Positions 1 to 64,000 of a stretch of 64,000 bases of DNA are shown one piece after another; position 1 is the stretch's first letter; every line of letters begins with the position of its first letter. Below the pieces are notes generated by a model. The model saw only the letters and a program-made list of their open reading frames with translations, did not search any database and was not told the DNA's origin. This stretch comes from an uncultured Clostridia bacterium (GTDB lineage: Bacteria > Bacillota > Clostridia > Oscillospirales > Ruminococcaceae), in NCBI GenBank assembly GCA_947629905.1, contig CANRFM010000003.1, forward strand, positions 62,001-126,000. The letters are read 5' to 3'. The translations under genes and the position numbers were made by a program.

Positions 1-249
1 CAAAGCGGCGTGGAGAACGGTGCGGACAAGCAGCTTGCCGGCGCTGCGGAACGGTTTGGGATGCACGGACTTGCCGGGCTGCTGCGTACCCTTGCCGACG
101 AGACAGAACGGTTCCGGCATTCGACAGACAGCGGGCTGACGGCAGTAATGCAAGCAATGACCGCCGTGCAGCATTACACGGCGGTCGGTCGGAAAAAATT
201 GGAGCTGATCTGTGCGCTGCAAACCATGTCAGACGGCAGCGCTCTCTAA
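1..249 (+). CDS. C-terminal fragment of an unidentified protein
   Basis: The frame is open from the left edge of the window and ends in TAA. About 82 residues are visible, beginning Q-S-G-V-E-N. The GTG at position 10 is only the first possible start inside the window, so this is most likely the tail of a longer gene. The fragment is helical and hydrophilic, with no motif I recognise. Its last 21 bases overlap the 3' end of the convergent fruK gene. A helical C-terminal domain of a DNA polymerase clamp-loader subunit is one possibility, but nothing visible proves it. Confidence 0.5.
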   Translation, partial: QSGVENGADKQLAGAAERFGMHGLAGLLRTLADETERFRHSTDSGLTAVMQAMTAVQHYTAVGRKKLELICALQTMSDGSAL

Positions 250-1146
250 AAAGGCAAACAGCTTTTCGGTCTCCTCCTGTTCGGCAAGTTTTCCGGAAAA
301 GACGCTTGCACTTGCGGCAGCAATGCCCATGTGCAGCGCCTTTTTTGCATCCCCAAACCGTTCGTAACCGGTCAGGAAACCCGCCAGCATGGAATCGCCT
401 GCCCCCGTGGTATTGCGTGCCTTGCCCCGGAGCGCACGGCGTGTGAAGCTTTCCCCGTCCGGCGTGACAAGTACGCTGCCCCGTTCGCCCATGGAGACCA
501 GCACATACTGTGCGCCATTGTCCTGCAATTTTCGGGCATAGCGTTCCGCTTCGGCAGGAGTGTTCAGGCGCACCCCGAACAGCTCGCCCAGTTCATGATG
601 ATTCGGCTTGATGAGGAACGGATGATGCGGCAGCGTATTCCGAAGCAGCGTCCCGGTCGTATCCACCGCAAAGCGGATGCCCTTCCCCTGCAATGCCTGC
701 ATGATGTCGGCATACACGGTTTCCGGAAGTCCGGGCGGTACGCTGCCGGCAAGGACAAGGGTATCCCCTGCCTGCAAAGCGGAAAGCTGCTGCATCAGTG
801 CGGCAAAGCTCTCCGGGGGTACGGGTGCGCCGCTGCCGTTCAGCTCCGTGTCCGTTTCGGCATGGAGCTTGACGTTGAGGCGGGTGCTGCCTTCCGGGAG
901 TGTCAGAAATTCCGCCGGGATACCCGTTCCCGTAAGCAGCATTTTCAGCAGCTCTCCCGTCAGCCCTGCCGTGCAGCAGAAAGCCTTTGTCGGCACACCC
1001 AAATGATGCAGCACGGCGGAGACGTTGATGCCCTTTCCGCCGGGCAGAAGCTGTTCTTCGTGGATGCGGTTGACTTCACCGGGCTTGAGGTGTTCGGCAC
1101 GGATGTGATGATCCAGTGCGGGATTGAGCGTGAGGGTAGCGATCAT
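229..1146 (-). CDS. fruK: 1-phosphofructokinase-type PfkB sugar kinase
   Basis: This cytoplasmic kinase of the PfkB (ribokinase) family phosphorylates fructose 1-phosphate, or a related sugar phosphate, to the 1,6-bisphosphate. It is 305 residues, a normal length. The first PfkB signature GGKGIN lies at residues 36-41 and the second, with GAGDS at 248-252, carries the catalytic Asp251. An AAAGGAGA ribosome site precedes the ATG. It lies 35 bp downstream of radA on the same strand and may be cotranscribed with it. No fructose PTS gene or regulator is adjacent, so tagatose-6-phosphate kinase (LacC) remains an alternative. The family is certain and the exact substrate is inferred. Confidence 0.85.
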   Translation of the reverse strand: MIATLTLNPALDHHIRAEHLKPGEVNRIHEEQLLPGGKGINVSAVLHHLGVPTKAFCCTAGLTGELLKMLLTGTGIPAEFLTLPEGSTRLNVKLHAETDTELNGSGAPVPPESFAALMQQLSALQAGDTLVLAGSVPPGLPETVYADIMQALQGKGIRFAVDTTGTLLRNTLPHHPFLIKPNHHELGELFGVRLNTPAEAERYARKLQDNGAQYVLVSMGERGSVLVTPDGESFTRRALRGKARNTTGAGDSMLAGFLTGYERFGDAKKALHMGIAAASASVFSGKLAEQEETEKLFAFLESAAV

Positions 1147-1181
1147 AGGGGGTCTCCTTTCTTTTCACGGCAGATCGGTTT

Positions 1182-2570
1182 TCAGGCGGTCGTTTCCTGT
1201 TCGGCGGCAAGTTTGGCAAGGGCGCTGAACGCCTGCCGGAGGGAGCTTACCCCGAAAATGCGCAGCTTGCGGGAGCTTTTCGGGAGCGCCGGAAGTGCCT
1301 GCTTGGGAACGATGCACACCTCAAAGCCCATGCGCTGTGCTTCCTGTACTCGCTTGATGATGTGGGACACGTTGCGTATCTCTCCGGCAAGTCCTACTTC
1401 TCCGATGGCAATGAGTTTGTCGGGAAGTACCCTATCCGTCAGCGAGGAATAGAGCGCCAGTGCAACAGGCAGATCCCCGGCGGGTTCGTCGAGCTTGAAA
1501 CCGCCGACAATGTTCAGGTAGACATCCAATGCCCCGTAACTCAGCCCGAAGCGCTTTTCCAAAACGGCAAGGATCAGGCTCATGCGGTTGTAGTCGAAGC
1601 CGGTCGCCGTGCGTTTCGGGGAAGCAAAGCCGCTTTTGGAGACGAGTGTCTGCACCTCTGCTAAAATCGGGCGTGAACCCTCCATGACACAGGCGATACA
1701 CGTACCGGAAACGCCCAGCGGTCGCCCGGCAAGGAGCATCTGTGAGGGATTTTCGACTTCCTGCAAGCCCTTTTCCTGCATATCGAACACACCGATTTCA
1801 TTGGTAGAGCCGAAACGGTTCTTCACCGCCCGCAGTATCCGGTAACTCATGTGCCGTTCGCCCTCAAAGAACAGCACCGTATCCACGATGTGTTCCATGA
1901 CTTTCGGTCCGGCAATGGCACCGTCCTTGTTGACGTGTCCGACAATGAAAGTCGGTATCTCAAGGCGTTTTGCCGTGTGCATGAACAGGTTGGTACACTC
2001 CCGCACCTGCGTGAGACTGCCGGGTGTGGAGCTGATCTGCGTGATCTGCATGGTCTGGATGGAGTCGATGATGACGACATCCGGTTTGGAGACGGTGATG
2101 GTATCGCTGACAGCTTCCGCATCCGTTTCGGTCAGGATATAGAGCTTGTCAGAGGAAACGCCAAGACGCTCCGCACGGAGTTTGAGCTGCCGGGCAGATT
2201 CCTCTCCGGAGACATAGAGGACATTGTGGCTTTTGCCGAGAAACTGGCAGATCTGCAGCAGTAAAGTAGATTTGCCGATACCCGGTTCACCGCCGAGCAG
2301 AACGATCGAGCCTTTCACAAGACCGCCGCCGAGTACCCGGTCAAGCTCTCCGCAGCCGGTGCTGTAGCGGATCTCATGTTCCGTGCTGATGTCGTCGATC
2401 AGGTGAATGCGGTCGGACAGGTCATTCAGGGAACGGCTGCTGCCGGGGGAGGCGGGGGCTGCTTCTTCGAGGGTGTTCCATCTGCCGCAGCCGGGACAGC
2501 AGCCGTTCCATTTGGAGCTGCTGTAGCCGCATTCGGTGCAGATGTAGGAGATCCGGTCATGTTTTGCCAT
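1182..2570 (-). CDS. radA: DNA repair protein RadA/Sms
   Basis: RadA is a RecA-like ATPase and helicase that promotes branch migration during recombinational repair. At 462 residues it has the full family layout: an N-terminal C4 zinc finger (C11, C14, C25, C28), the Walker A motif GGEPGIGKS at about residue 93, the diagnostic KNRFG motif, and a C-terminal Lon-like domain. An AAGGAAG ribosome site supports the ATG. A consensus promoter lies 43-71 bp upstream, and the aquaporin terminator just beyond it insulates the gene. fruK follows on the same strand. Confidence 0.97.
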   Translation of the reverse strand: MAKHDRISYICTECGYSSSKWNGCCPGCGRWNTLEEAAPASPGSSRSLNDLSDRIHLIDDISTEHEIRYSTGCGELDRVLGGGLVKGSIVLLGGEPGIGKSTLLLQICQFLGKSHNVLYVSGEESARQLKLRAERLGVSSDKLYILTETDAEAVSDTITVSKPDVVIIDSIQTMQITQISSTPGSLTQVRECTNLFMHTAKRLEIPTFIVGHVNKDGAIAGPKVMEHIVDTVLFFEGERHMSYRILRAVKNRFGSTNEIGVFDMQEKGLQEVENPSQMLLAGRPLGVSGTCIACVMEGSRPILAEVQTLVSKSGFASPKRTATGFDYNRMSLILAVLEKRFGLSYGALDVYLNIVGGFKLDEPAGDLPVALALYSSLTDRVLPDKLIAIGEVGLAGEIRNVSHIIKRVQEAQRMGFEVCIVPKQALPALPKSSRKLRIFGVSSLRQAFSALAKLAAEQETTA

Positions 2571-2612
2571 AGAAAACTTCCTTTTCGGTTTTTGGGAAAA
2601 TATACTGCTTTT

Positions 2613-2641
2613 ATTTTATCACAGAGAATCTGTTTTGTCAA
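2613..2641 (-). promoter_or_regulatory. sigma-A promoter of radA
   Basis: On the minus strand TTGACA (2636-2641) is followed after exactly 17 nt by TAAAAT (2613-2618). The radA start codon is 43 bp downstream. Confidence 0.85.
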
Positions 2642-2661
2642 GGCGTGCGCACATAAAAACA

Positions 2662-2685
2662 CCCCTCTCCCGGAAAGGAGAGGGG
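2662..2685 (-). terminator. Rho-independent terminator of the aquaporin gene
   Basis: A perfect 9 bp stem, CCCCTCTCC with GGAGAGGGG, encloses a 6 nt loop. On the minus strand it is followed by GTGTTTTT. It lies 26 bp past the aquaporin stop codon. Confidence 0.9.
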
Positions 2686-2710
2686 GCGAGAGAAAAGCCT
2701 GATAGTGAGC

Positions 2711-3427
2711 TTACTTTGTTTCTTCCTTGCTTTCGCTTTCCAAGAACTTGTAGCAGCCTGCCGCAAGTGCAGCGCCTACCAGAGGACCAACGATGAACAC
2801 CCAGAGCTGCACGATCGGGGTCGTGTTGCCGTTCAGTGCGGCAAAGACAGCCGGACCGAGGCTTCTTGCCGGATTGACGGAAGTACCGGTCAGACCAATG
2901 CCGAGGATGTGTACCAGTACCAGCGTAAAGCCGATCACGATACCGCCGAACGAGCCGTGTCCGGCTTTTTTGGATGTGACACCCAGAATGGTGAGTACAA
3001 AGAAGAAGGTCAGGACGATCTCCACGAGGAGACCGGCAAAGATGTTGTCATTTACGCCGGCAAGTCCGTTTGAGCCGAAACCGCCTGTTTGGTCTGTTAC
3101 GTTGCCAAAGCTGAAAATAGCAGCTAAAACACCAGAGCCAAGCAGTGCGCCGATGCACTGGGAAATGACATAGCCCACGAAATCAGCAACTGTCATGCCG
3201 CCGCTGAGCAGGACACCGAGCGAAACCGCCGGATTGATGTGACACCCGGAAATGTTCCCAACACAGTAAGCCATGCCAACGATCGTCAGACCGAATGCCA
3301 GCGCCGTGAGGATGTACCCACCGCCGTTTACGGCATCACAGCCGACCAGCATCGCAGTGCCGCAGCCGAGGATGACCAGTGCCATTGTGCCGATACATTC
3401 GGCAACATACTTTTTGATTGCGTTCAT
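2711..3427 (-). CDS. aqpZ: Aquaporin, MIP family water channel
   Basis: This integral membrane channel has 238 residues and six predicted transmembrane helices. Both NPA boxes are present, at residues 65-67 (HINPAVSLG) and 185-187 (SVNPARSLG). The selectivity-filter residues match the AqpZ pattern: Phe in AFGL, His in LVHIL, and Arg188 after the second NPA. This points to water rather than glycerol as the main substrate. The gene is monocistronic, with its own consensus promoter and a strong terminator. The short C-terminal tail is Glu/Lys-rich. The family is certain and the water specificity is inferred from the filter residues. Confidence 0.92.
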   Translation of the reverse strand: MNAIKKYVAECIGTMALVILGCGTAMLVGCDAVNGGGYILTALAFGLTIVGMAYCVGNISGCHINPAVSLGVLLSGGMTVADFVGYVISQCIGALLGSGVLAAIFSFGNVTDQTGGFGSNGLAGVNDNIFAGLLVEIVLTFFFVLTILGVTSKKAGHGSFGGIVIGFTLVLVHILGIGLTGTSVNPARSLGPAVFAALNGNTTPIVQLWVFIVGPLVGAALAAGCYKFLESESKEETK

Positions 3428-3478
3428 TTTGTTTACCTCCTGAATGTGTTTTTTTAAGGGAACGCACCCTTTCTCTTT

Positions 3479-3507
3479 ATTATAGCATATTTTTCCTGCT
3501 TTGTAAA
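3479..3507 (-). promoter_or_regulatory. sigma-A promoter of the aquaporin gene
   Basis: On the minus strand TTTACA (3502-3507), a 17 nt spacer and TATAAT (3479-3484) lie 52 bp upstream of the ATG. Confidence 0.85.
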
Positions 3508-3551
3508 GTGGAAATGTAATTTTTTCAGATGTTGCTGAAATGCGGCAAGTA

Positions 3552-4514
3552 TTATTCTGTCTGCATCGGCAGATGGATCACGACATTTTCTTCGGTATCC
3601 CGGATCTCACCCGTCAGCGGGTCAGCCGTGAACCATGCCCATGTGGAATTGTGCGTTTCCAGATTTTCGTAGAGGTGTATCAGCACTGTGCCGTCCTCCT
3701 GACAGACGGCACCTACAGAGGGCGGAACTGCGCCGTAATTGTCCGAGTAATACTGCTTTGCCTCCTCGCAGAGTGTTCCGGTCGTAAAGAACTGAAATTC
3801 TGTATCCTCCTGCAAAAATACAAGCTCCTCTCCGGGGGTTTCTTCCTCGGCTGCGGAAAGCTTCATGCTTGCCTGCTGCGTGCCGGACAGAAAGGCTGTC
3901 CGGTTCTGCCCGTCCGCAGCGGCAAGCTGCATTTCCTCCGTGCCATCCTCAACGGGCTGTATCGTGTAGGTAAAGGCAACGCTGCTGCCGTCCTCCTGTT
4001 CGTAGATCGTGCCGTTCCCATCCGTCTCAAAGACATAGTACCGGCAGACCAGTATGCCGGATCCATTCATGGAGAGCGACCGCCATACGCCGGCTGCGGA
4101 CAGCGGCGGCAGGTCTGTTTCCTGCACGGAAAAGCTCTCTGTCTCGTCTGTTACATCGATTATGACTTCGGGAGTCGGGCTGCTTTCCGGGCTATTGCCA
4201 AAGGTTTCCGCTTTCAGGTCTGTTGCTGCTTCGCTTTCGGTTTCAGCTTCGATGGTCCGGACGGTGATGGGCTGCGTGACTGACGGCGCTGTGCCTGTGA
4301 TACCGCCTGTCGTATAGCAGACATAGGGGTGCATTTCCTCTGCGGGATGCTTGCTGCTGAACATGGCAAGCCCCACGACAAGCGCTGTACAGGCTGCTGC
4401 GCTGACTACACCGACAATATGGCTTGCCCGGATGCGTCCTGCCGGGGTGACATTTTCATCGAGCAGGGAATCCTCCGTTTCTCCGATTGCCTGAAAGAGA
4501 TCTTCGGGTTTCAT
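3552..4514 (-). CDS. Putative membrane anti-sigma factor paired with an ECF sigma factor
   Basis: The protein has 320 residues: a short cytoplasmic N-terminus, one transmembrane helix (about 33-52), and a long extracytoplasmic part rich in Thr, Glu and Ser with no recognised domain. The frame is open further upstream, but the ATG at 4514 is chosen because AAGGAGGG precedes it and it overlaps the sigma-factor stop as ATGA. Translational coupling to an ECF sigma gene together with this topology is the classic sigma/anti-sigma arrangement. The anti-sigma role is inferred from context, because no zinc-binding HxxxCxxC motif is present. Confidence 0.65.
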   Translation of the reverse strand: MKPEDLFQAIGETEDSLLDENVTPAGRIRASHIVGVVSAAACTALVVGLAMFSSKHPAEEMHPYVCYTTGGITGTAPSVTQPITVRTIEAETESEAATDLKAETFGNSPESSPTPEVIIDVTDETESFSVQETDLPPLSAAGVWRSLSMNGSGILVCRYYVFETDGNGTIYEQEDGSSVAFTYTIQPVEDGTEEMQLAAADGQNRTAFLSGTQQASMKLSAAEEETPGEELVFLQEDTEFQFFTTGTLCEEAKQYYSDNYGAVPPSVGAVCQEDGTVLIHLYENLETHNSTWAWFTADPLTGEIRDTEENVVIHLPMQTE

Positions 4515-5068
4515 ATAAAGCCCTCCTTTTTGAGATGCTCCCGCAGTTTCTGACGTGTGCGACGCAGGATGACAGATGTATGATTTGAGCGCAGCCCAAA
4601 GGCTTCGGCTATGGATCTGACGGGTTCGGCATAGAAGTACCGCCGCAGGAAGATCTGCCTGTCCCGCTGCGGCAGTTTGCGCAGGAAGGCATTGAGACTT
4701 TCCCGCAGTGCCCGCTGATCGCAGATAGTTTCCACGTCCTCCGGGTCGGCGATGCATTCAGCAAGTTCTTCGAGTACGGCATCCATTTCGCCGCTGCCCC
4801 GTTTTTCTGCCCGCTGCTGCCGATAGCGGTCAAAGGCAAGGTTGCGGGTGATCTTGCCCAAAAACAAGCGCAGCCGGAGCGGTTTCTGGGGCGGTATGGC
4901 ATTCCATGCACGCATCCATGTATCATTGACGCATTCTTCGGCATCTCTGTCGCTGTGCAGAATATGTTCCGCAATGGAATGGCAGTATGCGCCGTAGACC
5001 TGTGAAGTTTCTTCGATCGCTGTTTCATCCCGTTTCCAGTATAAGGCAATGATCTCTGCATCGTCCAT
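4511..5068 (-). CDS. ECF-type RNA polymerase sigma factor
   Basis: This 185-residue sigma-70 family protein contains only region 2 (about residues 15-80, with ARNLAF-like core-binding sequence) and region 4 (about 115-180, a helix-turn-helix ending in RRTRQKLREHL). That is the extracytoplasmic-function architecture. The start at 5068 is chosen over an upstream ATG at 5161 because AAAGGAGGG lies just before it. An ECF-type promoter, TGTCAC-N16-CGTCTTA, lies 26-54 bp upstream and suggests autoregulation. The overlapping downstream gene is its likely anti-sigma factor. Confidence 0.88.
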   Translation of the reverse strand: MDDAEIIALYWKRDETAIEETSQVYGAYCHSIAEHILHSDRDAEECVNDTWMRAWNAIPPQKPLRLRLFLGKITRNLAFDRYRQQRAEKRGSGEMDAVLEELAECIADPEDVETICDQRALRESLNAFLRKLPQRDRQIFLRRYFYAEPVRSIAEAFGLRSNHTSVILRRTRQKLREHLKKEGFI

Positions 5069-5093
5069 GCGCCAGCCCTCCTTTCCTGTCTTA

Positions 5094-5122
5094 TAAGACG
5101 GATTTTTGCGGAAGATGTGACA
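5094..5122 (-). promoter_or_regulatory. Putative autoregulated ECF promoter
   Basis: On the minus strand TGTCAC (5117-5122), 16 nt, then CGTCTTA (5094-5100). It is unlike the sigma-A promoters elsewhere in the window, and nearly the same motif with the same spacing lies upstream of the sigma gene at 18800. Confidence 0.55.
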
Positions 5123-5144
5123 GCTTTCCCGGAAAAAAATAAAA

Positions 5145-5169
5145 AGGGCGCTTTTTTTCAAAGTGCCCT
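5145..5169 (-). terminator. Terminator of the yabP-yabQ-divIC-S1 operon
   Basis: On the minus strand AGGGCACTTT pairs with AAAGCGCCCT (one mismatch) and a T-rich tract follows. It begins 9 bp past the S1-gene stop codon. Confidence 0.8.
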
Positions 5170-5177
5170 CTATGCGT

Positions 5178-5630
5178 TTATTTGGGACGGCGCTTGGAGC
5201 CGTTCTTCCGGTCAGTATTGCGGCGGATGTCGCACATACGCTCCTCGCTGTTCTGCTTGAAGCGGTTCATCATGTCCTCAAAGGTCATTTCTCCGGCAGG
5301 TTTCTGGGACTTGGCTTCCCATGCAGCCCCCCTATCCCGTTCCTGACGGCGGGGCGGACGTGATTTCTGCGGCTTGTCATCTGCCGGAAGCGCTTTCTTG
5401 ATCGACAGGCTGATCTTGCCCTGTTCACTCACGGAGAGCACCTTGACCTGTACGCTCTGTCCTTCCTCTAAGTGTGTATGGATGTCTGTTACATAGGTAT
5501 TGGACACCTCGGAAATATGTACCATACCCGTGACAGGCTTGCTGCCCTCTAAGGGTATCTCCACAAAAGCCCCGTAATTTGTAATTCCCTTTACTTTCCC
5601 CTTGTAGATCTTTCCGATTTCCAACTGCAT
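5178..5630 (-). CDS. S1 RNA-binding domain protein (YabR-like)
   Basis: Residues 1-75 form an S1/OB-fold RNA-binding domain, with the typical GKVKGITNYGAFVEI opening and a GKISLSIKKA end. A basic, disordered tail to residue 150 follows. The position directly after divIC matches the yabR locus of Bacillus subtilis, whose product belongs to the general stress protein 13 group of small S1 proteins. It probably binds RNA or the ribosome. It is the last gene of the yabP operon. An AGGGGG ribosome site lies about 12 nt before the ATG, slightly far. The domain is certain and the cellular role unknown. Confidence 0.88.
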   Translation of the reverse strand: MQLEIGKIYKGKVKGITNYGAFVEIPLEGSKPVTGMVHISEVSNTYVTDIHTHLEEGQSVQVKVLSVSEQGKISLSIKKALPADDKPQKSRPPRRQERDRGAAWEAKSQKPAGEMTFEDMMNRFKQNSEERMCDIRRNTDRKNGSKRRPK

Positions 5631-5698
5631 AGTTTGTAAAAGCCCCCTGCTTTCTTAAAAATTCTACAGAGTCTGCTGAAACACAGGCATACTTCCGT

Positions 5699-6007
5699 TT
5701 AATTATGAGACGTATCGTAATACCGCCGTTCATCCGGATAGGCATAGCCATTCTGTTCCACAGCAATTTTCTCCATATATCTGCCAATATCATCGGATTC
5801 AATGATATCTGCAAGCTCTTCATTCTGGGCGGTCAGCGTCTCGACCTTTTCTTCGAGGGCAGCAAGTTCCCGCTTGCGTTCGATGATCGAGTTTTGTGTC
5901 TTGATGAATGCGACCGCACAGATAATCACAAACATGACAATTGCCACACGGAAAATCAATTTCATACCGATATGGGATTTTTCACCGGATCGTTTTGTTT
6001 TTGCCAT
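5699..6007 (-). CDS. divIC: Septum formation initiator DivIC/FtsB family
   Basis: This 102-residue bitopic membrane protein has a basic N-terminus, one transmembrane helix at about 16-38, and then a coiled coil (about 40-75, IIERKRELAALEEKVETL). That is the standard FtsB/DivIC layout for the divisome subcomplex with FtsL and DivIB. The start at 6007 is chosen for the AAAGGAAA site before it and because it gives the family length. Its 5' end overlaps yabQ by 26 bp, and the order yabP-yabQ-divIC-S1 is that of Bacillus and Clostridia. Confidence 0.9.
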   Translation of the reverse strand: MAKTKRSGEKSHIGMKLIFRVAIVMFVIICAVAFIKTQNSIIERKRELAALEEKVETLTAQNEELADIIESDDIGRYMEKIAVEQNGYAYPDERRYYDTSHN

Positions 6008-6569
6008 AGAGGTTTCCTTTCTGTTGCAAGGGCTTCCGTATCCGGAGCGCACTTCTCTTTCTATGTACATTATACAACATCTTAGGGGGTGCTTGCAAGT
6101 GATTTTTGGTATTTTCTGTTCCCATTCTATGTTTTTTGGAGGTTTTCACAAAAGTCCACTCCACTTTTTTACATATCAATGCATAACCCCGGCGCAGCGC
6201 CCGAACCGGCACGGCGAACAGCCGGAGCAGACATTCGAGGATGCCCATGACTGCTTTCCCGACCGTACACACGTACAGAACGATACCCAAAAAGCAGCCG
6301 ACGGCATAGCAGCCCCGGAACACGCCCTTGGAGAAGCCGCTCGCATACAGGAGCAGCAGGAGACAGACTGCCAGTACCCAAAGTACATCCTCCGCTGCCA
6401 CGGCTGCCGGATGATGCGGCACAAGCCTGCGCAGCAGCCGGAACGCATCGAGCAAGACCCCGGCAGGAATTGCCAGCAGTATCGAACCCCCGAACAGCAG
6501 CAGGGCTTCTCCGGTGGACTGGTAGGTGTCCGGCAGCATCTCACTGCGCCAAAACAGCAGGAGGCTCAT
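5982..6569 (-). CDS. yabQ: Spore cortex biosynthesis protein YabQ
   Basis: YabQ is a multi-pass membrane protein needed for spore cortex formation in Bacillus. This 195-residue copy has about four hydrophobic segments in residues 20-135, including LLLFGGSILLAIPAGVLLDA, then a basic tail. Its ATG overlaps the yabP stop as ATGA and its 3' end overlaps divIC, so the genes are translationally coupled. Sequence conservation in the family is low, so the call rests on topology plus the conserved neighbourhood. Confidence 0.85.
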   Translation of the reverse strand: MSLLLFWRSEMLPDTYQSTGEALLLFGGSILLAIPAGVLLDAFRLLRRLVPHHPAAVAAEDVLWVLAVCLLLLLYASGFSKGVFRGCYAVGCFLGIVLYVCTVGKAVMGILECLLRLFAVPVRALRRGYALICKKVEWTFVKTSKKHRMGTENTKNHLQAPPKMLYNVHRKRSALRIRKPLQQKGNLYGKNKTIR

Positions 6570-6832
6570 CGGAACAATTTCCCCAGCAGGGAGAGGGGGC
6601 TGCGTTTATCCTTGTCGCCGTACTGGATGCCCCAGATGTCACCCTCCACAGAAAGGTCGCCCTTTTCGATGCTGATACTGCGGATATGCAGCTCTCTGCC
6701 GGTGATACACAGCTCGCCCTGTTCGGTATAGAGTACGATCTCACGCTCGTCAAATCTGTCCATGTCGGTAATGCCGGAGACGGTAAGCGTTCTGCGGTTT
6801 TCGAGATGAAGAGAATGGGTCTGTTCCTGCAT
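6566..6832 (-). CDS. yabP: Sporulation protein YabP
   Basis: The protein has 88 residues with the YabP/YqfC family pattern: HSLHLENRRTLTVSGI at the start, then a predicted beta-rich domain with LCITGRELHIRSI and LSVEGDIWGIQY. In Bacillus YabP acts in spore envelope assembly. The ATG at 6832 is chosen over one 27 bp upstream because AAGGAGGTG lies 7 nt before it. It is the first gene of the yabP-yabQ-divIC-S1 operon. No clear promoter was identified in the 62 bp between it and the rpsR terminator. Confidence 0.88.
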   Translation of the reverse strand: MQEQTHSLHLENRRTLTVSGITDMDRFDEREIVLYTEQGELCITGRELHIRSISIEKGDLSVEGDIWGIQYGDKDKRSPLSLLGKLFR

Positions 6833-6893
6833 GACAAGCACCTCCTTGCATTGGTACATGGTATGCAGCAGGGCAGGGGATTAGAACAAAAAG

Positions 6894-6914
6894 CCCCTCC
6901 CGGTACGGGAGGGG
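6894..6914 (-). terminator. Terminator of the rpsF-ssb-rpsR operon
   Basis: An 8 bp stem, CCCCTCCC with GGGAGGGG, closes a 5 nt loop. On the minus strand it is followed by CTTTTTG. It lies 6 bp past the rpsR stop codon. Confidence 0.9.
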
Positions 6915-6920
6915 GAATTG

Positions 6921-7163
6921 TTAGTCGGCTACATAGGGCAGCAGGGCAATATGTCTTGCTCTCTTGATGGCAGACGTCAGCTCACGCTGATGATAAGCAC
7001 AAGTGCCGGTTACACGGCGGGGCAGGATCTTTGCCCTTTCTGTCATGCACTTCTTGAGCTTGGAAATGTCCTTGTAATCGATCTTCTCCACTCTGTCCAC
7101 GCAGAACATACAAACCTTCTTGCGGGGGCGTTTGGAGGGACGAGCACTTCTCTCACGTTCCAT
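6921..7163 (-). CDS. rpsR: 30S ribosomal protein S18
   Basis: The 80 residues match S18 throughout, ending in [29 protein letters not shown] in two conserved blocks. The N-terminal part carries CMFC (residues 18-21), part of a zinc-ribbon form of S18. An AAGGAGAA site precedes the ATG. It is the third gene of the conserved rpsF-ssb-rpsR operon and ends at a strong terminator. Confidence 0.97.
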
Positions 7164-7186
7164 AGAAAAATTCTCCTTTCTCAGAA

Positions 7187-7702
7187 TTAAAACGGTACGT
7201 TGCCGTCACTCATGATTTCCTCAAAGTCCTCAAAGCCGCCCGTTGCGATCGGCTCGGGTGCCTGATTGAGCTGCTGCGCCGGGGGAGCTTGTCTGGGAGC
7301 AGCAGACTGCTGCTGGGGCTGAGAATGATACTGCTGATTGTACGGCTGGTTATACGGCTGTGTTCCGCCGCCGTTATCATTGCGCTTGTCGCCGCAGAAA
7401 TTGACCTGATCGGCAATGATCGCCGTGCTGTAGTGCTTGACACCGTTGTTGTCGGTGTAATTATCGTTTTGGACGCTTCCCTCCACAAGAATGAGACGTC
7501 CCTTTGTGAAATACTTGCAGACAAATTCTGCCGTCTGCCGCCAACAAGTGACTTCAAAAAAATCTGCCTGACGTTCTTCCCCCTGTTTGACAAAACGCCT
7601 GTCCACCGCAATACCGAACCGACACATAGAAATGCCGCTTTGTGTGGTGCGCAGTTCCGGGTCTCTCGTCAGTCTGCCCATAAGGATCACTCTGTTATAC
7701 AT
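7187..7702 (-). CDS. ssb: Single-stranded DNA-binding protein
   Basis: This 171-residue protein has an OB-fold (about 1-108, starting [18 protein letters not shown]) and a Gln/Pro/Tyr-rich flexible linker. The C-terminal tip ends in NVPF, the site where SSB recruits replication and repair partners, though it is less acidic than the usual DDDIPF. GGGGAGG precedes the ATG. It lies between rpsF and rpsR, the standard locus of the main replicative SSB in Firmicutes. Confidence 0.97.
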
Positions 7703-7753
7703 CGCAGTACCTCCCCGCTATCTTGAGATTCCGGCAAATTGGGATTTGCACGC

Positions 7754-8047
7754 TTACTTGGTGGTGACCAATGCCCGCAGAACACCGTCTGTGATGTTCA
7801 GGACACGGCTCAGCTCTGCCGGGAAATCGGGCTTGGATGTGAATGAATACAGCACGTAGTAGCCTTCCGTCTCGTAATGGATCGGATACGCCAGCTTCCG
7901 CTTGCCCCATTCATTGACCTCCTCGGTCAGTGTACCGTTCTTCTCGATGAGCTCCTTGAATCTTTCCACGAGTGCCTTGACAGCTTCCTCCTCCTTTTTC
8001 AGGGAGAAAACGACCATTGCTTCGTAGTTCTCATTCAGTTTTGCCAT
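7754..8047 (-). CDS. rpsF: 30S ribosomal protein S6
   Basis: The 97 residues match S6, including the conserved GKRKLAYPI segment and the YYVLYSFTSKP strand. The start at 8047 is chosen because AGAAGGAGGTG precedes it and gives the family start MAKLNENYEAM. It is the first gene of rpsF-ssb-rpsR. The promoter is 104 bp upstream, which leaves an mRNA leader of about 95 nt that may hold the S6:S18 regulatory site known in other bacteria. I did not resolve its fold. Confidence 0.96.
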   Translation of the reverse strand: MAKLNENYEAMVVFSLKKEEEAVKALVERFKELIEKNGTLTEEVNEWGKRKLAYPIHYETEGYYVLYSFTSKPDFPAELSRVLNITDGVLRALVTTK

Positions 8048-8150
8048 TTGACTGCACCTCCTTCTGGATTTCGCCTGCACAGCGGCAGGCAAGGAATGGA
8101 CACACCGCATGAATACGGTGCGGGTTGCTCTTTCGTGAGCAATCTTAAAT

Positions 8151-8179
8151 ATTATACCACATCCGGCAGGATATGTCAA
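8151..8179 (-). promoter_or_regulatory. sigma-A promoter of rpsF-ssb-rpsR
   Basis: On the minus strand TTGACA (8174-8179), 17 nt, TATAAT (8151-8156): a perfect consensus, as expected for a ribosomal protein operon. Confidence 0.92.
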
Positions 8180-8269
8180 GTGTTTTTATAAAATTTTTTT
8201 ATGACGGCTTTGTGTTGACGATAGATATGACTTAAAAAGGGAAAATTTATAAATTTTTTGGATAATGTC

Positions 8270-8299
8270 TTGCAATCCGGGTATGAAATGTGGTATAAT
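8270..8299 (+). promoter_or_regulatory. Promoter of the flavodiiron gene
   Basis: TTGCAA (8270-8275), an 18 nt spacer and TATAAT (8294-8299). Its position rules out the upstream in-frame ATG at 8265 as the start of the coding region. Confidence 0.75.
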
Positions 8300-8345
8300 A
8301 AAAAAGCGGTTCTGCCGCAGAATTTGTGGAAAGAAGGAATGTTAC

Positions 8346-9506
8346 GTGAATGTGACAGAGGATATTCGTTACATTGGTGTGAATGACCATGAAATTGACC
8401 TGTTTGAGGGTATGTATGATGTACCCAATGGCATGGCATACAATTCCTATGTCATTCTCGATGAAAAAATTGCCGTAATGGATACGGTGGACAAGCACTT
8501 TGGCACGCAGTGGCTGGAGCATCTGAAAGCTGCCCTCGGCGCAAGAACACCGGACTACCTGATCGTGCAGCATATGGAACCTGACCATTCCGCCAATATT
8601 CAGGCATTTGTGGAAGCCTACCCGGAAGCAGCCATTGTCGGAAATGCCAAGACTTTCCAGATGCTGGAGCAGTTTTTCCCGGATATGGCTCTGCCTGCGG
8701 AACGCCGTGTCACTGTGACAAACGGACAGACACTCTCCCTTGGCAAACACGAGCTGAAATTTGTATTTGCCCCCATGGTACACTGGCCTGAAGTCATGAT
8801 GACCTATGATACAACGGATAAGGTATTCTTCTCGGCGGATGCGTTCGGCAAGTTCGGGGCATTGGATGTCGAGGAGGACTGGGCTTGCGAGGCAAGACGC
8901 TACTATTTCGGCATTGTCGGCAAATACGGCGCACAGGTGCAGACCGTCCTCAAGCAGGCTGCCGGGCTTGACATACGGTGCATCTGTCCGCTGCACGGAC
9001 CTATTCTTACCGAAAATCTCAGCTACTACATAGACCTTTACAAAACATGGTCGTCCTATGGCGTGGAATCCGAGGGCGTGATGATCGCTTATACGTCCGT
9101 TTACGGCAACACGAAGGCGGCTGCGGAACTGTTGGCAGATATGCTGAAAGAAAAAGGCTGCCCCAAAGTTGTTGTCTGCGACCTTGCCCGTGAGGATATG
9201 GCTGAAGCCGTCGAGGATGGTTTCCGCTATGGGAAACTGGTGCTTGCCACCACGACTTACAACGGCGATGTGTTCCCGTTCATGAAAACATTCATCGAAA
9301 GCCTTACAGAACGGAATTACCAGAACCGCACGATCGGTCTGATCGAAAACGGCACATGGGCTGCTACGGCTGCCCGTGTCATGAAGGGTATGTTTGAGAA
9401 ATCGAAGAACATCACATGGCTAAATACGACCGTAACCATCCGTTCGGCAATGAAAGCCGACACAAAGGAAGCCCTTGCCCGCATGGCTGACGAGCTGATG
9501 CAGTAA
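8346..9506 (+). CDS. FprA-type flavodiiron protein (O2/NO reductase)
   Basis: A-type flavoproteins reduce oxygen to water, or nitric oxide to N2O, in the cytoplasm of anaerobes. The 386 residues comprise a metallo-beta-lactamase-like diiron domain (about 1-250, with the ligand motif HMEPDHSAN) and a C-terminal flavodoxin domain (YTSVYGNTKAAAELL binds FMN). A GTG start at 8346 is used: AGAAGGAA lies 5 nt before it, and the longer frame would begin inside the promoter. The gene is monocistronic and ends at a strong terminator. It likely protects this strict anaerobe from oxygen. Confidence 0.92.
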   Translation: MNVTEDIRYIGVNDHEIDLFEGMYDVPNGMAYNSYVILDEKIAVMDTVDKHFGTQWLEHLKAALGARTPDYLIVQHMEPDHSANIQAFVEAYPEAAIVGNAKTFQMLEQFFPDMALPAERRVTVTNGQTLSLGKHELKFVFAPMVHWPEVMMTYDTTDKVFFSADAFGKFGALDVEEDWACEARRYYFGIVGKYGAQVQTVLKQAAGLDIRCICPLHGPILTENLSYYIDLYKTWSSYGVESEGVMIAYTSVYGNTKAAAELLADMLKEKGCPKVVVCDLAREDMAEAVEDGFRYGKLVLATTTYNGDVFPFMKTFIESLTERNYQNRTIGLIENGTWAATAARVMKGMFEKSKNITWLNTTVTIRSAMKADTKEALARMADELMQ

Positions 9507-9531
9507 CCTTTCCCGAACCCCTATAAAAAAT

Positions 9532-9554
9532 CCCGGTGCTTGTTTGGCACCGGG
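9532..9554. terminator. Bidirectional terminator between fprA and the GH5 cellulase gene
   Basis: An 8 bp stem, CCCGGTGC with GCACCGGG, is flanked by AAAAAA on the left and CTTTTTT on the right. It can therefore end both converging transcripts. Confidence 0.9.
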
Positions 9555-9560
9555 CTTTTT

Positions 9561-11258
9561 TCAGGTAACAGGCAGTTTTGGGATCATTTCTATCACATAG
9601 CAAAGCAGATTCAAAGCATCCACCGGCTCGAGAAACGTATTGACATCCACATCTGCACGCTTCCGGGCATCTGCATCCAGTTCGGACAGATTCATCAGAT
9701 ACTGATTGAGCAGAATGACATCCGCTAAATTGACACTGCCATTGCCGTCCACATCCCCATAAATAATGTCTGCCGGAGCAGCAACGGTTTCTGTGGGTGC
9801 AGGTTCGGTGGCGGGAGCGGTAGTTTCTGTCACCTCGACGGTTTCTGTCGGGGCAGGTGTAACAGGCGTGCCGCCGTAATACTCCGTCAGCATGATACCG
9901 TTCTGCCCGACCGGAATGGTATGGTCAAGGCTGATGAACTTTCCGTCCTCTGTCTGCCAGAGGGCGGGCTTGACAAGGGCATATTTGTCCTCGTCCCACT
10001 TGCCGAAATTGTCATACACCAGTCCGCCGGTATCACCGGAATTTTCGTTGAAACACCAGAACGTGTGGTTGATATGATTCTCGATCATCAGGTCACGCAG
10101 GGCAGTCATCCACTGTACATTTTTGCCGTCCTCATCATGTTCTGCATCGATAAAACCGCCCCACTCGCCCATCAGCAGGGGGGCAATCTTCTGATCGACC
10201 AGATAGAACCAGTTGTCATACCACACATCGTCCATCAGCGTTTCCGGGGTGAAATCCTTCTGAAACCATGTCTGATCGTAGACTAAAGGTCCATAGTCAT
10301 GCGGGGAGTAGACAAGCTGACTGTTGTTCTCGCCGATGTTCTCCAGCGGCAGATCTTTCACGCCCCGGAAACAGCCGCCCCACCATGTGTGGTGGTAGTA
10401 GCTGTAGGGGTATCTCGAATAGTCAATGTCAGGCGAATTCCAGTCGTTGCCCTCCTCGAATTTCGGGTAGACTTCCGTTCCCTCGACCATGACGAGCAGA
10501 TTCGGGTTTGCGCCTAAAACAGCCGCTGCCCCTCGTTCGGCTGCATATTTCCAGTTATTGTCATCGGTGGTGTCGTCCCACTTGGCGAAATTCGGGGCAA
10601 CGTCCGCCGTGCCGTGCGGTTCGTTCTTGAGGTCGATCGCAAGGATCGTGTCATCATCCTTGTAATAATCCGCCACCCATTCCAGCGCCTCAAGCCAGTC
10701 CTCTGTGGAGAATTTATCCGTATACCAGAGATTGACCTGATGTCCGGCAGAGGCTGTCTCTGCGGAGTGGATGTCGATCATGATCTTGATGCCGTTCTCT
10801 CTGCACCAAGCGACTGCCATATTCCAGATATCGAAGCTGTACAGGGGATCGCCGCCCTCTGTACCGTCTACGGTCAGTTCCGGATTGACATAAGTATTGA
10901 CCTTGACCATGGGGTCGGGGTCGTGGTTCTTCCACTGGAGCAGCAGCTCCACGGACATCGGCACACGCAGGAAATTGAACCCCCTGTCGGCGATCTGGTT
11001 GAGCATACTATGCATATTCTGCGACCACACGCCGTCAAAGACCTGACTTCCGACATTGTACCCGAACCAGTTGCAGCCCGTGATCCAGACCGGGTTGCCG
11101 TACATATCCACGACCTGCGCATTTTCCACGTGCAGCCAGTCATCGTGGTAACTGTCCGGTGCGGTTTCCGCAGCAGCCGGCACTGCACCGGTCAGCCCTG
11201 TCAGCATAGCGCCTGCCAGTGCGATCGCCGTGAACCGGCGGAATATTCCGTACTTCAT
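9561..11258 (-). CDS. Secreted GH5 cellulase with C-terminal type I dockerin
   Basis: A 565-residue exported endoglucanase that attaches to a cellulosome scaffold. A signal peptide (residues 1-30, ending AAA-E) is followed by a GH5 TIM barrel (about 38-460). The acid/base is Glu213 in DLKNEPHG and the nucleophile Glu365 in LLMGEWGG. The opening NWFGYN and the loop layout resemble the Acidothermus E1-like subgroup (GH5_1). A Thr/Pro/Glu linker (464-497) leads to a dockerin (498-560) with two calcium loops, GDVDGNGSVNLAD and the less standard ADVDVNTFLEPVD. The second loop keeps the acidic/Asn ligands but lacks the usual Gly. AAGGAGGAT precedes the ATG. The gene lies 40 bp after a c-di-GMP phosphodiesterase gene and probably shares its promoter. 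Confidence 0.95.
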   Translation of the reverse strand: MKYGIFRRFTAIALAGAMLTGLTGAVPAAAETAPDSYHDDWLHVENAQVVDMYGNPVWITGCNWFGYNVGSQVFDGVWSQNMHSMLNQIADRGFNFLRVPMSVELLLQWKNHDPDPMVKVNTYVNPELTVDGTEGGDPLYSFDIWNMAVAWCRENGIKIMIDIHSAETASAGHQVNLWYTDKFSTEDWLEALEWVADYYKDDDTILAIDLKNEPHGTADVAPNFAKWDDTTDDNNWKYAAERGAAAVLGANPNLLVMVEGTEVYPKFEEGNDWNSPDIDYSRYPYSYYHHTWWGGCFRGVKDLPLENIGENNSQLVYSPHDYGPLVYDQTWFQKDFTPETLMDDVWYDNWFYLVDQKIAPLLMGEWGGFIDAEHDEDGKNVQWMTALRDLMIENHINHTFWCFNENSGDTGGLVYDNFGKWDEDKYALVKPALWQTEDGKFISLDHTIPVGQNGIMLTEYYGGTPVTPAPTETVEVTETTAPATEPAPTETVAAPADIIYGDVDGNGSVNLADVILLNQYLMNLSELDADARKRADVDVNTFLEPVDALNLLCYVIEMIPKLPVT

Positions 11259-11298
11259 CTGTATCCTCCTTACTAACAGCAGCCTGCTGAAACAGGCA

Positions 11299-12954
11299 CT
11301 ACGAATTCATGTATTTTTCAATGAATTCATCCATAGGAATTGGTTTGGAATAGTAGTACCCCTGCAAACTGCTGACACGGTACTGCCGCAGACAGTCACG
11401 CATTTCAGCGCTCTCTACACCCTCAACGCAAACCTCTGCGGAGAACGCATCCGCAAGGTTGGCAATAAACTGCACCGTACTCTGATCGGACTTGCTGTTT
11501 TCCACATTCTTGACGTATTCCCGGTCGATCTTGACCGTATCGACCGGCACTTCCCGCAGGATACCCAAAGAGGCAAAGCCTGTCCCGAAGTCGTCCAGTG
11601 CGACCCGGATACCTTGTTCCCGGAACGTACTGAGCATATTTTTCAGGAGCGTGGGATCCAGTATCCGGCAGCGTTCCGTGATCTCCAGACAGAGATTCCT
11701 TGCCGGGAAACCCGTTTCCTCCAAAAGCTGCACAACATCTGCCACAAAAGTGCCCATTTCGAGCTGCGTGTAGGAAAGGTTCACATTCATCACGAAATCG
11801 GGATATTTTGTCAGCAACCTGCGACCATCGGTCATTGCCCGCCGCAGGATCCATTTTCCCAGCTCCGGGAACAGAATATCCTGTTCGAGAACGGAAATGA
11901 ACTGCACCGGCGAAACCACGCCGTATTCCTCGCTTTTCCAGCGAAGCAGTGCCTCCATGCCCTTGAGCTTTTCCGTGTGGGCATCTACAATGGGCTGATA
12001 GCACAGGAAGAAGCCCTTGCAGTCCTCCGCAATACTGCTGCGGATGACGTTGAGTTTTTCAATATACTGCCGGTTGTTGTCCGTCAGTGCATCCTCGAAT
12101 ACGACAGGCGCACCGAGTTTGCGGTTTTTGGATTCATAGTAGACATATTTCAGACAGCTGTAGACGGTCTCCGTGTTGATGTCAAAATTATCGACCCGCA
12201 CGATACCGGCATTCATGGAAAGGCTCACGTGCTTGCCGTCCACATAAAATTCATGGGCAGCCTTTTTCTGAATGACTTTATACCGGGCTTTCAGGTCGTC
12301 CACACTGAGCACACGGGAGATCACGGAGAACTTTGTACCGTCCATGCGGTAGACACAGCCCAGATTGCCGATCTCCGTCTGGAGCATTTTGCCCAGTCCC
12401 CGGAGTACTCTATTGCCGAATGTATAGCCATAGATGACGTTGATATTCGAGAAATTGTTCAGCCCGACTTTCAAGATACAGGCTTTTTCCTGCTTCCAGA
12501 ACAGGGCTTTGAGGTCGTCAAAAAAGCCGTACAGACTGCGTATGCCGGTCATGCTGTCGATATAGCTGTACTGGTCGTGGTTATGTATCGCACCGCCGAA
12601 ATATTCCGGCTCGCCGTTTTCGTCCCGGATCACAATGCCCCGGCAGGTGCAGACGATATATTTGCCCTCTTTGGTCAGGGCACGGTACTGCATATCGTGT
12701 GCAGAATCCTTCCCGGAAAAAATCGCATCAATGCTCCGGTTATAATTTTCCCTGTCCTCCGGGTGTACGTGCTCCCCCCAGATCGCACCAGCGCCGTGCA
12801 TATAATTGGAAGGCAGACCGAAGAAGTCCACCGCACGCACAGACCAACGGGAATAGTCCTCTTTGATGTCACAAAGATAGACAAAGTTACCCTCTGCCAG
12901 AATGGAGAAGGATTCAAACAAGCTGTCGAGCCGTTTTTTTCTGATGTCGTCCAT
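11299..12954 (-). CDS. PAS / degenerate GGDEF / EAL cyclic-di-GMP phosphodiesterase
   Basis: A cytoplasmic 551-residue signalling enzyme predicted to hydrolyse c-di-GMP. A PAS fold covers about residues 15-128. A GGDEF-type domain (130-290) has MDGTKFS at 204-210 where the GGDEF loop should be, so it is probably not a cyclase. An EAL domain (300-551) keeps its expected residues: Glu334 (EAL), Asn392, Glu424 (LEITER), Asp454-Asp455 (DDFGTG), Lys475, Glu511 and Gln531. No transmembrane segment is seen. A perfect promoter lies 72 bp upstream. The cellulosomal GH5 gene follows 40 bp downstream on the same strand, which suggests that c-di-GMP turnover and cellulase expression are linked. Confidence 0.9.
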   Translation of the reverse strand: MDDIRKKRLDSLFESFSILAEGNFVYLCDIKEDYSRWSVRAVDFFGLPSNYMHGAGAIWGEHVHPEDRENYNRSIDAIFSGKDSAHDMQYRALTKEGKYIVCTCRGIVIRDENGEPEYFGGAIHNHDQYSYIDSMTGIRSLYGFFDDLKALFWKQEKACILKVGLNNFSNINVIYGYTFGNRVLRGLGKMLQTEIGNLGCVYRMDGTKFSVISRVLSVDDLKARYKVIQKKAAHEFYVDGKHVSLSMNAGIVRVDNFDINTETVYSCLKYVYYESKNRKLGAPVVFEDALTDNNRQYIEKLNVIRSSIAEDCKGFFLCYQPIVDAHTEKLKGMEALLRWKSEEYGVVSPVQFISVLEQDILFPELGKWILRRAMTDGRRLLTKYPDFVMNVNLSYTQLEMGTFVADVVQLLEETGFPARNLCLEITERCRILDPTLLKNMLSTFREQGIRVALDDFGTGFASLGILREVPVDTVKIDREYVKNVENSKSDQSTVQFIANLADAFSAEVCVEGVESAEMRDCLRQYRVSSLQGYYYSKPIPMDEFIEKYMNS

Positions 12955-13025
12955 ATGTATCCTCTCCTATACTTATGGTATCATTTACTGCGGGGCATAG
13001 TTACCCCTACAAACGATTTAGGTAT

Positions 13026-13054
13026 ATTATAGCACATTTCCCCCAAAATGTCAA
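13026..13054 (-). promoter_or_regulatory. sigma-A promoter of the EAL/GH5 unit
   Basis: On the minus strand TTGACA (13049-13054), 17 nt, TATAAT (13026-13031): a perfect consensus. Confidence 0.92.
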
Positions 13055-13107
13055 CCGCAATTTATACAAATTTTACAAATATTTTTTGTCGCTGTTGCCA
13101 TGCAGGA

Positions 13108-13138
13108 CAAGGAGAACGGCAAAACACCGCTCCCCTTG
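13108..13138. terminator. Hairpin downstream of the repeat lipoprotein gene
   Basis: A 12 bp stem (13108-13119 with 13127-13138, including two G-T pairs) encloses a 7 nt loop, 26 bp past the lipoprotein stop. No T-tract follows on the minus strand and a short CTTTT follows on the plus strand, so terminator function is uncertain. Confidence 0.45.
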
Positions 13139-13163
13139 CTTTTCACTGTAAGGCAGCCATGCG

Positions 13164-13505
13164 TCAGGTCGATTTCACGTTGCCGTCCTCATCTGTCCGG
13201 TAGCTGCCGTCCTCTGTGCCGTCCTCGCCGTCAAACATATCCTTTGCACCGTCCGCCACATCGCTGGCGATCTCTTTGCCGCCCTGCACGATATCGCTTG
13301 CCGCTTCCTTACCGCCGTCCGCAACATCGCTGACAATGTCCTTGCCGTCCTGTGCCACATCGCTGAACAGCTTTCCGGCATCGTCTGCCACGTTGGAAGA
13401 ATGATCATCCCGCCCGGAGTCGGTTGTACTGCTGTCTGTTCTGCCGCCGCAGGCTGTCATCAGCAGTGCAGCCGAAAATGCCGTCAGCATCAGAAATTTC
13501 TTCAT
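13164..13505 (-). CDS. Small lipoprotein with 11-residue amphipathic repeats
   Basis: This 113-residue protein has a lipoprotein signal peptide with the lipobox LMTAC (Cys19), then a Ser/Asp-rich linker. Residues of about 46-90 hold four tandem 11-residue units of the form xSDVAxGGKEx. The repeats should form an amphipathic helix, as in LEA-like or apolipoprotein-like 11-mers. The tail is acidic. The start at 13505 is chosen for the AAAGGGGG site and the good signal peptide; the frame is open upstream. No enzyme motif is visible. It is likely a surface or membrane-associated structural protein. Confidence 0.8.
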   Translation of the reverse strand: MKKFLMLTAFSAALLMTACGGRTDSSTTDSGRDDHSSNVADDAGKLFSDVAQDGKDIVSDVADGGKEAASDIVQGGKEIASDVADGAKDMFDGEDGTEDGSYRTDEDGNVKST

Positions 13506-13664
13506 GTCCTCTGCCCCCTTTCTTTCTGTAACACGCCTGCTGATCTGTGCAGGCTCCGTATTAGTGTTTCCCGCAGCGGGTGAATTATGCGGGTAAATTT
13601 TGGGCGAAATGAACAAATTTCATTGAAAGTAACTGTATAATACAATGATTTTTCACAAAAAATC

Positions 13665-13693
13665 TTGCGTGAAATTTTGGAATGTGGTATAAT
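13665..13693 (+). promoter_or_regulatory. Promoter of the HD-GH13 operon
   Basis: TTGCGT (13665-13670), 17 nt, TATAAT (13688-13693), 45 bp upstream of the HD-protein ATG. Confidence 0.75.
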
Positions 13694-13737
13694 AAAAATG
13701 TTGTCTGTCTGTATATTTCAGAAAAGGAGAAACTGTC

Positions 13738-14331
13738 ATGGGTGCAAAGGAAACCTTTATCGAGATCTATGAAAGCAAGATCACCCGCCCCGGTGCTGAA
13801 AAGCTGCTGGACTACCTGAAAAGCGATGCGAGCGATTTCTTCACGGCACCGTCCAGTACACGCTTCCACGGTTCCCACGAGGGCGGACTGGTGGAACACA
13901 GCGTCAATGTGTACCAATGCCTTGCGGACTATCTGACCCGACCCCGAACCAAAGAGGTCTACAACATGGACTACAGCGAGGAAACCGTCGCTCTGGTGGC
14001 TTTGCTGCACGATCTCTGCAAGATCAATTTCTACAAGACCGATTTCCGGAATGCGAAAAATGCGCAGGGACAGTGGGAAAGAGTTCCCTACTACACGATC
14101 GACGATACTTTGCCCTACGGGCACGGGGAGAAATCGGTGTACATCATCTCCGGATTTATGCGCCTGAGCCGGGAGGAGGCTTTTGCCATCCGCTATCACA
14201 TGGGCTTTTCCGGTATCGAGGACAAAAATTCGATCGGCAGGGCTTTTGAAATGTTCCCGCTTGCCTTTGCGCTGAATGTTGCGGATATGGAAGCGACCTA
14301 CTATCTGGAGGGTACACCCCGGAGATCCTGA
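13738..14331 (+). CDS. HD-domain phosphohydrolase
   Basis: The 197 residues contain the HD-superfamily metal motifs: His44 in RFHGSH, HS in LVEHSV, HD in ALLHDLCK, and later histidines in YHMGF. The family includes nucleotide phosphohydrolases and small-molecule phosphodiesterases, and the substrate cannot be told here. AAAAGGAG precedes the ATG. It is the first gene of a two-gene unit with the GH13 amylase 27 bp downstream. The combination gives no clear functional clue. Confidence 0.82.
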   Translation: MGAKETFIEIYESKITRPGAEKLLDYLKSDASDFFTAPSSTRFHGSHEGGLVEHSVNVYQCLADYLTRPRTKEVYNMDYSEETVALVALLHDLCKINFYKTDFRNAKNAQGQWERVPYYTIDDTLPYGHGEKSVYIISGFMRLSREEAFAIRYHMGFSGIEDKNSIGRAFEMFPLAFALNVADMEATYYLEGTPRRS

Positions 14332-14358
14332 CATATTCTAAAATAAGGAGTTATCACT

Positions 14359-15939
14359 ATGAGCTGGTATGAAAATGCAATTATTTACCATATTTACCCG
14401 TTAGGGTTCTGCGGTGCGCCGAAGTTTAACGAGGGCGGCGAACCCGTCAGACGGTTGGAAAAAGTACTCGACTGGATCCCGCACTTCAAGGAAATGAATG
14501 TGGATGCTGTGTATTTCGGTCCGGTGTTTGAATCCGTGGAACATGGCTATGATACGACCGATTACAAGACCATTGACCGCCGTCTTGGCGACAATGCTAT
14601 GTTCCGGCACATCTGCGAAACGCTCCATGAAAATGGCATTCGTGTCATTCTGGATGGCGTGTTTAACCACGTGGGCAGAAATTTCTGGGCGTTCACCGAC
14701 ATCCAGAAGAACGGGCAAAATTCTCCCTACTGCGGCTGGTTTCAGAACCTGAATTTCGGCGGTCCGTCTCCCTGTGGCGATCCGTTCTGGTATGAGGGCT
14801 GGAACGGTCACTACAATCTGGTCAAGCTCAACCTGCAAAACCCGGATGTGTGCAATTATCTGCTTGATGCGGTGAATTACTGGATAGAGGAATTTCACAT
14901 TGACGGCATCCGCTTTGATGCGGCAGACTGTATTGACTTCAACTTCTTCAAGCGCATCCGTGCGTTCTGCAAGGAGAAGAACCCGGAATTCTGGCTGATG
15001 GGCGAGATCATTCACGGCGACTACAACCGCTGGGCAAACCCTGAAATGCTCGATTCCGTCACCAACTATGAATGCTATAAGGGCATCTATTCTTCCCACA
15101 ATGACAAGAATTATTTCGAGATCGACTATTCCATCAACCGGCAGTCCGGCTCGAACGGCGGCATTTACCGGAATATCCGGCTCTACAATTTTGTGGACAA
15201 CCACGATGTGAACCGCCTTGCCTCCACGGTCAATGATGAACGCTACCTAAACACAGCATACACGCTGCTGTACTGTATGCCGGGCATTCCGTCCATTTAT
15301 TACGGTTCGGAGTATGGGGTACACGGACGGAAAGAAAACAATTCCGATGACAACCTGCGCCCGTGTCTGGAACTTTCTGCCATGGAACAGGAGAACACAG
15401 GGCTTTACCGCCACATTGTCAAGCTTGGCAGAATTTACCGGGCATATCCGGCACTGCGCACAGGCAGTTACCGGACGGTCATCATCCGCAACCGGCAGAT
15501 GCTTTTCGCCAAGGAACTGGAGGGACAGACGGTTTATGTTGCCTTGAATCTGGACGATCAGCCGTGTGATATGCAATTTGGCACGCATTACAATGCACTG
15601 GCAGACGTGATCGGCGGCGGTGCTGTCCGTGTGGAAAACGGCAATGCCTTTGTCCACATGGAACCGTTTACCTCCATGATCATCGTGCAGGATGACATTG
15701 TGAATCTTCAGCCGGAAGCCAAGGAAACACCCGCTGAACTGCCCCGTGAAGTGAGCGCCGGACAGCGTTACCGCCATTTCAAGGGCGGTGAGTATACGGT
15801 CGTTTGCGTTGCCACACACAGCGAGACCAACGAGGAAATGGTGGTCTACAAGAGCGACAAAGACGGCACTATCTGGGTACGCCCGAAGTCCATGTTCATG
15901 GACAGCGTGGGCGACACAAAGCGCTTTACACTGCTGTAA
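14359..15939 (+). CDS. GH13 alpha-amylase-family enzyme fused to a DUF1653 domain
   Basis: A 526-residue enzyme without a signal peptide, so it acts on alpha-glucans or oligosaccharides inside the cell. The catalytic barrel shows the four GH13 regions: DGVFNHVG (99-106), GIRFDAAD with nucleophile Asp187, GEIIHG with acid/base Glu216, and FVDNHD with Asp283. A C-terminal beta domain follows. Residues 468-526 then match DUF1653 (RYRHFKGGEYTVV, ending in WVRPKSMF), a small domain usually found as a separate protein. AAGGAG precedes the ATG. The exact specificity (cyclomaltodextrinase or maltogenic type) is not resolved. Confidence 0.9.
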   Translation: MSWYENAIIYHIYPLGFCGAPKFNEGGEPVRRLEKVLDWIPHFKEMNVDAVYFGPVFESVEHGYDTTDYKTIDRRLGDNAMFRHICETLHENGIRVILDGVFNHVGRNFWAFTDIQKNGQNSPYCGWFQNLNFGGPSPCGDPFWYEGWNGHYNLVKLNLQNPDVCNYLLDAVNYWIEEFHIDGIRFDAADCIDFNFFKRIRAFCKEKNPEFWLMGEIIHGDYNRWANPEMLDSVTNYECYKGIYSSHNDKNYFEIDYSINRQSGSNGGIYRNIRLYNFVDNHDVNRLASTVNDERYLNTAYTLLYCMPGIPSIYYGSEYGVHGRKENNSDDNLRPCLELSAMEQENTGLYRHIVKLGRIYRAYPALRTGSYRTVIIRNRQMLFAKELEGQTVYVALNLDDQPCDMQFGTHYNALADVIGGGAVRVENGNAFVHMEPFTSMIIVQDDIVNLQPEAKETPAELPREVSAGQRYRHFKGGEYTVVCVATHSETNEEMVVYKSDKDGTIWVRPKSMFMDSVGDTKRFTLL

Positions 15940-15957
15940 TGCCCTGAAATAGAAAGT

Positions 15958-15979
15958 CCCCGTGCTTTACGGCACGGGG
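15958..15979. terminator. Terminator after the GH13 gene
   Basis: An 8 bp stem, CCCCGTGC with GCACGGGG, followed by GCTTTTT on the plus strand. On the minus strand GACTTTCTATTT follows, so it may also end the converging small gene. Confidence 0.88.
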
Positions 15980-15993
15980 GCTTTTTCGCTGCG

Positions 15994-16152
15994 TCAGTCG
16001 CAGCATGGGTCGCTGTTGTCTGAGCTGTTCCCGGACTCGGAGTTGTTCTGGCTGTTGCTGAAATTCTCCGCATTTCTGGAGTTGCTGGAAGAATTGTTCT
16101 GGCGGTCCTGCGCATTGGAATTCTTCTTGTTGCTGGAATTATTCTTGCTCAT
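15994..16152 (-). CDS. 52-residue Asn/Ser-rich small protein, unknown function
   Basis: The ATG at 16152 opens a 53-codon frame ending TGA. It encodes a very hydrophilic protein, almost entirely Asn, Ser, Asp, Glu, Lys and Arg (begins MSKNNSSNKKNSN), with a Cys-Cys-Asp C-terminus. A GGGAG site lies 8 nt before the ATG. It follows the anti-sigma gene at 16294 on the same strand and ends just before a terminator. Such composition is seen in some small spore or stress proteins of Clostridia, but no family is recognised. Low complexity lowers certainty that it is translated. Confidence 0.55.
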   Translation of the reverse strand: MSKNNSSNKKNSNAQDRQNNSSSNSRNAENFSNSQNNSESGNSSDNSDPCCD

Positions 16153-16293
16153 TGCTTTCGCTCCCATCTCCGCACAATCCCCGGTATATCCGGGCGGAAT
16201 GTGCGGCGTTCCGGGAATGATATACCGTCGGAGCGCTCTATCGGCTCCGTGATGATAGTATTGCCGGACTTGCGGGGATTATGCAGAGCAAGT

Positions 16294-16629
16294 TTAATTT
16301 TGCACATCTGTCGGTTCGGTCGTTTCCTGCACACTGTCTGTGACAGTCGTGACCGTTCCGGGGGTCGGTTTTCCGGGGTTGAAATCGACCCGCTGTGACT
16401 GCATACTCCATGCGGCAAGCACACCGCCTGCACAGAGGAGCAGCGATGCCGCAATATACAGGAAATAGCGCCCGATCGCAGGCTTCTGCGGTTCGGCAGC
16501 CTGATAGGTCACTTCATCGTTTTCTTCTTCCAGACCTTTCTGATACAGCTCCTGTTTCAGGCGTTCTGTCACATCCGCAGGGGTATGCACATGGTCATAG
16601 GCATCCTTAATGGACTGTTTCAGGTTCAT
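16294..16629 (-). CDS. Putative small membrane anti-sigma factor
   Basis: The 111 residues form a charged N-terminal cytoplasmic part (about 1-50, with TERLKQELYQKGLEEE), one transmembrane helix at about 55-74, and a short Thr/Val-rich external tail. Its ATG overlaps the stop of the preceding ECF sigma gene as ATGA, so translation is coupled. The short external part leaves little room for a sensor domain. The anti-sigma role is inferred from position and topology, since no zinc motif is present. Confidence 0.65.
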   Translation of the reverse strand: MNLKQSIKDAYDHVHTPADVTERLKQELYQKGLEEENDEVTYQAAEPQKPAIGRYFLYIAASLLLCAGGVLAAWSMQSQRVDFNPGKPTPGTVTTVTDSVQETTEPTDVQN

Positions 16630-17165
16630 ATGTCTGCACCTCCCAGTTTCTTGCGCAGCTTGTTTCTGGCACGGCTGAGCTGCTGACTGACGGCAGCCTC
16701 TGTACTGCCGGTGACATCAGCGATCTCACGGATGGATAATTCTTCATAATAATACAGATAGACGGCGATACGATAGCGTTCCGGCAAAGACAGAACTGCC
16801 TGCAGCACGTCCGCAGAACGTTCTGCCCCGGTGATCTCCTCTTTTGCGGTCAACCTGCCCCAGTCGATCTCGGTACGTTTTTTGTACCAGCCGCTGCGTA
16901 TCAGGTTCTTTCCGGCGTTGATGGTCACCTTCATCAGCCAGCTTCTTTCATGCACCTCGTTCTGAAAAACCGGGTGCGACTGAAAGTATTTCAGGAACAC
17001 CTCCTGCATGATGTCCTCGGCATCCCACTGGTTTCCGGTGACGGTCAGTGCCGTCCGATAGACAAGATCCTGATACTTGTCCACGGCGGCAAAGCTATCT
17101 TCTTTTAGCCGGATCGCCTGACGTTTTGCCGCATTGCCGGGGCTGTCAGACTGGATCGACAGCAT
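16626..17165 (-). CDS. ECF-type RNA polymerase sigma factor
   Basis: This 179-residue sigma-70 protein has region 2 (about 25-95, with DAEDIMQEVFLKYF) and region 4 (about 125-175, with LSIREIADVTGSTEAAVSQQ and a basic end). The second ATG (17165) is chosen over that at 17171 because AAAGGTGG sits 7 nt before it but only 1 nt before the first. The downstream overlapping gene is its likely anti-sigma factor. A sigma-A promoter lies at 17323-17351. A weaker ECF-like motif is nearer the gene. Confidence 0.88.
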   Translation of the reverse strand: MLSIQSDSPGNAAKRQAIRLKEDSFAAVDKYQDLVYRTALTVTGNQWDAEDIMQEVFLKYFQSHPVFQNEVHERSWLMKVTINAGKNLIRSGWYKKRTEIDWGRLTAKEEITGAERSADVLQAVLSLPERYRIAVYLYYYEELSIREIADVTGSTEAAVSQQLSRARNKLRKKLGGADI

Positions 17166-17201
17166 TGTCATCCCACCTTTCTTTTGAGGGCTTCTATAAA
17201 C

Positions 17202-17231
17202 TAATACAGTTTATGCTGCCGAATTCTGACA
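17202..17231 (-). promoter_or_regulatory. Possible ECF-type promoter, weak match
   Basis: On the minus strand TGTCAG (17226-17231), 17 nt, TGTATTA (17202-17208). It resembles the motifs before the other two sigma genes, but the -10 match is poorer and the spacing 1 nt longer. Confidence 0.3.
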
Positions 17232-17322
17232 CCTTTCTGAAAAAATTTATGTTATGCATAATTTTCAACAGTTATTTTTATTTATATTCACTATATTCTC
17301 CGGTGTGAAAGCAGATATACTT

Positions 17323-17351
17323 AGTATAGCACAAATGTCGGAAATTGTAAA
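17323..17351 (-). promoter_or_regulatory. sigma-A promoter of the sigma/anti-sigma operon
   Basis: On the minus strand TTTACA (17346-17351), 17 nt, TATACT (17323-17328). It leaves a leader of about 150 nt. Confidence 0.75.
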
Positions 17352-17387
17352 GCCTTGCTGTCCCGGAAGAATTTTTCGGAAAAGTCA

Positions 17388-17416
17388 TTGACTTTTCCGG
17401 GGAAATCTGGTATAAT
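17388..17416 (+). promoter_or_regulatory. sigma-A promoter of the PRTase-like/rhomboid operon
   Basis: TTGACT (17388-17393), 17 nt, TATAAT (17411-17416), 79 bp upstream of the start codon. Confidence 0.85.
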
Positions 17417-17495
17417 AAGTATATCATATGCTTTCTGGCATGAAGCGAATGCAGATCACACCCGCCCGGCGGGTCAGGAAAGGAATTTTTGAATT

Positions 17496-18134
17496 ATGGA
17501 AGACAGACAGATCGACATTACGGCGAAAAACAACAATAATGTCAAGCTCGGATTGATTCCGGGACATTTTGCCACCAACCACTCCCACGTCAATTTTTTT
17601 GTGGATATGACGACCACCAAGACCCAGTACCGTGCTGCCCGTGAGGCAGGCAGGGAGCTGGCAAAGTTCTATGCGCACTCCAAGCACATTGATACCATCC
17701 TCTGCTTTGAGGGGACGGAAATGGTCGGCGCATTCCTTGCCCGTGACCTCTGCGAGAACGGCGGCGGCATGAACGGCGGACGGGATATTGCAGTCATCAC
17801 CCCGGAGACCAATATGAACAACCAGATGATCTTCCGGGACAACCTCCAGAAGAATATCTATAATAAAGAGATCCTGCTGCTGATGTCCTCTATTTCCACC
17901 GGCAAGTCTATCAACCGCTGTGTGGAGTGCCTCCAGTACTATTCTGGCAAGTTAGCAGGCGTGGCTGCGATCTTCAGCGCCATTCACGACTACAACGGCA
18001 TTGAGATCGACTGCGTATTCTCCCTTTCGGATATTCCGGAATACAAGACAATGCCCCCGTCCCAGTGCGAATTGTGCGCAAGCGGTGCCAAGGTGGATGC
18101 CATTGTCAACAGTTTCGGCTACTCCAAGATCTGA
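17496..18134 (+). CDS. Divergent orotate-phosphoribosyltransferase-like protein
   Basis: The 212-residue protein has the overall type I phosphoribosyltransferase layout, with a hood-like N-terminus, a central Rossmann-like core and a C-terminal CxxC (191-194, CELCASG) seen in OPRT relatives. At the PRPP-binding loop (about 126-138) it reads ILLLMSSISTGKS. The two acidic residues that normally bind ribose 5-phosphate are Ser131-Ser132. PRPP binding may therefore be lost or changed. No other pyrimidine gene is nearby. AGGAAAGGAA lies upstream of the ATG, and the rhomboid gene follows 6 bp downstream. Catalysis is doubtful. Confidence 0.65.
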   Translation: MEDRQIDITAKNNNNVKLGLIPGHFATNHSHVNFFVDMTTTKTQYRAAREAGRELAKFYAHSKHIDTILCFEGTEMVGAFLARDLCENGGGMNGGRDIAVITPETNMNNQMIFRDNLQKNIYNKEILLLMSSISTGKSINRCVECLQYYSGKLAGVAAIFSAIHDYNGIEIDCVFSLSDIPEYKTMPPSQCELCASGAKVDAIVNSFGYSKI

Positions 18135-18140
18135 CAGAAC

Positions 18141-18707
18141 ATGAAACTCCCCAAGCTGGAAATCAATGCCCCGGCGGTCATTGGCTTTACGCTGATCTCG
18201 CTTGTGGTGCTGCTGTTCGGGTATGCAACGGGCGGCGTATCTACCATGTCGCTCTTTACCTGCCGTCGGACACCGGACGAGCCGTTTCTGATGATCGTGC
18301 GGATGTTCACCCATATTTTCGGGCATAAGGACATGGAGCATTTCGTGAGCAATTTTACCGTGATCACGCTGGTCGGTCCGATGCTCGAAGAAAAATACGG
18401 CACGAAGCGGCTTGTAAGCATGATCGCCGTTACGGCTGGTGTAACAGGCGCAGTGAATTTGCTGTTGAGCAATACCGGCGTGCTGGGCGCAAGCGGTATC
18501 GCATTCCTGTTCATTGCGCTCAGTTCCTGCACCTCTGTAAAGAACGGCGGTATCCCGCTGACCATGCTGATGGTTGCCGGGCTGTACATCGCAAGGGAGA
18601 TCATGACAGGTATCGTGGCAACGGACAATGTTTCGCAGATGTCCCATATTTTAGGCGGTGTCTGCGGCATCTGCTATGGGCTGTATTATAATAGGAAAGC
18701 TGACTGA
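18141..18707 (+). CDS. Rhomboid-family intramembrane serine protease
   Basis: This 188-residue membrane protein has about six hydrophobic segments. Catalytic Ser118 lies in GASGIAF and His169 in SHILGG, the rhomboid dyad. The conserved H-x-x-x-N-type segment is represented by HIFGHKDMEHFVSN. The protein is shorter than many family members, near the six-helix core. It begins 6 bp after the PRTase-like gene and ends at a strong terminator, so the two form an operon. A substrate cannot be named; neighbouring membrane anti-sigma factors are one speculative candidate. Confidence 0.88.
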   Translation: MKLPKLEINAPAVIGFTLISLVVLLFGYATGGVSTMSLFTCRRTPDEPFLMIVRMFTHIFGHKDMEHFVSNFTVITLVGPMLEEKYGTKRLVSMIAVTAGVTGAVNLLLSNTGVLGASGIAFLFIALSSCTSVKNGGIPLTMLMVAGLYIAREIMTGIVATDNVSQMSHILGGVCGICYGLYYNRKAD

Positions 18708-18710
18708 AAA

Positions 18711-18737
18711 AAGCTGCCGCTGAAAAAACGGCAGCTT
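18711..18737 (+). terminator. Terminator after the rhomboid gene
   Basis: A 9 bp stem, AAGCTGCCG with CGGCAGCTT, extended by A/T pairs, with a 9 nt loop and a TTTTTT run. Confidence 0.92.
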
Positions 18738-18740
18738 TTT

Positions 18741-18769
18741 TGTAACATATCGCTGTTTCGGTTGTCTAA
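18741..18769 (+). promoter_or_regulatory. Putative autoregulated ECF promoter
   Basis: TGTAAC (18741-18746), 16 nt, TGTCTAA (18763-18769), 30 bp before the sigma-factor ATG. It has the same layout as the motif at 5094-5122. Confidence 0.55.
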
Positions 18770-18799
18770 TAAGTGAAAGCAGGAAAAGGAGGTGCACCG

Positions 18800-19294
18800 A
18801 TGCAGAAGGAGTTTGACGAGATCTACCGGCTGTATGCGGAGGACGTGTACCGCTTTCTTCTGAAACTCACCCGGAATGAAACAGTGGCAGAGGACATTTT
18901 GCAAGACACCATGCTGAAAGCTGTCACCTCGTTTTCCGGTTTCAAGGGGAACTGTTCCCTGAAAACATGGCTTTGCACCATTGCCCGCAACGAGTACCTC
19001 AACTACTGCAAACGCCGGGAAAACAGGCACTTGCCGCTTGACGAGGTGCAGCTTGCTGACAGCGAATCGCTCGAACAGCGCATTTCCGACAAGCTCACCG
19101 CCATGGAGCTGCACACCGTGCTGCACCGTCTGGAAGAACCGTATAAGGAGATCTTCACGCTCCGGGTGTTTGCGGAGCTGAAATTCGAGGACATCGGGGC
19201 GCTGTTCGGGAAGAGCGCCAACTGGGCAAGGGTGACGTTTTTCAGAGCCAAGGAGAAGATCATCACCATCATGGACGAGGAGGGAAAACGATGA
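18800..19294 (+). CDS. ECF-type RNA polymerase sigma factor
   Basis: The 164 residues carry region 2 (about 5-75, EDVYRFLLKLTRNETVAEDI and TWLCTIARNEYLNY) and region 4 (about 105-160, YKEIFTLRVFAELKFEDIGA). The ATG at 18800 is chosen because AAAAGGAGGTG precedes it; an ATG 27 bp upstream lacks a site. An ECF-type promoter lies immediately upstream, with no sigma-A promoter in the short gap after the rhomboid terminator. The next gene overlaps by 4 bp and encodes a zinc-type anti-sigma factor. Confidence 0.9.
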   Translation: MQKEFDEIYRLYAEDVYRFLLKLTRNETVAEDILQDTMLKAVTSFSGFKGNCSLKTWLCTIARNEYLNYCKRRENRHLPLDEVQLADSESLEQRISDKLTAMELHTVLHRLEEPYKEIFTLRVFAELKFEDIGALFGKSANWARVTFFRAKEKIITIMDEEGKR

Positions 19295-20430
19295 ACGAAC
19301 CGAAACTGAGCTGCGCCATCATCAAGGACCTCATCCCCCTGTGCAGCGAGGGGATAGGCAGCCCGGAAAGTCTGATAGAAGTCGAAGCACACATCCAGAC
19401 CTGCGAACACTGCCGGAAGCTGTATGAACAGATACCGTCCGACACACCCCCGGTCCATGTCCCGGAGGAGAAGAAAGTATTCCGGAAATTGGGCAGCACC
19501 CTGCGCAGAAACCGCATTTTAGCAGGCGTATTGGCGGTAATACTGCTGCTGCTGATCGGTGTGCTGGTCTATTTGTCCGTAGGGCAGGTGCAGAAAAAAG
19601 CCGGTATGCGGAGCTTTGAGACGGTCTGGCAGTCCGTGGAAGTGCGGCGCATTGTGCAGAAATTCGCCGAGGGCGATATGCAGTGGTATGCGGCACATAC
19701 CTCCTACGGCGACCTGAACAGTGGCAATATCCTCATCAATGCCGATGCGGCGGAACAGATCCGGCAAGCCAATACCGATGCCCTGCAAAAAGCCTACGAT
19801 GCAGCCTATGGCGATACGTCGATCCGATCTGTCAAGGTGGAAACCGCCTATACAGACTACGGGCTTAACCTGTCCCCGATCGCCTATACACAGGCATATC
19901 TGCACTATCAGGACGGCAAGGAACTGGAGCTGCATTTCATCAAGGGCAGTGACGGGCTGTATGAGGCTTCGGTCGTCATGATGGGCGGAACGGCAGATTC
20001 CGACCTTGGCACGGTCATGGAACATCTGGTATACCATGATGTCTATCCGATCAATGTGCTGTCCGGTTTTCTCCGCAATGAGGAACCGATCGATGCAGAC
20101 GATGAGAAGATCAGGATCAAGACTGACCTGTTCGTTCACCGCCTTGCCCCGGATCAGCGGGAGGGCATGGAAGAACGCTTCAAGGACTTTTACGGGAAGG
20201 GCTATCTGGTGCAGGACTGTCAGCTTTCCCCGATCAAGTATGACGAAGAAGAGGGCATCCTGTATCATGATGTGACTTTCATCGTCAGGGACACGCAGGG
20301 GAGCGCCGTCCTGCTGACACGGTTCTGGTCGGCAGCAGAGGGGCTGCGCTTTGCACCGGAATACAACGAGCTATACCCCAAAGACTGCTCCGGGAAACTG
20401 GCAGAGGATATGGAACAGCTCTTTTCGTGA
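19291..20430 (+). CDS. Membrane anti-sigma factor with N-terminal zinc-finger (zf-HC2)
   Basis: The 379-residue protein starts with an anti-sigma zinc-binding domain, H34-x3-C38-x2-C41 (VEAHIQTCEHCRKLY). One transmembrane helix at about 76-96 and a roughly 280-residue extracytoplasmic domain of unknown fold follow. The start overlaps the sigma-gene stop as ATGA. This is the standard ZAS-type arrangement in which the N-terminus holds the sigma factor until an outside signal triggers release. The large external domain is probably the sensor. Confidence 0.82.
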   Translation: MNEPKLSCAIIKDLIPLCSEGIGSPESLIEVEAHIQTCEHCRKLYEQIPSDTPPVHVPEEKKVFRKLGSTLRRNRILAGVLAVILLLLIGVLVYLSVGQVQKKAGMRSFETVWQSVEVRRIVQKFAEGDMQWYAAHTSYGDLNSGNILINADAAEQIRQANTDALQKAYDAAYGDTSIRSVKVETAYTDYGLNLSPIAYTQAYLHYQDGKELELHFIKGSDGLYEASVVMMGGTADSDLGTVMEHLVYHDVYPINVLSGFLRNEEPIDADDEKIRIKTDLFVHRLAPDQREGMEERFKDFYGKGYLVQDCQLSPIKYDEEEGILYHDVTFIVRDTQGSAVLLTRFWSAAEGLRFAPEYNELYPKDCSGKLAEDMEQLFS

Positions 20431-20439
20431 ACACTGAAA

Positions 20440-20471
20440 AAGAACGGGCAGGGCAGTACCTGTCCGTTCTT
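20440..20471. terminator. Terminator between the anti-sigma and NrdD-like genes
   Basis: A 13 bp stem (20440-20452 with 20459-20471, one G-T pair) around a 6 nt loop. On the minus strand TTTTTC follows, so it chiefly ends the leftward transcript. It may also end the rightward one. Confidence 0.8.
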
Positions 20472-20476
20472 GTATG

Positions 20477-20746
20477 TTAAGTAATGGCATTCGGCAGCTT
20501 GTCATGCAATTCGGCAAGTTTGGAATCGTTGAGCTTTTCGGCATCATTGACGAGATAGTCCGTCCCCCGGAATACCTGATACCGGAAAGGTGGGTCGTAG
20601 GTGATGTTCACATAATCACCATCGACTTCCAAAGTCATTTTCAAATGTTCGGGCAGCAGTGTGCCGTATTTTTTCTTTGTGTAGAATAGGTAAGCGTCAA
20701 TTTCCTCCTGTGTCAGCGTACCGCCGATTACGTTGATCTCAAACAT
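20477..20746 (-). CDS. Small protein, possibly related to the C-terminus of anaerobic ribonucleotide reductase
   Basis: The 89 residues begin MFEINVIGGTLTQEEIDAYL. The segment GTDYLVNDAEKLNDSKLAEL resembles, from memory, the end of NrdD-type enzymes and small Clostridia proteins annotated that way. The glycyl-radical site and the cysteines of NrdD are absent, so it cannot be an enzyme by itself. AAGGGGAAT lies before the ATG, and the gene has its own promoter and terminator. The function is unknown and the family link is tentative. Confidence 0.6.
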   Translation of the reverse strand: MFEINVIGGTLTQEEIDAYLFYTKKKYGTLLPEHLKMTLEVDGDYVNITYDPPFRYQVFRGTDYLVNDAEKLNDSKLAELHDKLPNAIT

Positions 20747-20786
20747 GGTGATTCCCCTTTCTTTGTCCGGGTATGGCTTTTTCTTT

Positions 20787-20815
20787 ATTATAACACAAAG
20801 TCCTGTTCAAGTCAA
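20787..20815 (-). promoter_or_regulatory. sigma-A promoter of the 89-residue gene
   Basis: On the minus strand TTGACT (20810-20815), 17 nt, TATAAT (20787-20792). Confidence 0.85.
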
Positions 20816-20885
20816 TGACATTATGTGAACTCCGTCAGAAAAATTTTTATAAAATGTATTGTAGGAACGTTTTGGGCAGATGCTC

Positions 20886-20914
20886 TTGCTTTTTTTCTTG
20901 AAATGTGATATACT
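20886..20914 (+). promoter_or_regulatory. Promoter of the DUF389-hpt operon
   Basis: TTGCTT (20886-20891), 17 nt, TATACT (20909-20914), 25 bp before the ATG. Confidence 0.65.
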
Positions 20915-20938
20915 GGAAAAAAAGGAGGAAGGCTTTTC

Positions 20939-21709
20939 ATGAAATTATTCACCAAGGAATTGACAAATGCATTCAGGAAGGCATTCAGCCTGCATGAAGA
21001 CACAGCATCCCATGAGGAGATCAAGGCACGCATCCTGAACGGCGGACAGGTCACGGGAACGAATATGTGTATCCTGATCTGCGCCATCCTGATCGCCTCT
21101 GTCGGGCTGAATACCGGGTCAACGGCAGTCATCATCGGTGCTATGCTCATTTCTCCGCTCATGGGCAGCATTCTTGCCATGGCTTACAGCGTGGCAGCGG
21201 TCGATTTCCAGCGGTTCAGGCGGCATTTTTACGGCTTTATGATACAGGTCTCGATCAGCTTTCTGGTATCGGTGATCTATTTCCTGATCTCACCGATCAA
21301 AGCCCCGACCGCTGAACTCCTTGCCCGCACGCAGCCGTCTCTCTATGATGTCATCATAGCAACAGCAGGCGGGTTTGCGGGCATTATCGGCAACACCCGA
21401 ACGGACAAGGCGAACAATGTCATCCCCGGTGTGGCAATTGCTACTGCCCTGATGCCGCCGCTCTGCACCTGTGGCTATTCTCTGGTACAGGGCAGATGGC
21501 GGATGCTGGCAGGGGCAGTTTACCTGTTTACCGTGAATTGCTATTTTATTTTCCTGTCTGCCATGCTGGTGCTGGATATTCTGAAGATCCCGAAGGTCTC
21601 CAGTCTGTCTGAAAAACAGTGGAAACGCCTGCGAAAAGGCATGATACGAAATACCATAATTGTCCTTTTGCCCAGTGTTATCCTTACATACCTGATGCTG
21701 ATCGACTGA
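20939..21709 (+). CDS. DUF389 multi-pass membrane protein
   Basis: The 256-residue protein has about six transmembrane helices and the DUF389 hallmarks GSTAVIIGAMLISPLMG (about 60-76) and GVAIATALMPPLCTCGY (about 162-178). The family is widespread and functionally uncharacterised. This copy is the short form that contains essentially only the membrane domain. AAAGGAGGAA precedes the ATG. hpt begins 20 bp downstream on the same strand, an association with no obvious functional meaning. Confidence 0.85.
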   Translation: MKLFTKELTNAFRKAFSLHEDTASHEEIKARILNGGQVTGTNMCILICAILIASVGLNTGSTAVIIGAMLISPLMGSILAMAYSVAAVDFQRFRRHFYGFMIQVSISFLVSVIYFLISPIKAPTAELLARTQPSLYDVIIATAGGFAGIIGNTRTDKANNVIPGVAIATALMPPLCTCGYSLVQGRWRMLAGAVYLFTVNCYFIFLSAMLVLDILKIPKVSSLSEKQWKRLRKGMIRNTIIVLLPSVILTYLMLID

Positions 21710-21729
21710 TCGGAAGAGGAGGAAACAGC

Positions 21730-22278
21730 ATGATACAAACCGACAAGGAAGCCTATCTTTCCGGCATAGAACGGGTGCTGATCTCCGGCGGGGAGATCCA
21801 ACAGGAGATCCGGAAAGCCGGACAGTGGATCGACACATCCTATGCAGGGAAACCACTGCTGCTGGTCAGCATTCTGAAAGGGGCTTTTGTCTTTTTAGCA
21901 GATCTGTGCCGGGCAGTGACCATTCCCTGTGAGATCGGTTTCATGCAGGTACAGAGTTATTTTGAGGGGACGGTCTCATCGGGCAGTGTGGATATTCTGC
22001 TCGATCTGCAACAGGACATCAGCGAATATCATGTGCTGATCGTAGAGGACATCATCGACACGGGCAGAACACTTTCGCTTGTGGCTGAAAAGCTGCGCAG
22101 CCGGAAGCCGCTCTCCCTGCAAATACTGACACTCCTTGACAAACCGGAACGCCGTGAGGTCGACCTGAAACCGGACTATGCGCTCTTTACCATTCCGGAT
22201 GCGTTTGTCATCGGGTATGGACTGGACTGCGGTGAATATTACCGAAATCTGCCGGATATTGCGATTTATAGAACATAA
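21730..22278 (+). CDS. hpt: Hypoxanthine phosphoribosyltransferase
   Basis: This purine-salvage enzyme converts hypoxanthine or guanine plus PRPP to IMP or GMP. The 182 residues include the intact PRPP loop VEDIIDTGRTL (about 97-107), the LLVSILKGAFVFLADL strand-helix, and the family ending YGLDCGEYYRNLPDIAIY. The ATG at 21730 follows GAGGAGGAA; the frame is open upstream, inside the DUF389 gene. A terminator follows immediately. Confidence 0.95.
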   Translation: MIQTDKEAYLSGIERVLISGGEIQQEIRKAGQWIDTSYAGKPLLLVSILKGAFVFLADLCRAVTIPCEIGFMQVQSYFEGTVSSGSVDILLDLQQDISEYHVLIVEDIIDTGRTLSLVAEKLRSRKPLSLQILTLLDKPERREVDLKPDYALFTIPDAFVIGYGLDCGEYYRNLPDIAIYRT

Positions 22279-22303
22279 AACGGAGGGCGGTAAGCCCTCC
22301 GTT
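22279..22303. terminator. Terminator shared by hpt and the barstar operon
   Basis: A 10 bp perfect stem, AACGGAGGGC with GCCCTCCGTT, around a 5 nt loop. TTTTATG follows on the minus strand and TATGTATTTT on the plus strand. It overlaps the barstar stop codon. Confidence 0.85.
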
Positions 22304-22559
22304 ATGTATTTTCATACAGTACCGTCAGCCGTGGGTTATGTTCCATGGCATCGTCAAAGACCTGCTGCAGCTTCGGGTGCAGCAGTTCCGCATGGGTAAT
22401 GAACAGCATCGTCTCCCCGGTTATTTCTGTCAGGCAGTCAAACAGCGCATCGAGATTTTTCCCGTAGTAGTCCGGTAACCCAAGGGTTTCTTTCAGGTAG
22501 TCATGTGCTTCCGGCAGGGCTTGCATTCTGCTGCCGTCCAGTTCATAGGCATCAATCAT
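22302..22559 (-). CDS. Barstar-family ribonuclease inhibitor
   Basis: Barstar binds barnase in the cytoplasm and blocks its active site. The 85 residues show the family core YYGKNLDALFDCLTEI (about 31-46), whose acidic helix plugs the RNase active site, then the central strand MLFITHAELL. GGAGGTGTG lies before the ATG. It starts 12 bp after the cognate barnase gene and is the last gene of a five-gene operon. Immunity function is inferred from family and pairing. Confidence 0.9.
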   Translation of the reverse strand: MIDAYELDGSRMQALPEAHDYLKETLGLPDYYGKNLDALFDCLTEITGETMLFITHAELLHPKLQQVFDDAMEHNPRLTVLYENT

Positions 22560-22571
22560 CGCACACCTCCG

Positions 22572-23150
22572 TCAATAGAGCTGACTGAATGTCTGGTAGT
22601 GGTCATTCGTGTAGTAAATACTGCCGTCCGCCCCGTAGATCAGCCGTTCGCTGCCACGGTAGCCGCCTGTATAATTCACATCACATTCGTGATAGCTGCC
22701 CTCCGGCAGCAGTCCTTCACGGTTGCCGAAATAATCCCCGCCGATACTCATGCCCGGTGCAACGTCCTGTAAATTCCCCTCCGAGCTGACCCAGCCGAGC
22801 GCCTGTGCTTCTTTTTTGGTAATGAAGTTGGCAGGGAGCATCCCGAACGTGTGAATGTATTCTGCCACATCCTCCGGGGAAGTGTAGGAGCCATCCTTTT
22901 CCACGGAAGGCAGCAGCGGTTTATCTTCCGGGGGAACGGCAGTGACAGGCGGAGAGAGCGTCTCCGGTTCTGTTTCCGTTTCAGCAACGGCTTCTGTCGT
23001 GGGCTGCTCCGTCTCTGTGGTCAGGTTTTGTTCGGTCTGTGAGCTGACAGCAGTCATAACAGGTTCTGTCAATTCATAACCGGCATCGCACCCTATCAGC
23101 AGCAGTCCCATGCACACCGCAAGCAGGAATGCGGCAATTCGTTTCTGCAT
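22572..23150 (-). CDS. Lipoprotein barnase-type ribonuclease
   Basis: This 192-residue exported RNase has a signal peptide with the lipobox LLIGC (Cys21) that anchors it to the membrane. A Thr/Glu/Pro-rich linker (about 25-85) follows, then a barnase domain (90-192). All barnase catalytic residues are present: Lys112, Glu155, Arg165, Arg169 and His184 (NDHYQTF), and ITKKEAQALGW and GGDYFGNREG are conserved. The start at 23150 follows AAAGGA. Unlike classical barnase, it stays on the cell surface unless cleaved. Barstar follows 12 bp downstream and the metallopeptidase gene lies 5 bp upstream. Confidence 0.93.
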   Translation of the reverse strand: MQKRIAAFLLAVCMGLLLIGCDAGYELTEPVMTAVSSQTEQNLTTETEQPTTEAVAETETEPETLSPPVTAVPPEDKPLLPSVEKDGSYTSPEDVAEYIHTFGMLPANFITKKEAQALGWVSSEGNLQDVAPGMSIGGDYFGNREGLLPEGSYHECDVNYTGGYRGSERLIYGADGSIYYTNDHYQTFSQLY

Positions 23151-23155
23151 AGCGA

Positions 23156-23842
23156 TCATCCTTTCTGTTTGAGCACGGCATCCCATTTGTCATATGCCGG
23201 AAACATCTGGTATAAGATCCGGTAAAAGGCTTTGGAATGGTTCTGCTCCATAAAGTGGGTGTATTCATGGTAGAACACCGCATAAATACATTCTACCGGA
23301 TACTGCATCAGCCGGAGATTCATGGAGATCCGCCCGGAACTTGCCGTACAGCTCCCCCAGCGTGTGGTCATTTCCTTGATCTCAATGCGGGCAAGAGGTA
23401 CGGGATAGCCGGCTTGTTTGAAGTGTTCGTACACCTCCCGGTTCACTTGTCGGTAAAGCGCTACGCAGCGGCTGATCATCCACTGCCGGAAAGCGTGTTG
23501 TGCCTCTTCCTCCGTGCGGGCAAAGAGGGTAAGCACATCCTGTTCCAGTTCAGTATGGCAGGGCTTATCCGTGTAGTGCAGGCGTATTTCCTTCCCGAGA
23601 AAATGCTGCACCGCCCCGTCCGCAAAGCAGTGCTGTGCGGCTTTCTGCCGGGTAATGGCTTCTGCCCGGTGAATGACCGCAGCTGCATTTTCCTCTACAA
23701 ACTGCCGGATAACCGATTCCGGTGCATGATACGGTGCGGACACACAGACCGACCCGTCCTCCCTTACATGGATACGGATATATTTCATCTGCTTGCGGCA
23801 TATCTGGCAGGAATAGGTCTTACCATTGTAGGAAAATTCCAT
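23156..23842 (-). CDS. YgjP-like (DUF45) zinc metallopeptidase
   Basis: The 228-residue protein has the DUF45/YgjP signature: the zinc motif HEYTH at 192-196, a third ligand His202 (NHSKAFY), and TRWGSC (160-165) upstream. No signal peptide is seen, so it is cytoplasmic. The N-terminal CQIC (12-15) is an extra Cys pair. AAAGGGGCTT precedes the ATG. It lies between the diguanylate cyclase and barnase genes with gaps of 22 and 5 bp. Substrates of this family are largely unknown. Confidence 0.88.
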   Translation of the reverse strand: MEFSYNGKTYSCQICRKQMKYIRIHVREDGSVCVSAPYHAPESVIRQFVEENAAAVIHRAEAITRQKAAQHCFADGAVQHFLGKEIRLHYTDKPCHTELEQDVLTLFARTEEEAQHAFRQWMISRCVALYRQVNREVYEHFKQAGYPVPLARIEIKEMTTRWGSCTASSGRISMNLRLMQYPVECIYAVFYHEYTHFMEQNHSKAFYRILYQMFPAYDKWDAVLKQKG

Positions 23843-23864
23843 AGAAGCCCCTTTCTATGCGCTG

Positions 23865-25496
23865 TTACTGTATCCCTTTCTTGTGCTTTTTGCATTCATA
23901 CATCCGTTCATCCGCAAGCTGCATGGCGTTTTCCATGGTGTTTTCCCCCATCCGGAACAAAGCCATACCAAAGGCAATGTCCAGCGGCACGGGCGGATTT
24001 TCCTCTTTGTTGTAGGTGCGGGTGCGCTGTTCCATTCGTTCAATTGCCTGCCATGCGGCATCCTCATCCCCCGATACAATGGCGATAAATTCATCCCCGC
24101 CTGTCCGGTAGCAGTTCCCCGGAAAGCTGTCCTGTATGATACGGGCAGCACTGACAATATGCCTGTCGCCTTCTGCGTGTCCATAGCTGTCATTGACCTT
24201 TTTCAGGTCGTTGATGTCAAGCTGCACAAGCATACAGGAAGTATCCGTCTGTGACATCAGGTCGGCTTCCTTTTCGTTGAAGGCAAGGCGGTTCTGCAAG
24301 CCCGTCAGACCGTCCGTATAGGCAAGCTTTGCCATCAGTTCCGTGCGGTTGTTCTCCAGCTGTACACTGTTGTATTCCCGGATCAGATACAGACCGATCA
24401 GCACCAGAAACAGGATCGTGCCAAGCCGTGTATACTGGCTGGAGATCTGCTGTGAATTTTCCGAAAGCCGATAGATCAGCAGGTCAGCCACTACCCCAAG
24501 CGACAGCACCGATGTCCCGGAAACGAGCGTGAGGAAAAATTTCCGCTCGACCAGATGCTTTTCCACGGCTGTCACAACCAGATACACTGCCATCAGAATG
24601 GCGACCACGATCGTTCCCTGCGTGATGCGGACAAGCTGATAATAGTCCGCAACCCCACAGGAACAAAGCACCAGATTCGCTGTCAGATTCAGGAAGACCA
24701 AGGCAAACAGGCACGGCAGCAGCGGAGAGTGCTTGTTGTTGACAGCACCCGCAATGAAAGAGACTGGCAGATAGGGCAGGAAGATCAGGGAAACATAATT
24801 GATCATCCGGATCAGTGCCGGATTCTGCGTCAGAAGCTGCAAGATCAGCGTGTCATTGACCGACCAGACTGCCACAAGTACCGAGAAGATGCCAAGCGTG
24901 AAAAATTCGATCTGCTGTCCCTGCTTTGCAGTAAAAGCGCTGATAAAGATCATCACCAGCCCCAGCACCACCATCAGGAAGCAGGCACAGAAGCCGGGCA
25001 TTCCCTGCTTGAATACATCACCCATGTACATACCGGGGTCAGCGATCAGGACATTCCGCAGTGCGGGCTGCGTGTTGGCAAAAATTGGCGTAACGGTAAG
25101 CGTGATCTCCTGCGTTTCCACGGGGACGGGTATCATGTGCATATACATACCATACGATTTCCCGAAAATGGCAGGTTCTTCCGGGTGGTAGGTATAGATC
25201 TCCTTGCCATCAGCGAACACGGTGAAAAAGGTGTCAATGCTTTTCAGGCAGAGACGCTTGCTTTCCAGCGGAATATCGGCAACGGAATGTGTGATCGTGA
25301 TCTCCCGTTCCGGCAGTTCCCGCAGGCGGTAGCTTGTGCCGTCCTCAGCGATCCAGTCACTGCCGAGGCTTGTTGCCACGTCATTATAATAGCGCCGTGC
25401 GCCGCCGTTCAGCATACCGGCACATACATAACCGACCACGATGAGAATGATCAGGATATTTGCCAGCCAACGCTTGCTGATGTGCATTTTTTGCAT
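23865..25496 (-). CDS. Membrane diguanylate cyclase (7TM-type sensor with GGDEF domain)
   Basis: The 543-residue protein has a signal-anchor helix near residues 10-27, an extracytoplasmic domain of about 130 residues, seven further hydrophobic segments (about 165-375), and a C-terminal GGDEF domain. The catalytic motif GGDEF is intact at 466-470, so it should make c-di-GMP. No RxxD inhibitory site is seen just before it. The architecture resembles 7TMR-DISM sensors. The ATG at 25496 is chosen for GGGGTGAT upstream; an ATG 27 bp further up is possible. It is second in the glycosyltransferase-to-barstar operon. Confidence 0.9.
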   Translation of the reverse strand: MQKMHISKRWLANILIILIVVGYVCAGMLNGGARRYYNDVATSLGSDWIAEDGTSYRLRELPEREITITHSVADIPLESKRLCLKSIDTFFTVFADGKEIYTYHPEEPAIFGKSYGMYMHMIPVPVETQEITLTVTPIFANTQPALRNVLIADPGMYMGDVFKQGMPGFCACFLMVVLGLVMIFISAFTAKQGQQIEFFTLGIFSVLVAVWSVNDTLILQLLTQNPALIRMINYVSLIFLPYLPVSFIAGAVNNKHSPLLPCLFALVFLNLTANLVLCSCGVADYYQLVRITQGTIVVAILMAVYLVVTAVEKHLVERKFFLTLVSGTSVLSLGVVADLLIYRLSENSQQISSQYTRLGTILFLVLIGLYLIREYNSVQLENNRTELMAKLAYTDGLTGLQNRLAFNEKEADLMSQTDTSCMLVQLDINDLKKVNDSYGHAEGDRHIVSAARIIQDSFPGNCYRTGGDEFIAIVSGDEDAAWQAIERMEQRTRTYNKEENPPVPLDIAFGMALFRMGENTMENAMQLADERMYECKKHKKGIQ

Positions 25497-25551
25497 AGTA
25501 TCACCCCGCAAAAATTTTGTCATGGGATAGCCTGAAACAAGCTATGGTGTT

Positions 25552-26523
25552 TCAGGATGCAGAGGATCCAGACTGATTCAGAAATTCTGCAACGATGTAG
25601 CGAGGACGCTGCTTGACTTCCGCATAGATCTTGCCGACATATTCGCCGATCACGCCAAGGCAAAGCAGCTGCATCCCACCGATCAGCCAGATCGAGCAGA
25701 CAGTACTGGACCACCCCGGAACGGTCGTGCTGAACAATTTGGAAACAACTGCCCAGATCAGCATGGCAATGCTGACCGCTACCATGAGAAAGCCAAGGAC
25801 GATGATGATCTTCAATGGCTTGACACTGAAAGAGGTGATGCCCTCTATGGCAAAGGAAAGCATTTTCCCCAGCGGGTATTTGCTGCTCCCGGCAAAGCGT
25901 TCCTGCCGTTCATAGTAGACACAGGAAGTCTGAAAGCCGAGCAGCGGCACCAGTCCCCGCAGGAAGAGATTGACCTCCCGAAATTCTGCCAACTCCCGCA
26001 GTGCCCTCCGGCTCATCAGCCGGAAATCTGCATGGTTATAGACGACTTCCGTTCCCATGTTCTGCATCAGCTTGTAAAATCCTTCGGCTGTGGCTTTCTT
26101 GAAAAAACTGTCTTTTTTACGTTCACTGCGTACACCGTAAACGATCTCGCTGCCCTTCCGGTATTCAAGGATCATCTTTTCAATGGCATTCACATCGTCC
26201 TGTAAATCGGCATCCATGCTGATAGTGATGTCGCAAAGCTCTTTGACCGTCATCAGCCCGGCAAGCAGTGCGTTCTGGTGTCCGGCATTGTGTGCCAGAC
26301 AGATGCCCGAAAACAAGTCGGGCTCCTGCCTGTGCAGCCCGCAGATGAGCTCCCACGTCTTGTCCTGTGAACCGTCATTGACAAAGACGATACGGCTTGC
26401 CGGGGAGATGCGTGATCTCTGTATCAGGTCTGTATAGCATACACGGAGACGTTTTGCGGTTTCCGGCAGGACATCCTGCTCGTTGTAGCAAGGGATGACC
26501 ATATATAAAATCGGCTGTTCCAT
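25552..26523 (-). CDS. Family 2 glycosyltransferase, GtrB/DPM1-like, membrane anchored
   Basis: The 323-residue protein has a GT-A domain starting YMVIPCYNEQ (about 6-15), with FVNDGSQDKT and the metal site DADLQDD (about 100). Two C-terminal transmembrane helices (about 235-300) follow. This is the layout of enzymes that load a sugar onto undecaprenyl phosphate for later transfer to surface polymers. The ATG at 26523 follows AAGGAGAA; the longer frame reaches into the 5' leader. It is the first gene of a five-gene minus-strand operon. Confidence 0.9.
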   Translation of the reverse strand: MEQPILYMVIPCYNEQDVLPETAKRLRVCYTDLIQRSRISPASRIVFVNDGSQDKTWELICGLHRQEPDLFSGICLAHNAGHQNALLAGLMTVKELCDITISMDADLQDDVNAIEKMILEYRKGSEIVYGVRSERKKDSFFKKATAEGFYKLMQNMGTEVVYNHADFRLMSRRALRELAEFREVNLFLRGLVPLLGFQTSCVYYERQERFAGSSKYPLGKMLSFAIEGITSFSVKPLKIIIVLGFLMVAVSIAMLIWAVVSKLFSTTVPGWSSTVCSIWLIGGMQLLCLGVIGEYVGKIYAEVKQRPRYIVAEFLNQSGSSAS

Positions 26524-26607
26524 TTGCTGTTCTCCTTCAGACGGCAGACTGCCGCATCCGTTTTCTCCCTGTGCCGCTGACAACACAGGGATCTGATCCT
26601 GATTCCT

Positions 26608-26636
26608 ATTATACCATAAAATGCCCAAAGATGCAA
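26608..26636 (-). promoter_or_regulatory. Promoter of the GT2-GGDEF-DUF45-barnase-barstar operon
   Basis: On the minus strand TTGCAT (26631-26636), 17 nt, TATAAT (26608-26613), 85 bp before the GT2 ATG. Confidence 0.8.
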
Positions 26637-26763
26637 GACGTTACAGGAAATTTTCAGCAGAAATTCATTTTTGCGCTTCCCTGCTGAAGATAGGGGAACT
26701 CAGGGCAGCGCCGCACAGGAAATGTCCGGTGGCTTTGTACAGTGTTTTCCTGCATTGCAGACT

Positions 26764-26793
26764 ATTGACAAATAATTACAGGTATGTTATAAT
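26764..26793 (+). promoter_or_regulatory. sigma-A promoter of the SbcD-like/SMC/BrxL/CbxX operon
   Basis: TTGACA (26764-26769), an 18 nt spacer and TATAAT (26788-26793), 49 bp before the first ATG. No other promoter of this quality was noticed within the operon. Confidence 0.82.
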
Positions 26794-26841
26794 AAATTTG
26801 GTGATATTTATATTTTTTTGAGCATAAGGGGGAAATGCCTG

Positions 26842-27813
26842 ATGAAACTGCTGTTGTGTGCGGATGTTCGTCTGGGGGCTGTCTGTGCTGAAAATCTGGG
26901 AGCTGCGCTCTCCCACAAATGGCAGGCTGTCAGAACGGAAAAACTGACAAATCTGATCGATAAAGCAGCGAAGAACAATGCCGGGTATATTGCTTTGTTC
27001 GGGCAGATGTTCGGGCAGAAGCGGGTGCCGGAATCTGTGATCGACTGCCTGTTTCAGGCGGTGAGGGAAGATGCACATATGCAGGTGCTGACCTTTTTGT
27101 CTGCAGACGAATATGACCGGATCACTTACCGGAATGACATTCCGGAAAATCTGCATTTGCTGTGTACGCAGACGGCAGACAGCTTTTGTGATGAACAGAT
27201 CACTGTGCATATGGACGGCGATGCTGTGGAATTACAGCTTTCCGGCAATGCCCCTGTGCGGGTCGAAAAAAATACCGGCGGCAGATTTGTGCTGCATGGC
27301 ATGGGGGAAGAACAGGTCATTCCCTCTTTTGAGCCGGTCGGATTTGAAGATGCAGCAGGTGCTGTGACAGGGTATTCCGTGCTGGAATGGACGGAGCATA
27401 CCTTGGTCGGTATCCGCACGGCAGAAGATCAGACGTATGCATTTCAGTCTGTGGAACTGAAAATTCTCCCGGAAGATGACCAGAAAGAGATCCGCAGGAA
27501 AATACATACAGCTGTGGCAAAAATCGATGCTGACACATTTCTCCGTATCACGATCGTCGGGCGTTCTGCATTCGGGCTTACGCTGAATGGGGATGCTTTG
27601 GCTGCTCTGCTGCAGGACAAGATCTTTTATGTGGAGGTGTATGACAACACGAGTATGGACATTGATGAGGCAGATTTTGAAAACGACATCTCCCTGCGGA
27701 GCGAATTCGTGCGGCTTGCCTTGCAGGAGGATTCTCTGAGCGAATCCGAGCGCAGCAGGATCATCAGCTACGGCTGGAATGCTTTGCATGCCGAGGGGGT
27801 GACTGCTGAATGA
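26842..27813 (+). CDS. SbcD/YhaO-like protein with a degenerate nuclease site
   Basis: The 323 residues follow the SbcD/YhaO layout: a calcineurin-like domain opening MKLLLCADVRLGA, then a capping region and a C-terminal part (YVEVYDNTSMDIDE, LRSEFVRLAL) like that which binds SbcC. The metal ligands are missing. D-x-H is D8-V-R10, and the GD motif is G54-Q55 with Gly58 where the next acidic residue belongs. The usual GNHD and GHxH motifs are not found. It should therefore be a non-catalytic partner. The ATG at 26842 follows AAGGGGGAA. It is first in the operon and overlaps the SMC gene as ATGA, the usual sbcD-sbcC coupling. Confidence 0.75.
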   Translation: MKLLLCADVRLGAVCAENLGAALSHKWQAVRTEKLTNLIDKAAKNNAGYIALFGQMFGQKRVPESVIDCLFQAVREDAHMQVLTFLSADEYDRITYRNDIPENLHLLCTQTADSFCDEQITVHMDGDAVELQLSGNAPVRVEKNTGGRFVLHGMGEEQVIPSFEPVGFEDAAGAVTGYSVLEWTEHTLVGIRTAEDQTYAFQSVELKILPEDDQKEIRRKIHTAVAKIDADTFLRITIVGRSAFGLTLNGDALAALLQDKIFYVEVYDNTSMDIDEADFENDISLRSEFVRLALQEDSLSESERSRIISYGWNALHAEGVTAE

Positions 27814-30800
27814 AACTGATCAGCCTGCATATTGACAATTTCGGCTGTCTGCATGACTATGACTACGATTTTGAGGACGGTCTGAATGTTGTCCTGCACG
27901 ATAACGGATGGGGCAAAACAACGATGGCAGCCTTTCTGAAAGCTATGTTGTATGGCTTTGATACCAAGAGAAGCAAGGACATCACGGAAAATGTGAGAAA
28001 AAGATACCTCCCATGGCAGGGCGGCAATTACGGCGGTACGCTGGATTTTGAAGCCGGGGATGTGCGGTATCGGATCTCCCGGACATTCGGCGAAACTCCA
28101 CGGTTTGACAAGGCGAAGATCGCTGCGCTGGATGCGGGCGTTACAGCGAAGATCAGCCCGGACAGGATCGGGGAGACGCTGTTTCAGCTCGATGCCAGCG
28201 CATTTCAGAGAAGTGTCTTTGTCGATCAGAACGGCTTGTCTATTGCCGGGGCTGCAAGCAGTATTCACACCAGACTGAATGCCTTGGTCAGTCAGGCAAA
28301 TGATGTGGCAGCGTATGACGGTGCAGTCGCAGCGCTGACGGAGGAGATCAAGACATACGAAAAAACCGGCGGCAGGGGCAAGCTTGGTGAAATTACCAGA
28401 CAGATCGCTGCATCAGAGCAGAAGCGTGAACAGATCGAAGCCGAAATTGCACAGCAGGACAGCGCCAGAGAACGCATTTCACAGCTCGATAAGCGGATCA
28501 CGGACATAGATACTGAACTGGATAAAAAGAAACAGCAGCTTGATGAGGTTTCCGGGGAAGCGAAAAAACAGGAAGCTGCCAGAAAGCTGACAGAGGAACT
28601 GGACAAACAGATCGTAGAATTACGGCAGCAGATGGATGGCATTCAGGCGGAACTGGGCGGGCATATCCCGACCTCTGATGAGATCGAACAGGTCAGACGG
28701 CAGAAACAGTCGGCTGCAAGCATTGCACAGCAGCTTTCTGAATTGCAGCAGAATTGTGAAACGATAGAAGCCGATCTTGCGGTGCTGGAGGAAAAATATC
28801 ATGCCATGCTTCCGGCAGCGGCAGAACTGGACGAGATACAGAGCATTTACGGAGAGCTGCAGGGCATTCGTTCTTCGGAAACGGAAGTGACCGAAAGTGC
28901 AGAAGAAGAACCGAAAGGTTACACGCTGCTGCAGGCGATTGCGGACAGCGATCCGGAAGCTGTCAGCCGGTTACAGAGCACTGTTGAACATCAGGAAACG
29001 TTGCAGCAGCTGATCCGGGACTGCGAAGCTGCGGAACAGAAATGGCAGAGCGGGCAGGCAGCATGGAACGACAAGAAAAAACGGTATACCGGATATGCCG
29101 AAGAAGTTGCCCGTTTACAGGCGGAACTGGATGAGAAAAAGCTGTATGCAGCGGAAACTGTCGATCCGGTCATGCAGGGACTGGAAGAACTGCAAAAGAA
29201 AGAGCAAGCTGCCGCACAGTGCGTTTCCGAACAGGAAGCAGCTCTCCGGCATGGCAAAGCAGACTGGGCGGACAAACAACGCCGTTATGCCGCTTTGCAG
29301 GCGGAGCTTGACAGCATTCAGCCGGAAGCAGAACAGAGAAGCCGGTTCTCTCCGGAGAAGGTCAAACCTGTCATAGCGGCTTTAGAGGAATTGCAGAAGC
29401 AGCAGCAATTGGTCGATGTGCGTGCTGAGGAACTTTTGGGGGTCGCTCTGACAGAGGAGCAGGAGGCTTTGCTTGCTGCACATACGGGAGATCTGCCGGA
29501 CACGGCGGAGGGCAGTGCCCTTTTGAAAAAACTCCGCAGTATCATGCAAAAGACCTCGGACATACAGGGCTTGGAAGCCAGAAAAGCCGGAGAACAGAGC
29601 AAGGCGGACAGCTTACAGGCATCAGCCGATCAGTTGGGGACGATCGCAGATACGGATGACAGCGCAGCAGAACAGCCGAAGAAAACGCCCGGCACTGCCC
29701 TGATCATGATCGGTGCTGTATTGACTGTCATCGGTGTGGTGCTGTCCTTTGTTGTCACGCCGTTCATGGCGGTTGCTGCGGTGATTGGCGTGATCCTGAT
29801 CATTTCAGGGGTTGTCGGGAATAAAGGCTATCAATCAAAGCTTCAGGCATATGAGGCATATCAGGCAGCCGCTTCACAGCGAGAGGAAAACCGGAAGAAA
29901 AAAGAAGATCTGCAGACACAGCTGAAAGCCGCACAAGCTGTCGTTGCCGATTTGCAAGGGCAGATCGATGCCTTACAGCAGGGAATACAGAAAGAACAGG
30001 CAGAAGTTGACGCATGGGCAGATACATGGCTGCCCGGTCAGACGGTGACAGAAAGTGCTGTTTCAGCTTTTTTTGAACAGGCAGAACAGGTCGCCAAACT
30101 CCGGAAACAGAAACAGGACACGGCAGAAAAGGCAGACTTTGTGGCAGAAAAGACGGCTTATATTGACAGCGAGCGGCAAAAGGCAGATTCAGCTTTCCCG
30201 GAGATCGCCGGAAACAGTATCGAGGAAGCACTGCGCTTGCTCCGTTCGGGTGAAACAGAGTATCAGCTGTATGACAGCCGGCTGCATACTGCACAGAAAG
30301 CCCTTGATGGCTTCTTTGCTGAAACGGGGCTGACAGCGGAGCAGCTCCGTGCCGGGGAGCTGCCTGAACTTGCGGAAAGGCAGGCTGAACTGGACTGTGC
30401 CCATGCAGCACTGAAAGAATGTGCCATGCAGCGTAAGGCATTTGATGAGACATACCCGGAAATAGCAGGGCTTTCACGGGAAGAAGCACTGCAAAGTCTG
30501 CGGGCAAAGGCAAGCGACTATCGTGTGACAGCCGGACAGCTGCAAAAGGCAGAGCGTGATCTTCAAAAATGCGTGGATGAATCCGGTCTGACACAGGAGC
30601 AGCTTGCCGCCGAGGAAGCGCCCGGTCTTGCTGCATGGAAAAGCAGGTATGACAAACTTTCAGAGGAACTCACACGTTCCGTGGATGCTGCCAATGCAGC
30701 TTTGCAGCCGTTGGATCTGAATACAGATGTTTCACACATCGTACAGGCAGTCCGGGAAGCGGAACAGCTGCTGAACGAATACCAGCAGCATTCCGAAAAG

Positions 30801-32288
30801 CTGAAAGACCGTGCCGCACGATATGCCCGGAAACAGCAGCAGATCGGGGAGCTACAGCAGAAATTGGACGGCAGGCTTGCCCTTTTGCAGGGGAACTATG
30901 CGGATGCCGCTGTTCCGGAAAGGCTGAAACTGGTTCGGGAGGATGTCAGCAGTGCCGCCTCCCTGAAGGCAAAACTTGCGGATGCGGAACAGGACAGAAA
31001 ACGGCAGGAAGAAAAGCGGAAAGCCGCAGAAAATGCGGTAGAAGCCTTTCAGGCGGCGTTCGGGAAGTTTACACCGGAGACGGCGGATGTTCTGGCAGAA
31101 ATTCATGCCAAGGTATCCCGCTATGCGGAACTGGATGCTTCCGTCCGGCAGCTTGCCAAACAGAAGGCAAATGCAGCTCCCACGCCGTCCGCTCCCGGTG
31201 CAGAGGAAACTGCCCTCCGGGAGGCAGTTGCACAGCTCGAAGCACGCAGGGACGACCTGCGGGATGAGTACACGCATAAGAGTGACTTTATCCGGCAGGC
31301 AGACCATTCACTGGAGCAGTACCCGGATGTGGTACAGGAAATTCATGATCTGTATGAGCAGAAGCAGAAAGCGCAGAACACGGTGACGATGCTGAAACGC
31401 ACCATTCAGCTGCTCACACAGGCGAAAGAAAATCTGGCAAACCGGTATCTGAGCAAGGTGGAAAATCTGTTCAATCAATATATGCACATCTGGCTGAATA
31501 ATGATGCTGTAAAAGGCATTTTAGACATGGAATTCAATGTCCTGATCGAGGAGCAAGACAAACAGCACGTGGCACAGGGGTACAGTACTGGCTATTGTGA
31601 CATGATCGATCTCTGTATGCGGCTGGCTTTGGTGGATACTTTGTTTGAGAAGGAACAGCCTTTCCTGATCATGGATGATCCGTTTGTCAATCTTGATGCG
31701 GAACGTCTGAATACGGCGCTGGAACTGCTTCACGTCATGGCAGCGGAAAAGCAGATCATTTACTTTGTGTGTCATCCCATCCGTGCTGTGGAGGGGGATG
31801 ATGCTTCCGTTTCGAGAGAGGCATTCGTCAAGTTGGCAGAAGCCGCAAGGAAGACGATCGAGGAACGCAGGACGAGCGGAACGGAACGCCGGAAACCTGT
31901 CCGCAAGTTGCCGAAAGAAATGTACAGGGTGGTCGATACAGGGACGGGTGCAGCGATCAAACCTGCCCGGATGAATTATACGATCACCAACAGTATTTTC
32001 AGCATGAACTTTGTGCCGGCTGAAACAGGTGACAGGAAAGACCATGCCTATGAACTGTTCTTTATTGATGCGGTCGGTCATGTCCTGAATGACAGACAGC
32101 TGATAGAGGTACGGGACGGGAAACTTTCCACGGATCGGGTGCAGTTCTGCCTGAATACTCGTGACGATAGCGGGGAACAGTTTGAACTGATGATCCGTGA
32201 AAGCGGTCAGGCAGACTATGAAGTCGTTGCCCGGATACCGTTTCAGGCAAAACTGGCATTTGCGGGCACATTCAGCTTTGATTTTTAA
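27810..32288 (+). CDS. SbcC/YhaN-like SMC ATPase with internal membrane hairpin and C-terminal extension
   Basis: A 1,492-residue Rad50/SbcC-type protein. Walker A is HDNGWGKTT (30-38). Long Gln/Glu/Ala-rich coiled coils fill the middle. Two adjacent hydrophobic segments at about 628-672 resemble the membrane hairpin of YhaN-like proteins. Near the C-terminus an atypical signature, STGYCDMIDL, precedes Walker B LIMDDPFVNLD (about 1285-1295). A further 165 or so residues, not part of a usual SbcC head, end in LAFAGTFSFDF and look beta-rich. It is coupled to the SbcD-like gene. Likely role: DNA-end or DNA-structure sensing at the membrane, which is inference. Confidence 0.82.
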   Translation: MKLISLHIDNFGCLHDYDYDFEDGLNVVLHDNGWGKTTMAAFLKAMLYGFDTKRSKDITENVRKRYLPWQGGNYGGTLDFEAGDVRYRISRTFGETPRFDKAKIAALDAGVTAKISPDRIGETLFQLDASAFQRSVFVDQNGLSIAGAASSIHTRLNALVSQANDVAAYDGAVAALTEEIKTYEKTGGRGKLGEITRQIAASEQKREQIEAEIAQQDSARERISQLDKRITDIDTELDKKKQQLDEVSGEAKKQEAARKLTEELDKQIVELRQQMDGIQAELGGHIPTSDEIEQVRRQKQSAASIAQQLSELQQNCETIEADLAVLEEKYHAMLPAAAELDEIQSIYGELQGIRSSETEVTESAEEEPKGYTLLQAIADSDPEAVSRLQSTVEHQETLQQLIRDCEAAEQKWQSGQAAWNDKKKRYTGYAEEVARLQAELDEKKLYAAETVDPVMQGLEELQKKEQAAAQCVSEQEAALRHGKADWADKQRRYAALQAELDSIQPEAEQRSRFSPEKVKPVIAALEELQKQQQLVDVRAEELLGVALTEEQEALLAAHTGDLPDTAEGSALLKKLRSIMQKTSDIQGLEARKAGEQSKADSLQASADQLGTIADTDDSAAEQPKKTPGTALIMIGAVLTVIGVVLSFVVTPFMAVAAVIGVILIISGVVGNKGYQSKLQAYEAYQAAASQREENRKKKEDLQTQLKAAQAVVADLQGQIDALQQGIQKEQAEVDAWADTWLPGQTVTESAVSAFFEQAEQVAKLRKQKQDTAEKADFVAEKTAYIDSERQKADSAFPEIAGNSIEEALRLLRSGETEYQLYDSRLHTAQKALDGFFAETGLTAEQLRAGELPELAERQAELDCAHAALKECAMQRKAFDETYPEIAGLSREEALQSLRAKASDYRVTAGQLQKAERDLQKCVDESGLTQEQLAAEEAPGLAAWKSRYDKLSEELTRSVDAANAALQPLDLNTDVSHIVQAVREAEQLLNEYQQHSEKLKDRAARYARKQQQIGELQQKLDGRLALLQGNYADAAVPERLKLVREDVSSAASLKAKLADAEQDRKRQEEKRKAAENAVEAFQAAFGKFTPETADVLAEIHAKVSRYAELDASVRQLAKQKANAAPTPSAPGAEETALREAVAQLEARRDDLRDEYTHKSDFIRQADHSLEQYPDVVQEIHDLYEQKQKAQNTVTMLKRTIQLLTQAKENLANRYLSKVENLFNQYMHIWLNNDAVKGILDMEFNVLIEEQDKQHVAQGYSTGYCDMIDLCMRLALVDTLFEKEQPFLIMDDPFVNLDAERLNTALELLHVMAAEKQIIYFVCHPIRAVEGDDASVSREAFVKLAEAARKTIEERRTSGTERRKPVRKLPKEMYRVVDTGTGAAIKPARMNYTITNSIFSMNFVPAETGDRKDHAYELFFIDAVGHVLNDRQLIEVRDGKLSTDRVQFCLNTRDDSGEQFELMIRESGQADYEVVARIPFQAKLAFAGTFSFDF

Positions 32289-32303
32289 GAGGGGGTAGCA
32301 CTG

Positions 32304-34424
32304 GTGACGGAATTGGATGAGAAAGTGCTGGAAAATTTTCCGGGAAAGGTCGTCCGGAAAGACTTGACGGCACTGATGAAAAAAGGCGCAAATGTGCCGA
32401 CCTATGTACTGGAATATCTGTTAGGGATGTATTGCGCAACAGATGACGAAGATGACATTCAGGTCGGACTGGAGCGGATCAGACGGATCTTGAGCGAGAA
32501 CTATGTCCGCCCGGATCAGAGTGAGTATGTGAAGTCCAAGATCAAGGAGAACGGGCAGTATACCATCATCGATAAAATTACGGTAGAATTGGACGAACGG
32601 GAAGATAAGTATGTTGCCTATTTTACGAATCTGAACATGGATCCGTTTGAAGTCAGCTCCGACCTTGTTGTACACAATGAAAAGCTCCTGATCGGCGGTA
32701 TCTGGTGCATTGTCAAAATTGAATATGCCGGTCTGAATCAGCAGGAAAAGGAAGAAGTGGAGTTTGAGGAGGACATTTTCGGCAATAAGAAAAAGAAGAA
32801 AAAAGCCCGCAAGACCCGCTCCCGCTATGATTCCCCGTTTGAGATCGCTTCTTTGAAGCCGATACAGATGCCGAATCTTGATCTGGATGAACTGAAAGAC
32901 TGCCGCCAGAACTTCACAAAAGACGAGTGGATCGCATTGATGCTCCGCTCCGCAGGCTATGAGCCGGATGCCCTGAATGACAAGCAGAAGCTGCACTATC
33001 TGCTCCGGTTTGTTCCGTTCATTCAGAAGAATTATAATCTGGTCGAACTGGGACCCCGTGGAACGGGGAAGTCGCACGTCTACAGTGAATTGTCCCCGTA
33101 TTCTATTTTGATGAGCAGCGGACATACTACTGTTTCCAATATGTTTTATAACATGGGTTCCCGGAAGATCGGGCTTGTCGGGAACTGGGACTGCATTGCT
33201 TTTGATGAAGTCAGCGGTATCACGCAGTCGTCCGGGGATATGATACAGACCATGAAAAATTACATGGCAAACGGTTCTTTTGCCCGTGGCACGGAGTCAA
33301 TCAGCTCGGATGCCTCGATCGCCTTTGAGGGGAATACGTTCCGGAGTGTTGCGGATATGATGCGGACGACCAATTTGTTTGAGCCGTTCCCGGAAGAATT
33401 CAATAACGACTCCGCCTTTTTCGACCGCATTCATGCCTATCTGCCCGGCTGGGAGACCCCGAAGCTGAGAGCAAATCTGTTTACGCAGGGCTATGGGCTG
33501 ATCTCCGACTGCTTTTCGGAGTTCTGCCATGCGATGCGGAAGTATGATTTTACGAACGCATTCGGCAGGTATTTTGCCCTGAACGATAACTACAACACCC
33601 GTGATGATACTGCCGTCCGGAGAACTTTTTCGGGCATGGCAAAGCTGATCTATCCGGATGAGGAAATGACCAAAGAGGAATGCCGTGAACTGCTGGAGTA
33701 CAGCATTGAGTGCAGGAGACGGGTAAAAGAACAGCTTCGCAAGATGAATCCGGCAGAATTCAGTGACGTTGCGTTGGGGTATATAGATCTGGACACGGAA
33801 GAGGAATTTATTGTTGACCTGCCCGAAGTGGCAGACGGTACACTGGTATCGGATGTTCTGGAACAGCCCGGTTATGTGTACGCTGTCGGGCGGTCGGTAG
33901 ATGACAAGGTCGGTGTGTATCGTCTGGAGAATAAGCTGCTGACCGGGACGGGGAAATTCAGCTTCAAGAATGTGGAAGGGCTTTCCCGTTCCCCGAAAGC
34001 TGTCCGTGACAGCATTACGGCTGCATTCAATTATTTCAGCGAAAATGTCCATTACATGGTCTCCGCTGCCTATGAACGCTATGATTACAGTATGTATTTC
34101 AACGACCTGCAAAACAGAAATGTCAGCGATGAAGTTTCGGTCGCTGAGGTCGTAGGGCTGTTCTCGGCACTGGCAAACCGTGCTGTGATGCCGTCCCTTG
34201 TGATCGTGGGCAGAGTCGTCATGTCCGGCAGTACGATGCCGATCACAACGGAACTGGATGAAATTTTCGTGACTGCCGCAAATGCCGGTGCAAAGAAGAT
34301 CATGCTTCCGGCAGACAGCAGAGAAAAGTATGAAGCGATCGGCAAAGACCTGAAAAACGAGATGGATGTGATTTTCTACACATCCCCTCTCGATGCCGCC
34401 AAAAAAGCACTTGGGGTGGGATAA
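32304..34424 (+). CDS. brxL: BrxL-type AAA+ / Lon-like protein
   Basis: The 706 residues match the BrxL (Lon-related, BREX) family along their length, opening VLENFPGKVVRKDLT. Walker A is GPRGTGKSH (about 250-258) and Walker B is CIAFDE, followed by the conserved GDMIQTMKNYM and GSFARG segments. A basic insert, KKKKKKARKTR, precedes the ATPase core. The C-terminal region is Lon-protease-like, but where Lon has its catalytic Lys this protein has acidic residues (TTELDEIFVTAANAG). Peptidase activity is therefore unlikely. A GTG start follows GAGGGGG. BrxL is a phage-restriction ATPase in BREX, yet no pglX, pglZ, brxA, brxB or brxC gene is present here. Confidence 0.88.
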   Translation: MTELDEKVLENFPGKVVRKDLTALMKKGANVPTYVLEYLLGMYCATDDEDDIQVGLERIRRILSENYVRPDQSEYVKSKIKENGQYTIIDKITVELDEREDKYVAYFTNLNMDPFEVSSDLVVHNEKLLIGGIWCIVKIEYAGLNQQEKEEVEFEEDIFGNKKKKKKARKTRSRYDSPFEIASLKPIQMPNLDLDELKDCRQNFTKDEWIALMLRSAGYEPDALNDKQKLHYLLRFVPFIQKNYNLVELGPRGTGKSHVYSELSPYSILMSSGHTTVSNMFYNMGSRKIGLVGNWDCIAFDEVSGITQSSGDMIQTMKNYMANGSFARGTESISSDASIAFEGNTFRSVADMMRTTNLFEPFPEEFNNDSAFFDRIHAYLPGWETPKLRANLFTQGYGLISDCFSEFCHAMRKYDFTNAFGRYFALNDNYNTRDDTAVRRTFSGMAKLIYPDEEMTKEECRELLEYSIECRRRVKEQLRKMNPAEFSDVALGYIDLDTEEEFIVDLPEVADGTLVSDVLEQPGYVYAVGRSVDDKVGVYRLENKLLTGTGKFSFKNVEGLSRSPKAVRDSITAAFNYFSENVHYMVSAAYERYDYSMYFNDLQNRNVSDEVSVAEVVGLFSALANRAVMPSLVIVGRVVMSGSTMPITTELDEIFVTAANAGAKKIMLPADSREKYEAIGKDLKNEMDVIFYTSPLDAAKKALGVG

Positions 34425-34427
34425 GAC

Positions 34428-37151
34428 ATGACTGAATATCAGTGCATATGCTGCGGAAAAACAAAAGACAGCGAAAAGATCTGCTGCTGTCCGGACTGCG
34501 GTTACAAGATGTATCCGACCCTGTTTGACAGAAAAAAAGTCCTTGCCGATGAGATATGCAGCTTTCTGCAGCAGCTGAAACTGAGCAAATTCAAGCAGGA
34601 GGATGTCCGGTATTTCCGCAGGGAGCTTGTACCCGTGAAAGGCGACACGCCCGACGGGAAGCAGAGCTATATTACGATTACAAAGGCGGAGGATGACAGC
34701 CGTTTTCCGGATTTCAAGACCATTCAGGGATATGTCTGCGCAGCGAAGAAAACGGAAGAATTTTTTGAACGCCTGCACAGATCCCTGAACGAACTGCATA
34801 CACATATGCATGAACCGTATCAGAATGTGTATGAAGTAGGTTTCAGCAATGTAACAGAACAGGTAGCCGAACTGGATGCGGTGCTAAAAAAAGCCCTTGC
34901 GGAACTGGAACTGCCGTGCGAAATACCTGCGATCCGATTCCCGAAACTCATTCTGCACTACAGCGAAACACCGAATGATGCCTTATCAGATGCAGCAGAT
35001 CAGCTGTTTGAAATGCTGACAGAACTGACGGAGAAGATCAAAAAGTTCATCAAGATTAACAATGTCTACGGAAATACGTATCAGAAGAAATGCGAACCTT
35101 CCCGGAAGTTTGCCGATACAGAGGACGAACGGGCGCAGCTGGACAGTATCCTTGCCGTGGTGAAAAAGACACTTATCAAGAAGTATGAGGTAGATATTTT
35201 TTCAGACGGTTCCGAGGAACTGCAGGAAATGCTGAAAGTCCTCTGGACGGCAGTCTATGCGGTCATGACATTGCCGGTTCTGGAAAAGCAGTATAGCTAC
35301 CGCTTTGCAAATGGGGATGTCGTCATTGGCGATGGCTTTATTGCAAAGGTGATACAGGCGGTTTCTGTGCGGTATGAAAATTTACCGTTGCCGGATGCGG
35401 CATACTTTGCCTCTGAAAATGAGGATGACCTGTTTGATCTGTATAACAGGATGATCGAACTGGACAAATTCGGGTTGATGGGCTTGAACCGGGATGTCTT
35501 GACAAAGATAGGCGAAAGTGAAAGGGAACTGAACCGCCTGATCGGTCTGACGAGTATCAAGGAAAGCGTGAAGAAGATCAAAGCCTATGCGCTTGCCAAC
35601 CGGGGCAGCAAAGACCTGAATCTGCATATGTGCTTTTTCGGAAATCCCGGCACTGGCAAAACGGAAGTCGCACGGCTGATCGCCGGTATCCTGCACGAAA
35701 ACGGCATTCTCCCGACGAAGAAGCTGATCGAGACCGACCGCAGCGGACTGGTGGCAGGCTATGTGGGACAGACTGCGATCAAAACGGCAGAAGTGATCGA
35801 CGAGGCGATGGGCGGTGTGTTGTTCATAGACGAAGCCTATTCGCTGATCCAAAGCGATTACAGCGGCGATTACGGGCATGAAGCTGTATCTACGCTGATC
35901 AAGGCAATGGAAGACCACAGGGGGGAATTCTGCGTCATTCTGGCAGGCTATAAGAACCCCATGCAGGAAATGCTTGCAGCGAATCAGGGCTTTCAGTCCC
36001 GCATTCAGTTTACGATCGAATTCCCGAATTATCACCGGGAGGACCTTGCACAGATCGTTGGTTTGATGCTGAAACGAAAAGGCTATACGGCAAGCGATGC
36101 AGCACAGGAACGAATGCTGGAAATTACCGACTATACGAGGAAAAAGCCCGATTTTGCCAATGCCCGTGAAATGCGCAATATCCTCGAACACGTCATTATG
36201 TGCCAGAACCTGCGCTGTGCGGGCATGGAGGATAAGACCATCGAGGTCGTTGACGTAAATACTTATATTAAGGAAAGCAGCATTCCCATTCCGACAAGCG
36301 GTGACGGGGCTGTTAAAAAGATCCTCACAGCCGAAGACGAACTGGATGCACTGGTAGGGCTTCACGCCGTCAAGAGGATGGTTAAAAAGATCAAGGCATA
36401 TGCCCGGCATAATAAAAATGACCCCGATGTCAGTCTGCATATGTGCTTTTTAGGAAATCCCGGCACGGGGAAAACGGAAGTCGCAAGAATTTTATCCCGC
36501 ATTCTCTACGAAGCCGGTGTCCTGCCCGAAGCCAAACTCACCGAAACGGATGCACAGGGGCTGATCAGCCGGTATGCCGGTGATACTGCCTCCAAAGCCC
36601 TTGCCAAGATCAACGATGCCATGGGCGGTCTGCTGTTTATCGATGAAGCCTACAGCCTGACAAGCGGTGATCGGGATCTTTCCGGCTACGGCGAGGAAGC
36701 GATCGCTGTCCTGCTGAAACAAATGGAAGACAAACGAGGGCAGTTTTGCGTGGTACTCGCAGGCTACAAGACCGAAATGGAACAGATGATCGGAACAAAT
36801 CCGGGGCTTGCCTCAAGGGTGCAGTTTACGCTTGCATTTCCCGACTACACGAGAGAAGAACTGTCTGAGATCGCACTGCGGTTCCTGCGGGCGAAACATT
36901 ATGACATAGCGGAAGATGCGCTTGCCTTGGTACTGGATGTCACGGAGTACTACAGGGCAAGACCGGATTTTGCGAATGCACGGACGGTGCGCAATATTCT
37001 CGAACAGGTCATCATGAACCAGAATCTGCGCATGGACGAAGCGGGCAGCAATGATACGACGCTCCTGTGCTGCGATGTGCAGGACTACATAGACGATGAG
37101 GGCATTGACCTGAATGGCAGATCGGCTAAACCCCATAAAATCGGATTTTAA
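34428..37151 (+). CDS. Zinc-ribbon protein with tandem CbxX/CfqX-type AAA+ domains
   Basis: The 907 residues start with a zinc-ribbon (Cys pairs within 6-24, CICCGK and CCPDCG). A helical region of about 340 residues without recognised motifs follows. Two CbxX-family AAA+ modules come next: Walker A GNPGTGKTEVAR at about 405 and 675, each followed by VLFIDEAYSL or LLFIDEAYSL and by sensor/arginine segments (SRIQFT, SRVQFT). CbxX-type ATPases remodel partner proteins, as in Rubisco activases and the EccA proteins of type VII secretion. The gene starts 3 bp after brxL and is last in the operon. Its probable substrate is another component of the same system. Confidence 0.85.
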   Translation: MTEYQCICCGKTKDSEKICCCPDCGYKMYPTLFDRKKVLADEICSFLQQLKLSKFKQEDVRYFRRELVPVKGDTPDGKQSYITITKAEDDSRFPDFKTIQGYVCAAKKTEEFFERLHRSLNELHTHMHEPYQNVYEVGFSNVTEQVAELDAVLKKALAELELPCEIPAIRFPKLILHYSETPNDALSDAADQLFEMLTELTEKIKKFIKINNVYGNTYQKKCEPSRKFADTEDERAQLDSILAVVKKTLIKKYEVDIFSDGSEELQEMLKVLWTAVYAVMTLPVLEKQYSYRFANGDVVIGDGFIAKVIQAVSVRYENLPLPDAAYFASENEDDLFDLYNRMIELDKFGLMGLNRDVLTKIGESERELNRLIGLTSIKESVKKIKAYALANRGSKDLNLHMCFFGNPGTGKTEVARLIAGILHENGILPTKKLIETDRSGLVAGYVGQTAIKTAEVIDEAMGGVLFIDEAYSLIQSDYSGDYGHEAVSTLIKAMEDHRGEFCVILAGYKNPMQEMLAANQGFQSRIQFTIEFPNYHREDLAQIVGLMLKRKGYTASDAAQERMLEITDYTRKKPDFANAREMRNILEHVIMCQNLRCAGMEDKTIEVVDVNTYIKESSIPIPTSGDGAVKKILTAEDELDALVGLHAVKRMVKKIKAYARHNKNDPDVSLHMCFLGNPGTGKTEVARILSRILYEAGVLPEAKLTETDAQGLISRYAGDTASKALAKINDAMGGLLFIDEAYSLTSGDRDLSGYGEEAIAVLLKQMEDKRGQFCVVLAGYKTEMEQMIGTNPGLASRVQFTLAFPDYTREELSEIALRFLRAKHYDIAEDALALVLDVTEYYRARPDFANARTVRNILEQVIMNQNLRMDEAGSNDTTLLCCDVQDYIDDEGIDLNGRSAKPHKIGF

Positions 37152-37191
37152 GGACAGCCGGGATGCCTGTGAGAGGCAGAAAAGGAATATG

Positions 37192-37236
37192 GTATATGGA
37201 ACTCTGATGTGAAACGAAAAACAGAGTTCCATATAC
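37192..37236 (+). terminator. Terminator-like hairpin after the AAA+ operon
   Basis: A perfect 15 bp inverted repeat (37192-37206 with 37222-37236) with a 15 nt loop. After GAGT and AAAA comes a run of seven T. The T-run also belongs to the upstream element of the tRNA promoter. Confidence 0.65.
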
Positions 37237-37261
37237 GAGTAAAATTTTTTTGAAAAAACAC

Positions 37262-37290
37262 TTGACAAACGTTTCACTATGTGATATAAT
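37262..37290 (+). promoter_or_regulatory. Strong promoter of the tRNA-Leu pair, with A/T-rich UP-like element
   Basis: TTGACA (37262-37267), 17 nt, TATAAT (37285-37290). The preceding stretch 37241-37268, including the -35 box, is identical to 41181-41208 in front of infC. Confidence 0.9.
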
Positions 37291-37328
37291 ATATATTGTT
37301 GAGTTTGATGTCCAGAGCATTTTCAAAT

Positions 37329-37415
37329 GCGGATATGGCGGAATTGGCAGACGCGCTAGCTTCAGGTGCTAGTCGGGGCAACCCGGTGAAGGTTCAAGTC
37401 CTTTTATCCGCACCA
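37329..37415 (+). tRNA. tRNA-Leu (anticodon CAG), CCA encoded
   Basis: The acceptor stem GCGGATA pairs with TATCCGC. The D-arm contains GGCGGAATTGGCAGACGC. The anticodon stem CTAGC/GCTAG closes the loop TTCAGGT, giving anticodon CAG. The long variable arm typical of leucine tRNAs (CGGGGCAACCCGG) and the T-arm GGTTCAAGTCC follow. The discriminator is A, with CCA encoded at 37413-37415. A 9 bp inverted repeat flanks the gene. Confidence 0.97.
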
Positions 37416-37458
37416 TTTGCTCTGGAATGTACCGTGATGCGGATCAGACTCTATATAA

Positions 37459-37542
37459 GCGGATATGGCGGAATTGGCAGACGCGCTAGCTTCAGGTGCT
37501 AGTCGGGGCAACCCGGTGAAGGTTCAAGTCCTTTTATCCGCA
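37459..37542 (+). tRNA. tRNA-Leu (anticodon CAG), second copy without encoded CCA
   Basis: All 84 bases of the tRNA body are identical to the copy 130 bp upstream, including the CAG anticodon loop. After discriminator A the sequence reads CTA instead of CCA, so CCA must be added by the nucleotidyltransferase. It is probably cotranscribed with the first copy and ended by the terminator at 37626. Confidence 0.97.
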
Positions 37543-37625
37543 CTAAACTGTACGAATTTGAACACTGCGGCGATTGTATTTTGGTGTGAAAGTTGCCGCA
37601 GCTGCTTGCAAAATCGTAAATAAGG

Positions 37626-37657
37626 GAACCCGGAAGATCGTCAGACTTTCCGGGTTC
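37626..37657 (+). terminator. Terminator of the tRNA-Leu operon
   Basis: A 10 bp stem, GAACCCGGAA with TTCCGGGTTC, and a 12 nt loop, followed by TTTTCTT. It may weakly serve the recO transcript in the other direction. Confidence 0.85.
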
Positions 37658-37709
37658 TTTTCTTGTGTATAGCAGCAGGATCTCCCCAAGCAAACGCTTC
37701 TCCGCACCG

Positions 37710-38486
37710 CTACTTTGGCACATCCGGCTGCATTGTCCGCTGAATGGAATAGTAGTATTCCAGTGCCGGGAATTTCCGTTCCATCTGGTAACAAAGAAAT
37801 TCTTCCGCAAACTGGTACAGTGGCTTGCGGGAGCGCTCCGAAACAGCGAAGTTGAATATTTTCTTAGGCTCAGACAGCACAATAAACCGTATCGCCTGCA
37901 ATGTACCGGCAGTCATCGAAATAAACCCAGTTTCGTCCTCCGGCAATGTAATGCAGTCCTCACAGCAGAAATAGCCGTCAGGAACGGAAAAAACCAGCCG
38001 CTCCGGCAGGTATTCTCCGCAGCTGCGGCACATGATCACATCCGGCATAAAACCGAGCAGGGAAGCGATACGCAGTTCAAAGATCGCCTTGATCTTTGCT
38101 TCTGTCGCCTTTTGTTCCGAAAGCATATACAGGCAGTTCAGTGCAAGCTGTAAGATCTCCGGTGCACCCGAACGGGGCAGAACCGCATACCGGATCACTT
38201 GTGAAAAATAGGAAGCCAGCGCAATGGCAGAAACGGAGCTGCGCAGACCGTAAAACACAGAAAGGGGTGTGATGCTGTTGAGGATCCGCACCCCATTGCG
38301 CTTATCGTTCAGGCACAGCTCCGAATAGGTGAATAGCTGCGTGGCACTGCCGCTCTTGCTGTTCAGCTTTCCTGCGCCTTTCACAAGAACCTCCAGAACA
38401 CCGTACTCAGCCGTCAGAACGTCGATGAATCTGTCCTGCTCGCCGAGCGTCCTCTGCATCAGCACAAGCCCTTTCACTGTCAGCAT
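37710..38486 (-). CDS. recO: DNA repair protein RecO
   Basis: RecO loads RecA onto SSB-coated single-stranded DNA together with RecR and anneals strands. The 258 residues have an N-terminal OB-fold (about 1-80, TVKGLVLMQRTLGEQDRF) and a helical C-terminal domain with a zinc site: CRSCG (about 154-158) and CCEDC (about 174-178). AAAGGAATGG precedes the ATG. It is the last gene of phoH-ybeY-era-yqzL-recO and overlaps the small yqzL-like frame by 80 bp. Confidence 0.95.
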   Translation of the reverse strand: MLTVKGLVLMQRTLGEQDRFIDVLTAEYGVLEVLVKGAGKLNSKSGSATQLFTYSELCLNDKRNGVRILNSITPLSVFYGLRSSVSAIALASYFSQVIRYAVLPRSGAPEILQLALNCLYMLSEQKATEAKIKAIFELRIASLLGFMPDVIMCRSCGEYLPERLVFSVPDGYFCCEDCITLPEDETGFISMTAGTLQAIRFIVLSEPKKIFNFAVSERSRKPLYQFAEEFLCYQMERKFPALEYYYSIQRTMQPDVPK

Positions 38487-38568
38487 ATTCCATTCCTTTC
38501 AGGGCAGCATAGACCAGATAATCCGCCACACTGCCGCTATCTTCAAATTGTTCCCATTCTGCATCCAT
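38407..38568 (-). CDS. YqzL-like small protein between era and recO
   Basis: The ATG at 38568 opens a 53-residue frame preceded by GGAGGG at 7 nt spacing. Residues 5-19 (WEQFEDSGSVADYLV) fit the pattern W-x-F-x-x-x-G-x-V-x-x-Y-L of Bacillus YqzL, a 47-residue protein encoded at the same place between era and recO. The frame continues past the recO start and ends at 38407, so its C-terminal half overlaps recO in another frame. Conserved position plus motif make it credible, and the function is unknown. Confidence 0.62.
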   Translation of the reverse strand: MDAEWEQFEDSGSVADYLVYAALKGMEYADSERACADAEDARRAGQIHRRSDG

Positions 38569-38622
38569 ACAGCATCCCTCCGCAGATAGTATCTGCGGAC
38601 GAATGTCATATATAGCTGGAAA

Positions 38623-39516
38623 TTATTCGTCAGCCAACCCGAAACTGCGGATGGCAGCCTCCTGGTTTCTCCAGTCCTCCCGCACCTTGACAAAGCATTG
38701 CAGATTGACCTGTATCTCAAAAAAGCGCTCCAGTTCATGGCGTGCAGAGGATGAAATTTTTTTCAGCATAGCGCCCTTTTTGCCGATGATGATACCCTTG
38801 TGTGAATCCCGTTCGCAGTAAATCACAGCAGAAATATCCAGTAAATCCCTGTCCGCCCGTTCCCGCATGGTCTCAACCGTGACCGCAATGCTATGGGGCA
38901 CTTCCTCATTCAGGCTGCGCAGGAGCTTTTCCCGGATGATCTCCGCCGCAATGACCCGTTCCGGCTGATCGGTAACCGCATCATCCGGAAAGTAATGCAC
39001 CGAGGGTTCAGCCAGCTTTTCTGCCTCTTCGAGAATGGCATCCGTGCCGTCCTGTTCGGCAGCACTGACGGGAATGATGGCGTGTGGGTGATAGCGATTT
39101 TCCAGCCGCAGCAGCAGCGGCATCATGGCAGATTTGTCCTGTAACAGATCCACCTTGTTGACGAGGATGATGCAGGTAATGCCCCGCTGCGCAATGCTTT
39201 GCAGCATAGCTTCATCCTGTTCATGCAGCGGCTTTGTACAGTCGATGACATACAGAACAACGTCCGCATCCCTTGCGCTGGTTTCGGCAGTTTTCAGCAT
39301 ATGGGCGTTAAGCTTCGTATGCGGCTTGTGCAGACCGGGCGTGTCGATGAATACGTACTGCGTTTCCCCTTTTGTCAGGATGCCTGTGATGCGTGTACGT
39401 GTCGTCTGCGGCTTGCTGCTCACGGAGGCGATGCGCTCGCCCACAAGGGCATTGAGCAAGGTAGACTTCCCGGCATTCGTCCTTCCGGAAAGCGTCAGAA
39501 AAACCGATTTCGTCAT
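38623..39516 (-). CDS. era: GTPase Era
   Basis: Era binds the 3' end of 16S rRNA during 30S maturation. The 297 residues have the G1 motif GRTNAGKS (about 11-18), G3 DTPG (58-61), G4 NKVD (about 120-123) and a C-terminal KH domain (GIIIGKKGAMLKKISSSAR, about 237-255). The start overlaps the ybeY stop. It lies in the conserved phoH-ybeY-era-recO run, whose first genes also act in rRNA maturation. Confidence 0.97.
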   Translation of the reverse strand: MTKSVFLTLSGRTNAGKSTLLNALVGERIASVSSKPQTTRTRITGILTKGETQYVFIDTPGLHKPHTKLNAHMLKTAETSARDADVVLYVIDCTKPLHEQDEAMLQSIAQRGITCIILVNKVDLLQDKSAMMPLLLRLENRYHPHAIIPVSAAEQDGTDAILEEAEKLAEPSVHYFPDDAVTDQPERVIAAEIIREKLLRSLNEEVPHSIAVTVETMRERADRDLLDISAVIYCERDSHKGIIIGKKGAMLKKISSSARHELERFFEIQVNLQCFVKVREDWRNQEAAIRSFGLADE

Positions 39517-40037
39517 GACTGCTCCTCTACGTTATTGGTAAAGGTCATCTCTCTGGAAATGCCGAGCTTATCCAGTACAGCCTCTTCTTTTTCCCGCATA
39601 ATGCGTTCATCAAGGGGGCTTTTCTCATGGTCGTAGCCCAGCAGATGCAGCATGGAATGCACCGTCAGAAAGCCGATCTCCCTTGTCAGGGAATGGCTGT
39701 AGATCTCCGCCTGCTTGACTGCCGTTTCAATGGAAATGACCACATCCCCGAGCTGTACATAGCCGTTTTCCGCATTGATCTCCATCGTACCGTCCTCACC
39801 GGTCAGCGGAAAGGAAAGCACATCCGTCACGCTGTCCTTGCCCCGGTAGGTCTTGTTCAGACGGCGGATCTCAGAGTTTGACACGAATGAAACACTGACC
39901 TCAGCATCCCTTGTAAATCCTTCTGAAACCAGAACGGCATGACAGCACCGCCGTATCAACAGGCGGATACCGGACGGAATACGGACACTGTTCTGGTTGT
40001 TTTTGATGCTGACCTTTAATTTTCCTGACTGCTGCAT
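39513..40037 (-). CDS. ybeY: Endoribonuclease YbeY
   Basis: YbeY is a zinc-dependent RNase in 16S rRNA 3'-end processing and ribosome quality control. The 174 residues hold the metal motif H-x3-H-x5-H as HSMLHLLGYDH (about 126-136), and KDSVTDVLSFPL is the other conserved block. An N-terminal extension of about 20 residues is basic. It starts immediately after the phoH stop and overlaps era, so all three are coupled. Confidence 0.95.
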   Translation of the reverse strand: MQQSGKLKVSIKNNQNSVRIPSGIRLLIRRCCHAVLVSEGFTRDAEVSVSFVSNSEIRRLNKTYRGKDSVTDVLSFPLTGEDGTMEINAENGYVQLGDVVISIETAVKQAEIYSHSLTREIGFLTVHSMLHLLGYDHEKSPLDERIMREKEEAVLDKLGISREMTFTNNVEEQS

Positions 40038-41003
40038 TCAGGCATTTCTCCCTTCCCCGTAGTAATTTTCATAGGCTTTGATAATATCCTGTACAAGTTT
40101 GTGTCGCACCACATCTTTGTCCGTAAAACGGATCGTGGCAATATCTTCCACGTGCTTGAGGACTTTAATTGCTTCCACAAGTCCGGACTTCCGCTTTTCC
40201 GGGAGATCGATCTGTGTCACATCCCCGGTAATGACCATCCGGCTGCCCTCCCCAAGGCGGGTGAGGAACATTTTGATCTGTTCTGAAGTTGTATTCTGCG
40301 CCTCGTCTAAAATAATGAAGGCGTTGTCAAGCGTTCTGCCCCGCATATAGGCAAGCGGTGCGACCTCGATGATACCCTTTTCCATATGCCGTGTAAAATT
40401 TTCAGCCCCGAACATATCAAACAGCGCATCATACAGCGGTCTTAAATACGGATCGACCTTGTTTTGCAGATCACCGGGCAGAAAGCCGAGTTTTTCGCCA
40501 GCCTCCACTGCCGGACGGGTGAGAATGATCCGCTGCACCTCATGCGCCCGGAATGCCCGCACCGCCAATGCTACCGCAAGATAGGTCTTGCCCGTTCCGG
40601 CAGGGCCGACCCCAAGGACGATCGTATTTCTGCGGATGGCATCCACATATTTTTTCTGACCAACGGTCTTTGGTCGAACGACTTTTCCGCTTGTGGTGAT
40701 GCAGATCCCGTCACCGTCGAGTGTCCGGACGGCATCCGTTTCGCCGTCTGCGACCATGGAAAGCACATACCGCACGGTCTGTTCCGTCAGCTGCTGCCCC
40801 TTGTGCAGCAGTTCTTCCATAAGGCGCAGCGCAGAGGCTGCCTTTTCGCACTGTGCCTCTTCTCCGGTAATATGTACATCTGCCCCACGGCAGAAAAGGA
40901 TAACATTATATTCACGCTGAATATGATTCAGATTTTCGTCACAGCTTCCGAAAATGCCCTGAAGATCGGACGGCTGCCCGAAAGAAACGGTTTTTTCTGC
41001 CAT
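40038..41003 (-). CDS. phoH: PhoH-like ATPase (YbeZ family)
   Basis: The 321 residues consist of an N-terminal domain of about 100 residues and a PhoH ATPase domain. Walker A is GPAGTGKTYLA (about 137-147) and Walker B FIILDEAQN (about 235), with the conserved RPAVEAGEKLGFLPGD segment. PhoH/YbeZ proteins work with YbeY in RNA metabolism, and ybeY lies directly downstream. A consensus promoter lies 66 bp upstream of the ATG. Confidence 0.95.
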   Translation of the reverse strand: MAEKTVSFGQPSDLQGIFGSCDENLNHIQREYNVILFCRGADVHITGEEAQCEKAASALRLMEELLHKGQQLTEQTVRYVLSMVADGETDAVRTLDGDGICITTSGKVVRPKTVGQKKYVDAIRRNTIVLGVGPAGTGKTYLAVALAVRAFRAHEVQRIILTRPAVEAGEKLGFLPGDLQNKVDPYLRPLYDALFDMFGAENFTRHMEKGIIEVAPLAYMRGRTLDNAFIILDEAQNTTSEQIKMFLTRLGEGSRMVITGDVTQIDLPEKRKSGLVEAIKVLKHVEDIATIRFTDKDVVRHKLVQDIIKAYENYYGEGRNA

Positions 41004-41068
41004 TGTTGTCTGTTTTCACTCCTCTTGTTGTGCAGCAATGCAATGTCTGTGATTCGATGAACATAATT

Positions 41069-41097
41069 ATTATACAACATATTTTGCTCGTTGTCAA
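41069..41097 (-). promoter_or_regulatory. sigma-A promoter of phoH-ybeY-era-recO
   Basis: On the minus strand TTGACA (41092-41097), 17 nt, TATAAT (41069-41074): a perfect consensus. Confidence 0.92.
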
Positions 41098-41201
41098 TAT
41101 ATTTTTGCCAGAACACATACAGAATTTTGTGCATTTTACAAAAGGAACTTTGTCTATTTTAGCACTTGAGAAAAAAGAAAAAAATTTTTTTGAAAAAACA
41201 C

Positions 41202-41230
41202 TTGACAAGATACGGAAAAACGGTTATAAT
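41202..41230 (+). promoter_or_regulatory. sigma-A promoter of infC-rpmI-rplT
   Basis: TTGACA (41202-41207), 17 nt, TATAAT (41225-41230), with an A/T-rich upstream element identical to that of the tRNA-Leu promoter. Confidence 0.93.
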
Positions 41231-41237
41231 AGATAAT

Positions 41238-41404
41238 GAAAACAAAGCAGACACATCATGTGCCTCACCGTCTGACCCGGATATGGTGCCGAGACGGTCA
41301 ATATCTGACCGCATGAACAGGGGCGTGACCTCTGTGTGCAGTAGATGTGTGAGTGCCGGCTTGTGTCCGCACTCATTTTTTGTTTCAAATTTCAATGCTT
41401 GGGG
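41238..41404 (+). ncRNA. infC leader RNA with transcription attenuator (L20 leader type)
   Basis: About 170 nt lie between the promoter and the infC ribosome site. The 3' part forms a terminator: stem 41351-41359 with 41366-41374 (one bulged C), followed by ATTTTTTG. Upstream lie further complementary pieces (for example GACGGTCAATATCTGACCGC near 41292), which suggests alternative folds. In Firmicutes this operon is controlled by ribosomal protein L20 through such a leader. Attenuation here is inferred from position and the terminator; I did not model the full structure. Confidence 0.65.
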
Positions 41405-41413
41405 GTGCCCGCA

Positions 41414-41938
41414 ATAAGTAAGGAAACAAAGGACATTCAGATCAACGAGATGATCCGGGACAAGGAGATCCTTGTCATTGATACGGACGGTCAGAAGCTT
41501 GGCATCATGTCCGCAAGGGACGCACAGAAGCTCGCTTATGAGAAAAATCTGGATCTGGTCAAGATCGCTCCGCAGGCAAAGCCGCCTGTGTGCCGTATCC
41601 TCGATTACGGCAAGTACTGCTTTGAACAGCAGAAGCGTGAAAAGGAAGCCAAGAAGAATCAGAAAGTCATGTCCATAAAGGAAATTCGTATGTTTTCTGC
41701 GATCGATACACATGACTTCGAGACAAAGGTCAATCAGGCGAACAAATTTCTGAAAGCCGGCGATAAGCTAAAGGTTTCCGTGCGCTTCCGGAGACGTGCG
41801 ATCACGCATCCGGAATTAGGCTCAGAGCTGCTCGAACGCTTCCGGGAAGCGTGCAGTGAGTTCGGCACGGTCGAAAAGCCTGCCAAGATGGAAGGCCGCA
41901 GTATTGTAATGTTCATATCCCCGAAGGCATCTAAGTAA
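41414..41938 (+). CDS. infC: Translation initiation factor IF-3, probable ATA start
   Basis: IF-3 binds the 30S subunit and proofreads start-codon choice. The protein matches the family from [14 protein letters not shown] to the end, including [23 protein letters not shown] in the usual places. No ATG or TTG fits the expected N-terminus. The codon that aligns with the Bacillus start region is ATA at 41414, placed 6 nt after GGGGGTG. That gives 174 residues. A GTG at 41405 is the alternative but lacks a ribosome site, and the first ATG (41450) would cut conserved residues. Non-standard infC starts are known to be autoregulatory. Confidence 0.93.
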
Positions 41939-41967
41939 GCACCCAAATCAAAGGAGGAACTGTAATC

Positions 41968-42174
41968 ATGGCAAAAAAGGTGAAGGTTAAGACGCATTCC
42001 GGCGCAAAAAAGCGCTTTAAGCTGACCGCAAACGGTAAGGTGAAGTATCAGCACACCAACAAGCGCCACAGACTGACCCAGAAGGACACCAAGCGCAAGA
42101 GAATCGCAAGAGGTGCAGGTGTTGCTGACGTGACCAATACACCGACCATCAAGAAGCTGATCCCGTATCTGTAA
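41968..42174 (+). CDS. rpmI: 50S ribosomal protein L35
   Basis: This very basic 68-residue protein is a full match to L35 (starts [33 protein letters not shown] in the middle). AAAGGAGGAACTG precedes the ATG. It is the second gene of infC-rpmI-rplT, 29 bp after infC. Confidence 0.97.
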
Positions 42175-42218
42175 GAAGCAGCTTTCCTGAAATGAAATCA
42201 TATTGGAGGTAAATGACT

Positions 42219-42572
42219 ATGGCACGTATCAAAGGTGCAATGATGACTCGCAAGAGAAGAAATAAAACACTGAAGCTGGCAAAGGGTTACTTCGGCGCAA
42301 AGAGCAAGCATTTCAAGATGGCGAAGCAGGCGGTGATGAAATCCGGTCAGTATGCCTATATCGGCAGACGGCAGAGGAAGAGAAACTTCCGCCAGCTCTG
42401 GATCACCAGAATCTCCGCAGCCGCAAAGAATAACGGCATGAATTATTCCACATTCATGAACGGCTGCAAGAAAGCTGGCATCACCCTGAACAGAAAGATG
42501 CTCTCTGAGATCGCCATCCATGATGCCGAGGGCTTCGCAGCAATCGTCGAGAAGGCAAAGGCTGCTCTTTGA
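42219..42572 (+). CDS. rplT: 50S ribosomal protein L20
   Basis: The 117 residues match L20 ([20 protein letters not shown], then [20 protein letters not shown]). The ATG at 42219 is chosen because GGAGGT lies 8 nt before it and the standard N-terminus is M-A-R. An ATG 6 bp upstream is too close to the site. L20 is the known feedback regulator of this operon in Firmicutes. A terminator follows 11 bp after the stop. Confidence 0.97.
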
Positions 42573-42583
42573 TGTCATATCGG

Positions 42584-42613
42584 ACACGCTCTTGACACGG
42601 CTTAAGAGCGTGT
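42584..42613 (+). terminator. Terminator of infC-rpmI-rplT
   Basis: A 10 bp stem, ACACGCTCTT with AAGAGCGTGT, around a 10 nt loop, ending in TTTT. It also contains a TTGACA at 42592-42597, but no good -10 box follows. Confidence 0.88.
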
Positions 42614-42644
42614 TTTGCTTATCTGCCCTGAAAGGAGGCTTCCC

Positions 42645-43457
42645 ATGCACAGCATACTGCGTATCACAGCCCGGGATAACCCTGCCGTCAAGCACTACAG
42701 ACGGCTGCGGGATAATAAACGTGCCCGGCGTGAGGAGAAGCTCTTTGTCGCCGAGGGTCTGCGCATTGTATGCGATGCGCTGCAATATCCCGGTCTTGTG
42801 CAGCAGGTGTTCGTGACCGATACTGCCGCAGAACGGATCGGGGCGCTTCCGGAATTCCGGAAAGCGGATGCCTGCCTGCGTATTTCCGATGCCGTCGGGG
42901 AGAGTATGACCGATACATACCACACACAGGGTATTTTCGCTGTATGCCGTATGCCGGCGCAGCTCCCGCCGGCGGCATTGCTGCATAAAGACGGGCGGTA
43001 TCTTGTGCTGTGCAATTTACAGGATCCCGGCAATATGGGCATGATCCTGCGTACCGCAGATGCATTGGGTATGGATGCGGTATTCAGCGCCGGAAGCTGC
43101 GAGCTTTACAGCCCGAAAGTGGTCCGTGCGGCAATGGGTTCCCTGCTGCGGGTCTCTGTCTGTGAGACATCCCCGCTGCCGTTGGCAGCACTTTTGCGTC
43201 AGAGACAGATCTGCTCCTATGCAGCCGTCCCGGCAAAAGATGCGCAGCCGCTGAACGAGTGTGATTTTGACAATGGCTGTGCGGTCTGGATCGGCAATGA
43301 GGGAAACGGTCTGCCGGATGACCTGATCGCAGCTTGCGGGCGGACAGTGACCATTCCCATGCGGGGCGGTCCGGAATCCTTGAATGCTGCCATGGCAGCA
43401 GGTATCCTGATGTGGGAAATGACAAGGGGAAGGAAAGGTGAAACGCATGGAACATGA
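42645..43457 (+). CDS. TrmH/SpoU-family RNA 2'-O-methyltransferase
   Basis: The 270-residue SPOUT enzyme methylates ribose 2'-OH in rRNA or tRNA using SAM. An N-terminal substrate-binding domain (about 1-100, with EEKLFVAEGLRIV) is followed by the knotted SPOUT domain. Its motifs are NLQDPGNMGMILRTADA (about 131-147), IGNEGNGLPDDL and PMRGGPESLNAAMAAGI. The ATG at 42645 follows AAAGGAGG. It is first in the long run of genes reaching leuS, and its end overlaps dprA by 11 bp. The target nucleotide is unknown. Confidence 0.9.
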   Translation: MHSILRITARDNPAVKHYRRLRDNKRARREEKLFVAEGLRIVCDALQYPGLVQQVFVTDTAAERIGALPEFRKADACLRISDAVGESMTDTYHTQGIFAVCRMPAQLPPAALLHKDGRYLVLCNLQDPGNMGMILRTADALGMDAVFSAGSCELYSPKVVRAAMGSLLRVSVCETSPLPLAALLRQRQICSYAAVPAKDAQPLNECDFDNGCAVWIGNEGNGLPDDLIAACGRTVTIPMRGGPESLNAAMAAGILMWEMTRGRKGETHGT

Positions 43458-44799
43458 TGCATTGACAAAATACTGGCTGTGGCTGGTAATGGTTCTTGGG
43501 GTAGCCAACCCGAATGCACAGGTCATGCTGAAGCACGAGGGCGGTGTCCGGAACCTGTACCGCAAGCTGCACGACCCGGAATGCGGATTGCTCACCCCGG
43601 AACAGCGTCACAATCTGGAACGTACCGATCTGCATCGTGCAGAGCAGGTCATGGAGTATTGCGACAGTCATGATATCCACATCCTCACATGGAGCAGCAA
43701 GCTGTATCCGCATCAGCTGCGCCATATCTATAATCCGCCTTTGGTGCTGTTCTACCGGGGCAATAAGGAGCTGTTCCGGCGTATCATCTTCACGGTTGTC
43801 GGCACAAGGCGACCTTCGCAGTATAGCTTAGCGGTTGCAGAGCAGATATGCGGCGATCTTGCACGGGCAGGTGTGCTTTTAGCAAGCGGCGGCGCAATTG
43901 GCATTGATGCTTGTGCACACAGTGCAGCCGTCCGGCATGGCACACCGACCATTTCCGTGATGGGCTGTGGCGTGGATTTCGATTACCCGAAAGAAAACCG
44001 TTCGCTGCGTGAGAGAATTGTGGAAAACGGCTTACTGATCTCCGAATATTTTCCGGGCACAGGACCGAATGCACCGCATTTTCCGGTCAGAAACAGGATC
44101 CTGTCTGGCATCAGTGAGGGTGTGCTGGTCATTGAAGCAGGTGCCAAAAGCGGTTCTCTGATCACGGCAAATCTGGCTTGTGAGCAGGGAAAGAATGTGT
44201 TCTGCGTACCGCCGCATGACCTGATGGATGGGCGCTACGGCGGTACGGTCGATCTGCTTCGGGACGGTGCTTATACAGCCTACAGTGCTATGGACATTTT
44301 GAGCACTTTGCTGACCGAATATCCGTTCCGCCTTTCCTGCTATAAAGGGGATAACCTGAAAACAGAGCGAAAGTACAAGGTCTCCGAGGATGATTTCTAC
44401 ATCCCGCCCGTCAACAAGGACGAGCCGGAGCAAGCCGCTGTACAGGAGGAACAGCCCGCCGAACCGTCAGAAACCGTGCAGCAGGAGGAAACAGAAGCCC
44501 CCGAAGAGCAGCTTTCCGAGGAGGAAGAACCTTCAGAGAGACAGAATTTGTACAGAACGCCTTGTATCGTGACTGTTTCAGAGGAGGAAAGACAGCGGAG
44601 CATTGCCGAAAATGCAACCCCGGAACAGCAGGCGATACTAAAGCTTTTGCAGGACGGCGAGCAGAACAGCAATGCCATTTGTGAATTGACAGGTATGGAA
44701 TTTGAGGAGACTTCTATGCTGTTGGTCGAAATGGAAATGATGGGCTGGATCAGGAACAGCGAACGTGATATATATACCCTGCCCGGTGCAGAGGCATAA
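43447..44799 (+). CDS. dprA: DNA-processing protein DprA
   Basis: DprA protects incoming single-stranded DNA during transformation and loads RecA. The 450 residues have an N-terminal helical domain and the Rossmann-like core: VVGTRRPSQYS, GGAIGIDACAHSAA, VMGCGVDFDYPKEN and GSLITANLACEQGKNVFCVPP. An acidic Glu/Pro-rich linker of about 60 residues (near 320-380) and a C-terminal winged helix (about 385-450) follow. The acidic linker is longer than usual. ATG at 43447 follows AAAGGTG; a GTG 9 bp upstream is possible. topA and trmFO follow, as in Bacillus. Confidence 0.95.
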   Translation: MEHDALTKYWLWLVMVLGVANPNAQVMLKHEGGVRNLYRKLHDPECGLLTPEQRHNLERTDLHRAEQVMEYCDSHDIHILTWSSKLYPHQLRHIYNPPLVLFYRGNKELFRRIIFTVVGTRRPSQYSLAVAEQICGDLARAGVLLASGGAIGIDACAHSAAVRHGTPTISVMGCGVDFDYPKENRSLRERIVENGLLISEYFPGTGPNAPHFPVRNRILSGISEGVLVIEAGAKSGSLITANLACEQGKNVFCVPPHDLMDGRYGGTVDLLRDGAYTAYSAMDILSTLLTEYPFRLSCYKGDNLKTERKYKVSEDDFYIPPVNKDEPEQAAVQEEQPAEPSETVQQEETEAPEEQLSEEEEPSERQNLYRTPCIVTVSEEERQRSIAENATPEQQAILKLLQDGEQNSNAICELTGMEFEETSMLLVEMEMMGWIRNSERDIYTLPGAEA

Positions 44800-44842
44800 C
44801 ACAGGGAAGAAAGGAGCGTGCGCTGCATCGTGCAGCAGTTTT

Positions 44843-46921
44843 ATGTCAAATTTAGTGATCGTAGAGTCGCCCGCAAAGGCGAAAACCATACAAAAATACC
44901 TCGGACCCGGCTATGAAGTGATCGCCTCTATGGGTCATGTGCGTGATCTCCCGAAATCCCGTCTCGGTGTGGATGTGGAGCATGGTTTCACACCGCAGTA
45001 TCTTGACATGAAGGGCAAGGAAGAGGTCATCAAGGATCTGAAACGCCGTGCCAAGAAAAGCGATACCGTTTACCTTGCGACGGACCCTGACCGTGAGGGA
45101 GAAGCCATTTCATGGCATTTAGCGCAGATGTTACAGCTCGATATGCACGCCAACAACCGGGTCGCCTTCAATGAGATCACCAAGACTGGTGTCAAAAACG
45201 GCATGGCTAACCCGCACTGCATCGATATTGATCTGGTGAATGCCCAGCAGGCAAGGCGAATCCTTGACCGTCTGGTCGGCTATAAGCTCAGCCCGTTCCT
45301 CTGGAAAAAAGTCAGACGGGGACTGTCTGCCGGAAGAGTACAGTCTGTCGCTGTCCGCCTGATCGTGGACAGGGAAGAGGAGATCCGTGCCTTTGTCCCC
45401 AAGGAATACTGGAGCATTGATGCAAAGCTCACCTCTCCGCACAGCACAAGGCAGTTCATGGCAAAGCTTGCAGCGGTAGACGGCGAAAAAATCGAAATTG
45501 AGAATGAAGCACAGGCGCAGCTGCTTTTGCAGCGTCTGGAAGATGCCGAATTTAAGGTCGCAGCGATCAAGAAACGTGTCACCAAAAAGCAGCCTGCACC
45601 GCCGTTCATTACCTCTACGCTACAGCAGGAAGCATCCAAGCGCCTTGGTTTCCAGTCGAAGCGCACCATGAAAGCAGCACAGGAACTGTACGAGGGCATT
45701 GACTTGGACGGCATGGGTGCAGTGGGTCTGATCACGTACATGAGAACCGACAGTCTGCGTATTTCCGCAGATGCCCAGCAGGCAGCAGCGGACTATATCC
45801 GGCAGACCTACGGGGAGCAGTATCTTCCGGAAAAGCCCCGTGTGTTCAAGTCCAAAAAGAATGCACAGGATGCGCATGAAGCGATCCGCCCCACAATGCC
45901 CGACCTGACACCGGACAAGGCAAAGAACAGCCTGACAGATGATCAGTACAAGCTCTACAAACTGATCTGGGAGCGCTTTATTGCCAGCCAGATGGCAAAT
46001 GCCCTGCTGGATACGGTGGCAGTGGATATTGAAGCAGCCGGATGCCTGTTCAAGGCTTCCGGGTATTCTGTAAAGTTTGACGGCTTTACTGTACTCTATG
46101 AGGAAAAAAACGACAACGAGCCGGAGGGGCAGAAAAAGCTCCCTCTGCTTGCAATAGGCGATCTGCTCAAGGTGATCTCCCTTGACGGGAATCAGCACTT
46201 CACACAGCCCCCTGCCCGCTATTCCGAAGCCACGCTGATCAAGACACTCGAAGAAAACGGCATCGGCAGACCGAGTACCTATGCACCGACCATTACGACG
46301 ATCTTAGCAAGAAATTATGTCGAGCGTGAAGGCAAACAGCTCCGCCCGACCAGTTTGGGGGAGGTCACGACGCAGGTGATGAAATCCCATTTTTCGAGGA
46401 TCGTGGATGCGGATTTCACAGCGAAAATGGAAACCGAACTGGATAATGTGGAGCAGGGTACGACCGACTGGGTGAGTATGCTGGATACCTTTTACAAGGA
46501 TTTTGAACAGACCCTGAAAACTGCCGAGGAAGCAATGGACGGACAGCACGTGCGGATACCGGACGAGGAAACAGACATCGTCTGTGAACAGTGCGGACGG
46601 AAGATGGTCATCAAGATCGGCAGATTCGGGAAATTCCTTGCCTGCCCCGGTTTCCCGGAGTGCCGCAACACCAAGCAGATCATGCACGAGACAGGCGGTC
46701 TCTGCCCGCAGTGCGGCAAGAAAGTCGTCCTGAAAAAATCCAAGCGTGGCAGGAGCTTTTACGGGTGCAGCGGCTATCCGGACTGCCATTTCATGACGTG
46801 GAATGTTCCAGTAGAGGAACGCTGCCCGCAGTGCGGTTCCACGCTGTTTCAGAAAGGCGGCAAGTCCGGCACGCTGGTCTGTGAAAAAGAAGGCTGCGGC
46901 TACGAACGGAGCTTGAAATGA
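44843..46921 (+). CDS. topA: DNA topoisomerase I
   Basis: This type IA topoisomerase relaxes negative supercoils. The 692 residues start MSNLVIVESPAKAKTIQKYL (TOPRIM, with DPDREGEAI). The active-site Tyr is in GLITYMRTDS (about 296-305). Three C4 zinc fingers end the protein (CEQCGRK, CPQCGKK, CPQCGST). The only usable start is the ATG at 44843. The nearest ribosome site, AAGGAG (44811-44816), is 26 nt away, and a perfect 6 bp hairpin lies between them, bringing site and start to an effective distance of about 11 nt. Confidence 0.96.
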   Translation: MSNLVIVESPAKAKTIQKYLGPGYEVIASMGHVRDLPKSRLGVDVEHGFTPQYLDMKGKEEVIKDLKRRAKKSDTVYLATDPDREGEAISWHLAQMLQLDMHANNRVAFNEITKTGVKNGMANPHCIDIDLVNAQQARRILDRLVGYKLSPFLWKKVRRGLSAGRVQSVAVRLIVDREEEIRAFVPKEYWSIDAKLTSPHSTRQFMAKLAAVDGEKIEIENEAQAQLLLQRLEDAEFKVAAIKKRVTKKQPAPPFITSTLQQEASKRLGFQSKRTMKAAQELYEGIDLDGMGAVGLITYMRTDSLRISADAQQAAADYIRQTYGEQYLPEKPRVFKSKKNAQDAHEAIRPTMPDLTPDKAKNSLTDDQYKLYKLIWERFIASQMANALLDTVAVDIEAAGCLFKASGYSVKFDGFTVLYEEKNDNEPEGQKKLPLLAIGDLLKVISLDGNQHFTQPPARYSEATLIKTLEENGIGRPSTYAPTITTILARNYVEREGKQLRPTSLGEVTTQVMKSHFSRIVDADFTAKMETELDNVEQGTTDWVSMLDTFYKDFEQTLKTAEEAMDGQHVRIPDEETDIVCEQCGRKMVIKIGRFGKFLACPGFPECRNTKQIMHETGGLCPQCGKKVVLKKSKRGRSFYGCSGYPDCHFMTWNVPVEERCPQCGSTLFQKGGKSGTLVCEKEGCGYERSLK

Positions 46922-48252
46922 CCCCGGCAGTCGTAGTCGGCGGCGGACTTGCAGGCTGTGAAGCAGCATGGGCACTTGCCAATGCCGGGATACCAGTCAT
47001 CCTGTACGAAATGAAACCGCACCGCTACAGCCCTGCCCACCACAATGCAGATCTGGCAGAGCTTGTCTGCTCCAATTCCCTGAAAGCTGCCCGCCTTGCA
47101 TCGGCAGGCGGACTGCTCAAACAGGAAATGGCAATGCAGCATTCACTGCTTGTCGCCTGTGCCAAGAACTGTGCCGTTCCGGCAGGCGGTGCGCTTGCCG
47201 TGGACAGGGAACGGTTTTCGGCAATGGTGACGGAAATGATAGAAAACGCTCCGCTCATCAGCGTGCGCCGGGAGGAGATCACCGCTCTCCCGGAACGGAA
47301 TGCCGTCATTGCGACAGGACCTCTGACATCCGATGCCCTTGCGGCAGAGATCGAAAAGCGCTGCGGGGCAAGGCTGAGCTTCTTCGATGCGGCTGCACCG
47401 GTGGTCTCAGCAGAAAGTTTGGAGATGTCCCGAATCTTCGCCCAGTCCCGCTATGACAGGGGAGAGGCAGATTACCTCAACTGCCCCATGGAAAAGGACG
47501 AGTACGAGGCATTCTGGGATGCTCTTGTGACGGCGGAAAAAGCGCCGCTGCATGAGCATGACAAGGCAGCTTTCCGGGTGTATGAGGGCTGTATGCCGGT
47601 GGAAGTACTGGCGGCAAGGGGAAAAGATACGCTGCGTTTCGGTCCGCTGAAGCCGGTCGGGCTGCATGACCCGGCAACCGGGCGCAGACCCTATGCGGTG
47701 GTACAGCTCCGCAAGGAAAATCAGGCAGGCACGATGTATAACCTTGTGGGGTTCCAGACCCACCTGAAATTCGGGGAGCAGAAGCGGGTGTTCGGGATGA
47801 TACCGGGGCTTGAAAATGCGGAATTTCTGCGCTACGGCGTGATGCACCGGAATTTCTTCCTGAATAGCCCGCAGCTGCTGGAAGCAGACTATTCGCTGCG
47901 GGGTGCAGAGAATCTTTTCTTTGCCGGGCAGATGACAGGGGTCGAGGGGTATATGGAATCTGCGGCAAGCGGTATCGTTGCAGGTAACAGCCTTGCCCGG
48001 AGAATGCTGGGAAAGTCCCCCTATATTTTGCCGGAAACGACCATGACAGGCGCTTTGGCAGCCTACGTGAGCCGTGGCGGGGCGGCAGATTTTCAGCCGA
48101 TGGGGGCAAATATGGGACTATTGCCGCCGCCGGAAATACCGATCCGGGGCAAGCAGGAGCGCTATCAGGCAATTGCGGAAAAAGCCGTGGAATGCCTGAA
48201 AGCAGCACTTCATGAGCTGGTGAACGATATGCCGGAAAGGTCATGGCTGTGA
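46918..48252 (+). CDS. trmFO: tRNA (uracil-5-)-methyltransferase TrmFO
   Basis: TrmFO makes T54 in tRNA using methylene-tetrahydrofolate and FAD. The 444 residues show the FAD-binding GGGLAGCEAAWALA (8-21), the family block ELVCSNSLK (about 48-56), and GQMTGVEGYMESAASG near residue 340. It overlaps the topA stop as ATGA, matching the dprA-topA-trmFO order of Firmicutes. Confidence 0.96.
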   Translation: MTPAVVVGGGLAGCEAAWALANAGIPVILYEMKPHRYSPAHHNADLAELVCSNSLKAARLASAGGLLKQEMAMQHSLLVACAKNCAVPAGGALAVDRERFSAMVTEMIENAPLISVRREEITALPERNAVIATGPLTSDALAAEIEKRCGARLSFFDAAAPVVSAESLEMSRIFAQSRYDRGEADYLNCPMEKDEYEAFWDALVTAEKAPLHEHDKAAFRVYEGCMPVEVLAARGKDTLRFGPLKPVGLHDPATGRRPYAVVQLRKENQAGTMYNLVGFQTHLKFGEQKRVFGMIPGLENAEFLRYGVMHRNFFLNSPQLLEADYSLRGAENLFFAGQMTGVEGYMESAASGIVAGNSLARRMLGKSPYILPETTMTGALAAYVSRGGAADFQPMGANMGLLPPPEIPIRGKQERYQAIAEKAVECLKAALHELVNDMPERSWL

Positions 48253-48265
48253 GGAGTGAGATCAT

Positions 48266-48445
48266 ATGCAGAAAAGCAGCTTCAAGAGACTTTCCTATGA
48301 GGATAAGTTTGACAGAACATATGCGTGCTGGGCAAATAATCACAGCGGCTGGCGAAAATATAAACGTTCAAACCGGAGAATGGCAAGAAGAATGCTGAAA
48401 AGGGAATTACTGGCAGAACGTATACGGCGGAGGTACACATCATGA
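48266..48445 (+). CDS. 59-residue basic protein of unknown function
   Basis: The ATG at 48266 follows GGAGTGAG and opens a 60-codon frame that ends TGA overlapping the plsX start as ATGA. The product is strongly basic (about a third Arg or Lys) and helical, with an aromatic centre (YACWANNHSGWRKYKRS) and an Arg-rich end. It fills exactly the gap between trmFO and plsX. Position alone recalls rpmF before plsX in other bacteria, but the sequence is not L32. The ribosome site and coupling argue that it is translated. An RNA-binding role would fit the charge but is only a guess. Confidence 0.72.
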   Translation: MQKSSFKRLSYEDKFDRTYACWANNHSGWRKYKRSNRRMARRMLKRELLAERIRRRYTS

Positions 48446-49440
48446 AAATCATCATTGACGCATTCGGCGGTGACAACGCCCCCGCAGAGGTCATCAGGGC
48501 AAGCCGTATGGCAAAGGACGAACTGGGCGTAGATATTATGCTCAGCGGTGACGAGTCAAAAATCAAAAAAAGTGCAGAGAAGCTTGGCGTGAACATCGCT
48601 GATCTTGAGCTGCTCCCTGCGCCGGATATTTTTGATATCCATGCGCAGCCCGCAACGATCGTGAAAGAGGGGAGAAATTCCTCGCTTGCGGTCGGTTTGC
48701 AGGCACTGCGGGACGGCAGGGGAGATGCCTTTGTGAGTGCCGGAAGTTCCGGCGGTCTCGTTACCGGTGCGACCCTGATCACAAGGCGTATCAAGGGCAT
48801 CAAGCGCCCTGCCATGACGGCAATGCTGCCGACTGCCCGGAACAAATTCATTTTGCTCGATGCCGGGGCAAATGTGGAATGCCGTCCGGAAATGCTGGTG
48901 CAGTTTGCGGTCATGGGTTCGGCGTATATGAGGTGCGTGAAAGGCATACAAAAGCCCAAAGTCGGCTTGCTGAATGTCGGTGCAGAGGAGACCAAGGGCA
49001 GGGAACTGGAGATACAGACCTACCAGCTGCTGAAAGAAGCCCCGGTCAACTTTGTGGGAAATGCCGAGGCAAGGGAGCTGCCGGAGGGCGGCTATGATGT
49101 GATCGTCTGTGACGGCTTTGCAGGGAATATGGTACTCAAGCTCTACGAGGGCATGGGGGCGCTTTTCAAGAACAAGCTGAAAAGCTGGTTCAGCGGCTTT
49201 CCGGGGAAGCTTTCTGCGCTGCTCGTGTACGGACAGATCAAGGAATTTCAGAAGCAGATGGACTATAAGGAGGAGGGCGGCGGTATCATCCTCGGCGCTG
49301 CCAGTCCGGTCATCAAAGCACACGGCAGCTCGGATGCGAAAGCCTTTTTCAATGCCATCCGGCAGGCAAAGCGCTGTGTGGAGGGCAGCATGACAGAGGA
49401 GATCGCCCGCACCATTGCGGAAATGAAAGGAGAAATGTAA
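48442..49440 (+). CDS. plsX: Phosphate acyltransferase PlsX
   Basis: PlsX makes acyl-phosphate from acyl-ACP for phospholipid synthesis. The 332 residues start MKIIIDAFGGDNAP and contain DAFVSAGSSGGLV, LLDAGANVECRPEML and VCDGFAGNMVLKLYEG, all standard for the family. AACGGCGGAGG precedes the ATG, which overlaps the small basic gene. rnc follows at once; fabD, fabG and acpP, which often lie between plsX and rnc, are absent here. Confidence 0.96.
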   Translation: MKIIIDAFGGDNAPAEVIRASRMAKDELGVDIMLSGDESKIKKSAEKLGVNIADLELLPAPDIFDIHAQPATIVKEGRNSSLAVGLQALRDGRGDAFVSAGSSGGLVTGATLITRRIKGIKRPAMTAMLPTARNKFILLDAGANVECRPEMLVQFAVMGSAYMRCVKGIQKPKVGLLNVGAEETKGRELEIQTYQLLKEAPVNFVGNAEARELPEGGYDVIVCDGFAGNMVLKLYEGMGALFKNKLKSWFSGFPGKLSALLVYGQIKEFQKQMDYKEEGGGIILGAASPVIKAHGSSDAKAFFNAIRQAKRCVEGSMTEEIARTIAEMKGEM

Positions 49441-50133
49441 ATGGAATCAGATATTACCCTGTTGGAAAAGCGTATCGGCTATCAGTTCCGCAACCCGGAA
49501 CTCATTCATGAAGCCCTGTCGCATTCTTCCTACGCAAATGAAAAGAAGAAGCTCCGCCGGAGCAATGAACGGCTGGAATTTCTCGGAGACAGCGTGCTTT
49601 CAGTCGTGGTTTCGCAGCATCTGTTTGAGCACTATACAGAGCTGCCGGAAGGCGAACTGACGAAGATCCGTGCGGCACTTGTCTGCGAAAAATCCCTGCA
49701 TAGATTTGCCCTGCGTATCGGGTTAGGCGACTTTCTCCTGCTCGGCAAGGGCGAGGAGCACACCGGCGGCAGAGAGCGCCCGTCTATCTTGGCGGATGCC
49801 TTTGAGGCGGTGATCGCAGCCATTTATCTTGACGGCGGATTGGAAGCAGCAAGAACGCATATCCTGCATTTCATCCCGGAACGCATTCCGGAGAGCAGCT
49901 CCGTACTGTTCGGGGACTATAAGACAGCGCTGCAGGAGATCATCCAGAAGAACCCGGAAGAAAAGGTCGAGTACGTCCTGATCTCCGAATCCGGTCCTGA
50001 TCACAATAAGTCCTTTGTCGTAGAGGTCTGCCTGAATTCCAATGTCATCGGCAAGGGGCAGGGAAAATCCAAAAAAGAAGCCGAACAAATGGCAGCCAAG
50101 GAAGCACTGGAGCTGATGGGCTGCGAGACATGA
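49441..50133 (+). CDS. rnc: Ribonuclease III
   Basis: This double-strand-specific endoribonuclease processes rRNA and mRNA. The 230 residues have the RNase III domain (about 5-150) with signature ERLEFLGDSVLS (about 41-52) and the second acidic site DAFEAVIAAIYLDGG. A C-terminal dsRNA-binding domain (about 157-227) follows, ending in GKSKKEAEQMAAKEALELM. It starts directly at the plsX stop, and the radical SAM gene overlaps its end by 4 bp. Confidence 0.97.
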   Translation: MESDITLLEKRIGYQFRNPELIHEALSHSSYANEKKKLRRSNERLEFLGDSVLSVVVSQHLFEHYTELPEGELTKIRAALVCEKSLHRFALRIGLGDFLLLGKGEEHTGGRERPSILADAFEAVIAAIYLDGGLEAARTHILHFIPERIPESSSVLFGDYKTALQEIIQKNPEEKVEYVLISESGPDHNKSFVVEVCLNSNVIGKGQGKSKKEAEQMAAKEALELMGCET

Positions 50134-51143
50134 AGCACGCCAACGCAGCCATTTTTGTGCCCCATGCCGGCTGTCCGCACCGGTGTTCGTTCTGTGATCA
50201 GAAAGCCATTACGGCGCAGGAAACGCTGCCCCATGCAGCGGATGTAGAGCGTGTCTGCACGCAGGCACTTGCGGAGCTGCCGGAGACGGCGGAGGCTGAA
50301 ATTGCCTTTTTCGGGGGCAGTTTTACAGCTGTACCGGAAGCCTATCAGACGGAGCTGCTCACGGCGGCGCAGCCGTTTTTAGGAGAGGGGAAATTCCGGG
50401 GCATCCGCATTTCCACACGTCCGGATTATATCAATGCGGGCATTTTGCAAAGGCTTGCGGGGTACGGCGTGACTGCCATTGAACTGGGTGCGCAGTCCAT
50501 GAGCGATACCGTCCTTGCCGCCAATGAACGGGGGCATACGGCAGAGACAGTGCGGCAGGCAAGCCGGCTGATACAGGAACACGGCTTTTCGCTGGGCTTG
50601 CAGATCATGCCGGGTCTGTACAAAAGCAGTATCGCCGATGAACGGCACACACTTGAAGAGGTGCTGCGGATACGCCCGGATACACTGCGCATTTATCCGG
50701 TCGTGATCCTGAAAGGTACGCTGCTCGGTGAACTGTTCCTGTCGGGGACGTATGAGCCGTTTTCCTTTGCGGAAATGGTCGGGCTGACGGCAGAAATGCT
50801 CCTTGCCTGTCAGAAAAACGGCATCCGTGTCATCAAGTGCGGACTTCACGCCAGCAGAAGTGTTGAGGAAAACTGCCTTGGTGGATTCTATCACCCGGCT
50901 TTCCGGGAACTGTGTGAAAGCCGTATGTTCCGCAGTCAGATGGCAGAAGCACTCGGCGGGGAAAAGCCGGTGCGCTGTACCTTTGCGGTACATCCGTCCT
51001 GTATCAGCAGGGCGGTCGGACAGAAACGGGCAAACCTGCAATTTTTCCGGGAACAGGGCATTGCTGTCCGTATTGCCGGAAATGCAGAAATACCGCCGTT
51101 TCAGTGTAAATTAGCAGAAAAGGAAATGGATGTATGTATTTAA
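50130..51143 (+). CDS. Radical SAM protein, Elp3/YhcC-like
   Basis: The 337-residue protein has the radical SAM cluster motif with Cys at 15, 19 and 22 (GCPHRCSFCDQ). It also has EIAFFGGSFTAVP, IRISTRPDYIN and ELGAQSMSDTVL typical of the Elp3/oxygen-independent coproporphyrinogen group. No acetyltransferase domain follows, so it is the short form often encoded beside rnc and smc in Clostridia. Its reaction is unknown, with tRNA or cofactor modification plausible. It overlaps rnc by 4 bp and smc by 10 bp. Confidence 0.88.
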   Translation: MKHANAAIFVPHAGCPHRCSFCDQKAITAQETLPHAADVERVCTQALAELPETAEAEIAFFGGSFTAVPEAYQTELLTAAQPFLGEGKFRGIRISTRPDYINAGILQRLAGYGVTAIELGAQSMSDTVLAANERGHTAETVRQASRLIQEHGFSLGLQIMPGLYKSSIADERHTLEEVLRIRPDTLRIYPVVILKGTLLGELFLSGTYEPFSFAEMVGLTAEMLLACQKNGIRVIKCGLHASRSVEENCLGGFYHPAFRELCESRMFRSQMAEALGGEKPVRCTFAVHPSCISRAVGQKRANLQFFREQGIAVRIAGNAEIPPFQCKLAEKEMDVCI

Positions 51144-54100
51144 GATCCTTGGAAATACAGGGCTTCAAGTCCTTTCCGGATAAGATCAAGCTGCAATTTG
51201 ACAAGGGGCTGACAGCCGTTGTCGGACCGAATGGCAGCGGAAAGAGCAATATCGGCGACTCCGTGCGCTGGGTACTGGGGGAACAGTCCACCAAGATGCT
51301 GCGTGGCAATAAGATGGAGGATGTCATTTTCTCCGGTACACAGGCAAGAAAGCCCATGGGTTTTGCGGCGGTCACGCTCAATATCGACAACAGCGAGGGG
51401 CGGCTTGCTGGGTACGGCGACGAGGTAAGTGTCACCCGCAAGCTTTACCGCAGCGGTGAGAGTGAATACCGCATCAACAACAAGCTCGTCCGCCTGAAAG
51501 ACATCAACGAACTGTTTATGGACACCGGACTGGGACGGGACGGGTATTCGATCATCGGGCAGGGGCGCATTGCGGAAATTGTCGGCGTAAAATCCAACGA
51601 ACGCCGGGATATTTTTGAGGAGGCAGCCGGTATCTCCAAATTCCGCTACCGCAAAACCGAGGCGGAGCGCAAGCTTGCACAGGCGCAGGAGAACATGGAG
51701 CGTCTGGGCGACATTGCTGCCGAACTGGAGAGCCGTGTCGGACCGCTTCGGGTGCAGGCGCAGAAAGCGGAACAGTTTCTGGTGCTGGCACAGGAGCAGA
51801 AAACGCTGGAAATTTCCGTCTGGGTCAAGCAACTTTCCGCTTTGCAGGAGCGTTTGCAGGAATTAGGCGACAAACTCCTGCTGCACCGCACGGAATATGA
51901 GGACACCGAACGGCAGATCGCTGCCGAAGAGAAAAAAATGCAGGAATGCTACCGCCTGATGCAGCAGTGTTCGGTTGAAGCAGAGGAGGCACACGCCCGC
52001 CTGCGTACCCTCCGGGAGACAGCCACACAGGCAAAGGCAGATATTGCCGTCTGGAAAAATGATATCGTGCACAGCGAGGAAGCGCTGAAAATCGCACAGT
52101 CCCGCCATGCACAGGAATTGCAGGAGCAGCAGAAGCTGATTGCCCGGTTAGAGGAGGCAGAAGCACAGTCGGCAGCTGCCCTGAAAGCATTTCAGGAGAC
52201 GGAACAGGCGCTTGCGGAAGCGAAGCGGAGCTTTGAGGAAATGGAAAACGCCTACCGCACGGAAGATGAAAATTCCCGGAAAGCAGATGAAGCGCTGCAC
52301 AGTCTGTATCTGGAGCGCAGTGAGCTGCAATTCGGCATCCGCTCCGCACAGCAGCAGGTGCAGCAGTGTATTTCACAGCGGGAAGCCTTTACCGCTGAAC
52401 AGGCAGAGGATGCCCGGAAATTAGAGGAAGCCGAAGCCGTCCATGCGGAAGCTCTTGCAGTCATGCAGAAAGTGCAGGAGCAAGTCGCCGCACAGGAAAC
52501 CAAGGTGAACACCTGCCGTCAGGAACTCCAAGCCGCACAGCAGCAGCGTGCCGATTCCGAAGAACAGCTCCGGCAGTGCAGCTTTCAGCTCCGTGACAAG
52601 AAGCAGCGTCACAGGATTCTGACCGATCTGGAAAATAACATGGAGGGCTTTTCCGGCAGTGTCAAGGCAGTCATGCGGGCAGTCCGGCAGGGCACACTGC
52701 AAGGCATTTTCGGCAGTGCAGCACAGCTCATCCGGGTGGACAGTGCCTACGGTGTCGCCATTGAAACGGCACTCGGCGCAAGTATGCAGCACCTGATCGT
52801 AGAGGATGAAACTGCCGCCAAGGCGGGCATCCGTTTCCTCAAGGACAACCGGGCAGGGCGGGCGACTTTCCTGCCATTGACCTCGATACAGGGCAGACGG
52901 CTGACGGAAAATCTGTTCAATCAGCCGGGCTTTGTGGCGATCGCAAGCGACCTTGTGGAGTGTGACAAGCGTTTCCGCACCGCTGCGGAATATCTGCTCG
53001 GGCGTATCGTCATTGCGGAAGATCTGGACAGTGCCGCAGCCATGGCAAAGCGTTACGGCTATCGGTTCCGCATCGTGACGATGGACGGACAGGTCATCAA
53101 TGCGGGCGGTTCGTTCACGGGCGGTTCCGTGCAGAAGACGGGCGGTATGCTGACACGGCGGTCGGAGCTTTCCGAATTGCAGAACGACATCAGCCGCCTT
53201 GCGGAACAATGCCGGGATGCCGAAGAACAGGCACGCACCAGTGCCGATGCCGCAGCCGCAGCCGAAAAGAAGCTCGAAAGGGAGAACAAAGCGTTCTCCT
53301 CGCTCCAGCAGCGTTTCCTGATGGCGCAGACCGAAGCGCAGCGGCTTGCTTTTCCGGTGGAGGAATACCGCCAGAGGATCGCAGACGGCACACAGCGTTC
53401 GGAGCAGTACAAAGCCGGAATAGATGCAGCGGAAGCACAGGTAAAAGACGCAGAAGCTGCCTATGCTTCCAAGCTTGCGGAGATCCAGACGGCGGAGGCG
53501 CATATTTCCGGCGCAAAGGACCGGAGAGAACAGATACAGGCAGAGCGGGAACGGCGTTCGGAGGAATTCGGGGCGCTGAAGATCCGCCTTGCACAGGCAG
53601 AAAAGGACAATGAAGCTGCCGGCTATGCCCTGAAACTTGCACAGAGTGCCGTGGAACAGGCAGATGCACGTGACGAGTCTTACCGTGCGGAACTGGACGG
53701 CTACCGGAATACCATTGCGGAAAAGACCGAAGCTGTTGCCAAGCAGGAAAAACTGCTTGCCGAAACAGAGACCGCCATCACCGGAAATGAAGAAAAGGCA
53801 CAGAATGCCAGCAAAGCCCACGACACGCACAGCATCCGTGTCCGGGAAATGCAGGCAGGGCTGAATGAATTTCACACGGCAAAGGAAAAGCTGTCGGCGG
53901 AGATCACACGGCTTTCTGAACGGGAAAGCGGACTGAAAGCGGAAAATGACCAGATCATTGCCAAACTGCTTGAAGTCTACGAAATGACCCGTTCTGAAGC
54001 ACAGGCACAGGCGCAGCCGATCGAGGATATGACTGCTGCAAGGCAGCAGCTTTCCGTGATCAAGCAGAAAATTCGTTCCCTTGGCAGCGTGAATGTAGAT

Positions 54101-54691
54101 GCCATTGAGGAATACCGGGAAGTTTCCGAGCGTTACCGTTTCCTGTCCGGGCAGATGACAGATGTGCGCAGCTCTAAGCAGGAACTGGAAAAGCTCATCG
54201 AGGAACTGACGGCGGAGATGTGCCGCCTGTTTACAGAGAGCTTTGCCCAGATCAACCGGAATTTCAAGGAGATCTTCCGGGATCTGTTCGGCGGCGGCAA
54301 GGCGGAACTTTCCCTCACAGAGCCGGACAATGTGCTGACTTCCGGCATCGAGATCAATGTTGCCCCGCCGGGAAAGGTCATCAAAAACCTGATCTCCCTG
54401 TCCGGCGGTGAGCAGAGTTTTGTGGCAATTGCGATCTATTTTGCCATTCTGCGGCTGAGACCTGCACCATTCTGCATCCTCGATGAGATCGATGCGGCGC
54501 TCGATGAAGCCAATGTACGGAAATATGCACGTTACTTAAAGCAATTTACAGACAATACACAATTCGTGCTGGTGACGCACCGGCGCAGTGCCATGGAGGA
54601 GGCAAATGTCCTCTACGGTGTGACAATGCAGGAGGACGGCATTTCCCGGCTGCTGAAACTGGAACAGCCGGAGGATATCCCTGAGAAATAA
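51134..54691 (+). CDS. smc: Chromosome segregation protein SMC
   Basis: SMC is the condensin ATPase that, with ScpA and ScpB, organises the chromosome. The 1,185 residues have Walker [10 protein letters not shown] (32-40) and long coiled coils (about 170-500 and 660-1010). The hinge (about 510-640) contains [19 protein letters not shown]. The signature [15 protein letters not shown] and Walker [17 protein letters not shown] end the protein. AAAAGGAAATG precedes the ATG. It lies between the radical SAM gene and ftsY, the usual rnc-smc-ftsY neighbourhood. Confidence 0.97.
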
Positions 54692-54702
54692 GGAGGCAGA
54701 GC

Positions 54703-55704
54703 ATGGGACTATTTTCTAAGATCAAACAGGGTCTGCAAAAGACCCGTGATGCCATGGTGCAGCGGATGCAGCGGGTAGTCAATTCCTTTACGAAAATAGA
54801 TGAGGAACTGTTCGAGGAACTGGAAGAAACCATGATCATGAGCGACATGGGCGTGGAGACCTCTGTAGAGATCTGTTCACGGCTGCGGAAACTCGTCAAG
54901 GAACGTGGCGTGAAAGACCCTGCGAAAATCATGGATCTGATCGAGGAGATCATCGGTGACATGATGGGGGAGGACACAGCACTTGACCTGTCCACAAAGC
55001 CGTCTGTCATCATGGTGATCGGTGTCAACGGTGCAGGCAAGACTACCACCATCGGCAAACTGAGCAACCAGCTGAAAAACGAGGGAAAAAAGGTACTGAT
55101 CGCTGCGGCGGATACATTCCGGGCGGCAGCAATTGAGCAGCTTGAGGTGTGGGCAGACCGTGCGGGTGTGCCGATCGTCCGCCATGCTGAGGGTTCTGAC
55201 CCGGCTGCTGTGGTCTTTGATGCAGTCACGGCTGCCATTGCCAGAGAATGTGATGTCGTGATCGTGGACACAGCCGGACGGCTGCACAATAAGAAGAACC
55301 TGATGGATGAGCTTGCCAAAATACACCGCATCATCCGTCAGCGTGCCGAGGACTGCGCCGTGGAGACCTTGCTGGTACTGGATGCGACGACCGGACAGAA
55401 TGCTGTCAGTCAGGCAAGGCTGTTCAGCGAAGTCGCTGACATTACGGGCATCGTCCTGACGAAACTGGACGGCACGGCAAAGGGCGGCATCGTGGTATCC
55501 ATTCACAATGAGCTTGGCATACCGGTGAAGCTGGTCGGTGTCGGGGAGGGGATCGACGATCTCCAGCCGTTCAGCAGTGCGGATTTTGCAAGGGCGCTCT
55601 TTGATCACTCTAAGGACGTGAAATTAGAATCTGAGGAAGCATCGGAAGAAGACGGCGAGGAAGCAGAAGCAGCAGAGGAAGACGGGGAGGACACTGACGC
55701 ATGA
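54703..55704 (+). CDS. ftsY: Signal recognition particle receptor FtsY
   Basis: FtsY docks SRP-ribosome complexes at the membrane. The 333 residues have the N domain (about 1-95) and the GTPase G domain with [14 protein letters not shown] (about 106-119), DTAGR, TKLDG and [12 protein letters not shown]. An acidic A region normally precedes the N domain; here an acidic stretch of about 30 residues lies at the C-terminus instead ([20 protein letters not shown]). AAGGAGGCAG precedes the ATG. It starts 11 bp after smc and overlaps rdgB by 4 bp. Confidence 0.97.
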
Positions 55705-56285
55705 AAGTCGTAATGGCGACCAATAATGTCAATAAGCTCCGTGAGGCGAGGGAGATCCTTGCACCATTGGGGATCGAGGTCATTTCGCAGCGGGAAGCCG
55801 GTGCAGAGACAGACCCGGAGGAAAACGGTTCGACCTTTGCGGAAAATGCCATGATCAAGGCAAAGGCAGTTTATGACATCGTGCATTGTCCGGTGTTTGC
55901 GGATGACAGCGGTATCTGCGTGGCTGCACTGGACGGCAGACCGGGCGTACATTCTGCCCGCTATGCCCCGAAAGGGGAGGAGTGTGCAAAGCTCCTTGCC
56001 GAAATGGAGAGCAAAACAGACCGGCGGGCATATTTTGCGTGTGTGGTAGCTTATATGGACGAGCAGGGGAGCGGTACGGTCTCCGGGGAGTGTCATGGCA
56101 GCATCGGCACGGAAGCACGGGGGAAGAACGGATTCGGGTATGACCCGGTGTTCCTGTACGGCGAGAAAACGCTTGCCGAACTGACGGAGGACGAGAAAAA
56201 CGCCATCAGCCACCGAGGCGAAGCACTCCGGAAACTCTGCGAAGTATTCAGGAAAAGGTACGGTGAAGATCATGCTGAACAGTAA
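55701..56285 (+). CDS. rdgB: XTP/dITP diphosphatase, RdgB/HAM1 family
   Basis: This housecleaning enzyme hydrolyses deaminated purine nucleotides (dITP, XTP) to monophosphates. The 194 residues start [16 protein letters not shown] and contain ENAMIKAKA, FADDSGICVAALDGRPGVHS, GFGYDPVF and the end ISHRGEALRKL, all conserved. It overlaps ftsY by 4 bp and yhbY by 14 bp. Confidence 0.96.
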   Translation: MKVVMATNNVNKLREAREILAPLGIEVISQREAGAETDPEENGSTFAENAMIKAKAVYDIVHCPVFADDSGICVAALDGRPGVHSARYAPKGEECAKLLAEMESKTDRRAYFACVVAYMDEQGSGTVSGECHGSIGTEARGKNGFGYDPVFLYGEKTLAELTEDEKNAISHRGEALRKLCEVFRKRYGEDHAEQ

Positions 56286-56571
56286 GCAGCGGGCATACCT
56301 GCGGGGTATCGCCTCGACATATGAAACGATTTTACAGGTCGGAAAGGGCGGTATCACGGAAAATCTGGTGGAACAGGTGAACGGTGCACTCAAAAAGCGG
56401 GAGCTGATCAAGCTCCGGGTGCTGGATAATTCGATGTTCACAGCCCGTGAAGCAGCAGAGGAACTGGCGGCGCTGACAAAGGCAGATGTAGTGCAGGTCA
56501 TCGGCAGCCGGTTCGTGCTGTTCCGGAGGAATCCGCAGGAGCCGGTCATTGACCTGAAGGCGGCACGGTGA
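56272..56571 (+). CDS. yhbY: YhbY-family RNA-binding protein (CRM domain)
   Basis: The 99-residue single CRM domain associates with pre-50S ribosomes in E. coli. It starts MLNSKQRAYLRGIA and has QVGKGGITENLVEQV, the GxxG loop region, and VVQVIGSRFVLFRRN at the end. The ATG at 56272 is chosen because the family begins at this residue; a GTG 9 bp upstream is possible. It overlaps rdgB by 14 bp and nadD by 4 bp. Neighbours nadD-yqeK-rsfS form the usual set. Confidence 0.94.
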   Translation: MLNSKQRAYLRGIASTYETILQVGKGGITENLVEQVNGALKKRELIKLRVLDNSMFTAREAAEELAALTKADVVQVIGSRFVLFRRNPQEPVIDLKAAR

Positions 56572-57188
56572 GGCGCATCGGCATTTTCGGGGGGAGTTTC
56601 AATCCGCCCCACCTCGGGCATATGCACCTTGCCGAAAGCGTTCACGAAGCGCTGTTACTGGATGAGGTGCGGCTTGTGCCGTCCGGTATTTCGCCGCATC
56701 GTTCGATGGAAGCCTACGCACCGGATGCGGACAGGCTTGCGATGTGCCGGCTGGCGGCAGAGGGCTACCCGTGGATGTGTGCGGATGATCATGAACTGCG
56801 GCAGGCACAGGTGAGCTATACGGTGTACACGGTGCAGCATTTTGCGGAAGTGTTTCCGGGGGACAGGCTGTATCTGCTGATCGGCGGAGATATGCTGCGG
56901 AGCTTTCAGGAATGGTACCAGTGGCAGGAGATCCTGCGGTATGCAGCGCTTGCCTGTGTTGCCAGAGAGCCGGGGGAGTACGATGCGCTGTGCGGATGTG
57001 CGGAAAAGCTGCGTCAATATGGTGAGATTTATTTGATGCGTGTGGAAAGCTTTGAGATATCTTCTACAAAAATCAGGGAACTGGTGCAGAAAAAACAAAA
57101 TTATTCTTGCTATTTGCCCGAAAAGATAGTACAATATATACAAACGAGAAATTTATATGCGGGAAGTGATGCAGGGTGTATCAGGTAA
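56568..57188 (+). CDS. nadD: Nicotinate-nucleotide adenylyltransferase
   Basis: NadD converts nicotinate mononucleotide and ATP to deamido-NAD. The 206 residues begin with a GTG that overlaps the yhbY stop as GTGA. The nucleotidyltransferase motif GGSFNPPHLGHMHLA (about 8-22) and the late ISSTKIREL (about 164-172) are both intact. It overlaps yqeK by 13 bp, the standard nadD-yqeK-rsfS order of Firmicutes. Confidence 0.96.
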   Translation: MRRIGIFGGSFNPPHLGHMHLAESVHEALLLDEVRLVPSGISPHRSMEAYAPDADRLAMCRLAAEGYPWMCADDHELRQAQVSYTVYTVQHFAEVFPGDRLYLLIGGDMLRSFQEWYQWQEILRYAALACVAREPGEYDALCGCAEKLRQYGEIYLMRVESFEISSTKIRELVQKKQNYSCYLPEKIVQYIQTRNLYAGSDAGCIR

Positions 57189-57781
57189 AGGACAAGATCG
57201 CATTTTTAGAGCAGCATCTCTCCAAGAAGCGCTTTCAGCATTCCTGCAATGTAGCACGGGCGGCAAGGCAGCTTGCCCAGCGCTACGGAGCGGATATGGA
57301 TAAGGCGTATTTTGCAGGGCTTGTGCATGACATCTGCAAGGAAATGCCCTTCGAGGAGCAGCACAGTCTGATGGTGGCAGGAGATTTTGCACCGGACACG
57401 GCAGAGCTGCATTCGAGAAAGCTCTGGCACGGCATTGCAGGGGCGTATTTCCTACAGGAAGAATTTGGTATCACGGACAGGGAGATCTTGCTGGCGGTGC
57501 GGTTTCACACGGTCGGGCGGGAAGATATGTCGCTGCTCGAAGAGATCATCTACATAGCCGATATGATCTCCGAAGAACGGGACTATAAGGGTGTCGGAAA
57601 AATGCGCAAGCTTGCGGAAGAAAATCTGCAGGCAGCCATGTTGGAGGCGCTGACCGATGCCATTGGTTCTGTTCTGAAGAAAGGCGGATTGCTGCCGCAG
57701 TATACGATTGCGGCATATAACGGCTATCTGTTGCAGAAATATGCGAAACTTCACGAACAGAAAGAAAGGAAGAATGGCTGA
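57176..57781 (+). CDS. yqeK: HD-domain hydrolase YqeK
   Basis: YqeK-type proteins are symmetrical Ap4A hydrolases that yield two ADP, acting with iron. The 201 residues carry the HD motifs: His24 region RFQHSCNVARAA, GLVHDICKEMP with His/Asp, SRKLWHGIAGAYF, RFHTVGREDM and ADMISEERDY. A GTG start overlaps nadD. The LCP gene starts on the last base of its stop codon. Confidence 0.94.
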   Translation: MYQVKDKIAFLEQHLSKKRFQHSCNVARAARQLAQRYGADMDKAYFAGLVHDICKEMPFEEQHSLMVAGDFAPDTAELHSRKLWHGIAGAYFLQEEFGITDREILLAVRFHTVGREDMSLLEEIIYIADMISEERDYKGVGKMRKLAEENLQAAMLEALTDAIGSVLKKGGLLPQYTIAAYNGYLLQKYAKLHEQKERKNG

Positions 57782-59004
57782 TGCAGAAAAGAAATGTCCA
57801 CAGGCAGCAGACTTCTCCGGTGCTGAGTCACTGTCTGGAGGTACTTGCAGCGGTACTGACACTGCTGCTGATACTGTTAATGGTTCTCAATGCGCCAATT
57901 ATTTCCTACAAGACAGCGGACAACACTGTGACACAGATGTCCGTTACCAAGTATTTCAAAGCCAAGAAGCCTGTGGAATATCTGGAGGGCGTGATCTCAC
58001 GGCAGGATCCGTCAGAGATCGAATACAACCCGGAAGTGGATCCCAATTTCAATGACGGGCTTAACCTGAATCAGACGATCGAGGGGCAGTTTACCATTTT
58101 GTTTCTGGGCTTTGATACGCCCACAAACGGCAGCGGCAATCTGCATGATGTCAACTACCTGATACAGTTCAACCTGTACACGGCAAGCATGAATATCCTG
58201 CAAATCCCCCGTGATACGTTTGTGCCGGACTATGCACAGTATTCCCCGGCACCGACCTACAAGTTCAACAGCATCTATATGTGCGGCGACCCGGATGTTT
58301 CTCCGATACAGCGTGTCGTCAATGCCGTGCAGGAGAGTTTCGGCGTGCCGGTGGATGCCTATGTGACAACGTCCTGCGACAATGTGGTGAAGATCGTGGA
58401 CATCATCGGCGGCGTGCCGATCGATATGCCGTATACGCTTGAATTTGAGCCGGGTAAGGTCATCTATGAGGGAGAACAGACCCTGAACGGTGAGCAGTCT
58501 GAATGGCTGCTGCGGTTCCGGAAAGGCTATCAGCTTGCGGACATCGGGCGTATTCAGGCGCAGCGCCTGTTCCTTGCGGCTGCGATGAAGAAAGCGATCA
58601 GCATGAGTACGTTGGAGATCATGCAGGCGACGGATAAGATCTATAAGGATGAGCTGATCGCAACTGACCTTAGTCTGGAAGATATTTCCAGAATTGCAGA
58701 CCTTGCGGGTACAATCGAAATGGACAAAGTCAATATGTTCATGCTGCCGGGCGAATCGGCAAGGATCAACGGGCAGGACTGCTGGTCGGTACACAAGGCA
58801 GCAGCGCTGGAGATCCTCAACACCAAATTCCGGACACAGCAGCTTCCGCTTCGGGCAGATCAGAGTACAATGGCAGAATTTGTCCCGGAGGGAGAATACA
58901 AGACGACCCTATTTGACGATACAGGCGCAAATTTGCAGGAGATCGATGACGGCGAGGTGGATGCACCTGCGCTGACAAATGACTACCGGAATGCGCACAG
59001 CTGA
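57781..59004 (+). CDS. LytR-CpsA-Psr (LCP) family protein
   Basis: LCP enzymes attach wall teichoic acids or other glycopolymers to peptidoglycan from undecaprenyl carriers. The 407 residues have one N-terminal transmembrane helix (about 18-42) and an external LCP domain. Its key motifs are QIPRDTFVP (about 141-149) and RFRKGYQLADIGRIQAQRLF (about 241-260), which carry the conserved Arg and Asp residues. AAGAAAGGAAG precedes the ATG. Placement between yqeK and rsfS is common in Clostridia. Confidence 0.92.
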   Translation: MQKRNVHRQQTSPVLSHCLEVLAAVLTLLLILLMVLNAPIISYKTADNTVTQMSVTKYFKAKKPVEYLEGVISRQDPSEIEYNPEVDPNFNDGLNLNQTIEGQFTILFLGFDTPTNGSGNLHDVNYLIQFNLYTASMNILQIPRDTFVPDYAQYSPAPTYKFNSIYMCGDPDVSPIQRVVNAVQESFGVPVDAYVTTSCDNVVKIVDIIGGVPIDMPYTLEFEPGKVIYEGEQTLNGEQSEWLLRFRKGYQLADIGRIQAQRLFLAAAMKKAISMSTLEIMQATDKIYKDELIATDLSLEDISRIADLAGTIEMDKVNMFMLPGESARINGQDCWSVHKAAALEILNTKFRTQQLPLRADQSTMAEFVPEGEYKTTLFDDTGANLQEIDDGEVDAPALTNDYRNAHS

Positions 59005-59019
59005 TAAAGGAGGGAGTAT

Positions 59020-59385
59020 ATGACAACCGAAGAAAAAATCAGGATCGCCGTCCGTGCGCTCGATGCTAAGCGGGCAGAGGACATCCGTGTCCTGAAAGTG
59101 ACAGATCTGACGATATTGGGCGATTATTTCATCATCGCCAACGGCACGAGTTCCACGCATACCCGGACATTGGCAGATGAGGTGGAATTTCAGCTTTCAG
59201 AGCAGGGTGTTGAACCGCACCACAGGGAGGGAATGCATGGTTCGGACTGGTACATTCTGGACTATACGGACGTGATCGTCCATGTATTCTATCAGGAAAC
59301 ACGGGAATTCTACCGTCTGGAACAGCTTTGGGCAGACGCAGAGCAGGTGGATATCACACAGTTTCTGGATACCAATGAGGACTAA
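59020..59385 (+). CDS. rsfS: Ribosome silencing factor RsfS
   Basis: RsfS binds L14 on the 50S subunit and blocks subunit joining under starvation. The 121 residues match the family: [20 protein letters not shown], then [31 protein letters not shown] and [20 protein letters not shown], which forms the conserved end. AAAGGAGGGAG precedes the ATG. It is followed 17 bp later by leuS. Confidence 0.96.
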
Positions 59386-59402
59386 GGAAAGAGGTAAGAC
59401 CA

Positions 59403-61811
59403 ATGAGAAGCTATGATTTTGCACAGATCGAACAGAAATGGCAGACGTACTGGGAGGAACACAAGACATTCCGTGCCGGAACGGACTTTTCCAAGCCGAA
59501 ATTCTATGCGCTGGTAGAGTTCCCGTATCCGTCCGGGCAGGGGCTGCACGTGGGACACCCCCGCCCCTATACGGCAATGGACATCGTTGCCAGAAAGCGC
59601 CGTATGCAGGGCTATAATGTCCTGTTCCCCATGGGCTGGGATGCTTTCGGACTGCCGACGGAAAATTATGCCATCAAGAATAAAATTCATCCGTCCATCG
59701 TCACAGAGCGCAATGTGGCACGCTTCAAGCAGCAGCTGAAATCCATCGGGCTGTCCTTTGACTGGGAACGTGAGGTGAACACGACCGACCCGTCCTATTT
59801 CAAATGGACACAGTGGATCTTCCTTCAGCTCTTCAAGAAAGGGCTTGCCTACAAGAAGGAAATGGCAGTCAACTGGTGTACATCCTGCAAGGTCGTACTT
59901 GCCAATGAAGAAGTCGTAGGCGGTCGGTGTGAGCGCTGCGGCGGTGAAGTCGTCCGCAAGGTCAAGAGCCAGTGGATGCTGAAAATTACCGAATACGCAC
60001 AGCGCCTGATCGATGACCTGAAAGAGGTCAACTACCTTGACCGCATCAAGACCACACAGATCAACTGGATCGGACGTTCCGAGGGTGCAGAGGTCGATTT
60101 TGAGACGACAACAGGGAACACGCTGACGGTTTACACGACACGCCCGGACACCCTGTTCGGTGCGACATACATGGTCATTGCCCCGGAGCATCCGATGCTG
60201 GAGCGCTGGGCAGACAAGCTCACCAATATGGATGCCATCAGAGCCTATCAGGAACAGGCTGCCCGCAAGTCCGACTTTGACAGAACGGAAATGAACAAGG
60301 ACAAGACCGGCGTGAAGCTCGAGGGCGTGCGTGCTGTCAACCCCGTCAACGGCAGGGAGATCCCGATCTTCATTTCCGACTATGTACTCATGAGTTACGG
60401 AACGGGTGCGATCATGGCAGTGCCGGCACATGATGAACGTGACTGGGAATTTGCCAAAGTGTTTGGCATTGAGATGATCGAGGTCGTGGCAGGCGGCAAT
60501 ATCGAGGAGGCTGCCTTCACGGACTGTGCGACGGGTGTCATGGTAAATTCCGGCTTCCTCACCGGGCTTTCTGTCGAGGATGCCAAGGTAAAGATCAAGG
60601 ACTGGCTGGAGGAGACCGGCAAGGGTCACCGCAAGGTCAATTACAAGCTGCGGGACTGGGTTTTCAGCCGGCAGCGCTACTGGGGCGAACCGATCCCGCT
60701 CGTGAACTGTGAGAAATGCGGCTGGGTAGCACTCCCGGAGGAGGAACTCCCCCTGACACTTCCCGAAGTGGAAAGCTATATGCCGACCGACAACGGGGAA
60801 TCTCCGCTTTCTGCGCTGGACAGCTTTATCAACACGACCTGTCCCTGCTGCGGCGGTCCTGCCAAGCGTGAGACAGACACAATGCCGCAATGGGCAGGTT
60901 CGTCGTGGTACTTCCTGCGCTACTGCGACCCGCACAACGACAAAGCGCTTGCCTCGAAAGAAGCACTGGACTACTGGATGCCGGTCGACTGGTACAACGG
61001 CGGTATGGAGCACACCACGCTGCACCTGCTGTATTCCCGGTTCTGGAACAAGTTCCTCTATGATATTGACGCTGTACCCTGTAAAGAGCCGTATCTCAAG
61101 CGCACTTCCCATGGGATGATCTTGGGTGAGGGAAGTGTGAAAATGTCCAAATCCCTCGGCAATGTGGTCAATCCGGATGACGTGATCCGGCAGTACGGAG
61201 CAGACACGCTGCGTACCTATGAGATGTTTATCGGCGATTTCGAGAAAACTGCGCCGTGGAGTACTTCCGGTATCAAGGGCTGCAAGCGTTTTCTGGACAG
61301 GGTCTGGGCTTTGCAGGAGATCCTGACGGACGGCGACAGCTACCGTCCGGAGCTGACGGCTTCTTTCCATAAGACGATCCGCAAGGTTTCTGAGGATATT
61401 GAAGCCCTGAAATTCAACACGGCGATCGCAGCGATGATGGCACTTCTCAACGAGATCTATGCGACCGGCAGCATCAATCGTGCGGAATACCGCACATTCT
61501 GCCTGCTGCTCAATCCGTTTGCACCGCATATCACGGAGGAGCTCTTTGAGGTCTGCGATTTGGGCGGTGTACTCAACGAGCAGACGTTCCCGGAGTATGA
61601 CCCTGCACTCTGCGTGGAGGATTCCGTCGAGATCGTTGTGCAGGTAAACGGAAAACTCCGCACCCGGATGCAGATCCCGGCGGATGCTGCGAAGGAAGAT
61701 GTTCTGGCTCAGGCTGCTGCTGCCCCCAAGGTTGCAGAGGCTCTTGCCGGTAAACAGGTTGTCAAGCAGATTTATGTACAAAATAAACTGGTGAATTTTG
61801 TAGTAAAATAA
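59403..61811 (+). CDS. leuS: Leucyl-tRNA synthetase
   Basis: This class I synthetase charges tRNA-Leu. The 802 residues show the HIGH motif as HVGH in [16 protein letters not shown] (about 41-56). The editing domain (about 215-385) contains [15 protein letters not shown] zinc-binding insert, CEKCGWV with CPCCGG, follows, then KMSKS in [15 protein letters not shown] (about 579-593) and the C-terminal anticodon region. AAAGAGGTAAG precedes the ATG. It ends the long gene run. The two tRNA-Leu genes in this window are among its substrates. Confidence 0.97.
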
Positions 61812-61839
61812 CAAATTTTTGCCTGATTTGAGAATTCTA

Positions 61840-61868
61840 TTGACAAAACAGCGCTTGTGTGCTATAAT
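61840..61868 (+). promoter_or_regulatory. sigma-A promoter of rpsU
   Basis: TTGACA (61840-61845), 17 nt, TATAAT (61863-61868). The rpsU start is 160 bp further, so the mRNA has an unusually long leader (about 155 nt). Confidence 0.92.
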
Positions 61869-62028
61869 ATTTTTATGCTTTACAGAGGAATGTTATGTAC
61901 TTTGTGAAGATCGTCACAGAAGCGGATTGCTGTCTTCCCCCTGTGGGAAGTGGTATAACTATCACCGGGATGCATTGCATTGAGGCGATAGAACCTCTGT
62001 CTTGGTGGCAAAGGGAGGGAATAAACAA

Positions 62029-62202
62029 GTGGCAGAAGTACGTGTTGGCAAGAACGAGTCTCTGGATACCGCACTCAAGCGTTTCAAGAGATCCTGTGCT
62101 AAGGACGGTGTCATTGCCGAGGTTCGCAAAAGAGAACACTACGAAAAGCCTTCGGTAAAGCGCAAGAAGAAGTCCGAGGCTGCTCGTAAGCGCAAGTATT
62201 GA
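62029..62202 (+). CDS. rpsU: 30S ribosomal protein S21
   Basis: The 57-residue basic protein matches S21 ([20 protein letters not shown], then [18 protein letters not shown]). The GTG start at 62029 follows GGGAGGG at 9 nt; a TTG 27 bp upstream in the same frame lacks a ribosome site. It is monocistronic, with its own promoter, a long leader and a terminator. Confidence 0.95.
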
Positions 62203-62220
62203 TGCGTGTTGTAAACACGA

Positions 62221-62240
62221 GGGCGTACATAGGTACGCCC
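62221..62240 (+). terminator. Terminator of rpsU
   Basis: An 8 bp stem, GGGCGTAC with GTACGCCC, around a 4 nt loop, followed by TTGTTTTTT. Confidence 0.92.
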
Positions 62241-62265
62241 TTGTTTTTTCACGGAGGGGAGAGCT

Positions 62266-62757
62266 ATGTTGTTTCAGGCGACCAAGGCAGTCCGTTCGGT
62301 GTGTGCGATCACGCCGGAAATGCTGCGGGATATGGGCATTCGGGGACTGCTGCTCGACATTGACAATACTTTGACGACCCATGACAATCCTGTTCCTGCG
62401 CCGGGTGTGACAGAATGGGTCGCACGGATGAAGGCGGCAGGTATCCGGATGCGGCTGGTGTCCAACAACCACCCGCCCCGTGTGGAACCGTTTGCAAATC
62501 TTTTAGGGATCCCCTGTATCTGTGAAAGCAAGAAGCCGCTTTCCAGTGGATTTCAGCGGGCGATGAAAGAGATGCAGCTTACCCGCCGGGAAGTCTGCGT
62601 GGTGGGGGATCAGATCTACACGGATGTGCTGGGGGCGAATCTGTTCCGGGTAAAATGCATCTATGTGCCGCCCATGGAACTGGAAAAGAAGGGGTTTCTG
62701 AAATTCAAGCGCAGGATCGAAAAGCCCTTTCTTCCGAAAAACTATGATAAGGAGTAG
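62266..62757 (+). CDS. YqeG-family HAD phosphatase
   Basis: The 163-residue HAD IIIA phosphatase has motif I DIDNTLTTHD (about 32-41), motif II SNN in RLVSNNHPPR, and motif III/IV CVVGDQIYTDVLGAN (about 109-123). YqeG is widely conserved in Firmicutes, often near aroE or aroQ. GGAGGGGAG precedes the ATG. aroQ starts 6 bp downstream. The natural substrate is not firmly known; related mitochondrial enzymes act on phosphatidylglycerophosphate. Confidence 0.92.
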   Translation: MLFQATKAVRSVCAITPEMLRDMGIRGLLLDIDNTLTTHDNPVPAPGVTEWVARMKAAGIRMRLVSNNHPPRVEPFANLLGIPCICESKKPLSSGFQRAMKEMQLTRREVCVVGDQIYTDVLGANLFRVKCIYVPPMELEKKGFLKFKRRIEKPFLPKNYDKE

Positions 62758-62763
62758 CCTGTT

Positions 62764-63201
62764 ATGAAGAAAAAAATACTCATTCTGCACGGTCCGAACC
62801 TGAATCTGCTGGGCGAGCGTGAGCCGGGTATTTACGGTACGATGGATTTTGAGTCCCTCAACTGGCAGCTCATGGACTATGCGATCTCACTGGATATGGA
62901 ACCGCAGGTGTATCAGTCCAACAGCGAGGGGGATATCATTGACAAACTCCATGAAGCCCGGAAAGAATACTGCGGCGTGGTGCTGAATGCGGGAGCGTAC
63001 ACGCATTACAGCTATGCCATTGCGGATGCTATCAAGGCGATAAAAATTCCGGTGATCGAGGTACATATCAGCAATGTCTTTGCACGGGATGCGTTCCGTT
63101 CCAATTCTGTGATCGCACCGGTGTGCCGGGGCAGCATTTCCGGATTCGGCGTGCTGAGCTATAAGCTGGCGATCCAAGCCCTTGCGGAGATAACATCGTG
63201 A
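62764..63201 (+). CDS. aroQ: Type II 3-dehydroquinate dehydratase
   Basis: AroQ catalyses the third step of the shikimate pathway. The 145 residues start MKKKILILHGPNLNLLGERE with the conserved NLNLLG block. The catalytic Tyr is in EPGIYG, and NAGAYTHYSYAIADAI and EVHISN carry the substrate-binding residues. A GGAG lies before the ATG. It is followed by an overlapping M24 peptidase gene (GTGA), a frequent pairing in Firmicutes, where aroQ often precedes an Xaa-Pro peptidase and efp. Confidence 0.96.
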   Translation: MKKKILILHGPNLNLLGEREPGIYGTMDFESLNWQLMDYAISLDMEPQVYQSNSEGDIIDKLHEARKEYCGVVLNAGAYTHYSYAIADAIKAIKIPVIEVHISNVFARDAFRSNSVIAPVCRGSISGFGVLSYKLAIQALAEITS

Positions 63202-64000
63202 ACAGCCGCATAGAACGCCTGTGGGCGAAATTGCAGGGCAAGGCGGATTGCGCCCTCATTACAGATGACATCAACCGCCGCTACTTGACGGGAATGAAGT
63301 CCTCTGCCGGCTATGTGCTTGTGTTCCCGCAGGCGGCGTATCTCATCATTGATTTCCGCTATCTGGAAAAAGCGAAAGAAGTGGTACAGTGCTGCACAGT
63401 GCTCGAACAGGAACAGGCACTGCTCCGGCAGATCAAGGGCTTGATGAAGCAGCACAACGCTACAACCTGCGCCGTGGAATCCATGAGCCTGACCCTTGAG
63501 AGGCTTGCGACATTCCGGAAGATGAAAGATGTGGAATTTCTGACGGACAACACCCTCAGTCAGGCGCTGTATGACCTGAGGACTGTCAAAGAACCGGAGG
63601 AGATCCTGAAAATCAAGGCTGCCCAGCAACTTGCGGAGGAGGCACTCGAGCACCTGCTGCAAACCCTTTCGGCAGGCATGACGGAGCGGGAAGCAGCAAT
63701 GGCATTGGATTTCTATATGCTCCGGGCAGGGGCAGAGAGCTTGTCTTTCGAGACCATTGCACTGACGGGGGCGCATACCTCCATGCCGCATGGCGTACCG
63801 GATGACCGGGAGATCCGGAAAGGGGATTTTGTGCTGATGGATTTCGGGGCAGTCGTGGACGGCTATCACAGCGACATGACACGCACGGTCTGCATCGGAG
63901 AACCGACAGAGGAGATGCGGGAGGTTTACCATATTGTGCGGACTGCCCAGAATGCGGCACTTGCCTTTGCCAAGCCCGGCATTTCCGGCAGGGAACTGGA
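63198..64000 (+). CDS. Xaa-Pro aminopeptidase (M24 family), cut by the window end
   Basis: A GTG start overlaps the aroQ stop as GTGA. The 267 visible residues contain a creatinase-type N-terminal domain (about 5-125) and the start of the pita-bread catalytic domain. The first two metal ligands lie in VLMDFGAVVDGYHSDMTRTVC (two Asp residues). The rest, including the His and Glu ligands, lies beyond position 64000. The frame is still open at the window edge. Confidence 0.92.
   Translation, partial: MNSRIERLWAKLQGKADCALITDDINRRYLTGMKSSAGYVLVFPQAAYLIIDFRYLEKAKEVVQCCTVLEQEQALLRQIKGLMKQHNATTCAVESMSLTLERLATFRKMKDVEFLTDNTLSQALYDLRTVKEPEEILKIKAAQQLAEEALEHLLQTLSAGMTEREAAMALDFYMLRAGAESLSFETIALTGAHTSMPHGVPDDREIRKGDFVLMDFGAVVDGYHSDMTRTVCIGEPTEEMREVYHIVRTAQNAALAFAKPGISGREL

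Follow-up and report, generated by a model that had tools for sequence, protein, structure and literature searches.

A membrane SMC with a PglZ-type C-terminal domain adjoins brxL and suggests a second sensor for a BREX effector

Results

The DNA-gripping effector of BREX phage defence appears to have moved from the BREX locus to an operon with a membrane SMC in a gut bacterium, an uncultured member of the Ruminococcaceae, and our findings suggest a second sensor input to a single effector. The operon lies in a 64,000-nucleotide stretch of contig C3 (the window) of genome G000. About the last 115 residues of its SMC protein share homology with the Ig-like domain at the PglZ C terminus, a feature that the original prediction overlooked. 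The features of the operon are as follows.

26765..26793, + strand: promoter, TTGACA-17-TATAAT with TG 5' of the -10 (extended -10), 12/12 consensus match
26842..27813, + strand: gene 1, nuclease-dead SbcD/Mre11-like protein, 323 aa, open ORF
27810..32288, + strand: membrane SMC (Rad50/YhaN-like ATPase), 1492 aa, 4-bp overlap with gene 1
29685..29831, + strand: transmembrane hairpin within the SMC coiled coil, residues ~626-674, from hydropathy
31926..32285, + strand: Ig-like tail of PglZ type at the SMC C terminus, residues ~1373-1492, from sequence homology
32304..34424, + strand: brxL, 706 aa, GTG start, 15-bp gap after the SMC gene
34428..37151, + strand: double CbxX/SpoVK-type AAA+ ATPase, 907 aa, 3-bp gap after brxL

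As originally predicted, four genes follow one promoter in this order, and all four ORFs are open. Gene 1 has an alternative upstream TTG start that would give 331 aa. Just one other 12/12 promoter was found between 26600 and 37460, ahead of a tRNA-Leu pair. That four unrelated genes share this promoter as chance neighbours is extremely improbable: the set is rare, but another genome has the identical genes in identical order (L134), partial sets adjoin brxL elsewhere (sbcD-SMC-brxL in L140; brxL-AAA+ in L133, L138 and partly L136), and the SMC is linked to BREX by the homology of its tail.

Components of the operon

Protein-family scanning in the window covered the four operon ORFs. No Pfam family scored above cutoff in gene 1, while a profile of an alignment containing it matched Mre11/SbcD structures. 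Its metal-binding motifs are altered (DxH to DxR, GD[LI]FD to GQMFG, GNHD to SADE) and the GHxH segment is absent, in agreement with the call of a non-catalytic SbcD-like protein; its C-terminal half is conserved among SbcD-like partners. Orthologues are present in L134, L140 and L223. A profile of the dead SbcD gave 16 matches beyond the window's own in 398 genomes of the phylum. Five were inspected: four retain GDLFD, the fifth is an ORF of L368, and none of the five stretches contained a match to the SMC tail or brxL. The same alignment found no relative among viral contigs.

The SMC has ABC-type heads, a Walker B motif (FLIMDDP) and a hydrophobic hairpin at residues ~626-674, which bears out its description as an SbcC/YhaN-like SMC with a membrane hairpin; a hydrophobic stretch was present in all four SMCs compared. 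SbcC/SbcD and YhaN/YhaO, Rad50-Mre11-like SMC-phosphoesterase pairs, share the gene pairing and similar heads, and a transmembrane hairpin likewise occurs in the nine relatives of 597-1022 aa that were checked. The window pair differs from them in its lost phosphoesterase motifs, its longer coils (1492 aa) and its added PglZ tail. Compared with the SbcCD nuclease, Rad50/SMC-type ATPase heads are held in common, whereas the metallophosphoesterase motifs DxH, GD[LI]FD, GNHD and GHxH are missing or altered.

The third protein contains BrxL_N, BrxL_ATPase and Lon_C domains and scored 808 bits against TIGR02653 (cutoff, 628; PADLOC BrxL, E of 3e-255), so that the BrxL-type AAA+ assignment held. Its P-loop (GPRGTGKS) and Walker B motif (FDEVSG) are intact. 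One BrxL_ATPase match per genome was seen in all nine genomes examined, and the operon BrxL is the sole BrxL found in G000, as is its counterpart in G755. Among viral contigs, the single BrxL protein found no relative and a BrxL alignment found 19, 40-49% identical; the best plasmid BrxL (53%) lies inside a complete cis BREX of Collinsella.

The fourth protein has two CbxX/SpoVK-type AAA domains, both with intact Walker motifs, and a Cys-rich, zinc-ribbon-like N-terminal motif, matching the predicted zinc-ribbon double-CbxX ATPase. A double AAA+ gene also stands 3' of brxL in L133, L134 and L138. In L136 a 106-aa N-terminal piece of it comes after brxL; the piece runs into a stop codon 27 bases short of the contig end. 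WYL-domain genes lie 3' of the AAA+ gene in L133 and L134. An AAA+ alignment matched 77 viral sequences, each match being confined to the AAA modules (earliest start, residue 319 of 907), and no plasmid match reached 80% coverage (271 records). The AAA+ modules match IetA of the CbxX-type defence ATPases (IetAS) and NF042959 weakly. The L138 homologue, a fusion with a trypsin-like protease and a macro domain, recalls an ATPase-protease pairing; the window protein differs in its two AAA modules, Cys-rich N terminus and lack of a protease, and its best model is SpoVK/CbbX.

The SMC tail is homologous to the PglZ C terminus

The SMC tail matched five of five PglZ proteins by blastp (E of 2e-9 to 4e-5), and hhalign profile-profile comparison with the PglZ C terminus gave 98.6% at an E of 8.8e-16. 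In 391 genomes of the class, a profile of the tail identified 17 places besides the window's own SMC. Twelve were PglZ proteins, matched at the C-terminal end, 11 of them with brxL within the fetched 1.5 kb; the other five scored at E of 2e-4 to 6e-3. None of ten ordinary SMC relatives carried such a tail. Against the PDB, a profile built from SMC tails only matched no PglZ entry at E<=1 and gave one chance-level match (E of 0.19); PDB PglZ entries were matched solely by a tail profile that includes PglZ rows.

By three pairwise comparisons, tail and heads are conserved to a similar degree in the two relatives where brxL adjoins the SMC gene (L134: tail, 59% identity, heads, 64/62%; L140: tail, 36%, heads, 44/38%), and the tail lags far behind the heads in the one where brxL does not (L223: tail, 26%, heads, 48/55%).

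The complete four-gene set is rare

The same four genes in the same order were found in L134, from the Clostridia MAG G755. The contig scan covered at least 595 stretches and gave at least 578 relatives, and among the best 80 of these all four genes occurred in two genomes, that of the window and G755. The expected same-order recurrence was seen in one other genome, but the set as a whole is rare. The L134 SMC gene contains an in-frame TAG at codon 403. In L140, from a Coriobacteriia MAG, the sbcD-SMC pair sits between pglZ and brxL, with the Ig-like domain on PglZ as well as on the SMC. In most genomes, the searches for SMC relatives scored the two best candidates; on this basis, none of seven other genomes of the same genus contained an SMC match. 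Among five plasmid records, no SMC match reached 80% query coverage. Homology of the window to its nearest relative ends at recO. Co-occurrence of the tailed SMC with BREX is biased, because the three other tailed-SMC genomes were all reached via BrxL.

BREX loci in genomes that carry the operon

Whole-genome searches found no PglZ, BrxC or PglX match in the window, as originally predicted, but elsewhere the genome encodes pglZ and part of pglX. Contig C21 holds a full-length pglZ (857 aa; PF08665, E of 1e-62; PADLOC PglZ, E of 5e-273) and the C-terminal part of PglX (L213:446-1333), whose N-terminal part would lie past the contig end. The locus is a Type 1 BREX from which the native brxL has been deleted, leaving a scar: a short ORF resembling the pre-brxL stretch of Ruminococcus callidus (which in that species shares the reading frame of brxL) and, after it, the final ~14 codons of brxL. 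These remnants, and the nesting of the operon BrxL among cis-BREX BrxLs, speak against the view of the operon brxL as an orphan independent of BREX. A complete BREX elsewhere that accounts for brxL had been named as grounds for refuting the original prediction, and this applies in part: a BREX locus was found, but without brxL and with its 5' half beyond the contig end. A 905-aa PglX-like ORF on C4 was considered as the missing PglX N-terminal part and rejected, being a partial match, tRNA-flanked and not beside pglX-C/pglZ. No BrxC match was found in a whole-genome search of G000 (89.65% complete, with the 5' half of the C21 locus past the contig end), so that an active BREX core in that genome is putative. 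The BREX locus of G755 has full-length brxA, brxB, brxC, pglX (in two parts) and pglZ, together with a cis brxL lacking its AAA+ core. The cis brxL is therefore broken in both genomes with the four-gene operon.

Typical Type 1 BREX (brxA, brxB, brxC, pglX, pglZ, brxL) forms one locus, whereas the G000 genes are split between C3 and C21 with BrxC unseen. BrxL membership, the pglX-C and pglZ of the genome and the PglZ C-terminal domain on the SMC are shared with it; the G000 arrangement departs from it in placing brxL apart, alongside the genes for an SMC, a dead SbcD and a double CbxX ATPase, and in its deleted cis brxL.

Discussion

We favor, with somewhat better than even confidence, a reading of the operon as an effector module of BREX origin that would provide BrxL in trans and link it to a second sensor. 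The original prediction had the SMC pair sensing DNA on which BrxL acts; that direction, with an SMC pair coupled to BrxL at the membrane, is supported, and the PglZ-type tail gives it a concrete physical hint. Docking of BrxL by the SMC tail and a role of the operon in defence are inferred as follows. Membrane-anchored by the coiled-coil hairpin, the SMC/dead-SbcD complex would bind incoming or odd DNA structures through its Rad50-like heads. The tail would then dock BrxL as the PglZ tail would, and a BrxL ring could be loaded on DNA; the same BrxL might also act with whatever is left of the methylation-based BREX complex. Least certain is the part of the double CbxX AAA+ protein, which probably resets or remodels either BrxL or the SMC.

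More tentatively, and at rather less than even confidence, the PglZ Ig-like domain may be a portable BrxL dock, with one BrxL pool serving two sensors: methylation-based BREX and a membrane SMC responsive to DNA structure. Once the SMC-BrxL operon had been acquired, cis brxL would have become dispensable, leading to its independent deletion in two lineages. In favor of the BrxL-docking reading, PMC12839542 states that Type 2 BREX has a replacement for the PglZ beta-sandwich and Type 3 has none, and that these types also lack BrxL. Against it, PMC13326643 links dimerisation of PglZ to the Ig-like domain, at low resolution, which suggests a partner other than BrxL.

In line with that low-resolution dimer, in which PMC13326643 implies mutual contact of PglZ Ig-like domains, the SMC tail could pair with the PglZ domain or another BREX subunit, the SMC serving as sensor or scaffold on BrxB-BrxC-PglZ with brxL merely co-expressed. 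The presence of the domain on both PglZ and SMC in L140 would fit such pairing. We nevertheless consider it unlikely: between G000 and G755 the SMC tail is 59% conserved although the PglZ tails are only 30% identical and the PglZs belong to different clades, while the BrxLs are 76% identical, and tail conservation falls in L223, where brxL is not adjoining.

That a stand-alone defence module captured brxL while irrelevant BREX remnants decay is a little more doubtful still. Failure to find BrxC in G000 agrees with it, cis brxL deletion could reflect decay, and in G760 BREX is truncated (BrxC, 344 aa; BrxL, 448 aa) while a lone sbcD-SMC pair keeps its frames open. However, only brxL is gutted in the otherwise full-length G755 locus, and in G000 pglZ is full length, with the missing half of the locus past a contig end in an incomplete genome. 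An SbcCD-like DNA maintenance or repair complex at the membrane, rather than a defence system, is improbable. The SbcCD/Rad50-Mre11 character of heads and partner would fit it, but the nuclease motifs are gone, and both the tail and BrxL belong to BREX. The operon also has a patchy distribution (the seven same-genus genomes gave no SMC match, and homology ends at recO), and in L133 and L134 the AAA+ gene is followed by WYL-domain genes.

Lamassu and Wadjet are SMC-based immunity systems. Like the BREX-derived module that we favor, they combine an SMC-type ATPase as proposed DNA sensor with an effector. Profile matches to LmuB and JetC are weak (LmuB, E of 5e-13, strongest over the first 94 residues), none of the four operon proteins matched LmuA, kleisin or JetD, and the putative effector here is BrxL.

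The same domain on an unrelated protein adjoining brxL offers a direct binding test for BrxL recruitment and for the role of the PglZ C terminus. A BrxL shared in this way would join SMC-type sensors and BREX, branches of immunity hitherto handled separately. 'Orphan' BREX genes can belong to split systems, and locus-based defence surveys would overlook such systems.

Gene content of the operon

Re-reading of the open reading frames bore out the four genes of the original prediction and their layout (26842–37151), and a promoter precedes them at 26765–26793 (12/12 match). Gene 1 can be aligned with SbcD-like proteins, and the resulting 10-row alignment gives a profile that matches Mre11/SbcD structures (E 6e-13); neither gene 1 nor any of the three homologues nearest to it (stretches L134, L223, and L140) retains the metal-binding motifs. 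Gene 2 encodes an SMC/Rad50-like ATPase with a transmembrane hairpin within its coils. Gene 3 encodes a Type 1 BrxL with intact P-loop and Walker B motifs, and gene 4 encodes a protein with a Cys-rich N-terminus and two AAA+ modules of the CbxX/SpoVK type; the Walker motifs of each module are intact. A pair of tRNA genes comes immediately after the operon:

Window 37262–37290: promoter of the tRNA-Leu pair, 12/12 match
Window 37329–37415 and 37459–37543: tRNA-Leu(CAG) pair, identical over 85 bases

A 28-base identical direct repeat (37241–37268 and 41181–41208, about 3.9 kb apart) flanks the stretch of these tRNA genes and the genes that we take to be recO, era, ybeY, and phoH.

BrxL relatives and their neighborhoods

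The species collection was scanned with a BrxL alignment. It confirmed at least 578 places; in the 80 that scored best, seven BrxLs (stretches L133 to L139) were 67 to 83% identical in the best segment, and the next reached at most 54%. In five of the seven (L133, L135, L136, L137, and L138), brxL follows pglZ in a BREX locus. The brxL of L139 is truncated and adjoins a truncated brxC, while L134, from genome G755, carries the same four-gene operon in the same order (dead sbcD, SMC, brxL, AAA+). The AAA+ gene lies directly 3' of brxL in L133, L134, and L138, followed by a WYL-domain gene in L133 and L134; in Ruminococcus callidus (L136:12127–12474), a 106-aa N-terminal piece of it is found there, and only 27 bases separate its stop codon from the end of the contig. 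In L138 (7708–11376), one 1222-aa fusion joins the double CbxX AAA+ protein to a macro domain and a trypsin-like protease. The same slot holds a 2187-aa DUF4011 helicase with an MTES_1575 nuclease domain in L137 (12429–18992); in L135 (12172–13083) its occupant is a small ABC-type ATPase, which gives mad3/AriA-like matches. In Candidatus Aphodovivens (Coriobacteriia; L140; BrxL 52%), the genes run pglZ, dead sbcD, SMC, brxL. A fourth genome with the pair, that of L139 (G760), carries dead sbcD and SMC by themselves, on a contig other than that of its BREX remnants. PglX is split in five BREX stretches, with differing cargo genes between its N- and C-terminal parts:

L213:79–1333 (own genome): DUF559 nuclease-like
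L135:5922–7419: DUF559 nuclease-like
L136:5507–7122: phosphoribosyltransferase-like
L133:4507–7376: DUF2971 and RhuM
L214:13186–14618: HEPN-like

A BREX core elsewhere in the genome

BrxL had been taken for an orphan; BREX genes are in fact present elsewhere in the genome (G000), at a locus on contig C21 without a brxL of its own. Exactly one BrxL_ATPase match was found in each of nine genomes (G000 and those of L133 to L140). PglZ is present in eight of these, G760 being the exception, and BrxC also in eight, with only a fragment in G760 and none found in G000. Contig C21 starts inside the BREX locus: its end carries the DUF559 gene, and the PglX C-terminal part and a full-length PglZ come next; the PglX N-terminal part was not seen in G000. 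A solitary 905-aa PglX/type IIG-like methyltransferase is encoded beside tRNA genes on contig C4 (L222:12234–14951).

No brxL follows pglZ on C21. A 72-aa ORF there is 52% identical to the stretch preceding R. callidus brxL (L136:9704–9919), which is in frame with brxL, so the ORF is either a small gene or a BrxL N-terminal extension. After it come codons for FCTPLEAAKLALGVD, which agrees at 12 of 13 residues with the C-terminal end of R. callidus BrxL, TPLEAAKIALGVD. A scan of six frames over 20 kb (39,918 windows of 14 residues) gave no other place with at least 8/14 matches, the next best having 6; the C21 locus has thus lost its own brxL. In G755, contig C4 carries brxA, brxB, brxC, pglX (two parts), and pglZ, then a remnant brxL that keeps roughly 100 residues at its start and 210 at its end and misses the AAA+ core; the only BrxL_ATPase match of this genome is in the four-gene operon on its contig C3. 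The cis brxL is thus broken in both operon-bearing genomes.

Quick trees without bootstrap were built for BrxL (39 rows) and PglZ (38 rows). The BrxLs of the window and L134 are sisters (SH-aLRT 81) within the L133–L139 clade, while the PglZ of G000 groups with that of R. callidus (100) and the PglZ of G755 with L074 in a different clade (100). The broken cis brxL of G755 (81% to L076, at most 48% to that of the window over the same parts) sides with the other clade too. The operon is thus combined with two different BREX cores.

A PglZ-type domain at the SMC C-terminus

A stretch of ~115 residues at the end of the SMC matches the PglZ C-terminal domain and is C-terminal in both proteins (blastp best E 2e-9, 5/5 PglZs tried; hhalign 98.6%, E 8.8e-16). 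When a profile built from the four SMC tails was searched against 391 class genomes (E ≤ 0.01), it matched 18 places in 17 genomes, own included. Besides the own SMC, phmmer assigned 12 of the 17 places to PglZ, always with the match at the C-terminal end, and left five without assignment (E 2e-4 to 6e-3); brxL lies within 1.5 kb, in the stretch fetched, of all 12 PglZs except that of L257. The tail is absent from all ten ordinary SMC relatives; hydrophobic stretches occur in 9/9 of those checked.

Identity of the window SMC to tailed relatives
L134: tail 59%, heads 64 and 62%, coils 29 and 31%
L140: tail 36%, heads 44 and 38%, coils 22 and 20%
L223 (no adjoining brxL): tail 26%, heads 48 and 55%, coils 21 and 25%

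The last tail residues are missing in L223. Over these three comparisons, conservation of the SMC tail tracks BrxL. Between G000 and G755, PglZ tail identity is 30%.

According to PMC12839542, BrxL is confined to BREX Types 1 and 4, and the PglZ C-terminal beta-sandwich has a substitute in Type 2 and is missing from Type 3; from this distribution we infer that the domain accompanies BrxL. The main text of that paper mentions SMC once, for PARIS-like ATPases, and does not mention SbcD, CbxX, CbbX, or Mre11. Other reports describe a C-terminal beta-barrel in PglZ and co-purification of BrxL with BrxB, BrxC, PglX, and PglZ (PMC12205998), and BrxL rings around DNA (PMC10164562). Alternatively, the tail may pair with the PglZ Ig-like domain or another BREX subunit, not with BrxL, a reading favored by a ~7 Å map that implies contacts between PglZ Ig-like domains (PMC13326643). 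Among the papers listed by our searches of the open-licence BrxL/BREX literature, none describes this four-gene set, or an SMC with a PglZ C-terminal domain, in its title or the abstract shown.

Rarity among relatives

The SMC was matched in 26 of 396 family genomes, own included (E ≤ 1e-10), and in none of seven other same-genus genomes; in this search and the AAA+ search of the order, most genomes were scored by their two best candidates. Among the matches listed, non-own SMCs (open frames of 226 to 1364 aa) cover at most residues 1–424 and 964–1342, none reaching the tail, and across 394 order genomes no listed AAA+ match but the own begins before residue 322. In G766, the closest relative found within the genus (RecO 88%), the DNA is homologous up to window position 37722, the recO 3' end. 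Beyond recO, an 824-aa ORF, presumably MutS2-like, takes the place of the tRNA-Leu genes and the operon.

A proposed split, rewired BREX

The SMC of L134 (5918–9922) has an in-frame TAG at codon 403, which could reflect either a pseudogene, a sequencing error, or recoding. Weak points of the mechanism proposed below are this stop, BrxC and the PglX N-terminal part not being seen in G000, the count of two complete operon instances, and ascertainment through BrxL. The sequences themselves establish the gene content, the broken cis brxL, the loss of the SbcD motifs, the homology of the tail, and the pattern of its conservation. From these we propose that the SMC pair would sense DNA at the membrane and then load BrxL, that the SMC tail would dock BrxL, and that the AAA+ protein would reset or remodel. 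In place of the BREX-free system first envisaged, our verdict is a split, rewired BREX, in which the operon as a whole would defend against phage or plasmid DNA.
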